Below, piece by piece: positions 1-37,748 of a DNA stretch of 37,748 nt. This DNA comes from Lachnospiraceae bacterium. Lineage in GTDB: Bacteria > Bacillota > Clostridia > Lachnospirales > Lachnospiraceae. How positions within the stretch are numbered: position 1 is the stretch's first letter; every line of letters begins with the position of its first letter. The DNA lies in the NCBI GenBank assembly GCA_017397645.1, contig JAFQIE010000017.1, positions 1 to 37,748 on the forward strand, read 5' to 3'. The notes beneath the pieces are model-generated. The model ran no database searches, was not told the origin of the DNA, and saw only the letters and a list, made by a program, of their open reading frames with translations. Position numbers and translations under genes: made by a program.

Positions 1-74
1 CCAATGGTAATTTCAGCTGACGGGTGGTATAATTACCATTGGTATTAATTGTTAGTTGCATAACTAATTATACC
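1..74. repeat. Palindromic intergenic segment at window edge
   Basis: A perfect 12-bp inverted repeat (1-12 against 31-42, arms CCAATGGTAATT/AATTACCATTGG) surrounds an 18-nt loop. A second, imperfect inverted repeat (about 41-56 against 59-74, GGTAT...ATACC) follows directly. A TATAAT hexamer lies at 28-33. The segment could be a double operator for a gene outside the window, or a dispersed palindromic repeat; the window does not decide. Confidence 0.5.
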
Positions 75-116
75 AAAAAATCGCTGAAGTCTCTACGACC
101 TCAGCGATTTTTCTTT
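75..116. terminator. Bidirectional intrinsic terminator after the DUF4364 gene
   Basis: Stem arms AAATCGCTGA and TCAGCGATTT (about 78-110) carry an A-run on the left and a T-run on the right, so the hairpin can end transcription from either side. On the minus strand it closes the DUF4364 transcript. Confidence 0.8.
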
Positions 117-159
117 TAGGGGAGTTTTTTTACAGCCCCTTGATCATACCTAATTAATA

Positions 160-675
160 CTAAAACAATTCAGAAATCAGGTATTGGTAAATATCCTGAT
201 TTTTCTTTTGCCAATTGTCGCAGATGGATGCGGCAATTTCTTCGGTGGGAACGGACATGGTCAAGTCCACCAGATTCACGCCACGTTCCTTGACAATCAG
301 ATGTGCATCGTATTCACCGCTGGTGGATTTGTAATAATCCCCCAGTACGGAGACCTCGTTGCGCAAGGTGTATTCGTTTTCGCGGAAGAACTCATTGATA
401 TCAAATTTGATGGCGTCGCTGATGCGGTTTTCAAAGAATGTCAATGTCTCCAAGCCCTCCGGGGTGATGGAGAGATGGGTGCGGTTACGAATGGTTTCAG
501 AAGAAATCAAGGAAGCATTCGTCAACTCGTTGATTACCTGCTGCAGCGTCAAGAAGTTGGTATATTCTTTTTCTAATATAAAATCACTGACCTGGGCGGT
601 GGTCATGGGAAAGGTCACCCTGTTCAGCATGTAAAGTACAATTAATTTATATAGTGTTAAGGGGTCTTGTAACAT
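160..675 (-). CDS. DUF4364 family winged-helix-like protein
   Basis: 171 aa. The sequence and length match the DUF4364 family of Clostridia. The N-terminal half (about residues 1-75) reads like a winged helix: a helical segment beginning PLTLYKLIVLYMLNR, then SDFILEKEYTNFLTLQQ, then a wing around ISPEGLETL-like text (here SITPEGLETL). The C-terminal half is predicted alpha/beta with no catalytic motif I recognise. The ATG is preceded by AAAGGTAGG on the minus strand, a fair ribosome-binding site. It is the second gene of a leftward pair, 83 nt after the radical SAM gene, and ends at the bidirectional terminator at 75-116. The role is probably DNA binding or regulation by family resemblance; no target can be read from the window. 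Confidence 0.8.
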   Translation of the reverse strand: MLQDPLTLYKLIVLYMLNRVTFPMTTAQVSDFILEKEYTNFLTLQQVINELTNASLISSETIRNRTHLSITPEGLETLTFFENRISDAIKFDINEFFRENEYTLRNEVSVLGDYYKSTSGEYDAHLIVKERGVNLVDLTMSVPTEEIAASICDNWQKKNQDIYQYLISELF

Positions 676-758
676 AACTACCTACCTTTCTGTCGGTGCC
701 TTGTGCGGAAAATATATTTGGTCATAATCTGGATCGGTCTGCCCGGTAACAGAATAAT

Positions 759-1751
759 CTATTTCTGTTCCGGGGAATTTGACCAAAGAGAACCCTGGCA
801 GACTCCGTTTTCCCGCATCTTTTTGTGTAGTGTATTGAGGACATCGCGTTTATTGCCGCTCCAAAGCGGCGCAATTAGGATTTTTTTAGGGCCGTCACCG
901 GTAACCCTGTGGATGACGATGCCGGGATCCAAATGCGCTAAACACATTATTAGAATATCCAAATAGGATTCTTTTGTCAATGCAGGGAATACACCTTGTC
1001 GATACAACCCGGCCAAGTCAGTGCCCTCTAAAACATGAAGCAGTTGGAGTTTTACGCCAAAGGGTTTCCAAACATTGAGATATTGGATGGTTTGCAACAT
1101 TTGATCCGTGTTTTCTCCGGGAAGGCCCAGAATAACATGGACAATGAATGGAAGGCCTCGCATTTTTAGATTTCTGCAGGCTTCTTCGAATGTGGAGAGG
1201 GGATAACCACGGCGGATGAAACGGGCAGTTTCCTCATGTATGGTTTGCAGGCCCAACTCAATCCAAACGAATTTGTTTTCAAACTCATTTTGTAAGGACG
1301 AGAGCAAATCCAACACATCAGTGGGCAAACAATCGGGTCTGGTGGCGATAGAAATACCGCATACATAGGGATGAGAAAGTGCCTGTGTGTATATCTCCCG
1401 TAAGTATTCTACAGGTGCGTAGGTATTGGTGTATGCTTGAAAGTAGGCGATGATGCAGGGCGTATGTTGAAGGGAAAACTTTCGGGAAAGCAATCGAATA
1501 CCCTCCGTCAGTTGATGGTCAATATCCCTGCTTGTTGTGGCAGCACAATCGTCACTTCCGCCTATTGGTACAGCAAAGTCTCCACTTCCTCCGGCACTGC
1601 AAAAGATACAGCCGCGGTGGTCCAACTTTCCATCCCGGTTAGGACAGGTCATATGGGCATCCAATGCCACTTTATAGCATTTATAGCCAAAATTGTTTTT
1701 GCAGTAAGCATCCAATGTGTAATAAGGTTTCCCTAACCAGTTACTGTGCAT
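759..1751 (-). CDS. TIGR01212 (YhcC-like) radical SAM protein
   Basis: 330 aa from the ATG at 1751. The cysteine cluster CPNRDGKLDHRGCIFC (about residues 36-51) is the 4Fe-4S/AdoMet signature in the spacing of the YhcC/TIGR01212 family. Further family features are CGISIATRPDC, WIELGLQT and VHVILGLPGE, which lie along the radical SAM TIM barrel. The enzyme would cleave AdoMet to a 5'-deoxyadenosyl radical; the physiological substrate is not established for this family as far as I know. A TTG 27 nt upstream (1778) is also in frame, but AAGGA lies at good distance from the ATG at 1751, so I prefer the shorter form. It is the first gene of a leftward pair with DUF4364 and has its own promoter at 1822-1850. 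Confidence 0.85.
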   Translation of the reverse strand: MHSNWLGKPYYTLDAYCKNNFGYKCYKVALDAHMTCPNRDGKLDHRGCIFCSAGGSGDFAVPIGGSDDCAATTSRDIDHQLTEGIRLLSRKFSLQHTPCIIAYFQAYTNTYAPVEYLREIYTQALSHPYVCGISIATRPDCLPTDVLDLLSSLQNEFENKFVWIELGLQTIHEETARFIRRGYPLSTFEEACRNLKMRGLPFIVHVILGLPGENTDQMLQTIQYLNVWKPFGVKLQLLHVLEGTDLAGLYRQGVFPALTKESYLDILIMCLAHLDPGIVIHRVTGDGPKKILIAPLWSGNKRDVLNTLHKKMRENGVCQGSLWSNSPEQK

Positions 1752-1821
1752 TGCGTATTCCTTATCTTGAAATATCAAATGATTTTCACCCTAATATAAT
1801 AGAATCAGAAGGGTTGCTTTT

Positions 1822-1850
1822 ATCATATATCAGAACCGTCTTTTTCGCAA
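1822..1850 (-). promoter_or_regulatory. Sigma-A promoter for the radical SAM gene
   Basis: On the minus strand TTGCGA (1850-1845) is followed after 17 bp by TATGAT (1827-1822). It points left into the radical SAM-DUF4364 pair and is divergent from rho. Confidence 0.65.
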
Positions 1851-1932
1851 GAATCAAGGAGTATTCGGTTCAAATAGTAAAAAGACTTTTTCGTTCAAAA
1901 AAATGGGTATTCCTATTTTTGAAAAGTTGTAT

Positions 1933-2002
1933 TATAATATATCTGTATCGTTCAATCTCACTTTCGTGAGAGGGGCCCGTCATACTTGTGACGAATCGGG
2001 CC
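1933..2002 (+). promoter_or_regulatory. rho -10 box and structured 5' leader
   Basis: TATAAT at 1933-1938 is a clear -10; the -35 is poor. Downstream the leader holds two hairpins: CTCACTTTCGTGAG (1957-1970), and a larger one with GGCCCG (1974-1979) against CGGGCC (1997-2002) that encloses GTCA/TGAC. There is no T-run after either, so they are not simple terminators. They may take part in autoregulation of rho, which is known in other bacteria; that is inference here. Confidence 0.45.
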
Positions 2003-2039
2003 AAATTTCCCATTTACTGAAGAGCATAAGGAGGATTTT

Positions 2040-3467
2040 ATGAGAGAAAAATATGAATCATTAGCTTTATTGCAATTGAAGGAGTTGGCCAAAGTTCGTG
2101 GCATCAAAGGTGTGTCCACTATGAACAAAGGCGAACTGGTTGAAGCAATGCTTGCGGAAGATGAAAGAGTCAAGAAGGCAGAACAGGAGGCGAAGACCCC
2201 GGCTACAGAGAATCGTGTAACAGAAGTCAAATCTGCGGAGGCGCGTGTAGATGAAGGCGCTGCAAAAACAAGCGAAGAGGCACCTACACCCAGACGGCCC
2301 ATGGATGTATATGATGAAAAGAATTATCCCAAGGAGTTGGATAGCGGCGAGGAGGCTTCCGGTATTTTAGAGGTAATGCCGGACGGATACGGTTTTATCC
2401 GTAGTGAGAATTACATGCCCGGTGACAGTGACGTGTACGTAGCACCCAGCCAAATCAGACGCTTCGGTTTGAAGACGGGTGATATCCTGGTGGGAAATAA
2501 GAGAGTGAAAACCCAGCAGGAAAAGTTCAGTGCCCTTCTTTATATTAAGAGTGTTAATGGCTATACCACAGAGCAGACTATGAAACGCCATTCTTTTGAT
2601 GACATGACACCTATTTTCCCGGATGAGAGAATCCGTTTGGAGACGCCCGGCAGTAGTGTGGCCATGAGAGTGATGGATTTGGTAAGTCCCGTAGGTAAGG
2701 GACAGCGTGGTATGATTGTTTCCCCGCCCAAGGCAGGTAAGACGACCCTGTTAAAGGAAGTGGCAAAGTCCATCCTTCGCACCAATCCCAAAATGCACAT
2801 GTTAATCTTGTTGATTGATGAGCGCCCTGAGGAAGTGACGGATATCAAAGAAGCCATCATTGGAAATAATGTGGAAGTCATTTATTCTACTTTCGATGAA
2901 TTGCCTGAGCACCACAAAAGAGTATCCGAGATGGTAATTGAAAGAGCAAAACGTCTGGTAGAGCATGAAGAGGATGTGGTGATTCTTTTGGACAGTATTA
3001 CTCGACTCGCCAGAGCCTACAATATGGTGGTTCCGCCCAGTGGACGTACCCTTTCCGGTGGTTTAGACCCCGCTGCTTTGCATATGCCCAAGAGGTTCTT
3101 TGGTGCAGCCCGTAATATGAGAGAGGGCGGAAGCTTGACCATCTTGGCAACTGCGCTTGTTGACACAGGCAGCAAGATGGATGATGTGGTGTATGAGGAA
3201 TTCAAGGGAACCGGTAACATGGAAATGATTCTGGATAGAAAACTTTCCGAGAAGAGAATTTTTCCTGCCATTGATTTGGCAAAATCCGGCACCCGAAGAG
3301 AAGATTTGCTTTTGCAGCCGGACGAACTGGAAGCCATCAATATCATGCGTAAGGCGTTGAACGGATTGAAAGCTGACGAGGCCACCGACCGTATTTTGGA
3401 CATGTTCTCCAGAACCCGCAATAATGTTGAGTTTGTTGATATGGTAAAAAAGAATAAATTTATTTAA
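2040..3467 (+). CDS. rho: Transcription termination factor Rho
   Basis: 475 aa. Hexameric RNA-dependent ATPase that ends transcription of untranslated RNA. Residues 1-42 are the Rho N-terminal helical domain, 45-105 an acidic/alanine-rich low-complexity insert, and about 105-180 the cold-shock-like RNA-binding domain (EVMPDGYGFIRS, DVYVAPSQIRRF). Walker A lies at about 219-235 (GQRGMIVSPPKAGKT) and Walker B around VVILLDSITRLARAYN. The Q and R loops are represented by SGGLDPAALHMPKRFFGAARN-like text and EEFKGTGNME. It is longer than the roughly 420-aa E. coli form because of the insert, as in several Firmicutes and Actinobacteria. AAGGAGG stands 6 nt before ATG. It is preceded by a structured leader and followed by the separate promoter of rpmE. 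Confidence 0.98.
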   Translation: MREKYESLALLQLKELAKVRGIKGVSTMNKGELVEAMLAEDERVKKAEQEAKTPATENRVTEVKSAEARVDEGAAKTSEEAPTPRRPMDVYDEKNYPKELDSGEEASGILEVMPDGYGFIRSENYMPGDSDVYVAPSQIRRFGLKTGDILVGNKRVKTQQEKFSALLYIKSVNGYTTEQTMKRHSFDDMTPIFPDERIRLETPGSSVAMRVMDLVSPVGKGQRGMIVSPPKAGKTTLLKEVAKSILRTNPKMHMLILLIDERPEEVTDIKEAIIGNNVEVIYSTFDELPEHHKRVSEMVIERAKRLVEHEEDVVILLDSITRLARAYNMVVPPSGRTLSGGLDPAALHMPKRFFGAARNMREGGSLTILATALVDTGSKMDDVVYEEFKGTGNMEMILDRKLSEKRIFPAIDLAKSGTRREDLLLQPDELEAINIMRKALNGLKADEATDRILDMFSRTRNNVEFVDMVKKNKFI

Positions 3468-3475
3468 AATAGGTC

Positions 3476-3504
3476 TTGAAATCAAAAAAATGATATGATA
3501 CAAT
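3476..3504 (+). promoter_or_regulatory. Sigma-A promoter for rpmE
   Basis: TTGAAA (3476-3481), 17-bp spacer, TACAAT (3499-3504), directly after the rho stop codon. The short leader that follows contains CTGTCT/AGGCAG arms (about 3511-3532), a possible L31-type autoregulatory leader. Confidence 0.65.
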
Positions 3505-3582
3505 GCTTATGCTGTCTGTGGTTCCATAGGCAGTGTGGATGAGAACAAAAAATAACGTAATGATTATAGAGAGGTGAACACA

Positions 3583-3783
3583 ATGAAAGAAGGAATCCAT
3601 CCTGAGTACTATCAGGCAACAGTAACTTGTAACTGTGGTAACACTTTTGTAACCGGTTCTACAAAGCCTGAGATTCACGTGGAAGTTTGCTCTAAGTGCC
3701 ATTCATTCTACACAGGCCAGCAGAAAGTAGCAAGAGCTGACGGACGTATCGAGAAGTTCAACAGAAAATACGGCGTTCAATAA
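3583..3783 (+). CDS. rpmE: Ribosomal protein bL31, zinc-binding type
   Basis: 66 aa beginning [20 protein letters not shown]. Cysteines 16, 18, 36 and 39 form the zinc ribbon of the C+ form of L31, which sits on the 50S subunit and bridges to 30S. An in-frame GTG 9 nt upstream gives a longer reading, but it overlaps the Shine-Dalgarno GAGAGG, and L31 proteins normally begin MKEGIHP, so the ATG at 3583 is chosen. It has its own promoter and a terminator 11 nt downstream. The C+ form is the zinc-replete version; no C- paralogue is in the window. Confidence 0.96.
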
Positions 3784-3793
3784 GAAAGCAAGC

Positions 3794-3828
3794 AAAGGTT
3801 GAGGTGTTAGAATCTCAACCTTTTGTTC
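3794..3828 (+). terminator. Intrinsic terminator after rpmE
   Basis: Arms AAAGGTTGAG (3794-3803) and CTCAACCTTTT (3814-3824) with a T-rich tail. Confidence 0.8.
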
Positions 3829-3850
3829 ATTTACGGGGTGAGGAGACACT

Positions 3851-4888
3851 ATGAAAAAATGTAAAATATATTCCGGTATTGGTGGACAGGCTGTTATCGA
3901 AGGCGTGATGATGAAAAACAAGGACAAATACGCCGTGGCTGTCCGTAAAGATAATGGTGATATTGCCGTGGAAGTGGATCACTTTTCCGGCGTTATGAAT
4001 GGTAATAAATTCCGGTCGCTTCCCTTTGTGAGAGGCGTGTTTAATTTTGTGGAATCCTTGATGCTGGGGATGCGTAGCATCAATATGTCCGCAGAGGTTT
4101 CCATTGAGGAAGAAATTGATTCTGATAAGGCACAGAAGGACAGTAAGATTATGACAGGTGTCATCACTGCAATTTCCGTGATTTTTGCAGTGGCACTTTT
4201 TATCGTTTTGCCCTATTATCTATCCACACTATTTGAAGGCATTGTGGTGAGTAAGTCCTTGATTGCCATTTTGGAAGGGGTGCTTCGTATTGCAATATTT
4301 TTGCTCTATGTCACCGCCATCAGCGCAATGGATGATATCAAGAGGCTGTACCGTTATCATGGCGCAGAGCACAAATGCATTAACTGTATTGAGAAGGGTC
4401 GTCCCCTGACGGTGAGAAATGTGATGCGTAGTTCCAGAATTCACAAAAGATGCGGCACCAGTTTCATGTTTTTTGTGCTGTTTGTGAGCATTATCCTGTT
4501 TTTCTTTATCCGTGTGGAAAACCCTGTGTACAGAGTGGGCTTGCGTATTCTTTTGATGCCCTTGGTGGCAGGTATTTCCTATGAAATCATCCGGTGGGCC
4601 GGTACCAGCAACAACATCTTCGTCAGATTGATTTCTGCACCGGGTATGTGGATCCAGAGGATGACCACTAAGGAGCCTGACAAGGAAATGGTGGAAGTGG
4701 CCATAGCGGCTGTGGAAGCAGTGTTTGACTGGAAACAGTTCTTGAAGGAGAATTTTGATTACGAAGATCCTGAGGAAGTGCCTAAGCAAGAGCAACCTGC
4801 GGAAGAGCAGCCTGTGGAAGAGCAACCCGCAGGAGAAGAGCAGCCTGAAGCACAGGATGAATTGCCGGAAGGATTTGAGGCTTTATGA
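3851..4888 (+). CDS. DUF1385 (YqhQ-like) membrane protein
   Basis: 345 aa. The opening GIGGQAVIEGVMM and the central RYHGAEHKCI are hallmark motifs of DUF1385, the family of B. subtilis YqhQ. Hydrophobic segments at about 100-122, 136-158, 204-222 and 228-245 indicate a polytopic membrane protein. The histidines and cysteines of GAEHK, CINCIEKG and HKRCGTS could bind metal, but no activity is established to my knowledge. The C-terminus (about 310-345) is an acidic Glu-Gln-Pro tail with three near repeats of EEQP, probably disordered and cytoplasmic. Its last codon overlaps the start of prmC (ATGA at 4885), so the two are translationally coupled. In many Firmicutes DUF1385 lies next to rpmE and prmC-prfA, as here. 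Confidence 0.9.
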   Translation: MKKCKIYSGIGGQAVIEGVMMKNKDKYAVAVRKDNGDIAVEVDHFSGVMNGNKFRSLPFVRGVFNFVESLMLGMRSINMSAEVSIEEEIDSDKAQKDSKIMTGVITAISVIFAVALFIVLPYYLSTLFEGIVVSKSLIAILEGVLRIAIFLLYVTAISAMDDIKRLYRYHGAEHKCINCIEKGRPLTVRNVMRSSRIHKRCGTSFMFFVLFVSIILFFFIRVENPVYRVGLRILLMPLVAGISYEIIRWAGTSNNIFVRLISAPGMWIQRMTTKEPDKEMVEVAIAAVEAVFDWKQFLKENFDYEDPEEVPKQEQPAEEQPVEEQPAGEEQPEAQDELPEGFEAL

Positions 4889-5733
4889 CCTACAGGGAAT
4901 TATATCTACAGGGACAGGAAGCCTTAAAGTGTGCAGATATAGAGGAAGCTTCTCTGGATGCCAGATTATTACTTGAATATGTTTGCGGTACCACAAGAAA
5001 TGAATTGCTTCTTGGTGGGGAACGCGAGGTGACAGAGGGACAGATTGCGCAGTATTTGCATTTCATCGGAAGCAGAGCGAAACACATTCCGCTACAACAT
5101 TTAACAGGGACCCAGAACTTTATGGGGCTGGATTTTAAGGTAAATGAGCATGTGCTGATACCCAGGCAGGATACTGAAATACTGGTAGAGGAAGCCATGA
5201 AGCATCTACATGATGGTATGCGGATACTGGACATGTGTACGGGCTCCGGTTGTATTTTGATTAGTTTATTGCATTACTCTAATGATTGTACCGGTGTGGG
5301 GGTGGATATATCCGCAGAAGCACTGACGGTAGCAAGGGAGAATGCAGACCGGTTGTTAAAGGGCAAAGCGGAGAAGATTTCCTTTGTAGAAAGTGATTTA
5401 TTTGAAGATGTGGAAGGACAGTTTGACCTGCTTGTGTCAAATCCTCCATATATATGTAGTAAAGTGATTGAAACCTTGATGCCGGAGGTGCGGGAGCACG
5501 AGCCCCTATCCGCATTGGATGGGACGGAAGATGGCTTGTATTTTTACCGCCGTATCGTGGCAGAAAGTGGGAAATATCTTGTCCCCGGTGGTGTACTGAT
5601 TTTTGAAATTGGTTATGACCAGGGGAAGGCAGTGAGTGACCTTATGATACAAGCAGGCTACAGGGAGGTTCAAGTGTTGCAGGATTATGCAGGTTTGGAC
5701 AGAGTGGTCTGTGGAATTAAGAGTAGAAAGTAG
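4885..5733 (+). CDS. prmC: Peptide chain release factor N5-glutamine methyltransferase PrmC
   Basis: 282 aa. Methylates the glutamine of the GGQ motif in RF1 and RF2 using AdoMet. The N-terminal helical substrate-recognition domain spans about 1-75 (ARLLLEYV). The Rossmann core has motif [12 protein letters not shown] (114-124), the acidic loop VDIS (140-143) and the diagnostic NPPY at 186-189. The start overlaps the DUF1385 stop by 4 nt. It lies 14 nt upstream of prfA, whose product is its substrate, the classical arrangement. Confidence 0.96.
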
Positions 5734-5747
5734 TATGGAGATTAGAT

Positions 5748-6824
5748 ATGTTTGATAAGTTAGAAGATTTACTAATCCGATTTGAGGAAATCATGGGTGA
5801 ATTGAATGAGCCCACGGTAACCGGCAATCAGGAGCGTTTCCGCAAGCTGATGAAAGAGCAGAGTGATTTAACTCCCATTGTGGAAGCGTACAAGGAGTAT
5901 AAAAAATGTAAGCAGGATATCGAGGACTCTCTGGTGATGCTGGAGGAGGAAAGCGATGAGGATATGCGCGAAATGCTGAAGGAAGCTTTGAATGACAGCA
6001 AGAAGCGCGTGGAAGAATTGGAACAGGAGATGAAGGTTCTTCTGTTGCCTAAGGACCCTAACGATGAAAAGAACGTTATCGTGGAAATCAGGGCCGGCGC
6101 AGGCGGAGATGAGTCCGCACTTTTTGCGGCAGAAGTGTATCGCATGTATGTACACTACGCAGAAGGTCAGCGTTGGAGGGTGGAAACCATGAACGTGGAC
6201 GAAATCGGCATCGGTGGTATGAAGGAAGTACAGTTCATGATTACCGGACAGGGTGCTTATTCCAAAATGAAATATGAGAGCGGTGTTCACCGCGTACAGC
6301 GTGTGCCTGCAACCGAAAGTGGCGGACGCATCCATACTTCCACCATCAGTGTGGCGGTAATGCCTGAAGTAGACGAGGATATCGATATTGTCATCGATGA
6401 AAAAGATATCCGCATCGATGTCATGCGTGCTTCCGGTAACGGCGGACAGTGTGTCAACACGACAGACTCGGCAGTACGTTTGACCCATTATCCTACAGGT
6501 ATCGTGGTGTACAGCCAGACGGAGAAGTCCCAGTTGCAGAACAAGGCGAAGGCATTTGCCCTGCTGAAAGCAAAACTCTATGATATAGAACAACAGCAAA
6601 GACATGACGCAGAGTCTGAAATGCGCCGCAGCCAGATTGGTACGGGAGACCGTTCCGAGAAGATCCGTACCTACAACTTCCCCCAGGGACGTGTGACGGA
6701 TCATCGTATCAACTTAACCTTATACAAGTTAGATAAGATTATGAATGGAGACATTGAAGAAATCATAGATGCCTGCATTGCAGCGGACCAGGCAGCAAAG
6801 TTGGCTAAGATGAACGAGAATTAA
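5748..6824 (+). CDS. prfA: Peptide chain release factor 1 (RF1)
   Basis: 358 aa. Decodes UAA and UAG and triggers peptidyl-tRNA hydrolysis. The stop-codon tripeptide PAT lies at 187-189 ([11 protein letters not shown]), identifying RF1 rather than RF2. The GGQ motif is at 232-234 within [20 protein letters not shown]; Gln234 is the expected PrmC target. The residue after GGQ is Cys where E. coli has His, a tolerated position. Full length for the family. The short gap to prmC and the 27-nt gap to metF place it in the same transcript. Confidence 0.98.
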
Positions 6825-6851
6825 AGTGTCTCATTCAAAAGGAATACAGAT

Positions 6852-7730
6852 ATGAAAATGATTGAATTACTTCAGAAAGACACCTTGTCAATTTCATTTG
6901 AGGTGTTTCCGCCTAAGACGGATTCAACCTTTGATAGCGTAAAAGTTGCAACGGAAGAAATTGCAAAACTGCGCCCTGCGTTTATGAGTGTTACCTATGG
7001 CGCCGGTGGGGGCACCAGCAGATACACCCTTGATATTGCAAAGAATATCAAGGAACTTTATGGTGTTCCGACCTTGGAGCATTTGACCTGTGTTTCTTCG
7101 TCCAGAGAAATGGTGAGGGAGAAAATCGCAGAGATTCAGGCGGCAGGGATTGAGAATGTCATGGCGTTGCGTGGAGATATCCCCAAGGAATTGCAGAATG
7201 TAGACCGGAGCCGTTGGGATTATCAGCATGCCATAGAGCTGGTTCGTGAACTGAAAGAGTCAGGTGCTGATTTTTGTATCGGTGGTGCCTGCTACCCGGA
7301 GATACATCCGGAGAGTGTGAACCAAAAAGAAGACATTCATTATTTGAAGGAAAAAGTGGACGCGGGCTGTGAGTTTTTGACTACCCAGATGTTTTTTGAT
7401 AATAACCTGTTCTACAATTTCCTATATAAAATCAGGGAGGCGGGCATCACTGTACCTGTGATTCCCGGTATTATGCCCATTACAAATGCGAACCAGGTGG
7501 CAAGAGCCATCCAGTTGTCCGGATCCTTTATGCCGCAGCGTTTTAAGAGTCTGGTGGATAAATTCGGGTCGGACCCGGCAGCCATGAAACAAGCGGGCAT
7601 TGCATACGCTACAGACCAGATTATAGATTTGTATGCCAACGGCATCACCAACGTGCATGTGTATTCCATGAACAAACCTGATGTGGCTGAAAAAATACAG
7701 GCTAATCTGTCTGATATATTAGGGAAATGA
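6852..7730 (+). CDS. metF: 5,10-methylenetetrahydrofolate reductase
   Basis: 292 aa, a typical bacterial MetF length. A flavin-dependent TIM barrel that reduces methylene-THF to methyl-THF, the methyl donor for methionine synthase. Visible signatures are SFEVFPPKTD near the N-terminus, SVTYGAGGGTS (about 46-56), VMALRGD (about 102-108), FLTTQMFFDN (about 178-187) and PVIPGIMPI. It overlaps the next gene by 4 nt (ATGA at 7727), so the whole methyl-transfer module metF-reactivation protein-metH is coupled. No SAM, cobalamin or T-box element was seen upstream; the gene appears to ride on the prmC-prfA transcript. Confidence 0.97.
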   Translation: MKMIELLQKDTLSISFEVFPPKTDSTFDSVKVATEEIAKLRPAFMSVTYGAGGGTSRYTLDIAKNIKELYGVPTLEHLTCVSSSREMVREKIAEIQAAGIENVMALRGDIPKELQNVDRSRWDYQHAIELVRELKESGADFCIGGACYPEIHPESVNQKEDIHYLKEKVDAGCEFLTTQMFFDNNLFYNFLYKIREAGITVPVIPGIMPITNANQVARAIQLSGSFMPQRFKSLVDKFGSDPAAMKQAGIAYATDQIIDLYANGITNVHVYSMNKPDVAEKIQANLSDILGK

Positions 7731-8389
7731 GTCAAGTGATTTTCGTAAAAACTTATGAAGAACCCATATTTTGCGAACGTGAAATTTTGCGGTACGCAGG
7801 GTGTAAGAAAGCAGATGTAGGGATGGAAGCGCTTCTCAAGGAGTGTATTGAGGAAGCGAGAGAAAAACTGACATACAAAGTATGTTACATAGAACTGCCG
7901 GTGACCATAGAAGAGCATACTTGCGACTTCGATGTGTTTCGTGTGCAGTCCGAAAAATTGACACGATACCTTCGGGTGTGTGATAGAGCCGTCGTCTTTG
8001 CTGCCACGGTGGGAGTGGAAATGGACCGCCTGATAGCAAAGTATAGTCGCCTTTCGCCTTCGAAGGCTTTGTTTTTTCAAGCGTTGGGTGCAGAACGGAT
8101 AGAAGCTTTATGTGATAGATTCTGTGAGGATATGGCGACGCAGTTTGGTCAAAAAGCACTCTCACGATTTAGTCCCGGGTATGGAGACTTGCCGTTGTCC
8201 TGTCAGAAGGATATTTTTTCGGTGCTTGACTGTGAGAGAAAGATAGGGCTTACACTCAATGACAGTCTCTTGATGTCGCCTACGAAATCCGTCACGGCAT
8301 TTATGGGTATTGGTGGAGATGATGGGCCTCACATACATAAGTGTAGTGCCTGCGATATGAAAAATTGTGCATTCAGAGGTATGTTATGA
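7727..8389 (+). CDS. Stand-alone MetH reactivation (AdoMet-binding) domain protein
   Basis: 220 aa. Resembles the C-terminal activation domain of cobalamin-dependent methionine synthase, which binds AdoMet and remethylates the enzyme when cob(I)alamin is oxidised. Diagnostic text is RFSPGYGDLPLSCQKDIF followed by IGLTLNDSLLMSPTKSV, the AdoMet-site pattern of the family. The C-terminus has a cysteine-rich CSACDMKNCAF end, seen in clostridial stand-alone forms. It overlaps both neighbours (metF by 4 nt, metH by 4 nt). Since the adjacent metH lacks this domain, the two polypeptides together would reconstitute the full enzyme. Organisms such as Thermotoga are also known to split MetH this way. 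The reductive partner (a flavodoxin or ferredoxin) is not in the window. Confidence 0.88.
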   Translation: MSQVIFVKTYEEPIFCEREILRYAGCKKADVGMEALLKECIEEAREKLTYKVCYIELPVTIEEHTCDFDVFRVQSEKLTRYLRVCDRAVVFAATVGVEMDRLIAKYSRLSPSKALFFQALGAERIEALCDRFCEDMATQFGQKALSRFSPGYGDLPLSCQKDIFSVLDCERKIGLTLNDSLLMSPTKSVTAFMGIGGDDGPHIHKCSACDMKNCAFRGML

Positions 8390-10830
8390 AGTTTAGAGAA
8401 TTCTTAAAAGAGAATATGGTTTATCTTGATGGCGGTATGGGGACATTGCTTCAAGAACGTGGATTAAAGCCCGGCGAGTATCCCGAAAGATGGAACATTA
8501 CGCATTCGGATGTGATAACTGAGATACATAGAGCGTATTATTGTGCGGGCAGCAATGTGGTGTCCACCAATACTTTTGGTGCCAATGTGTTGAAGTTTAC
8601 GGAAGAAGAATTAGACACTATTGTGAAGGCCGCAGTGGGCAATGCATATGCGGCAAAAGCTTCCGTCGAGGAAGACGTGCCGAGGTTTGTTGCACTGGAC
8701 ATCGGCCCTACGGGGAAGCTTCTGAAGCCTTTGGGGGATTTGGATTTTGAAGATGCGGTGGAAGTGTTTGCAAAGACCATCAGACTTGGTGTGAAATATG
8801 GTGTTGACCTTATTTTTATAGAAACCATGAACGACAGTTATGAGACCAAGGCGGCTTTGTTGGCGGCTAAGGAAAACAGTGACCTGCCTGTTTTGGTTTC
8901 CAACGCCTATGGGGAGGATGGCAAGTTGATGACCGGTGCTACTCCTGCAGCCATGGTGGCAATGTTGGAAGGCATGGGCGCTGATGCCATCGGTGCCAAC
9001 TGTTCCTTGGGTCCCCGTCAGTTGCGTGGCGTTGTGGAGGAACTGTTGCAAAAAGCTTCCGTTCCGGTGATACTTAAACCCAATGCAGGGCTTCCCAGAG
9101 CCGTGGATGGAAAGACCGTGTTTGACGTGACCCCGGATGATTTTGCATTGGAAGTGGCATCTCTTATGAAAGAGGGCGTTCGTGTGGTGGGTGGTTGCTG
9201 CGGCACCACACCCGCTTACATCGAAGCATTGCACAGCGAAACTGCTCAGTACCGGCCCAAGCCTGTAGAAATCAAAAACATCACGGTGATTTCTTCCTAC
9301 ACACATGAGGTTGAGTTTGATACTACCCCTGTTTTGATTGGGGAAAGAATCAATCCTACGGGTAAAAAAAGATTTAAACAAGCCTTGCTTGAAAACGATA
9401 TTGACTATATTCTGGCAGAGGGTGTGAACCAGCAGGAGAAAGGTGTCCACGTCCTAGATGTCAACGTGGGACTTCCGGATATAGATGAAACTGTCATGCT
9501 GAAGAATGCGGTTTGCGAGCTGCAGACCGTGACAAACTTGCCCCTGCAGATAGACACAGCCGATGTGACAGCTATGGAGGCGGCACTGCGCCGTTATAAC
9601 GGAAAGGCGATGATCAACTCCGTGAATGGCAAGCAGGAGAGTCTGGAAACTGTTTTTCCGTTGGTGAAAAAATATGGTGGTTTAGTGGTTGCACTGACCT
9701 TGGACGAGAACGGTATTCCTGCCACGGCTGAAGGACGGGTGAAGGTGGCTGAAAAGATTCTTGCGACCGCGGAAACCTATGGTATTTCTAAAAAGGATAT
9801 TATTTTTGACACCCTGGCGATGACAGTTAGTGCAGATAACTCGGCAGCCCTTGCTACATTAGGGGCATTACGAACCATCAAGACACAATTAGGTTGCCAC
9901 ACCTCTTTGGGTGTTTCTAATGTTTCCTTTGGCCTGCCTGCACGCGATGCCATCAATAGTGTGTTTTTTGCCCTGGCTCTGGAAAACGGGCTCTCAGCAG
10001 CCATTATGAATCCCTATTCAGTGGATATGATGAAAACCTACTATGCCTATAAAGCCCTAAAGGGGATGGATGAGAATTGTGCGGCTTATATTGACAAGGC
10101 AGGAGAGTTTCAATCCTTACAGGTGAAAGTGGATGGTGCAACCGATATAGCAGTGTCAGGACAGATGGGCAAAAGTGCTACAGAAATACAACTCTCCGTA
10201 GAAGCCCAAGCATCTCAGTTGCAGTATGCTATCACCAAAGGCAGAAAAGAAAAGGCAGGAGACCTGACCAGGGAACTGCTCCTTTCCATGCAGCCTTTGG
10301 ATATCGTAAATGGTGAGATTATTCCGGCCCTGAACATTATGGGCAAAGGATTTGAAGAAAAGACCGTTTATTTGCCCCAGCTACTTCAAAGCGCAGAAGC
10401 AGCGAAAAGCGCTTTCGAGGCGATTAAGAGCCATATGTCCGGTTCCGAGAAAACCGCTGACAAGGGCACCTTTGTGATTGCAACCGTGCACGGAGATATT
10501 CATGATATTGGGAAAAATATTGTAAAGCTATTGTTGGAAAACTATGGATATCACGTGGTGGATTTAGGTAAAGATGTGCCTCCTGAGGAGATTCTTCAAA
10601 AGGTTGTGGAACTTCATGCACCTTTGGTGGGTCTCAGCGCACTTATGACAACCACCGTTCCTGCCATGGAAGAAACCATCCGTATGTTAAAGAAACAAGC
10701 CCCTTGGTGTAAAGTGGTTGTGGGTGGTGCAGTGCTCACCCAGGAATATGCTGATAAAATCGGAGCCGACAAGTATGCCAAGGATGCAATGGAAGGTGTG
10801 AGATTTGCGGAAGCTGTTACCAATATCTAA
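8386..10830 (+). CDS. metH: Cobalamin-dependent methionine synthase, lacking activation domain
   Basis: 814 aa from the ATG at 8386, which overlaps the upstream stop; an in-frame ATG at 8365 is inside the previous gene. Modules in order: homocysteine-binding barrel (1-290) with zinc ligands Cys206, Cys271 and Cys272 (NCS, GGCCGT); pterin-binding barrel from about 315 (VLIGERINPTG); B12 cap helices (about 610-690); and a Rossmann cobalamin domain with DxHxxG at 704-709, where His706 is the expected lower axial cobalt ligand. The protein ends after this domain. The E. coli enzyme is about 1,227 aa because it continues into the activation domain, encoded here by the preceding gene. It would transfer the methyl group from methyl-THF to homocysteine. 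Confidence 0.96.
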   Translation: MKFREFLKENMVYLDGGMGTLLQERGLKPGEYPERWNITHSDVITEIHRAYYCAGSNVVSTNTFGANVLKFTEEELDTIVKAAVGNAYAAKASVEEDVPRFVALDIGPTGKLLKPLGDLDFEDAVEVFAKTIRLGVKYGVDLIFIETMNDSYETKAALLAAKENSDLPVLVSNAYGEDGKLMTGATPAAMVAMLEGMGADAIGANCSLGPRQLRGVVEELLQKASVPVILKPNAGLPRAVDGKTVFDVTPDDFALEVASLMKEGVRVVGGCCGTTPAYIEALHSETAQYRPKPVEIKNITVISSYTHEVEFDTTPVLIGERINPTGKKRFKQALLENDIDYILAEGVNQQEKGVHVLDVNVGLPDIDETVMLKNAVCELQTVTNLPLQIDTADVTAMEAALRRYNGKAMINSVNGKQESLETVFPLVKKYGGLVVALTLDENGIPATAEGRVKVAEKILATAETYGISKKDIIFDTLAMTVSADNSAALATLGALRTIKTQLGCHTSLGVSNVSFGLPARDAINSVFFALALENGLSAAIMNPYSVDMMKTYYAYKALKGMDENCAAYIDKAGEFQSLQVKVDGATDIAVSGQMGKSATEIQLSVEAQASQLQYAITKGRKEKAGDLTRELLLSMQPLDIVNGEIIPALNIMGKGFEEKTVYLPQLLQSAEAAKSAFEAIKSHMSGSEKTADKGTFVIATVHGDIHDIGKNIVKLLLENYGYHVVDLGKDVPPEEILQKVVELHAPLVGLSALMTTTVPAMEETIRMLKKQAPWCKVVVGGAVLTQEYADKIGADKYAKDAMEGVRFAEAVTNI

Positions 10831-10838
10831 TAAAAGTA

Positions 10839-10866
10839 TTGTAAATCTTGTATTATTTGTTATAAT
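10839..10866 (+). promoter_or_regulatory. Promoter of a short RNA downstream of metH
   Basis: TTGTAA (10839-10844), 16-bp spacer, TATAAT (10861-10866), only 8 nt after the metH stop. It would start an RNA at about 10873 directed at the terminator hairpin 10915-10952 and convergent with the leftward small ORF. Confidence 0.6.
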
Positions 10867-10872
10867 ATAATC

Positions 10873-10957
10873 AAAAGAGGCAATCGCCACAGAGTGGTTG
10901 GCCAAGTTGAGAACAAAACCTTCCCAGCTCGTCAAAGTACAGGGAAGGTTTTGTTAT
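10873..10957 (+). ncRNA. Candidate antisense antitoxin RNA (about 85 nt)
   Basis: Bounded by the promoter at 10839-10866 and the hairpin at 10915-10952. The 5' part (10879-10903) folds as GGCAA...TTGGCC enclosing CCAC-AGA-GTGG. There is no ORF in it. It overlaps the expected 3' end of the leftward toxin-like mRNA in antisense over about 45 nt, the geometry of B. subtilis txpA/RatA. Its existence is inferred from sequence only. Confidence 0.5.
10912..10957. terminator. Bidirectional terminator between metH and the toxin-like ORF
   Basis: 11-bp perfect stem AAAACCTTCCC (10915-10925) against GGGAAGGTTTT (10942-10952), 16-nt loop, with T-rich tails on both strands. It can serve metH, the short RNA and the leftward ORF, whose stop codon is only 7 nt away. 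Confidence 0.85.
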
Positions 10958-10958
10958 G

Positions 10959-11048
10959 TTACTGACTTATCACAGAAATGAATGTCAGCAGTGCCAAAAG
11001 AAACATGCCAAAGGACATTAAGTCCTTAAAGTCAAAATGATTCTTCAT
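10959..11048 (-). CDS. 29-aa hydrophobic peptide, candidate type I toxin (holin-like)
   Basis: A 29-codon ORF: MKNHFDFKDL, then MSFGMFLLAL, then LTFISVISQ. Residues 11-27 form one hydrophobic helix. The pattern (acidic start, LMSFGMF, then a hydrophobic run) resembles the putative holin-like toxin family (TxpA/Hol_Tox). It is preceded on the minus strand by GGAGGTGAT, a nine-base match to the 16S anti-Shine-Dalgarno, 4 nt from the ATG. Such strong sites are typical of type I toxins. The site is sequestered in a hairpin (11057-11080). A candidate promoter lies at 11129-11157. A short RNA converges on its 3' end. Expected action: membrane insertion and depolarisation when the antisense RNA is lost. 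It is too short for routine gene calling. It could instead be a harmless small membrane peptide; the family call is by eye. Confidence 0.68.
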   Translation of the reverse strand: MKNHFDFKDLMSFGMFLLALLTFISVISQ

Positions 11049-11056
11049 AGGCATCA

Positions 11057-11080
11057 CCTCCATTCTATGTAGAATAGAGG
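11057..11080 (-). promoter_or_regulatory. Hairpin sequestering the toxin Shine-Dalgarno site
   Basis: On the minus strand CCTC-T-ATTCT, loop ACAT, AGAAT-G-GAGG: nine base pairs with one mismatch. The right arm contains the GGAGG of the ribosome-binding site, so translation of the full-length mRNA would be restrained. Confidence 0.65.
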
Positions 11081-11128
11081 CCAACTACCCTGTAACACGA
11101 TTGCCGGTAGCAAAGTGCTACTATAGTT

Positions 11129-11157
11129 ATCGTATCATAAAAGATACCAGAACACAA
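11129..11157 (-). promoter_or_regulatory. Candidate promoter for the toxin-like ORF
   Basis: Minus strand TTGTGT (11157-11152), 17-bp spacer, TACGAT (11134-11129). It predicts a 5' UTR of roughly 70-75 nt before the ATG. Divergent from the thrS promoter. Confidence 0.45.
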
Positions 11158-11189
11158 GTTCGAAAATGAAAATATTATTATAAAAACAC

Positions 11190-11218
11190 TTTACATTTTT
11201 TCCAAAAAGTAATACTAT
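11190..11218 (+). promoter_or_regulatory. Sigma-A promoter for the T-box-thrS transcript
   Basis: TTTACA (11190-11195), 17-bp spacer, TACTAT (11213-11218); the T-box begins a few nucleotides later. Confidence 0.65.
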
Positions 11219-11225
11219 ATCCATA

Positions 11226-11483
11226 AGTCCTAAGCAATAAACAAAGCGTTGATGAGAACAGTAGAATGTGGAAGACAACAGAGAGAACCGTCTCATGAAA
11301 ATGAGTTCTGGAAACGGTTTTGTGGGAAGCATTTGAAGACCATCTCTGAGTGGCCCTAATACGGCACGGAGGCTCCCGTTACGAGCAAATGAAGGTGGCA
11401 GTCTACGACTGCAACAAGGGTGGAACCGCGTAATTTACGTCCCTTGCAATAGCGATATTGCAAGGGATGTTCTTGTTTTGGAA
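11226..11483 (+). promoter_or_regulatory. T-box riboswitch (threonine) upstream of thrS
   Basis: Contains the conserved T-box sequence AAGGGTGGAACCGCG at 11416-11430, GATGAGAACAGTAG and AGAGAG elements of Stem I, and a terminator with arms CCCTTGCAAT (11441-11450) and ATTGCAAGGG (11457-11466). The AAGGG of the T-box can pair with CCCTT of the terminator to form the antiterminator. A plausible specifier is ACC at 11339-11341, a threonine codon, fitting thrS. Uncharged tRNA-Thr would bind and allow read-through. Confidence 0.93.
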
Positions 11484-11496
11484 AGGAGATTCTAAT

Positions 11497-13452
11497 ATGA
11501 AAATCACATTGAAAGACGGCTCCGTGAAGGAGTACGCAGAAAGTAAAAGTGTATATGACATTGCGTTAGACATCAGCGAAGGCCTGGCAAGAGTGGCTTG
11601 TTGTGCGTTGGTGAACGGCAAGGTGGTTGACCTTAGAACCGTCATTGCAGAGGATTGCGAGTTAAGTATCTGTACCGCTAACGATAAGGAAGGCTTGGCT
11701 ACACTTCGTCATACCACCTCCCATGTATTGGCAGAAGCGGTAAAGAATCTTTTTCCCGATGCGAAACTTGCCATCGGTCCCAGCATTGATACGGGATATT
11801 ATTATGACTTCGAGCATGCACCTTTTTCCAGAGAGGATTTGGATGCCATTGAAGCAGAAATGAAAAAAATCATCAAAAAGGGCGACAGATTGGAGAAGTT
11901 TACTCTTCCCAGAAAAGAAGCTATTAAGTTTATGGAGGAAAGACAGGAGCCTTACAAGGTGGAACTAATTCGTGACCTGCCTGAAGATGCAGTAATTTCC
12001 TTCTATCGTCAGGGTGAGTTCGTTGACCTGTGTGCCGGTCCTCACATGATGAATACCAAGAATATCAAAGCGTTCAAACTGATTTCTTCCTCCGGTGCGT
12101 ACTGGCGAGGAAAATCCGAGAACACCATGCTCCAGAGAATTTATGGTACTGCCTTCAACAAAAAAGAAGAGTTGGAAGAGTACTTGGTTTATCTGGAAAA
12201 CGTGAAGAACCGTGACCATAACAAATTGGGACGCGAGATGGAACTTTTCACCACGGTGGATGTCATCGGCCAGGGTCTGCCCCTGCTGATGCCCAAGGGT
12301 GCGAAAATGATTCAGACTATGCAGCGTTGGATTGAGGATGAAGAAGAAAAACGCGGTTATGTGCGCACTAAGACTCCTTTGATGGCAAAGAGCGATTTGT
12401 ATAAGATTTCCGGTCACTGGGATCACTACAAAGAGGGTATGTTTGTTATGGGAGAGGAAGAAAAGGACAAAGAAGTATTTGCCCTTCGTCCCATGACCTG
12501 TCCTTTCCAGTATTATGTATATAAGGCAAGCCAGAAATCTTATCGTGACTTGCCCATCCGTTATGGTGAAACTTCCACTTTGTTTAGAAATGAAGATTCC
12601 GGTGAGATGCACGGCTTGACCCGTGTGCGCCAGTTCACTATTTCTGAAGGGCACCTGATTGTGAGACCTGACCAAATGGTCGAGGAGTTCAAGGGTTGTT
12701 TGGCCTTGGCGAAGTATTGCTTGGATACTTTGGGCGTGGGTGATGATGTGACTTACAGATTGTCCAAGTGGGACCCTGAGAATCCGGACAAATACATTGG
12801 CGGAGCTGATGTTTGGGAAGAGACCGAAGGCCATATCCGTAGTGTGCTGACAGAGTTGGGCATTCCCTTTGTAGAGGGTGTTGGTGAGGCTGCGTTCTAT
12901 GGTCCTAAGGTGGATATCCAGGCGAAGAACGTATACGGAAAAGAAGATACCATGATTACCATTCAGTGGGATGCTCTTTTAGCAGAACAGTTCGATATGT
13001 ACTACATCGACCAAAACGGTGAAAAGGTTCGTCCTTATATCATCCACAGAACTTCCATGGGATGCTACGAGAGAACCTTGGCGTGGTTGATTGAAAAATA
13101 TGAAGGTAAGTTCCCTACCTGGTTGTGTCCTGAACAGGTTCGTATCCTGCCTATCTCCGAAAAGTTTAACGATTATGCACAGAAGGTATTGGCGGAACTT
13201 CAGGAGAATGGCATTCTGGCAACCATTGACGGACGTTCCGAGAAGATTGGTTTCAAGATTCGAGAGGCCCGTCTGAATAAGATTCCTTATATGTTGGTGG
13301 TTGGCCAGCAGGAGGAAGAGGAGAGCCTTGTATCCGTAAGAAGCCGTTTTGCGGGAGATGAGGGACAGAAGTCCTTGGATATCTTTATCGATCAGATATG
13401 CAAGGAAATTCGCACCAAGGAAATCCGCAAGGTGGAAGTGGAAACGAACTAA
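11497..13452 (+). CDS. thrS: Threonyl-tRNA synthetase
   Basis: 651 aa from the ATG at 11497, 7 nt after GGAG; an upstream in-frame ATG at 11458 lies in the T-box terminator. Domains: N-terminal TGS (1-60, MKITLKDGSVKEY), second additional editing domain with HTTSH at 72-76, class II catalytic core (about 245-535) with MTCPFQ and the motif 2 region FRNEDSGEMHGLTRVRQF, motif 3 GCYERTLAWLIE, and the C-terminal anticodon-binding domain (about 540-640). It charges tRNA-Thr in the cytoplasm and edits mischarged Ser. Expression is controlled by the T-box upstream, and a terminator follows. Confidence 0.97.
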   Translation: MKITLKDGSVKEYAESKSVYDIALDISEGLARVACCALVNGKVVDLRTVIAEDCELSICTANDKEGLATLRHTTSHVLAEAVKNLFPDAKLAIGPSIDTGYYYDFEHAPFSREDLDAIEAEMKKIIKKGDRLEKFTLPRKEAIKFMEERQEPYKVELIRDLPEDAVISFYRQGEFVDLCAGPHMMNTKNIKAFKLISSSGAYWRGKSENTMLQRIYGTAFNKKEELEEYLVYLENVKNRDHNKLGREMELFTTVDVIGQGLPLLMPKGAKMIQTMQRWIEDEEEKRGYVRTKTPLMAKSDLYKISGHWDHYKEGMFVMGEEEKDKEVFALRPMTCPFQYYVYKASQKSYRDLPIRYGETSTLFRNEDSGEMHGLTRVRQFTISEGHLIVRPDQMVEEFKGCLALAKYCLDTLGVGDDVTYRLSKWDPENPDKYIGGADVWEETEGHIRSVLTELGIPFVEGVGEAAFYGPKVDIQAKNVYGKEDTMITIQWDALLAEQFDMYYIDQNGEKVRPYIIHRTSMGCYERTLAWLIEKYEGKFPTWLCPEQVRILPISEKFNDYAQKVLAELQENGILATIDGRSEKIGFKIREARLNKIPYMLVVGQQEEEESLVSVRSRFAGDEGQKSLDIFIDQICKEIRTKEIRKVEVETN

Positions 13453-13490
13453 ATAAATTTTGTATGAAATAAAAAAATCAAGCCATACTA

Positions 13491-13526
13491 ATTGGGACGA
13501 AGTGGAATAGCTTTGTCCCAATTTAT
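13491..13526 (+). terminator. Terminator after thrS
   Basis: Arms ATTGGGACGAAG (13491-13502) and CTTTGTCCCAAT (13511-13522) with a short AT-rich tail. The T-run is weak, so termination may be partial. Confidence 0.6.
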
Positions 13527-13582
13527 CACTTATGCACGGTTGCGGTAAATTGGAGAACACAATAGTGCAGAAGGAGGCTAAT

Positions 13583-13903
13583 ATGGCAGATTTGAAATGT
13601 GCAGTGGAAAACTGTACCTATAACAAAGAGCATTTATGCAGCAAGGGCGATATCATGGTGGGTGGCAAGCATGCGTGCGATTGTAAGGAAACCTGTTGCG
13701 AAAGTTTCAGACAGGAAGGTGTGGTATCAAATGCGTTTAAGAGTTCGGTGGCACATCCCCACAAAACCATTAGTATCGATTGCGAAGCGGTAAAGTGCAT
13801 CTATAATTCCAATTATAAATGTGTGGCTGATCATGTGGACATTACTGGCTGCGGTGCCGGAGATTGCAAGGAGACATCCTGCGCAACCTTTCAGGAAAAG
13901 TAA
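13583..13903 (+). CDS. Cysteine-rich protein with two DUF1540 repeats
   Basis: 106 aa from the ATG at 13583, which has AAGGAGG upstream; an earlier in-frame ATG at 13532 has no such site. Two repeats, residues about 5-43 and 70-104, each carry the DUF1540 cysteine pattern: C..C....LC ... CDCKETCCESF and C..KC....KC ... GDCKETSCATF. The even spacing suggests metal binding, possibly zinc or iron. No activity is known to me for the family, which is common in Clostridia. It lies between the thrS terminator and the infC promoter. No strong promoter of its own is visible; TTGTAT at 13460 with CATACT near 13484 is a weak candidate. Confidence 0.85.
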   Translation: MADLKCAVENCTYNKEHLCSKGDIMVGGKHACDCKETCCESFRQEGVVSNAFKSSVAHPHKTISIDCEAVKCIYNSNYKCVADHVDITGCGAGDCKETSCATFQEK

Positions 13904-13959
13904 AAGATGCTCAACAAATCCTTTGGAAAAAGATTTCCGGGGAAAATGAAAAATAAACG

Positions 13960-13988
13960 TTGACAATGTAAGAAGAGTATGATATTCT
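13960..13988 (+). promoter_or_regulatory. Sigma-A promoter of the infC-rpmI-rplT operon
   Basis: Consensus TTGACA (13960-13965), 17-bp spacer, TATTCT (13983-13988). Confidence 0.8.
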
Positions 13989-13994
13989 ACTTGA

Positions 13995-14180
13995 GCATGT
14001 GATGTGCACATGCGGACAACAAAGCAGAGTATCCACTCTCACCTTACGGCAATCGGGTCGTAAGCGTCAATGAACAAAACCGTTACAGAGCGATTGCTTT
14101 TGGATGGTCATAGGTCTGTTAACAGATGCTGTGGGATTGTGAATTGTTAAGTGGATAGTTATGCTATCCACTTTTTTTCG
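13995..14180 (+). promoter_or_regulatory. Ribosomal protein L20-type leader with attenuator
   Basis: About 185 nt of leader before infC. It holds GCATGTG/CACATGC, CTTACG/CGTAAG and a strong terminator AAGTGGATAG (14149-14158)/CTATCCACTT (14164-14173) followed by seven T. The stretch TATCCAC at 14030-14036 can pair with GTGGATA of the terminator, giving a long-range antiterminator as in the B. subtilis L20 leader. Excess L20 would favour termination. Confidence 0.8.
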
Positions 14181-14196
14181 TATGGAGGGTACGGTC

Positions 14197-14703
14197 ATTA
14201 GCGATTACATGATTAATGAACAGATTAGAGACAAGGAAGTACGTCTCATTGGCGAGGCAGGCCAGCAGCTGGGTATTATGTCTGCAAAAGATGCCTTGAA
14301 GTTGGCAGAGGAAGCAGGACTTGATTTAGTAAAGATTGCGCCTACTGCGAATCCACCTGTATGCAAGATTATCGACTATGGCAAGTTCAGATATGAACAG
14401 GCAAGAAAAGAGAAGGAAGCGAAGAAGAAACAAAAGATTGTTGAGATTAAAGAGATTCGCTTGTCTCCCAATATTGACACAAACGACTTGAATACCAAGG
14501 TTGGTGCGGCCAGAAAGTTCATTTCAAAAGGCGACAAGGTAAAGGTTACACTTCGTTTCCGTGGTCGTGAAATGGCACATATGAACAATAGTAAGCATAT
14601 CTTGGATGATTTTGCTGAAAGTCTGTCCGATGTAGCTACCGTAGAGAAAGCTCCTAAGGTAGAGGGCAGAAGTATGACAATGTTTTTAACTGAGAAGCGC
14701 TAG
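14197..14703 (+). CDS. infC: Translation initiation factor IF-3
   Basis: 168 aa if translation starts at the ATT at 14197. IF-3 binds 30S, prevents subunit joining and checks the initiator tRNA-start codon pairing. The N-domain holds INEQIRDKEVRLIGE, followed by the lysine-rich linker (about 72-86, KEKEAKKKQK) and the C-domain with EIKEIRLSPNIDTNDL. GGAGGG at 14184-14189 is ideally spaced for the ATT but 20 nt from the first internal ATG (14209), and the upstream ATG (14182) overlaps it. AUU is the classical infC start in E. coli and underlies IF-3 autoregulation. First gene of infC-rpmI-rplT, behind the L20 leader. Confidence 0.95.
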   Translation: MSDYMINEQIRDKEVRLIGEAGQQLGIMSAKDALKLAEEAGLDLVKIAPTANPPVCKIIDYGKFRYEQARKEKEAKKKQKIVEIKEIRLSPNIDTNDLNTKVGAARKFISKGDKVKVTLRFRGREMAHMNNSKHILDDFAESLSDVATVEKAPKVEGRSMTMFLTEKR

Positions 14704-14751
14704 TTCGCACTTTGGTTAAAATAGATTAATTAAATTTAGGAGGATAATGTT

Positions 14752-14949
14752 ATGCCCAAAATGAAGACAAGCAGAGCAGCTGCAAAGCGCTTTAAACTAA
14801 CAGGAACAGGTAAGTTGAAAAGAAATAAGGCTTATAAGCGCCATATCTTAACCAAGAAGACTACGAAGACCAAACGTAATCTTAGAAAGCCTGCTATGAC
14901 AGACGCAACGAATGTAAAAAATATGAAGAAGATTTTGCCCTATTTATAA
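14752..14949 (+). CDS. rpmI: Ribosomal protein bL35
   Basis: 65 aa, highly basic, [20 protein letters not shown] at the N-terminus, which is the bL35 signature. AGGAGG stands upstream of the ATG. It lies between infC and rplT, the conserved operon order. 50S subunit component. Confidence 0.98.
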
Positions 14950-14974
14950 GATCAGGCAAGGAGGAAATTGAGAC

Positions 14975-15331
14975 ATGGCAAGAATTAAAGGTGGCTTGAA
15001 TGCCAAGAAAAAGCACAATAGAGTATTGAAACTTGCAAAAGGTTACAGAGGAGCAAGAAGCAAACAGTACAGAATTGCAAAGCAGTCTGTAATGAGAGCT
15101 TTGGCTACTTCTTATGCAGGTAGAAAAGAGAGAAAGCGTCAGTTCCGTCAGTTGTGGATTGCACGTATCAATGCAGCAGCAAGATTGAATGGTCTTTCCT
15201 ACAGCAGATTTATGTATGGTTTGAAGTTGGCAGGCGTAGATATGAACAGAAAGATGCTTGCTGAGATGGCAGTAAATGATGCAGAAGGTTTCAAGACCTT
15301 GGCAGAAGTTGCAAAGAGCAAACTTGCATAA
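14975..15331 (+). CDS. rplT: Ribosomal protein bL20
   Basis: 118 aa, basic, [20 protein letters not shown] at the start, family-typical length. It binds 23S rRNA early in 50S assembly and in Firmicutes represses its own operon by binding the leader upstream of infC, which is present here. The Shine-Dalgarno is AAGGAGG. A terminator follows at 15364. Confidence 0.98.
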
Positions 15332-15333
15332 TC

Positions 15334-15362
15334 TTTAACTAAAGAGAAATCTATGATAATAC
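15334..15362 (+). promoter_or_regulatory. Possible promoter for tRNA-Gly
   Basis: TTTAAC (15334-15339), 17 bp, TAATAC (15357-15362). It would start just inside the hairpin 15364-15392, so the case is weak; the tRNA may instead come from read-through of rplT. Confidence 0.3.
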
Positions 15363-15363
15363 T

Positions 15364-15394
15364 AAAACCTCGGAGCATTGACCCGGGGTTTTGT
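15364..15394 (+). terminator. Terminator after rplT
   Basis: Arms AAAACCTCGG (15364-15373) and CCGGGGTTTT (15383-15392). It ends 7 nt before the tRNA. Confidence 0.65.
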
Positions 15395-15398
15395 GCTT

Positions 15399-15469
15399 GC
15401 AGATATGGTTCATCGGTAGAACGCTAGCTTCCCAAGCTGGAAAGGCGGGTTCGACTCCCGTTATCTGCT
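15399..15469 (+). tRNA. tRNA-Gly, anticodon CCC
   Basis: 71 nt. Seven-pair acceptor GCAGATA/TATCTGC, D-stem GTTC/GAAC, anticodon stem CTAGC/GCTGG with loop TTCCCAA (anticodon CCC, reads GGG), T-arm with TTCGACT loop, discriminator T. The 3' CCA is not encoded. U73 and the size fit glycine. Confidence 0.95.
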
Positions 15470-15474
15470 TCCTA

Positions 15475-15506
15475 AAACCTCCGAATTTTCGGAGGTTTTT
15501 ATTTTT
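15475..15506. terminator. Terminator after tRNA-Gly, also facing the NYN gene
   Basis: Arms AAAACCTCCGAA and TTCGGAGGTTTTT with T-rich tail on the plus strand and a T-run on the minus strand. It can stop both the tRNA transcript and the leftward NYN transcript. Confidence 0.8.
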
Positions 15507-15551
15507 CGTGTTGCATATTGCATTGCATGCGACAGATGAATAGAAATCTGA

Positions 15552-16214
15552 CTATGAGGTTTGAGGGGTGTACGCCTTATCGCAAGTTCGTAGTCCATCA
15601 ATATGCTCAAATAGGTCGGGCTTAATTGGTGCGCCTAAAGGATCTAAAATAAAATCAATACCTTCGCGTCTGGCAAGTTTTGCGGCAGATACAAAATCAC
15701 TGTCTCCCGAAATGAGGACTATTTGATCTACCTGACGTTTATATGCTAAGGATGCGATATCAAGTCCGATTTTCATATCTACACCTTTCTGGTCTATTTC
15801 AAGACAGAAATCTGCTTCTGTTAAGTTTTCAAAATCAATGGTTCCGGTGCAAAGTTTTTTGACGATTTCAGAACGGATTGTATAATGGGCTTGTTCTTCT
15901 GCGAGTTTTCCTAAACGAATTGCAAATTTTCGCTTTTTCTTTAACTCGTTTAAAAATTGGTTCATCCATATGTAAAGTTCGCTTTTGGATAAGTCTACTT
16001 GGCGCTTAAGAAGAGGATGGTATACGCGCTTGGAAGTGGGTGCACAGTCGTAGTAGAAAATACGGTATAATTCGTTATTTTCCCCGTGACTGGTCAAGTG
16101 CCGTCTGCAATAATTTGCCAATTCATTAGCCCTATCTTGTGCGTTGATGTCTCCATGAGCCTTTTGAGCTCTTCTTCTGTAAAATCCTCCGTCAATCAGT
16201 ATAGCGGTTTTCAT
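15552..16214 (-). CDS. NYN-domain (PIN-like) ribonuclease family protein
   Basis: 220 aa. The NYN/LabA-DUF88 fold is indicated by ILIDGGF (Asp8), the segment KGVDMKIGLDIASLA (Asp146, Asp152) and ISGDSDF (Asp171, Asp173), the acidic residues expected to bind Mg2+ in a PIN-type RNase. A helical insert spans about 70-130. Members are proposed to cut structured RNA or tRNA, but the substrate is unknown here. The gene stands alone on the minus strand between tRNA-Gly and pepD. Its control region is elaborate: a consensus promoter, a palindrome over the -10 and start point, a terminator-like leader hairpin, and a Shine-Dalgarno in a hairpin loop 13 nt from the ATG. This suggests tight control, perhaps of a toxic or conditional RNase. 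Confidence 0.87.
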   Translation of the reverse strand: MKTAILIDGGFYRRRAQKAHGDINAQDRANELANYCRRHLTSHGENNELYRIFYYDCAPTSKRVYHPLLKRQVDLSKSELYIWMNQFLNELKKKRKFAIRLGKLAEEQAHYTIRSEIVKKLCTGTIDFENLTEADFCLEIDQKGVDMKIGLDIASLAYKRQVDQIVLISGDSDFVSAAKLARREGIDFILDPLGAPIKPDLFEHIDGLRTCDKAYTPQTS

Positions 16215-16218
16215 TCCG

Positions 16219-16309
16219 GGTGATTATCCTCCTTAAATAATTCACCAAAAACGCAAAAGCCCCAGGGTTCGGTTCTTCTCATATGCTGAGAGACGTACAA
16301 CCTGGGGCG
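16219..16309 (-). promoter_or_regulatory. Structured leader of the NYN gene
   Basis: On the minus strand the leader first forms GCCCCAGGTT...AACCCTGGGGC (about 16309-16259) with an inner TCTCA/TGAGA stem, followed by TTTTGCGTTTTT: an intrinsic terminator shape ahead of the gene. A second hairpin, GGTGA-A-TTAT/ATAA-TCACC (16246-16219), displays AAGGAGG in its loop. This looks like attenuation plus presentation of the ribosome-binding site. I recognise no known riboswitch class. Confidence 0.55.
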
Positions 16310-16310
16310 C

Positions 16311-16342
16311 TATTAACATGTAACCTTTGTTACATATTAATA
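16311..16342. promoter_or_regulatory. Palindromic operator over the NYN promoter
   Basis: TATTAA-c-ATGTAAC, CTTT, GTTACAT-a-TTAATA: 13 of 14 positions per arm are symmetric. It covers part of the -10 and the predicted start point of the leftward NYN transcript, the usual place for a repressor. The cognate protein is not in the window. Confidence 0.65.
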
Positions 16343-16368
16343 GTATATGCACGAGGTGTGTTTGTCAA
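16340..16368 (-). promoter_or_regulatory. Promoter of the NYN gene
   Basis: Minus strand consensus TTGACA (16368-16363), 17-bp spacer, TACTAT (16345-16340). Confidence 0.75.
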
Positions 16369-16523
16369 TCTCTTTTTAAAGCTTTATTTGTCCTATGGAA
16401 AAGTGGCAGATACGCCTATGGAAAAAATAAGACAAAATAGAAATTGTTTGTACTGTAATTATAACAATGCGTGAGATGTTTGGCAATTGAAAAAAACAAA
16501 TTTAATAATTATTACAAAAATGA

Positions 16524-16552
16524 TGTACACAAGATTAAAAAAGGGTTATTAT
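16524..16552 (+). promoter_or_regulatory. Candidate promoter of pepD
   Basis: TGTACA (16524-16529), 17-bp spacer, TATTAT (16547-16552). The AT-rich stretch 16370-16523 before it contains only a short direct repeat CCTATGGAAAA (16392-16402 and 16415-16425) and no gene that I can support. Confidence 0.5.
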
Positions 16553-16580
16553 AAGAAATAAGAAGCATTTAGGAGGCAGC

Positions 16581-18032
16581 ATGGGCGCGTTATCACATTT
16601 GGAACCTAAATCAGTGTTCCGTTTTTTTGATGAAATCACACAAATTCCTCATGGATCCGGAAATATAGACCGGATAAGTGATTATTTGGTTGACTTTGCA
16701 AAGGATAGGAATCTTTTCTATATTCAAGACGATGTTAAAAATGTCATCATTGTGAAGGAAGCGTCAAAAGGCTATGAAGAGGAGCCTGCCGTTATTATTC
16801 AGGGACATATGGATATGGTGGCGGTGAAAAAGCCGGATTGTTCTATCGACATGAAAAGCCAAGGATTGCAGGTGGCAGTGGATGGTGATTATATCTATGC
16901 GCAAGGTACCAGCTTGGGCGGTGATGATGGTATTGCAGTAGCGTATGCATTGGCTTTATTGGATGCAGATGATATCAAGCATCCACGTTTGGAAGTGGTG
17001 ATTACCGTGGACGAAGAAACCGGCATGGACGGTGCAAGAGCCATTGATTTATCCATGCTTCAGGGAAAGCGGTTGTTAAATATTGATTCCGAAGAAGAAG
17101 GCATTCTTTTGACCAGTTGTGCAGGTGGAGCCAGAGTAAAATGCGAATTGCAGACAATGGTTTCGAAGACAGAGGGTACTCTGTTAGAAATAGAGTTGGG
17201 CGGTTTGCTGGGCGGACATTCCGGCGCTGAGATTCATAAAGAAAGAGGAAACTCCAATTACCTGATGGGCAGAGTGTTATATGGCTTGACGCAGGAGAAC
17301 GCCATTGGTTTGGTTTCTTTGGAGGGTGGTTTGGCAGACAATGCCATTCCCAGACGGACCAAGGCTGTCGTTGTTACCTCGAATGATACGGTGGACTACG
17401 TACAAACCTATATCAAAAACATAGAACAGGATTTAAAGACAGAATTGGCAGGTAAAGACGATGATATTTACCTGAATTGCATGAGATTTGCAAAACAGGA
17501 AGTGGTTTGCGCCACGACGGAAGATACGAAGCGTGTGGCGTCACTGCTTATTGCTATGCCCAATGGAGTGCAGGCAATGAGCACGGATATGCCGGGTTTG
17601 GTGGAGACTTCCTTGAATTTAGGTATATTAGAGTATGAGGACGGCAAACTGTTGGCAGAGTTTTCTGTTCGAAGCAGTGTAGAGAGCGCGAAGCATGCAT
17701 TGATAGACAAAATGCGTGCGATAACTTCTCTGGCCGGAGGCAAAGCGGAAGTATCCGGAGACTATCCCGGATGGAAGTACCGCAAGGATTCTCCCTTGAG
17801 AGAGAAGATGATTGCCGTATATGAAAAGATGTACGGAGAGACGCCCAAAATTGAGGCTATTCACGCAGGCCTGGAATGTGGTATATTAGGAAGCAAGATA
17901 GAAGATTTGGATTGCATTTCTTTTGGCCCTGATATGAAAGATATTCACACTACGGAGGAAGTATTAAGTATTTCTTCCACGCAAAGGGTATGGCAATATC
18001 TTTTACAGGTTTTGGAAACGAAGGATAGATGA
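16581..18032 (+). CDS. pepD: Aminoacyl-histidine dipeptidase (M20C, PepD-like)
   Basis: 483 aa. Cytosolic zinc dipeptidase of the M20C family that cleaves Xaa-His and other dipeptides. Catalytic text: IPHGSGN near the N-terminus, IIQGHMDMV (metal-binding His, about 75), GTSLGGDDGIAVA (bridging Asp, about 115), VDEETGMDGA (Glu pair, about 147), the lid domain from about 190 to 390 with GLLGGHSG, and a late ECGILG (about 432). Length is normal. AGGAGG lies at good distance upstream. It is followed 53 nt later by the AI-2E family gene, possibly in one transcript. Confidence 0.95.
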   Translation: MGALSHLEPKSVFRFFDEITQIPHGSGNIDRISDYLVDFAKDRNLFYIQDDVKNVIIVKEASKGYEEEPAVIIQGHMDMVAVKKPDCSIDMKSQGLQVAVDGDYIYAQGTSLGGDDGIAVAYALALLDADDIKHPRLEVVITVDEETGMDGARAIDLSMLQGKRLLNIDSEEEGILLTSCAGGARVKCELQTMVSKTEGTLLEIELGGLLGGHSGAEIHKERGNSNYLMGRVLYGLTQENAIGLVSLEGGLADNAIPRRTKAVVVTSNDTVDYVQTYIKNIEQDLKTELAGKDDDIYLNCMRFAKQEVVCATTEDTKRVASLLIAMPNGVQAMSTDMPGLVETSLNLGILEYEDGKLLAEFSVRSSVESAKHALIDKMRAITSLAGGKAEVSGDYPGWKYRKDSPLREKMIAVYEKMYGETPKIEAIHAGLECGILGSKIEDLDCISFGPDMKDIHTTEEVLSISSTQRVWQYLLQVLETKDR

Positions 18033-18085
18033 TTGCACTGCTTGTAAGCAGGCGTGCGTAAGGAAAGGAAGTAACGGAAGAGAGT

Positions 18086-19273
18086 ATGGAATTCAGCAAA
18101 GCGAAGATAAGACAAATCAGAAACCTGATGATATTGGCTGCAGTGTTAGTGCTATTGGTAGTTTATAGCAAGTATACCATTGCGGGCTTTCAATTGTTGA
18201 CAAAAGTGTTTACCCCTGTGATTGCAGGTGGTGTTGTGGCATTTATTCTGAACCTTCCTATGCGTGCTTATGAAAGATGGTTATTCGGGAAGGCAAAAAA
18301 GAAGTTTGCGTTGGCAATTAAGCGCCCCGTTTGCTTTATTCTTGCGTTCATTACAGTGGTTTTGATTGTCACCGGCGTTTTGCTGGCAGTCATTCCCCAA
18401 CTTACGGCTACCATCGGTATGCTGGGCAAGAAGATTCCCGTTTTTATTGAGGATATTATTGCGTTTTTAGAAAAACTTGCCAAGGATTATCCGCAGGTAA
18501 ATGATCTGATCGAAAGTTTGGAGAGTAGTCAGGTCAACTGGGATACCGTGCTGGATAAAGTGGGAAGTTTCTTAAAGGATGGAGTGGGCAATGTGCTGAA
18601 CTCTACCTTTAGTGTGGCAAGCGGGTTGGTATCCGGTGTGGCAAACGGCGTCATCGCTTTGATTTTCTCGATTTATATTCTGTTCCAGAAAGAAAAACTG
18701 GCAAGTCAGGGAACCCGTATTATTACCGCCTATCTGCCTGAAAAGTCTGCAAACAATGTGTTGAGAGTGCTTTCCATTCTTCAGCGCAACTTCAGTAATT
18801 TCATCACCGGTCAGTGCATTGAGGCATTGGTCATCGGTACCTTGATCACTGTGACGATGAGTATCTTTAGAATGCCTTATGCAGTGATGATTGGTGTTTT
18901 GACAGCTTTTACCGCTTTGATTCCCATTGTGGGTGCTTTTGTTGGTTGTGTTGTAGGAGCGTTCCTGATTCTGATTGAGAATCCCATGACAGCACTGTGG
19001 TTTGTGGTTATGTTCTTAATCATTCAGCAGATTGAAGGCAATCTGATTTATCCTAAGGTGGTGGGTAATTCTGTGGGACTTCCATCCCTGTGGGTGTTGT
19101 TTGCAGTGACAGTGGGTGGTAGTTTGTTTGGAATCATGGGGATTCTTTGCTTCATTCCCATTTTGTCCACGGCATACCTTTTACTCAGGGAAAATGTAGA
19201 TGCCAGAAATGCCGTAAAACAGGCAAAAACTGTGGTTGTCGAAGTCCCTGAAGAAGCGGAAAAAGAGGAGTAA
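18086..19273 (+). CDS. AI-2E family (PerM/YdbI-type) membrane transporter
   Basis: 395 aa. Hydrophobic segments at about 12-32, 36-56, 85-110, 178-200, and a C-terminal cluster from 245 to 370, interrupted by the amphipathic region 110-175. The C-terminal family signature includes YAVMIGVLTAFTALIPIVGAF and IIQQIEGNLIYPKVVG. Members of the family have been linked to export of autoinducer-2, or to Na+/H+ exchange; the substrate here is unknown. The tail is short and acidic. The Shine-Dalgarno GGAAGAGAG is modest. No terminator is evident before the tRNA-Pro promoter. Confidence 0.92.
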   Translation: MEFSKAKIRQIRNLMILAAVLVLLVVYSKYTIAGFQLLTKVFTPVIAGGVVAFILNLPMRAYERWLFGKAKKKFALAIKRPVCFILAFITVVLIVTGVLLAVIPQLTATIGMLGKKIPVFIEDIIAFLEKLAKDYPQVNDLIESLESSQVNWDTVLDKVGSFLKDGVGNVLNSTFSVASGLVSGVANGVIALIFSIYILFQKEKLASQGTRIITAYLPEKSANNVLRVLSILQRNFSNFITGQCIEALVIGTLITVTMSIFRMPYAVMIGVLTAFTALIPIVGAFVGCVVGAFLILIENPMTALWFVVMFLIIQQIEGNLIYPKVVGNSVGLPSLWVLFAVTVGGSLFGIMGILCFIPILSTAYLLLRENVDARNAVKQAKTVVVEVPEEAEKEE

Positions 19274-19303
19274 ATGATTATTTCAAAAAAATAAAAAAAG
19301 TAC

Positions 19304-19332
19304 TTGCTTTTTTCTGAACCTCATAATATAAT
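19304..19332 (+). promoter_or_regulatory. Promoter of tRNA-Pro
   Basis: TTGCTT (19304-19309), 17-bp spacer, TATAAT (19327-19332), 11 nt before the tRNA. Confidence 0.7.
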
Positions 19333-19343
19333 GAGATAGTTCT

Positions 19344-19418
19344 CGGGGTGTGGCTCAGCTTGGTTAGAGCGCCGTCTTAGGGAGGCGGAGGTCGCGAGTT
19401 CGAATCCCGCCACTCCGA
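19344..19418 (+). tRNA. tRNA-Pro, anticodon AGG
   Basis: 75 nt. Acceptor CGGGGTG/CACTCCG with the C1-G72 pair and A73 typical of bacterial tRNA-Pro, D-arm GCTC/GAGC, anticodon stem CCGTC/GGCGG with loop TTAGGGA, so the anticodon is AGG with G37 next to it. T-arm GCGAG/CCCGC with loop TTCGAAT contains one A-C mismatch. CCA is not encoded. A34 implies inosine formation by TadA and reading of CCU, CCC and CCA. Confidence 0.92.
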
Positions 19419-19425
19419 TAGAAGA

Positions 19426-19453
19426 AGCATCGACACAAGTCGGTGCTTTTTTC
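19426..19453 (+). terminator. Terminator after tRNA-Pro
   Basis: Arms AGCATCGAC and GTCGGTGCT with six T following, so the tRNA is a stand-alone unit. Confidence 0.85.
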
Positions 19454-19508
19454 ATTCGTAAGAAGTGCAAACAATAGAATCGCTAAATGATATACCATAG
19501 GAGGTTAT

Positions 19509-20669
19509 ATGTCCAACTCCAATCGTGTTTCTAAGATTTGCCCTGTATCCAATAGATGCGGTGGTTGCCGATGGATTGATAAGGGATATGAGGAACAATT
19601 GAATGTGAAGAGTACCAGATTTCGCAAGTTGATGGAACCTTTCGCGTCACCGGAAGCCATCATAGGAATGGAGCATCCGTTTCATTATCGCAATAAGGTG
19701 CACGCCGTATTTGGCATGGATGCGAAGCATCATGTGATTTCCGGAACTTATGAGGAAAAGACGCATAGGATCGTTCCTATCACTACCTGTATGATTGAGA
19801 ATCAGAAAGCGGATCAGATTATTGGTACGGTCAGGGAATTACTTCCTTCTTTTAAAATACGACCCTACAACGAGGATACGGGATACGGATTATTGCGTCA
19901 TGTGATGGTACGTGTGGGGCATGCTACCGGACAGATTATGGTGGTGCTTGTCTTATCTTCACCCATTATGCCCTCCAAAAACAATTTTGTGAAGGCACTA
20001 CTTTCGGTGCATCCGGAGATAACCACGGTGGTAGTGAATGTGAATGACAAACGCACCAGTATGGTGCTGGGAGACAAGGAACAGGTGCTTTACGGCAAGG
20101 GGTATATCGAAGATGTGCTCTGTGGCAAGACTTTCCGTATTTCGCCCAAATCCTTTTATCAAGTAAACCCTGTGCAGACGGAGAAACTCTACGGTAAGGC
20201 TATGGAATACGCAGGGCTGACAGGACGTGAGACTGTTCTGGATGCCTACTGTGGCACCGGTACTATCGGTATGATTGCAGCAGACAATGCGAAGAACGTC
20301 ATCGGTGTGGAACTAAATAAGGACGCTGTGTGGGATGCGGTTCAAAATGCCAAGAGAAACGAAATTGCAAATATTCGGTTCTATCAGAATGATGCAGGCA
20401 AATTTTTAGTGGAGATGGCACAGCAGGGAGCAAAATTAGACGTGCTCCTCATGGATCCTCCCAGAAGCGGTAGTGATGAGGCTTTTCTGAAATCCGTGTC
20501 GCAGATAAAACCGGAAAAAATTGTGTATATATCTTGTGAGCCGGATACCCTGGTAAGAGATTTGAAGATATTAACCAAAAATGGTTTTCAGGTACGTAAA
20601 TGTGTGGCCGTGGACATGTTTCCTTTCACCGAATCATTGGAAGCAGTTTGTCTCTTGACGCGGCAATAA
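19509..20669 (+). CDS. RlmD/RumA-type 23S rRNA (uracil-C5) methyltransferase
   Basis: 386 aa. AdoMet-dependent m5U methyltransferase of the TrmA/RlmC/RlmD family. Cysteines 11, 17, 20 and 94 form the 4Fe-4S cluster typical of RlmD. There is no N-terminal TRAM domain, so it is shorter than E. coli RlmD. Motifs: KSFYQVNPVQTEKLY, LDAYCGTGTIGM (AdoMet site), VLLMDPPRSG, and the catalytic loop YISCEPDTLVRDL with nucleophilic Cys. The usual text of that loop is SCNP, so the Asn-to-Glu change is unusual. The terminal base motif reads FTESLEAV with the expected Glu. Whether the target is U1939 or U747 or both cannot be told. Promoter not obvious; stands between tRNA-Pro and groES. Confidence 0.88.
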   Translation: MSNSNRVSKICPVSNRCGGCRWIDKGYEEQLNVKSTRFRKLMEPFASPEAIIGMEHPFHYRNKVHAVFGMDAKHHVISGTYEEKTHRIVPITTCMIENQKADQIIGTVRELLPSFKIRPYNEDTGYGLLRHVMVRVGHATGQIMVVLVLSSPIMPSKNNFVKALLSVHPEITTVVVNVNDKRTSMVLGDKEQVLYGKGYIEDVLCGKTFRISPKSFYQVNPVQTEKLYGKAMEYAGLTGRETVLDAYCGTGTIGMIAADNAKNVIGVELNKDAVWDAVQNAKRNEIANIRFYQNDAGKFLVEMAQQGAKLDVLLMDPPRSGSDEAFLKSVSQIKPEKIVYISCEPDTLVRDLKILTKNGFQVRKCVAVDMFPFTESLEAVCLLTRQ

Positions 20670-20800
20670 GTATCACAAAAAGCAGTTTCTAAAATTAATA
20701 TAAAATCTTCCAATATGCACCTAAATGAGAAAAAGGAAGAAAACGAGAGAAAAACAGAGCAAATATACCGAAATAATAAGATAAAAAGACCTGAATATAT

Positions 20801-20829
20801 TTGCAAAGTGATTCATATAAAACTAATAT
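20801..20829 (+). promoter_or_regulatory. Sigma-A promoter of groESL
   Basis: TTGCAA (20801-20806), 17-bp spacer, TAATAT (20824-20829). The preceding gap 20670-20800 is AT-rich; a 38-codon ORF from 20718 has no ribosome-binding site and was not accepted. Confidence 0.7.
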
Positions 20830-20841
20830 AAGTTTTGGTAA

Positions 20842-20868
20842 TTAGCACTCTAGACGAAAGAGTGCTAA
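20842..20868. promoter_or_regulatory. CIRCE operator (HrcA-binding site)
   Basis: Exact consensus TTAGCACTC, 9-bp spacer, GAGTGCTAA. It lies just downstream of the predicted start point of groESL, so HrcA repression and heat-shock derepression are expected. hrcA itself is not in the window. Confidence 0.97.
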
Positions 20869-20895
20869 CAAATAAATTGCAAGGAGATGAGAAAC

Positions 20896-22828
<1,933 letters not shown>

Positions 22829-22868
22829 ATTATGAAATGGATGTATGTAATGAAAATGCAAATTTTCG

Positions 22869-22951
22869 TTGACATTTCCTAAATTTGGGTCTATACTGAA
22901 CATGTTAATACAGTAAACTAAGCTTAAGAGTGGCCACGCGGTCACTCTTAA
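22869..22951 (+). promoter_or_regulatory. Promoter and leader hairpin of the rimP-ribF operon
   Basis: TTGACA (22869-22874), 17-bp spacer, TATACT (22892-22897), close to ideal. The leader then has a 12-bp hairpin: TTAAGAGTGGCC (22924-22935), loop ACGC, GGTCACTCTTAA (22940-22951). It is not followed by a T-run, so it is more likely an RNA stability or autoregulatory element than a terminator. Confidence 0.75.
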
Positions 22952-22997
22952 CTTTATGTTGAAGACTTTTTCTATGACCCGAGTAAAGGAGGAAAAG

Positions 22998-23462
22998 ATG
23001 TCTCGCAGAGAAGATTATGAAGCAAAGACCGAAGAACTTCTGCAGCCTATTGCGGAGGCAAACGGCGTGACAATTTACGATGTGGAATATGTGAAAGAAG
23101 GAAGCGATTATTATCTTCGCGCCTTCATCGACAAACCCGGTGGGGTGTTTATCCAGGACTGTGAGAATGTCAGCAGAGCATTGTCTGATGTATTGGACGA
23201 ACATGATTTTATACCGGACGCGTACATTTTAGAGGTGAGCAGTCCCGGCCTTGGCCGAACCCTAAAAAAAGACAAACATCTTCAGTACAGTATGGGAGAG
23301 GATGTGGAACTAAAACTATTCAAACCTATAGATGGCGCCAAAGAGCATGCTGGTGCACTGGTGGGATTTGACGCAGACACCATCACCATCAAGGTGGGGG
23401 ATGAAACAAAAACATTTAACAGAAAAGAGATAGCACTCATTCGTCTGGCACTTGATTTCTAG
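22998..23462 (+). CDS. rimP: Ribosome maturation factor RimP
   Basis: 154 aa from the ATG at 22998 (AAAGGAGG 7 nt upstream); upstream in-frame starts lack a site. Needed for 30S maturation. VEYVKEGSDYYLRAFIDKPG and LEVSSPGLGRTLKK are the family motifs; the N-domain is alpha/beta and the C-domain (about 85-154) is an SH3-like barrel. First gene of the operon, directly before nusA as in most bacteria. Confidence 0.97.
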   Translation: MSRREDYEAKTEELLQPIAEANGVTIYDVEYVKEGSDYYLRAFIDKPGGVFIQDCENVSRALSDVLDEHDFIPDAYILEVSSPGLGRTLKKDKHLQYSMGEDVELKLFKPIDGAKEHAGALVGFDADTITIKVGDETKTFNRKEIALIRLALDF

Positions 23463-23518
23463 GCGGACATGATAATAAACGAACATACAAAAGGCCAATG
23501 GCCGGAATGGAGGATAGA

Positions 23519-24661
23519 ATGAACAAGGAATTAATGGAAGCACTTGATATTTTGGAAAAGGAGAAAGAGATCAGCAAGGACACACTCTTTGAAGCGATTG
23601 AGAACTCCCTTCTGACTGCCTGCAAGAATCACTTTGGAAAGGCAGACAATGTACGTGTGCAGATTGACAGAGAAACCGGTGATTTTTTGGTTTGGGCAGA
23701 AAGAGAAGTTGTGGCAGAAGCTGAGGATGTGGAGGATAAATGCCTTCAGATTGCTTTGGCAGATGCAAAGGCGATTTCTTCCAAAGCAAAGGTGGGAGAT
23801 ATCCTGAATGTAGAAATTAAGTCCAAAGAATTCGGACGTATTGCGGCACAGAACGCAAAGAACGTAATCTTGCAGAAGATTCGCGAAGAGGAAAGAAGCG
23901 TTATTTATAACCAGTATTTTGAAAAAGAAAAAGATATTGCTACCGGCGTAGTCCAGAGAATGGTTGGTAAGAATATCAGCATTAACCTTGGTAAGGCAGA
24001 TGCAATGTTGGTAGAGAGCGAGCAGGTGAAGGGTGAAGTGTTTAAGCCCAACGAGCGTATCAAAGTATACGTTTTGGAAGTAAAGAACACTCCTAAAGGA
24101 CCCCGTATCAATGTAAGCCGTACCCATCCTGAATTGGTAAAGAGACTGTTCGAATCCGAAGTGACTGAGATTAAGGATGGTACCGTGGAGATTATGAGCA
24201 TTGCCCGTGAGGCAGGTAGCCGTACCAAGATTGCTGTATGGAGTAATAACCCCAATGTTGATCCTGTAGGTGCTTGTGTGGGTATGAACGGTGCCAGAGT
24301 GAATGCTATTGTAGATGAGTTGCGTGGCGAGAAAATCGATATTGTAAACTGGGATGAAAACCCCGGTAACCTGATTCAGAACGCTTTATCTCCTGCAAAA
24401 ATCGTAGCAGTATTTGCTGATCCGGACGAAAAGACCGCGAAGGTTGTTGTGCCTGACTATCAGTTGTCCCTTGCCATCGGTAAGGAAGGTCAGAATGCAA
24501 GACTGGCTGCAAGACTGACCGGATACAAGATTGACATCAAGTCTGAGACCCAAGCGAAGGATGCTCCCGGATTCCGCTATGAAGACTATATCGACGAAGG
24601 CGATTACGATGAGTATGAAGAGTATGAGTCTAACGAAGAATACGAGGCATACGAAGAATAA
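23519..24661 (+). CDS. nusA: Transcription elongation/termination factor NusA
   Basis: 380 aa from the ATG at 23519 (GGAGG upstream). Domains: N-terminal RNA polymerase-binding (1-125), S1 (about 130-200, VVQRMVGKNISINLGKADAM), KH1 (about 225-275) and KH2 (about 300-345, LSLAIGKEGQNARLAARLTG). The C-terminal acidic repeats of E. coli are absent; instead there is a short tail rich in Glu, Asp and Tyr (about 358-380, EEYESNEEYEAYEE), as usual for Firmicutes with variation. The stop codon shares a base with the ylxR start (TAATG). Confidence 0.98.
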   Translation: MNKELMEALDILEKEKEISKDTLFEAIENSLLTACKNHFGKADNVRVQIDRETGDFLVWAEREVVAEAEDVEDKCLQIALADAKAISSKAKVGDILNVEIKSKEFGRIAAQNAKNVILQKIREEERSVIYNQYFEKEKDIATGVVQRMVGKNISINLGKADAMLVESEQVKGEVFKPNERIKVYVLEVKNTPKGPRINVSRTHPELVKRLFESEVTEIKDGTVEIMSIAREAGSRTKIAVWSNNPNVDPVGACVGMNGARVNAIVDELRGEKIDIVNWDENPGNLIQNALSPAKIVAVFADPDEKTAKVVVPDYQLSLAIGKEGQNARLAARLTGYKIDIKSETQAKDAPGFRYEDYIDEGDYDEYEEYESNEEYEAYEE

Positions 24662-24933
24662 TGGCAAAAAAAGTTCCTTTGAGACAGTGTATAGGCTGTA
24701 ATGAAATGAAGAGTAAAAAGGAAATGATGAGAGTCCTAAAAACTGCCGAAGGTGAAATTTGTCTGGATGTGACAGGCAAGAAAAACGGCAGAGGCGCATA
24801 TCTTTGCAAGAGTATGGAATGTCTTAAAAACGCTGCAAAGAACAAAGGACTGGAACGTTCCTTTAAGATGAGTATTCCCAAGGAAGTATACTCTACTCTG
24901 GAAAAGGAGTTTGAGAATCTTGAAGTGCAGTAA
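24661..24933 (+). CDS. ylxR: YlxR (RnpM) family RNA-binding protein
   Basis: 90 aa, DUF448. PLRQCIGCNEMK (Cys10, Cys13) and the later GKKNGRGAYLC are the family signatures. In B. subtilis the protein has been reported to bind the RNase P RNA and modulate its activity, hence the name RnpM. It lies between nusA and ylxQ, the conserved position, and is translationally coupled to nusA. Confidence 0.94.
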   Translation: MAKKVPLRQCIGCNEMKSKKEMMRVLKTAEGEICLDVTGKKNGRGAYLCKSMECLKNAAKNKGLERSFKMSIPKEVYSTLEKEFENLEVQ

Positions 24934-25228
24934 AGTATTATCGCTGCTGGGAATTGCCATGAGAGGCAGAAATCTGGTCAGTGGTGAATTTCAAACGTTA
25001 GAGGCAATCAAAACGGGCGCGGCAATGCTGGTGCTGGTGGCGGAGGATGCCTCCGATAACACAAAAAAACTATTTCACGATAAGTGTTCCTTTTATGAAG
25101 TGCCGGTGGTGGACTATGGCACCAAGGAGGAATTGGGGCGGGCGATAGGTAAGGATTTCAGATCGTCCGTGGCCGTGTGTGAACCGGGACTTGCAGACGC
25201 GGTTTTGAAACAACTGGACCGGAAATAA
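24920..25228 (+). CDS. ylxQ: L7Ae/L30e-family RNA-binding protein (YlxQ)
   Basis: 102 aa. The L7Ae fold is shown by SLLGIAMRGRNLVSGEFQTL, KTGAAMLVLVAEDAS and PVVDYGTKEELGRAIG; the family binds kink-turn RNA. The start is taken as TTG at 24920, 10 nt after GGAG, overlapping the end of ylxR by 14 nt; an alternative TTG at 24911 is too close to the site. It is in the standard place before infB. Confidence 0.9.
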   Translation: MKCSKVLSLLGIAMRGRNLVSGEFQTLEAIKTGAAMLVLVAEDASDNTKKLFHDKCSFYEVPVVDYGTKEELGRAIGKDFRSSVAVCEPGLADAVLKQLDRK

Positions 25229-25258
25229 GATGCCGTAAGGCGGAAATGGAGGAAGCGA

Positions 25259-28156
25259 ATGGCAAAAATAAAAGTACATGAATTGGCCAAAGAATTAGAT
25301 AAACAGAGCAAAGATATCTTAGCTTTTTTACAGGAAAAGGGCATTGAAGCAAAGGCTGCACAAAGTTCCATCGAGGACGATGCAGCAACAATGGTGCGTA
25401 AGGCTTTTGGAAAGGTAGAGGAGCCCAAAGCGGCACCTGCACCTAAAGCAGAAGAGTCTAAGGAGGTAACTGCACCCAAGGCAGAAGCGCCTAAGGTGGC
25501 ACCGGCAGAGCCCCCCAAGAAAAAGAAAACCATTATTATTGTAAATAATCAGCAGAATTCCAGAATGTCGGGACAGCGTCCGGCACAAGGAGGAAATAAC
25601 AGACCGCAAGGTGGATTTCAGGGAGGAAGACCCGGGGACAGACCCGGGGACAGAAGACCTGCAGGTCAAGCACCTGCCCGTACGCCTATCAAACCGTTGA
25701 CACCTCCTTCGCCTACACCTTCCGTGCAGATGGTGAATTCCAAACCCCAGCCGAAGCCTGTAGCAGCACCTGCTGAGGAAGAAAAGAAGGTGGCAGCTGT
25801 CACCACACCTGTACAGGATAGACCTCAGAGAGAGGATAATAGAGGATTTGAAAGACCTGTAAAACAGGAAGGTGACCATACCGAAAGACCTGTGAGAACG
25901 GATAGACCTGATAGAGGAGACCGTCCCGACAGAGGACAGGGAAATCGCCATTATGGTGACAGACCTGCAAGATCTGACAATAGGGATAATGGTGGTTTCC
26001 GTAAGCCTCAAGGTGAAGGCTTCCAGCGTGGCGAACGTCAGGAACGCCCCGATAGAGGTTCCTTCCAGGGCAGACCGGGCCAGAGACCTTTTGGTGACAG
26101 ACCCCAGCGTGGTTTTGAGGATAAGGATAAAGACCAGTTCGGACGTGGTTTTGGTGGTAGAGACAACCGCGGTCAGGGTGGTAGAGATGGTCGCGGTCAG
26201 AGTGGACGTAGCTTTGGCGGTGATGTGACCCCCGTGAAGGAAATGGAAAAGAAGAACGGGGAAGATAAGAGAAGAGCAAACAGCCAGGAGAAGGATAAAC
26301 GCTCCAGGAAAGATCATATCTACGAAGAAGAGGATATGATGAAGAATAAACCCGGCAGATTCATCAAGCCGGAGAAGAAAAAAGAGGAAGCGGTAGAGGA
26401 AGTCATCAAAGTCATCACCCTTCCCGATGTGATTACCATCAAAGAGTTGGCTGAGAAGATGAAAATGCAGCCTGCCGTAATTATCAAAAAACTGTTTATG
26501 GAAGGCAAAATTGTCACTGTAAACCAGGAAATTTCCTACGAAGATGCAGAGAATATTGCGATGGAGTATGAGATTCTCTGTGAGAAGGAAGTGAAGGTAG
26601 ACGTCATCGAAGAACTTCTGAAGGAAGACGAAGAAGACGAGGCAAATATGGTGGAAAGACCTCCCGTTATATGTGTGATGGGACATGTAGACCATGGTAA
26701 AACATCCCTTTTGGATGCCATCAGAAAGACCCATGTAACCGATCGCGAGGCGGGCGGTATTACGCAGCACATCGGTGCGTATACTGTAAGTATTAACGGT
26801 AAGAAAATTACCTTCCTGGATACTCCCGGACATGAGGCCTTTACAGCGATGCGTATGCGTGGTGCTAATTCCACAGATATTGCTATATTGGTAGTAGCTG
26901 CCGACGACGGTGTGAAGCCCCAGACCATTGAGGCAATCAGCCACGCAAAGGCCGCCGGCATCGAAATCATCGTTGCTGTGAATAAGATTGATAAGCCCAC
27001 TGCAAACGTGGACCGTGTAAAACAGGAGCTCACCGAGTATGAACTGGTTTCTACCGATTGGGGCGGTTCCACTGAATTTGTTCCCGTGTCTGCAAAAGCA
27101 GGTACCGGTATTGAAGATTTGTTGGAAACCATTTTGTTGACTGCAGAAATTCTGGAGTTGAAGGCAAATCCCAATCGTCAGGCAAGAGGTCTTGTCATTG
27201 AGGCAGAATTGGATAAAGGCCGTGGCCCCGTAGCTACCGTACTGGTACAGAAGGGTACCCTTCATGTGGGTGACTTTATTTCCGCAGGCGCTTGCTACGG
27301 TAAAGTAAGAGCCATGATTGATGACAAGGGCAAACGAGTGAAAGAAGCAACTCCTTCTACTCCTGTTGAAATTTTGGGACTTTCCGATGTTCCTTCTGCA
27401 GGTGAAGTATTCTTGTCCCATGAGAGCGATAAGACTGCTAAGACGTATGCTGAGACCTACAAGGCAGACAGCAAAGAAAAGAAGTTGGAGGAGACCAAGG
27501 GCAGAATGTCATTGGATGACCTCTTCAGTCAGATTCAGGAAGGCAATTTGAAGGAATTGAACCTGATTGTCAAAGCGGACGTTCAGGGTAGCGTGGAAGC
27601 TGTAAAACAGTCCTTGCTGAAACTGTCCAACGAAGAAGTTGTGGTGAAATGCATCCACGGTGGTGTTGGTGCCATTAACGAATCCGATGTGAGTCTGGCA
27701 AGTGCTTCCAATGCAATCATCATCGGCTTTAATGTCAAGGCTGATGTGACCGCAAAGGCGACTGCGGACCAGGAAGGTGTTGACGTAAGACTGTACAGTG
27801 TCATCTACCAGGCAATCGAGGATATCGAGCTTGCCATGAAGGGTATGCTGGATCCTGTCTTCGAGGAGAAGATTATTGGTCACGCAGAAGTGCGTCAGGT
27901 GTTCAAGGCTTCCCAGATTGGTAATATCGCAGGTTCCTACGTGACTAGCGGTATTTTGCAGAGAGGCTGTAAGGTTCGCATCCGTCGTGGTGACGAGCAG
28001 ATTTATGAAGGTGCACTGGCATCCCTGAAGAGATTTAAGGATGATGTGAAGGAAGTGAAGGAAGGCTTCGAATGTGGTTTGGTATTTGAAGGCTTTGACC
28101 AGATTCAGGAATTCGATACCGTAGAAGCTTATGTAATGGTAGAGGTGCCCAGATAA
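25259..28156 (+). CDS. infB: Translation initiation factor IF-2
   Basis: 965 aa, long for the family. Residues 1-50 are the IF2_N domain ([20 protein letters not shown]). About 51-330 is disordered: first Ala/Pro/Lys-rich, then a long stretch (about 101-325) rich in Arg, Gly, Asp and Pro with many RPGDR, RPDRG and GGRD units. A second IF2_N-like domain lies at about 383-440. The GTPase domain has G1 GHVDHGKT (475-482), G2 GGITQHIG, G3 DTPGHEAF, G4 NKID and G5 SAK. Domains II, III and IV follow. IF-2 places fMet-tRNA on the 30S subunit and drives subunit joining. One base separates its stop from rbfA. Confidence 0.98.
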
Positions 28157-28157
28157 T

Positions 28158-28556
28158 ATGAGAAAATTTAGTGTTAAAAATACCCGGGTGAATGGTGAAG
28201 TGCAGCGCGTGCTGGCAGAAATCATCCGTGGTGAAATCAAGGATCCCCGCATCAGTCCCTGGACCAGTGTGGTGGCTGTAGAAGTAGCGCCGGATTTAAA
28301 GAGTTGTAAAGCCTGGATTAGTGTCCTTGGTGACGAGGAGACAAAACAGGCTACCCTACAGGGGCTTAAGAGTGCAGAAGGCTTTATCAAGCGCCAGATT
28401 GCAAAGACCATCAATCTGCGCAACACCCCTGATATTACCTTTGTCATGGACCAGTCCATCGAGTATGGCGTCAATATGTCTAAGAAAATTGACGAAGTTA
28501 TGGCACAGGACGAGGAGAAGGCAAAGGGTCGTGAGGAAGCATCTTCCGAAGAGTAA
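28158..28556 (+). CDS. rbfA: 30S ribosome-binding factor RbfA
   Basis: 132 aa. KH-type fold: VNGEVQRVLAEIIRGEIKDP near the start, then SVVAVEVAPDLKSCKAWISV, and LRNTPDITFVMDQSIEYGV toward the end, all diagnostic. It acts in late 16S processing and 30S maturation. The C-terminus is acidic (about 115-132). One base after infB, 12 nt before the nrnA-like gene. Confidence 0.97.
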   Translation: MRKFSVKNTRVNGEVQRVLAEIIRGEIKDPRISPWTSVVAVEVAPDLKSCKAWISVLGDEETKQATLQGLKSAEGFIKRQIAKTINLRNTPDITFVMDQSIEYGVNMSKKIDEVMAQDEEKAKGREEASSEE

Positions 28557-28568
28557 TGAGGTTATAAT

Positions 28569-29528
28569 ATGTTGGATTTATTGAAGGAGTGCCGAGGTGC
28601 AAAGAAAATCGGCATTAGCGGTCACATCAGACCCGACGGAGATTGCGTGGGTGCCTGCCTGGCACTGAAGATGTATCTTCAGAAAAACATCGAGGGTGCG
28701 TCCGTTACGGTCTATCTGGAACAACCGGCAGATATTTTTAAGGACATCAAGGGCTTTGGGGAAATCAATAGTGCATTTCCCCAAGAGCCTTCCTTTGACG
28801 TGTATTTCGCCCTGGATTGTGGCAGAGAGCGTACCGGAGAAGCGGCTAAATATTTTGATGTGGCGAAAAAGACCATCAATATCGACCACCATAAGAGTAA
28901 CGAGGCCGGCACATGTATGGTGAATCATGTGCGTCCTGAGATAGGTTCCGCCTGCGAAGTGTTGTACGATTTAATGGAAAAGGACAAGCTGGATGCAGAA
29001 ATTGCCCTGGCTTTGTACGTAGGTATGGTGCACGACACAGGTGTGTTCCAGTACACCAATACCACTCCGGACACTATGCGAAAAGCCGCGGAACTGATGG
29101 AGTGGGGCATCCCTTTTTCCAGAATCATTGAGGAGACCTTTTATCAGAAGACCTTGATGCAGACGAAAATCTGTGGGCAGGTAATGGAAGAATGTTCGTC
29201 GGTTTTAAACGGCAGATGTGTTACCGGATTTGTAGACGGTGCCACTATGGAAAAATATGGTGCGAAGCCCTATGATTTGGATGGTATTGTGAATAAACTA
29301 CGCAATATCACCGGTGTCAGCTGTGCGATTTTTGCGTATCAGTTGAATGAGGAAGAGTGTAAAATCAGCCTCCGCTCCGATGAATCCGTGGACGTGGCAA
29401 AAATTGCAGAGTGTTTCGAAGGTGGCGGCCATATGAGAGCATCCGGCTTCACCATGAAAGGAACATTTGAGGAGTGTGTGGAGAAGATTTTACCGCTTAT
29501 CGAAACACAGTTAAATGACCCAAAATAA
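28569..29528 (+). CDS. nrnA: DHH/DHHA1 phosphoesterase (NrnA-like)
   Basis: 319 aa. Mn2+-dependent phosphodiesterase of the NrnA group, which degrades nanoRNA/pGpA and dephosphorylates pAp. Metal-binding motifs: GHIRPDGDCVG (18-28), ALDCGRE (about 81-87), IDHHKSN (105-111, the DHH triad) and VHDTG. The DHHA1 substrate-binding domain contains GGGHMRASGF near residue 285. The place between rbfA and truB is conserved in Firmicutes. Confidence 0.93.
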   Translation: MLDLLKECRGAKKIGISGHIRPDGDCVGACLALKMYLQKNIEGASVTVYLEQPADIFKDIKGFGEINSAFPQEPSFDVYFALDCGRERTGEAAKYFDVAKKTINIDHHKSNEAGTCMVNHVRPEIGSACEVLYDLMEKDKLDAEIALALYVGMVHDTGVFQYTNTTPDTMRKAAELMEWGIPFSRIIEETFYQKTLMQTKICGQVMEECSSVLNGRCVTGFVDGATMEKYGAKPYDLDGIVNKLRNITGVSCAIFAYQLNEEECKISLRSDESVDVAKIAECFEGGGHMRASGFTMKGTFEECVEKILPLIETQLNDPK

Positions 29529-29562
29529 CAGTGAGTGAACAGTAATCAACCGGAGACAATAT

Positions 29563-30489
29563 ATGTTAAATGGTATTATTGTAATAGACAAAGAACCGGG
29601 ATTCACCTCCCACGATGTGGTGGCAAAAATGAGGGGAATTTGCGGACAAAGAAAAATTGGACATACGGGCACTTTGGACCCGGCTGCCACAGGGGTGCTT
29701 CCGGTGTGCTTGGGCAGTGCCACAAAGCTCTGTGATATGCTTACCGAGAAGGACAAAGAATATGTGACAGAGCTTTTATTAGGTGTGGAGACAGATACCC
29801 AGGATACCACCGGAGAAGTATTGACGCGCAAACCTGTAGAAGTGACGGAAGAACAGGTGCGCAAGGTAATTGCCGGGTTTGTGGGGCATTATGACCAAGT
29901 TCCCCCTATGTATTCGGCACTGAAAGTAAATGGTAAGAAACTCTACGAACTAGCCAGAGAGGGTAAGGAAGTAGAGCGTAAAGCCCGCCCGGTGGAGATA
30001 CTTGAAATAGAAATTCTTTCTATCGAACTGCCGGTGGTAGAAATGCGTGTGGCATGCTCCAAGGGTACTTATATCCGAACGCTTTGCAGTGATATCGGTG
30101 CGGCTCTTGGCTGCGGTGGTACTATGCAAAGTTTGCGCCGTACTAAGGTGGGGGGCTTTTCACTGGAGGGAGCACTGACACTGGGGAAGTTGCAGGAGTT
30201 GAAGGACAAGCAGGAAGAGACAAACGGTCAGGCTATATCTGAGATTCTCATTCCTGTGGATAGCGTATTTGCAGAATGTCCTGCCCTGCATGTGATGGAA
30301 GAGCATAGGAAACTCTTGGATAATGGGAATGCTTTTTATCCCCGTCAGACAGTAGAAAAAACAAAATATAACGCTGATCAATGGGTGCGTGTGTATTGGG
30401 AAGACGGTATCTTTGCCGGCGCTTATGCCTATGAAGATGCAAGAAAATGGTACAAGCCGCTGAAAATGTTTTTAGAAAAAGAAGTGTAA
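29563..30489 (+). CDS. truB: tRNA pseudouridine-55 synthase
   Basis: 308 aa. Makes pseudouridine 55 in the T-loop of tRNAs. The catalytic aspartate is Asp39 in KIGHTGTLDPAATG; further motifs are YVTELLLGVETDTQDTTG, PPMYSALKVNGKKLYELAR and CSKGTYIRTLCSDIGAALG. A PUA-like C-terminal region follows. It precedes ribF as usual. Confidence 0.97.
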   Translation: MLNGIIVIDKEPGFTSHDVVAKMRGICGQRKIGHTGTLDPAATGVLPVCLGSATKLCDMLTEKDKEYVTELLLGVETDTQDTTGEVLTRKPVEVTEEQVRKVIAGFVGHYDQVPPMYSALKVNGKKLYELAREGKEVERKARPVEILEIEILSIELPVVEMRVACSKGTYIRTLCSDIGAALGCGGTMQSLRRTKVGGFSLEGALTLGKLQELKDKQEETNGQAISEILIPVDSVFAECPALHVMEEHRKLLDNGNAFYPRQTVEKTKYNADQWVRVYWEDGIFAGAYAYEDARKWYKPLKMFLEKEV

Positions 30490-30512
30490 AAATATTAGAG
30501 AAAGAAACGCAA

Positions 30513-31439
30513 GTGAAGATAATTACTGATTTAAACGAGATCAAATTACATACAGATACTGCAGTGGCCATCGGTAAATTCGATGGCGTCCATGTGGGAC
30601 ATCAGAAGCTCCTAAGGCGTATATTGGCATATAAGGAGCAGGGACTTTCTGCCTGCGTGTTTACTTTTGAACCATCTCCTTCGGCTTTCTTTGGATTGAC
30701 GGACGGTTTCCAACTTTCTACCAGAGAGGAAAAACGTGCCCTGTTTGAACAACTGGGCATCGACTACTTGGTGGAATTTCCCATGAATGCCGAGACAGCT
30801 GCGATAAAGGCAGAGGATTTTGCAAGAGAAATTTTGGCAGGTAACCTGCGTGCCAAATACTTGGTGGCGGGTGCTGATTTGTCCTTTGGAGCAAAGGGTG
30901 CAGGCAATATTGTGCTTTTGCAGGAAATGTCTCAAGAACTTAATTTGACAGTGGAAGTCATCGAAAAAGTTTTGGTAGATGGCGCGGTGGTAAGTTCTAC
31001 TAGAGTGAGAGATTGCCTGGAAGCAGGACAGATGGAAAAGGTGGCAGACCTTTGCGGCAGACCCTATGCCTTCAGGGGCGTCGTACAGCGTGGCAATCAG
31101 ATAGGCAGAACCTTGGGCTTCCCCACCATTAATCTGGCGGTGGAAGATGGGAAATTAGTGCCTCCTTGCGGCGTGTATTTTTCTGAAGTTGTGTATGATG
31201 GGAAAAGGTACCGCAGTATTAGTAATGTTGGTTACAAACCTACCGTTGGAGGAGAGACTACACCCGGTGTGGAAACCTATATTTACGGTTTTGACAAGGA
31301 AATATATGGTGAACAGATAGAAGTGCGTCTGCTTCGCTTCCACAGACCGGAGCAGAAGTTTGATGGATTGGAAGAACTGAAGGCGCAGTTGGCAGAAGAT
31401 ATTGAGGTCGGTAAAATCTACCAGCCTGGTTTGGGTTGA
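30513..31439 (+). CDS. ribF: Bifunctional riboflavin kinase/FAD synthetase
   Basis: 308 aa if started at GTG 30513; a longer in-frame start at 30447 lies inside truB. The ribosome-binding site for the GTG is weak (AGAGAAAG). The N-terminal FMN adenylyltransferase has AIGKFDGVHVGHQ and SSTRVRDCL; the C-terminal riboflavin kinase has GRTLGFPTINL and VYFSEV. It converts riboflavin to FMN and FAD. Last gene of the rimP operon; its stop codon lies inside the -35 box of the next promoter. Confidence 0.95.
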   Translation: MKIITDLNEIKLHTDTAVAIGKFDGVHVGHQKLLRRILAYKEQGLSACVFTFEPSPSAFFGLTDGFQLSTREEKRALFEQLGIDYLVEFPMNAETAAIKAEDFAREILAGNLRAKYLVAGADLSFGAKGAGNIVLLQEMSQELNLTVEVIEKVLVDGAVVSSTRVRDCLEAGQMEKVADLCGRPYAFRGVVQRGNQIGRTLGFPTINLAVEDGKLVPPCGVYFSEVVYDGKRYRSISNVGYKPTVGGETTPGVETYIYGFDKEIYGEQIEVRLLRFHRPEQKFDGLEELKAQLAEDIEVGKIYQPGLG

Positions 31440-31464
31440 CAGAACGAAGATTAGTCGATATAAT
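31436..31464 (+). promoter_or_regulatory. Perfect-consensus sigma-A promoter of the NlpC/P60 gene
   Basis: TTGACA (31436-31441), 17-bp spacer, TATAAT (31459-31464). Both hexamers are exact consensus, the strongest promoter in the window, overlapping the ribF stop codon. Confidence 0.88.
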
Positions 31465-31470
31465 CGACAA

Positions 31471-31540
31471 AGTGTTCTGCAGAACGATGATGGAAACAGA
31501 TAATTATGCCGACAGATAAGTCCGGCTGGTGTTTTTAGAA
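31471..31540 (+). promoter_or_regulatory. Structured leader of the NlpC/P60 gene
   Basis: About 80-nt leader with a 12-bp palindrome GTTCTGCAGAAC (31474-31485) and a hairpin GCCGAC/GTC-C-GGC (31508-31526) followed by TGGTGTTTTT, which is terminator-like. It does not match any riboswitch I recognise. Confidence 0.45.
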
Positions 31541-31551
31541 ATGAGGATAGA

Positions 31552-32388
31552 ATGGTTTTTCATAGAATAAAAAAGATGTTGATGGCTTTGGCTGTTGTCG
31601 TCTTGGGCGGCACATGCTTTTCCATCACAGCGCAGGCGGCGGAGGTTTTGCCTACGGCAGGAATCGCCACCGTGCTGACCCGTACCTTAACAGAAGAAGA
31701 GTACATCGTGGTTGCCAAGGAAGCAAAAAATGCTTCTTGGGGCTACACCAATCTTGGCGTGGCCAATGTGCCTGGTAACAGATTGAACATACGCTTGAAT
31801 CCAGATACAAGCGCAGAAATGGTAGGGCAGTTGCCCCATAATGCAGTCTGTGAAGTACTGGAAATGGCAGATGGATGGGCACATATCACTTCCGGTGAAG
31901 TGGAAGGATATGTGAGTATGGAGTATCTGTTGATAGGTCCTGATGCAATTCTGGCAGCAAAAGAGTTGCCCCAACCCTTTACCGTTGCCCTGACCAAAAC
32001 AGAAGCCAGATATGGTGAAGGCGTGTCTGATGTGCGTGTGGACTTAGTGGAGTACGCTAAACAATTTGTGGGTAATCCCTATGTATGGGGTGGCACCAGC
32101 TTAACGAAAGGTGCTGACTGCTCCGGATTTGTATTGAGCGTGTTCAAGAAATATGGATTTGATCTTCCCCATAGTTCCGTCGGACAATCAAAATATGGTA
32201 CTGCTGTATCCGTGGATGAGATGAAGCCCGGTGACTTGGTTTTCTATGCAAATAGCAGAGGAAATATCAACCACGTAGCCATCTATATCGGCAACGGCCA
32301 GGTGGTGCATGCAAGTACCAAAGCCACGGGCATAAAGATTAGCGATTATAATTACCGTACGCCGTATAAGATAAAGAGTTTGCTGTAA
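31552..32388 (+). CDS. Exported SH3-NlpC/P60 peptidoglycan endopeptidase
   Basis: 278 aa. Signal peptide: basic start, hydrophobic core about 9-26, cleavage probably after AQA near residue 29. An SH3b domain (about 67-127, GNRLNIRLNPDTSAEMVGQL) is followed by an NlpC/P60 catalytic domain (about 155-278) with nucleophile Cys180 (GADCSGFV), His231 (INHVAIYIG) and a third polar residue near His243. It would cut gamma-D-Glu-diaminopimelate type linkages in the wall outside the membrane. GAGGATAG stands before the ATG. It is monocistronic or read through into rpsO; the strong promoter implies high expression. Confidence 0.93.
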   Translation: MVFHRIKKMLMALAVVVLGGTCFSITAQAAEVLPTAGIATVLTRTLTEEEYIVVAKEAKNASWGYTNLGVANVPGNRLNIRLNPDTSAEMVGQLPHNAVCEVLEMADGWAHITSGEVEGYVSMEYLLIGPDAILAAKELPQPFTVALTKTEARYGEGVSDVRVDLVEYAKQFVGNPYVWGGTSLTKGADCSGFVLSVFKKYGFDLPHSSVGQSKYGTAVSVDEMKPGDLVFYANSRGNINHVAIYIGNGQVVHASTKATGIKISDYNYRTPYKIKSLL

Positions 32389-32395
32389 AAAGAGG

Positions 32396-32424
32396 TTTAC
32401 AAGTAAGCCAAAATATGTTATTAT
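32396..32424 (+). promoter_or_regulatory. Sigma-A promoter of rpsO
   Basis: TTTACA (32396-32401), 17-bp spacer, TATTAT (32419-32424). Confidence 0.65.
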
Positions 32425-32430
32425 ACCAAA

Positions 32431-32490
32431 GTATGATTAGCCGTCACTCAGATTTGGGACACTCCGACCCGTTCTTGGTGGCAGGCGTTT
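32431..32490 (+). promoter_or_regulatory. S15-type autoregulatory leader
   Basis: Stem GCCGTCAC (32440-32447) against GTGGC-A-GGC (32478-32486) encloses a GGG/CCC hairpin (32456-32470). Compact structured leaders before rpsO are known to bind S15. That this one does so is inference from position and fold. Confidence 0.55.
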
Positions 32491-32513
32491 ATTAGAAAAA
32501 GGAGGATAGAAAC

Positions 32514-32780
32514 ATGATTTCTAAAGAGAAGAAAACAGCAATCATGACCGAGTATGCCAGAACAGCCGGCGATACCGGTTCACCTGAAGTTCAGGTAGCA
32601 GTTTTGACTGCAAGAATTCAGGAGCTCACCGAGCACTTGAAGGCTAACCCCAAGGATCATCATTCCCGTCGTGGTATGTTGAAGATGGTTGGTCAGAGAC
32701 GTGGTTTGTTGTCTTACCTGAAGAAGAAAGATATCGAGAGATATCGTGCACTTATCGAAAAGCTTGGCTTGAGAAAGTAA
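32514..32780 (+). CDS. rpsO: Ribosomal protein uS15
   Basis: 88 aa, [20 protein letters not shown] and [20 protein letters not shown] are the S15 signatures. It binds 16S rRNA in the central domain of 30S. AAGGAGG precedes the ATG. It lies upstream of pnp, the conserved rpsO-pnp order, separated by a terminator. Confidence 0.98.
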
Positions 32781-32787
32781 GAACCAA

Positions 32788-32830
32788 AAGCGGAGCGCCG
32801 TTTGTGGCGTCTCCGCTTCATTTCGTTTTT
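32788..32830 (+). terminator. Terminator between rpsO and pnp
   Basis: GC-rich stem AAGCGGAGCGCC (32788-32799)/GGCGTCTCCGCTT (32806-32818) with one wobble, followed by a T-rich stretch (CATTTCGTTTTT). Probably partial read-through into pnp. Confidence 0.75.
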
Positions 32831-32902
32831 CTGTGGTGGAAAAATTTGTTCACTTGCTACAGGAATTTGAGATTTTTGTAGGATAAAAAAAGGTTGTACG
32901 GA

Positions 32903-32981
32903 GCAGAAGCGGATACCGAGATTGCTGAAAAAAGTATCAGCAAATGATGGTTTTTTCAGTGGTTTCGGCGTCTTCTGCTTC
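32903..32981 (+). promoter_or_regulatory. Long imperfect RNA stem in the pnp leader
   Basis: 5' arm 32903-32933, 3' arm 32951-32981. From the loop outward: CTGAAAAAA/TTTTTTCAG (9 bp), CCGAGATTG/TGGTTTCGG (9 bp with four G-U pairs), an internal loop, then GCAGAAG/CTTCTGC (7 bp). It resembles the RNase III-cut leader stem through which PNPase represses itself in E. coli. No clear pnp promoter was found in 32831-32902. Confidence 0.7.
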
Positions 32982-33039
32982 TTTACACATAGAGACTTGT
33001 AAAGTAAGAAACGCCAAAAGGCAGAAATGGAGAGAGATT

Positions 33040-35130
33040 ATGTACCAGAGTTTTGAAATGGAACTTGCTGGACGTACCCTGAAGGTGGATATCAACCGTG
33101 TGGGTAAGCAGGCAAATGGTTGTGCATTTATGCACTATGGTGATACAGTTGTACTTTCTACCGCAACTGCATCCGAGAAGCCCAGAGACGGAATCGACTT
33201 CTTCCCTCTGAGCGTAGAATATGAAGAAAAATTGTATGCAGTAGGTAAAATCCCCGGAGGATTCAACAAGAGAGAGGGTAAGGCAAGTGAGAATGCAATT
33301 CTGACAAGCCGTGTTATCGACAGACCCATGCGTCCCTTGTTCCCCAAGGACTACCGCAATGATGTTACCCTGAACAACCTTGTTATGAGCGTGGATCCTG
33401 CGTGCCGTCCTGAATTGGTGGCAATGCTCGGTTCTGCAATTGCAACTTGCATTTCCGATATTCCCTTCGATGGTCCTTGTGCAATGACACAGGTGGGATT
33501 GATTGATGGTGAATTCGTACTGAACCCTTCCCAGGAACAGTGGAAAGTAGGGGATTTGAACCTGACTGTTGCTTCTACCAAGGAAAAGGTAATCATGATT
33601 GAGGCAGGTGCTAACGAGGTTCCCGAAGATAAGATGTTGGAAGCTATCTATATGGCTCATGATGTGAACCAGACCATCATCGCGTTCATCGAGAAAATTG
33701 TAGCAGAAGTTGGTAAGGCAAAACATGAGTACACCAGCTGCGCAATCCCTCAGGAAATGTTTGACGAAATGAAGAAGATTGTAACTCCTGAAGAAATGGA
33801 AGTTGCAGTATTCACAGATGACAAGCAGACCCGTGAAGAGAATATCCGTGTGATTACAGCTAAATTGGAAGAGGCATTTGCTGAAAACGAAGAGTGGTTG
33901 GCAATGCTCGGTGAGGCTGTATACCAGTACGAAAAGAAGACTGTACGTAAGATGATTCTGAAAGATCACAAGCGTCCCGATGGCCGTGAGATCACCCAGA
34001 TTCGTCAGTTGGCTGCAGAAGTTGATATTATCCCCCGTGTACATGGTTCCGCTATGTTTACCCGTGGACAGACCCAGATTTGTAACGTATGTACCTTGGC
34101 ACCTTTGTCCGAACAGCAGAAGATTGATGGTTTAGATGACAATGAGGTGGCAAAGAGATACATGCATCATTATAACTTCCCTTCCTACTCTGTAGGGGAG
34201 ACAAAGCCCTCCAGAGGTCCGGGAAGACGTGAGATTGGTCACGGCGCATTGGCAGAGAGAGCATTGATTCCCGTTCTGCCCAGCGAAGAGGAATTCCCTT
34301 ATGCAATCCGTACTGTATCCGAAACCTTTGAATCCAATGGTTCTACTTCCATGGCTTCCACCTGTGCTTCCTGTATGTCCCTGATGGCAGCAGGTGTGCC
34401 CATCAAGAAGATGGTAGCAGGTATTTCCTGTGGTTTGGTTACCGGTGAGGAAGATGACGATTTCGTACTTTTGACCGATATTCAGGGCTTGGAAGACTTC
34501 TTTGGCGATATGGACTTCAAGGTAACCGGTACAACTGAAGGTATCACTGCTATCCAGATGGATATCAAGATTCACGGTTTGACCAGACCCATTGTAGAGG
34601 GTGCTATCGCAAGATGTCGTGAGGCAAGACTCTTTATCATGGATACTTGTATGAAGCCTGCAATCGCAGAGCCCAGACCTGAAGTTGGTCCTTACGCTCC
34701 CAAGATTGTTTCCATCCAGATTGACCCTGAAAAGATTGGTGAAGTGGTTGGACAGAGAGGAAAGACCATCAACGAGATTATTGCTCGTACCGGCGTTAAA
34801 ATTGATATCACCGATGACGGTATGGTTTCCGTATGCGGTACTGACAAGGATATGATGGACAAGGCTGTAGAGATGATTCAGATCATCACAACCGAGTTCG
34901 AAGAAGGTCAGATTTTCAAGGGCAAAGTGGTAAGCATTAAAGAGTTTGGCGCATTTATCGAGTTCGCTCCCGGCAAGGAAGGAATGGTTCACATTTCCAA
35001 GATTGCAAAGGAAAGAATCAACCATGTAGAAGATGTACTCACCCTTGGCGATAATGTTACTGTTGTATGCCTTGGCAAGGACAAGATGGGAAGAATCAGC
35101 TTCTCTATGAAGGACGTAGCACAGGCATAA
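33040..35130 (+). CDS. pnp: Polynucleotide phosphorylase (PNPase)
   Basis: 696 aa from the ATG at 33040 (GGAGAGA upstream); a longer in-frame reading from 32944 runs through the leader stem and is rejected. Phosphorolytic 3'-5' exoribonuclease. First RNase PH domain 1-220, helical linker, second RNase PH domain about 310-540 (HGSAMFTRGQTQ, GHGALAERALIP, FEDxxGDMDFKV-like FFGDMDFKV), KH domain about 555-615 (GEVVGQRGKTINEIIARTG) and S1 domain about 620-695 (GKVVSIKEFGAFIEFAPGKE). Full length. Terminator after the gene. Confidence 0.98.
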   Translation: MYQSFEMELAGRTLKVDINRVGKQANGCAFMHYGDTVVLSTATASEKPRDGIDFFPLSVEYEEKLYAVGKIPGGFNKREGKASENAILTSRVIDRPMRPLFPKDYRNDVTLNNLVMSVDPACRPELVAMLGSAIATCISDIPFDGPCAMTQVGLIDGEFVLNPSQEQWKVGDLNLTVASTKEKVIMIEAGANEVPEDKMLEAIYMAHDVNQTIIAFIEKIVAEVGKAKHEYTSCAIPQEMFDEMKKIVTPEEMEVAVFTDDKQTREENIRVITAKLEEAFAENEEWLAMLGEAVYQYEKKTVRKMILKDHKRPDGREITQIRQLAAEVDIIPRVHGSAMFTRGQTQICNVCTLAPLSEQQKIDGLDDNEVAKRYMHHYNFPSYSVGETKPSRGPGRREIGHGALAERALIPVLPSEEEFPYAIRTVSETFESNGSTSMASTCASCMSLMAAGVPIKKMVAGISCGLVTGEEDDDFVLLTDIQGLEDFFGDMDFKVTGTTEGITAIQMDIKIHGLTRPIVEGAIARCREARLFIMDTCMKPAIAEPRPEVGPYAPKIVSIQIDPEKIGEVVGQRGKTINEIIARTGVKIDITDDGMVSVCGTDKDMMDKAVEMIQIITTEFEEGQIFKGKVVSIKEFGAFIEFAPGKEGMVHISKIAKERINHVEDVLTLGDNVTVVCLGKDKMGRISFSMKDVAQA

Positions 35131-35148
35131 TCAGATACTTACAAAAGA

Positions 35149-35182
35149 GAAAGAGGGGGACCGATTGCGGTCTCCCTTTGTG
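35149..35182 (+). terminator. Terminator after pnp
   Basis: Arms AAAGAGGGGGACCG and GGTCTCCCTTT (loop ATTGC between) with a short T-rich tail. Confidence 0.7.
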
Positions 35183-35282
35183 TATTATGATACATAGGAT
35201 TTATAAACAAGAATTGAAACGGCTGTTGCTCAAACGTACGAGTTTAGATTGGTGAATTTTAAGAGACAAGGAGTATAACAAA

Positions 35283-35861
35283 ATGAATGATTTGATGAAA
35301 TTGTTGGAAACCCGCAGAACCTATCGCAGATTTGAACAAAGAGAGGTGGCCCGGGAAATCATTGATGAAATCTTAGTGGCGGCAAGACTGGCATCCAGTG
35401 CTGCCAACAGACAACCTTTGAAGTATGTGGTGGTAAGCAAGCCGGCAGATGTGACTGAAGTATTCTCCAATACCAGATGGGCGGGTTATCTGCCTCCCGA
35501 ATTGGGACAGCCCAAAGACGAAGAAAAACCGGTACTGTTTATCGCAGTGGTACAGGACGAAACCATCAGTAAATCTTCTGACACCGACGCGGGTTTGGCC
35601 ATTGCTAATATGACGCTTGCTGCATGGAACCATGGAGTGGGCAGTTGTATCATTGGCGCCTGCAACAAACCGGTCTTGTCTGAAATGTTTGGACTTAGCG
35701 AGAGCGAAAAACTCCACACGGTAGTAGCTTTTGGTTATCCTACCCACACCAGCAGGATCGAAGATACCAAATCCGCCGATGATATTAAATATTACATGGA
35801 CGAAGCGGGAGATTATGTGGTACCTAAGAGAAAACTAGAAGATGTAGTGAGGTACTTGTAA
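35283..35861 (+). CDS. Nitroreductase-family FMN oxidoreductase
   Basis: 192 aa. ETRRTYRRFEQREV (FMN phosphate-binding Arg residues), SSAANRQPLKYVVV and AGLAIANMTLAAWNHGVGSC are characteristic. These dimeric flavoproteins reduce nitro or quinone compounds with NAD(P)H, but natural substrates vary and none can be assigned. Family length is about 170-220. ACAAGGAG lies before the ATG. No convincing promoter was seen in 35183-35282. The long non-coding tract with the phased repeat array follows directly, possibly on the same transcript. Confidence 0.9.
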   Translation: MNDLMKLLETRRTYRRFEQREVAREIIDEILVAARLASSAANRQPLKYVVVSKPADVTEVFSNTRWAGYLPPELGQPKDEEKPVLFIAVVQDETISKSSDTDAGLAIANMTLAAWNHGVGSCIIGACNKPVLSEMFGLSESEKLHTVVAFGYPTHTSRIEDTKSADDIKYYMDEAGDYVVPKRKLEDVVRYL

Positions 35862-35867
35862 GCTGCT

Positions 35868-36190
35868 TTACCTACTATGACAAGGAAAGCCCTACGTAAC
35901 AGGTAAAGATTTTGACTGCTGATGTCAGGTTACCCACTGCAAGACAGAAAAATGTCAGCAGTAGGTAAAAATTCTGGCTGTTGAGGAAGGGCTACCTACT
36001 GAAAAACAAAAGATGACATGCAGTAGGTAAAACTATCTAGTTTTCAGGACAAATTACCTACTATAAGACGGAAAATAGTTGCTCGGTGGGTAGAATTATT
36101 GGTTGAACGTCATAAATTACCCACGAAAGCTTTAGAAATTTTGTATGGTAGGTAAATCTGAGGACCGGGGTAACAAAGTTCCCTTTTACA
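35868..36190. repeat. Phased array of alternating half-sites (62-bp degenerate tandem repeat)
   Basis: Half-site TTACCYACTG on the plus strand starts at 35868, 35930, 35992, 36054 and 36117 (periods 62, 62, 62, 63). The reverse complement CAGTAGGTAA ends at 35906, 35968, 36030, 36093 and 36155. Each pair spans 38-39 nt and pairs are separated by 23 nt, so the site recurs every 31 bp in alternating orientation. A sixth unit at 36179 is decayed. Sequences between the sites are A-rich and poorly conserved, with traces of AAGACxGAAAA. The gene-free tract 35862-36485 holds otherwise only a terminator, an operator and promoters. It is not a CRISPR array, as the intervening sequences are partly related and the conserved parts too short. 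Confidence 0.88.
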
Positions 36191-36257
36191 CGAGAAATCG
36201 TGGTATTTAACAGATAAATCTGGAGACTTGACTATAGACATATACCGATGCTAACAT

Positions 36258-36298
36258 AAGAATACACAATATCATGTTGTGTGTTCTTTCTATTTTTC
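36258..36298 (+). terminator. Terminator downstream of the repeat array
   Basis: 11-bp stem AGAATACACAA (36259-36269)/TTGTGTGTTCT (36277-36287) with TTTCTATTTTT following. No gene ends nearby; the nearest upstream stop is nitroreductase at 35861, so the array may be transcribed as its 3' UTR or as a separate RNA. Confidence 0.75.
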
Positions 36299-36344
36299 TA
36301 AGTTAAGGGTCTCTTAACAGACAATCCAAAAGAATAATTAAATA

Positions 36345-36373
36345 TTGACCCGTTGTGTAATTAGTGTACACAA
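36345..36373 (+). promoter_or_regulatory. Distal promoter with overlapping operator
   Basis: TTGACC (36345-36350), 16-bp spacer, TACACA (36367-36372). An inverted repeat TTGTGT (36353-36358), 9 nt, ACACAA (36368-36373) lies over the spacer and -10, a repressor-like arrangement; an inner GTGTACAC palindrome is at 36364-36371. Confidence 0.5.
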
Positions 36374-36399
36374 TGGTTGTATTTTTTATAATTATTTAA

Positions 36400-36427
36400 T
36401 TGCATTTCGAATACAAAAAGGTATGAT
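36400..36427 (+). promoter_or_regulatory. Proximal promoter of the zinc-ribbon gene
   Basis: TTGCAT (36400-36405), 16-bp spacer, TATGAT (36422-36427). The leader that follows has a GCATT/AATGC hairpin (about 36459-36471) just before AAGGAGAG. Confidence 0.6.
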
Positions 36428-36485
36428 GTAAGTAGAGTAGTGCCTACATTATAAGGGGCATTTCAAATGCAAGGAGAGCGAAGGT

Positions 36486-36887
36486 ATGCGTGATAAATTA
36501 CAACGTTTCATGTGGGGCAGATATGGAAACGATAGATTCAATCAATTTTTAATGATAACTGCGATGGTATTGTGGTTGCTTTCCCTGTTTGTGAGAGGTA
36601 GCTTTTATACCTTGGCATTGGTAGTTATGGTCTATGCCTATTTTAGAATGTTTTCCAGAAATATTGCGAAACGCTCCGCAGAAAACCAGTGGTATCTCCG
36701 ACATGAGATGAAGGTTAGAAGCTTTTTGGCAAAGAAAAAGGGGCAGTTTACCCGTGTGAATGCCGATAAGACGCATCGCATCTATCAATGTCCTAACTGC
36801 AAGCAGAAAATCCGTGTACCCAGAGGTCGGGGCAAGATAGCCATTACCTGCCGCAAATGTGGAAATGAGTTTGTCAGGAGGAGTTGA
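36486..36887 (+). CDS. Membrane-anchored zinc-ribbon protein, function unknown
   Basis: 133 aa. Two hydrophobic helices at about 20-36 and 39-55, separated by the short turn VRGS, suggest a membrane hairpin with both ends on one side. A basic middle (about 56-95) leads to a C-terminal zinc ribbon with Cys102, Cys105, Cys122 and Cys125 (CPNCKQ and CRKCGN), around a basic knuckle VPRGRGK. The plan is that of a membrane-tethered metal or nucleic-acid-binding module. I cannot name a family with confidence. GGAGAGCGAAGG precedes the ATG. The next gene starts 2 nt after its stop codon, so the pair is probably coupled. Two promoters and an operator-like repeat precede it. Confidence 0.82.
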   Translation: MRDKLQRFMWGRYGNDRFNQFLMITAMVLWLLSLFVRGSFYTLALVVMVYAYFRMFSRNIAKRSAENQWYLRHEMKVRSFLAKKKGQFTRVNADKTHRIYQCPNCKQKIRVPRGRGKIAITCRKCGNEFVRRS

Positions 36888-36889
36888 AA

Positions 36890-37564
36890 ATGAAGGATAG
36901 TATGAAGCAGATTCCCAGTATTGCCAGCAGGTTAAGACATAACATTCTCGAAATGCCAAAGGAAATCAGAAAGGCCAGCGGAATTGTTATCTATGGCAGA
37001 CGGATAAAAAGTCTTGTCTTTACAACAGACCTTGCGATTATTAAGAATTGCGATGCCGATGCTGTTTTTGCAGTTTATCCGTTTACGCCCCAGCAGTCAA
37101 TCAGTGACGCAATCATTAAAGCCTCCTATGTGCCTGTTTTTTGTGGTGTAGGTGGCGGGACAACACGAGGACTTAGAACCATCTCGTTGGCTAAGGATGT
37201 GGAGTGTCAAGGGGCAATGGGTGTGGTACTGAACGCACCTATATCGAATGAGGATTTATGGGCTGTGTCCAAATCCGTTGATATTCCTGTCATCATTACT
37301 GTAACTGATGCTAAAACAGATATTCGAAAACGTCTTGAATCCGGCGCAACAATCTTAAATGTTGCAGGTGGACCGAATACTGCCGGTATTGTGAAAAGTA
37401 TCCGAAAAGATTTCCCCGATATCCCTATTATAGCTACCGGTGGAAATATGCCGGATACGATTTTGGAAACCATAGAGGCGGGGGCAAATGCAATCACGCA
37501 CACGCCACCTACAACCCAGGAACTCTTCAAAACCATGATGAGTAAATATAGGGAACAAGGATAA
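36890..37564 (+). CDS. TIM-barrel protein of unknown substrate
   Basis: 224 aa from the ATG at 36890 (AGGAGG 7 nt upstream); a TTG at 36884 is also in frame. Alternating strands and helices such as GIVIYGRRIKSLVFTTDLA, PVFCGVGGGTTRG, MGVVLNAPIS, IPVIITVTDA, ATILNVAGGP and IPIIATGGNMPDTI describe a (beta/alpha)8 barrel with the phosphate-binding loops (GG near strand 7, ATGGN) common to ribulose-phosphate-binding and IMPDH-like enzymes. No catalytic set that would name a reaction was recognised. Cotranscription with a membrane zinc-ribbon protein is the only context clue. A terminator follows. Confidence 0.8.
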   Translation: MKDSMKQIPSIASRLRHNILEMPKEIRKASGIVIYGRRIKSLVFTTDLAIIKNCDADAVFAVYPFTPQQSISDAIIKASYVPVFCGVGGGTTRGLRTISLAKDVECQGAMGVVLNAPISNEDLWAVSKSVDIPVIITVTDAKTDIRKRLESGATILNVAGGPNTAGIVKSIRKDFPDIPIIATGGNMPDTILETIEAGANAITHTPPTTQELFKTMMSKYREQG

Positions 37565-37578
37565 ATACGAACTGCCAT

Positions 37579-37617
37579 GAAACTCCCGTTCATTTCATTG
37601 AGCGGGAGTTTTATTAT
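37579..37617 (+). terminator. Terminator after the TIM-barrel gene
   Basis: Arms AAACTCCCG (37580-37588) and CGGGAGTTT (37603-37611) followed by TATT; A-run on the other side makes it potentially bidirectional. Confidence 0.8.
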
Positions 37618-37639
37618 GGCTTCTAGCCAGTTGAGTGCG

Positions 37640-37748
37640 CCGAAGTTTCTCGAAAGAGAAAATGAGGTGTGCGAAACAGAAAACCACCTGCTATGCGGGT
37701 GGTGCATTAAACTGTTATACAAAAAAATCACCTTTCCGTTATAATAAG
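37640..37748. other. Hairpin-rich right edge of the window
   Basis: Contains TTTCTC/GAGAAA (about 37647-37662) and CCACCTGC/GCGGGTGG (37684-37702), then an AT-rich stretch with TATAAT at 37740-37745. No gene is supported here. The second hairpin recalls the subterminal palindromes of IS200/IS605 elements, but no transposase is visible. Confidence 0.35.

Follow-up and report, generated by a model that had tools for sequence, protein, structure and literature searches.

An alternating half-site array in a Lachnospiraceae genome as a possible part of a mobile repeat system with a nuclease-like gene family

The window, the whole stretch of 37,748 nucleotides of Lachnospiraceae contig JAFQIE010000017.1 that we analysed, contains an array of ten half-sites in which TTACCYACTR and its reverse complement alternate. 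The array begins six bases after the stop codon of a gene whose product, from its sequence, we take to be nitroreductase-like, and it is followed by an ORF of 133 amino acids (ORF133).

35283..35861, plus strand: presumed nitroreductase-like gene, 192 aa
35868..36155: whole array
35868..35906: unit 1, half-sites 35868-35877 (plus) and 35897-35906 (minus, three mismatches)
35930..35968: unit 2, half-sites 35930-35939 (plus) and 35959-35968 (minus)
35992..36030: unit 3, half-sites 35992-36001 (plus) and 36021-36030 (minus)
36054..36093: unit 4, half-sites 36054-36063 (plus) and 36084-36093 (minus), the sole 40-bp unit
36117..36155: unit 5, half-sites 36117-36126 (plus) and 36146-36155 (minus)
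36486..36887, plus strand: ORF133, 133 aa, 3’ of the array

The initial annotation of this DNA described ten alternating half-sites phased every 31 bp. We confirm all ten within 35868-36155, with zero to three mismatches per site: the plus half-sites at 35868, 35930, 35992, 36054 and 36117 have 1, 0, 1, 1 and 2 mismatches to TTACCYACTG, and the minus half-sites at 35897, 35959, 36021, 36084 and 36146 have 3, 0, 0, 2 and 2 to the complement of that word. Among the minus half-sites the first is a weak one, overlapped at 35890 by another three-mismatch word, and no further half-site lies in 36156-36190, past the end of the array. The mean step is 31 bp as claimed, made up of steps between successive 9-mer starts that alternate between 30 bp (once 31) and 32 bp, giving a period of 62, 62, 62 and 63 bp. 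A de novo alternation score reached 4 for 35800-36300 and 0 to 2 in 300 Markov-shuffled copies. Tandem Repeats Finder did not list the array at its default score; the intervals have diverged.

The same word is found elsewhere in this genome. The assembly (1.81 Mb, 74% complete) holds five arrays with 17 units in all, and the reversed control pattern has no matches.

Contig C3, 17585-17810: four units
Contig C14 (the window array): five units
Contig C18, 30785-30952: three units
Contig C31, 8671-8709: one unit
Contig C43, 25029-25255: four units

Across the 34 half-sites of these arrays the core TTACCnACT is nearly fixed, positions 2-4 being invariant and position 5 having one exception, and most of the surroundings are near background, which agrees with the earlier view of conserved sites amid drifting intervals. 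Position 6 is T in 22 half-sites, C in 8, A in 3 and G in 1; R is favoured at positions 10 and 12, and the unit centre shows a preference for A/T. No sequence common to the five arrays was found by blastn at E 1e-6, which leaves the boundary of the element undefined, nor did the dispersed arrays of this genome have common ends.

The gene junction at which the window array sits can be followed in relatives. A search of the genus (81 genomes) returned 17 loci with the nitroreductase-like gene, with ORF133 within reach behind it in five, our own included, so that the gene order is kept in four relatives. The junction measures 628 bp in our genome; it is shorter in three relatives (202, 235 and 198 bp) and longer in the fourth (991 bp). 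The array is absent from all four (alternation score of 1 each), and the stretch before ORF133 (near 36380-36440) aligns by eye across our genome, L143 and L153. This absence, at one junction of the five own-genome arrays, suggests that the window array was either gained here or lost repeatedly, in several relatives; gain would be the simpler course. At L145 (2076-3067) the junction holds nearly 1 kb of other sequence in which, by eye, there seems to be a reverse-strand regulator gene. The window DNA had no match among plasmids.

Arrays of the same type are present well beyond this genome. A scan of an 85k-species collection with TTACCYACTR-N19/20-YAGTRGGTAA recovered 60 stretches in 23 genomes, where our own arithmetic estimate gives about seven by chance, and 52 of the 60 contain two or more units when up to four mismatches are allowed. 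The hosts are Lachnospiraceae, Oscillospirales, Treponema and Limosilactobacillus mucosae; single-unit matches in a methylotroph, a Spirosoma and a nanoarchaeon look like chance. Units are 38-42 bp long, and in most of these arrays the unit-to-unit distances are 62-64, 74, 53 or 95 bp and their sums. The initial annotation had asked whether copy number varies while the phase is kept. The number of units per array does vary, between 1 and 10, and most distances are close to 53, 63, 74, 84 or 95 bp; L026 is looser (64-66 and 91 bp), and some distances in L029 and L035 also fit less well. The arrays sit between longer ORFs, and the 16 of 66 that are overlapped by ORFs of 72-200 aa may be overlapped by spurious frames. 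The orientation of neighbouring genes is too rough to interpret, as the simple ORF caller misassigned right-hand neighbours at least in L001 and L002.

Several loci offer observations of their own. At L043 (1978-2584) and L034 (7663-7702) both arms change their word within one array, TTACCTACT/AGTAGGTAA giving way to TTACCGCCT/AGGCGGTAA, and the 63-bp period is kept, a possible record of a word changing. Limosilactobacillus mucosae DSM 13345 (L020, L040, L042, L046, L065) carries TTACCTACT units, with arrays in three of the five loci at 62, 73 and 92-93 bp. An IMG/VR contig (L007) has one unit at 12689-12728, perhaps by chance, between a 389-aa gene and a 75-aa ORF that by eye looks helix-turn-helix.

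It could be argued that these tracts are ordinary minisatellites whose conservation is fortuitous, and the whole unit, spacer included, is indeed repeated within many arrays (L032; L107 in G011). Half-sites are kept, however, at five places with unrelated spacers and across phyla, which makes this explanation scarcely credible. We reject it, as the five own-genome arrays, the conserved core and the occurrence across species already contradict it. The initial annotation had named a minisatellite and a decayed known mobile element as findings that would count against it. None of its refuting findings was borne out: no RNA-family or protein-family tool recognised the array, which is not an ordinary minisatellite. 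It does, though, have the look of belonging to some mobile element of a kind not yet described.

The initial annotation did not anticipate that this array exists in several dispersed copies and is linked to a family of nuclease-like genes, other members of which have arrays with other motifs. When the ORFs immediately neighbouring 66 arrays were compared all against all, one family recurred in five genomes, beside the TTACC arrays of L032, L035, L044, L050 and L062 (loci selected by motif). The next-best neighbours were found in three genomes each; they are ABC-transporter-type genes, and three families that represent the same locus in near kin. At L044 arrays flank the family gene on both sides, and the gene has an in-frame stop. 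The protein is about 260 aa long with an N-terminal half of its own, and family members had no Pfam or NCBIfam match above cut-off. Their C-terminal half matches the C-terminal end of the PADLOC PDC-S68 models in 18 of 18 proteins tested, and 11 of the 18 match the PADLOC model HEAT_CxxC_PDDEXK. Invariant columns in 70 family sequences are S-K, E, YE, PDF, EH, G, Y and E, of which we take E, PDF and EH to form a PD-(D/E)XK-like pattern; H stands where the canonical active site has its lysine, which the family does not conserve. Sequence and profile matches in the PDB were not significant (best E 0.011, to a ribosomal protein, then 0.089, and 0.72 for T7 endonuclease I). Judged by these patterns, the C-terminal half resembles a PD-(D/E)XK nuclease.

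The family and the TTACC pattern overlap broadly. Of the 23 pattern-bearing genomes, 17 yielded the gene in a profile search. Three of the other six hold single-unit, chance-like matches, and in L. mucosae, Firm_13 and RUG13559 arrays are present with no family gene at E 1e-5. Among 117 relatives the exact TTACCYACT pattern was found in one, our own genome. Its species-private look was dispelled by the protein-based search, as relatives use other words: the profile matched 32 of the 117, at 104 places, the sole match in six of the 32 being a domain within a frame of 868-1322 aa. A phylum-wide search gave 6 of 398 at E 1e-30, our own genome included. Copies can be numerous, with seven strong matches and eight weaker partial ones in G142. 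In G111 (L092), from another family of the same order, there are 21 protein-profile matches, most of them partial, one with a GATGATACT array at 74-77 bp downstream. The family profile found nothing among viral contigs. The L050 protein matched eight plasmid records, all partially (six AAA ATPases, one RecQ helicase and one without annotation), and the L032 protein matched two phage records, one a 4.2-kb fragment from human faeces that covers 93% of the query at 35.6% identity. Given this last match, it is possible that the family is carried on small mobile DNA.

The tie between gene and array was seen again without reference to any motif. We scanned the flanks of 69 of the 104 matched places in relatives together with the five motif-selected loci, and recovered alternating arrays of other words: GACCGTAGA and TACCCGTAG recur every 53 bp, AAGCCCCGG and AGGCAAGTG every 52 bp (the latter with 13 sites in one direction), ATGTTGCCT about every 61.5 bp and CTTAGTCAC every 75 bp, and there are others besides. 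An alternation score of at least 3 was reached in 38 of 73 upstream flanks and 12 of 72 downstream, and a score of at least 5 in 28 of 73 and 4 of 72, respectively; the Markov null gave 1 of 129 and 0 of 129. When the five motif-selected loci are left aside, 33 of 68 upstream flanks score at least 3 and 35 of 68 fall short. A second set, 30 of the 101 profile matches in the 23 pattern-bearing genomes and including two pairs of near-identical kin, scored at least 3 upstream in 25 of 30 (20 of them at least 5) and downstream in 3 of 29; without the five loci counted before, the upstream figure is 20 of 25. As a control we scored 308 segments of real sequence, mostly coding, drawn from the window and from 8-kb loci. 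Three of them reached at least 3, one being the L008 array; this further array, at about 5300-5590, repeats the word ATGGATAGA every 63 bp and lies apart from the TTACC array of that locus. In 54 upstream arrays scoring at least 4, among which five loci count twice, the gap between the end of the nearest half-site and the gene is 3-355 bp, with a median of about 59 bp when alignment starts serve as gene starts. Arrays on both sides of the gene were seen at L044, L133, L182 and L195; elsewhere they are mostly upstream only. Over half of the family genes examined thus have an alternating half-site array directly upstream, with lineage-specific words.

Our own genome has two family genes.

Contig C43, 32078-32848: family gene, 263-aa frame, adjoined by a decaying CGGTTGAAA array at 53 bp
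Contig C13, 28007-28768: family gene, 261-aa frame, with a TTAGGTATT array behind

The C13 frame has no ATG, GTG or TTG start before about residue 67, and the C43 copy showed stops with the match of the first profile and an open matched frame with a better one. Neither gene adjoins a TTACCYACT array, and the TAGGTATT of C13 has only the core TACCTA in common with it. In this genome the TAGGTATT pattern matches only beside the C13 gene and the CGGTTGAA pattern not at all, and no dispersed copies of either gene’s word were found. A cognate gene for the window word was not found in the assembly either, and since this is 74% complete the gene is possibly missing from it or lost. We read the window array as a dispersed, gene-less copy whose cognate is unproved in this genome.

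Dispersal is clearer in other genomes. The GGCAAGY word of G011 occurs as 69 units (reversed control 0). The matches listed come from seven contigs and fall at eight places, of which one adjoins a family gene. Counts in G018 and G046 are 17 units (control 1) and 16 units (control 0), respectively. Units are often near-identical within an array, and spacers differ between most arrays. Some distant arrays do have common spacers, in either orientation, among them C9 and C15 (by eye) and arrays of CAMAGI and RGIG2185. We read this pattern as one of copying followed by local homogenisation. The RGIG2185 arrays (L017, L021, L047, L056, L060, L061, L064, L066, L067) lie inside longer shared intergenic stretches, which by eye often end at the stop codons of neighbouring genes and bear a terminal word like TAAATTCTTGTTTA with its inverse.

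The same data bear on the idea of a self-immunity or addiction pair, in which a harmful nuclease would be held inactive by arrays that act as DNA decoys or antidote. Such a pair would explain why gene and array adjoin, and the domain is like the C-terminal domains of the candidate phage-defence proteins PDC-S68. We nevertheless think it improbable, as arrays of a motif are also seen at a distance from the gene (G011), and some genomes have arrays where no gene was detected.

The suggestion in the initial annotation that the sites would face one side of the helix gains support from the relatives. The 61 unit-to-unit distances between 40 and 100 bp in arrays scoring at least 4 fall at 52-54 (19), 60-64 (20), 71-75 (14), 81-84 (6), 90 and 94 bp, and cluster at multiples of 10.3-10.5 bp. 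The phase vector length R is 0.78 at 10.3-10.5 bp, the best period in a scan of 6-16 being 10.3 and the mean phase passing zero near 10.45; the Rayleigh value is no strict probability, because a single array, or a set of kin, contributes distances that depend on one another. Unit spacings are mostly whole helical turns: 5, 6, 7 or 8.

Helical phasing would be unexpected for a transcribed multi-hairpin RNA, an alternative for which each unit, being an inverted repeat, could pair in RNA. Agreement between facing arms does exceed that between adjacent arms at positions 5, 7, 9 and 10 (kappa 0.40, 0.32, 0.29 and 0.58 against 0.00, 0.20, 0.14 and 0.49). At the most variable position, 6, however, both are 0.46, and at positions 1 and 8 facing arms are lower. 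The 212 distinct TTACC units (2120 arm positions) show wobbles on both strands (72 and 63) and 88 mismatches, and 35100-37748 has no Rfam match up to E 1. At L137 (G006), where the array lies 23-670 bp before the gene, one base seems to distinguish the two arms of every unit (TAAGCCCC against TACGCCCC), so that a unit can be built from unequal half-sites. The facing-arm excess, weak and confined to some positions, falls short of selection for hairpin pairing on the palindrome. Covariation of facing arms is thus little above that of adjacent arms, which favours a role in DNA over one in RNA, as the initial annotation had leaned, and we consider the RNA reading highly unlikely.

Words and proteins vary together. 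In a Mantel test on 47 genes, with kin above 90% dropped and the five motif-selected loci excluded, protein identity correlated with motif similarity (r 0.332; 0 of 2000 permutations as high). The correlation is modest and is carried mainly by pairs with more than 50% identity, of which only four exceed 75%. Mean motif similarity rises from 0.32 below 30% identity (334 pairs) to 0.46 at 50-60% (21 pairs) and 0.81 at 75-90% (four pairs). Even close pairs have few spacer 7-mers in common (0-0.057, against a background mean of 0.0097): for two genes that lie in the same genome and are 82% identical, motif similarity is 0.91 and spacer overlap 0. The picture is not a simple one, however. Several protein pairs of about 55% identity differ in their words, and TTACC-type words appear in three separate clades of a 92-protein tree, through age or convergence.

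The co-variation of word and protein makes it very probable that the family protein binds the half-sites. We propose that a protein of about 260 aa with a C-terminal PD-(D/E)XK-like domain would bind the inverted pair of half-sites as a dimer, on a unit that in the TTACC family spans 38-42 bp with its arms about three turns apart. As neighbouring units are whole turns apart, bound dimers would lie on one face of the DNA and could assemble into one complex. The nuclease may then cut array DNA or its vicinity, after which arrays, many of which have near-identical units, may be lengthened by repair or strand exchange and spread to new intergenic places, where the same half-sites occur and the gene is absent. 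It is also possible that the array just upstream of many gene copies regulates the gene. That the nuclease drives the spread of arrays we hold to be somewhat better than an even bet. On the whole, we favour the view that the array consists of the DNA binding sites of a mobile system of array plus nuclease, similar to REP/RAYT and with another enzyme and other repeats, and we think this probably correct. While sites, phasing, dispersal, absence from the relatives’ junction, gene adjacency and the co-variation of motif and protein are direct observations, binding, dimerisation, cleavage and spread caused by the protein are inferred.

Alternatively, the family could be a regulatory or nucleoid system, a DNA-binding regulator with a kept nuclease fold for which upstream arrays are autoregulatory operators and dispersed ones regulon or chromosome-organising sites. 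The promoter position of the arrays suits this proposal, as does helical phasing, which is what cooperative binding would call for. Against it, the acidic nuclease-type columns are invariant in all 70 sequences, a genome can hold several paralogues with different words (six array-bearing genes with about five distinct words in G018), and arrays are absent at the same junction in relatives. We therefore judge it unlikely.

The proposed array-plus-nuclease system can be set beside several known ones. CRISPR arrays are intergenic regular repeats with unique spacers that adjoin a nuclease-type gene. The likeness lies in intergenic regular repeats by such a gene, whereas the intervals here are repeated or drifting and half-sites alternate in orientation. 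We reject CRISPR as an explanation: there are no direct repeats with unique spacers, and in L032 and L107 the intervals are near-identical. Iteron and centromere arrays (parS/parC) consist of helically phased sites next to the gene of their binding protein. The arrangement of phased sites next to the gene of a putative binding protein is similar here, but the copies are many, dispersed and intergenic, and the protein is nuclease-like. The PADLOC candidate PDC-S68 resembles the family over a C-terminal match of about 100-125 aa (in the first member), found in all 18 members; its models have 1202-1273 positions, in contrast to a family of about 260 aa with an N-terminal half of its own and repeat arrays. 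The open-licence literature, judged by titles and abstract starts, gave no description of such arrays with a nuclease-like gene, which points, if weakly, to a repeat-and-nuclease system as yet undescribed.

The closest comparison is with the REP/BIME repeats and the RAYT (TnpA-REP) genes that together form ‘REPtrons’. In the excerpts of two published accounts on which we draw (PMC2817692, PMC8266576), these repeats are extragenic, alternating, regularly spaced, dispersed and species-specific, with a cognate gene among them; RAYT protein and REP repeat are said to have co-evolved; and in Stenotrophomonas the inter-repeat segments of different REP clusters are unrelated. As in those excerpts, a gene here stands beside its cognate repeats, mostly with repeats upstream only, and further copies are dispersed. 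Relative to the same excerpts, the enzyme here is PD-(D/E)XK-like and not HUH/Y1; the word is a half-site of about 10-12 bp, paired at a set distance, helically phased and with little hairpin covariation; and arrays are mainly upstream, with several paralogues per genome that have different words. One might suppose that these are true REP/BIME arrays and that a Y1 (HUH) transposase missing from the assembly has spread them. The layout is alike in outline, with extragenic repeats that are dispersed and alternate in orientation, and a partial Y1 transposase does lie at the edge of contig C23. However, this fragment, the only Y1 match in our genome, has no alternating array in the surrounding 1.7 kb (score 1) and only two one-mismatch words nearby, 50 bp apart in the same direction; no Y1 was among the Pfam hits of the family; and in other genomes it is the nuclease-like family that adjoins the arrays. 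This leaves the Y1 explanation very little probability. The data are best explained by a system that functions in the manner of REP/RAYT but is not a member, two of three REP features tested being absent here. Whether it amounts to a new class of bacterial mobile repeat, in which a PD-(D/E)XK-like gene, with its private word in a helically phased upstream array of dimer sites, seeds gene-less arrays over the chromosome, words and proteins diverge together and several such pairs run in parallel in one genome, we regard as evenly balanced. If true, dozens of natural protein-word pairs would make the DNA-recognition code of an unnamed protein family readable, and linkers that vary naturally by whole turns would allow the part played by helical phasing in assembly on DNA to be tested cleanly. 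Moreover, the task that REP/RAYT systems perform would turn out to have been solved a second time, by an unrelated enzyme.
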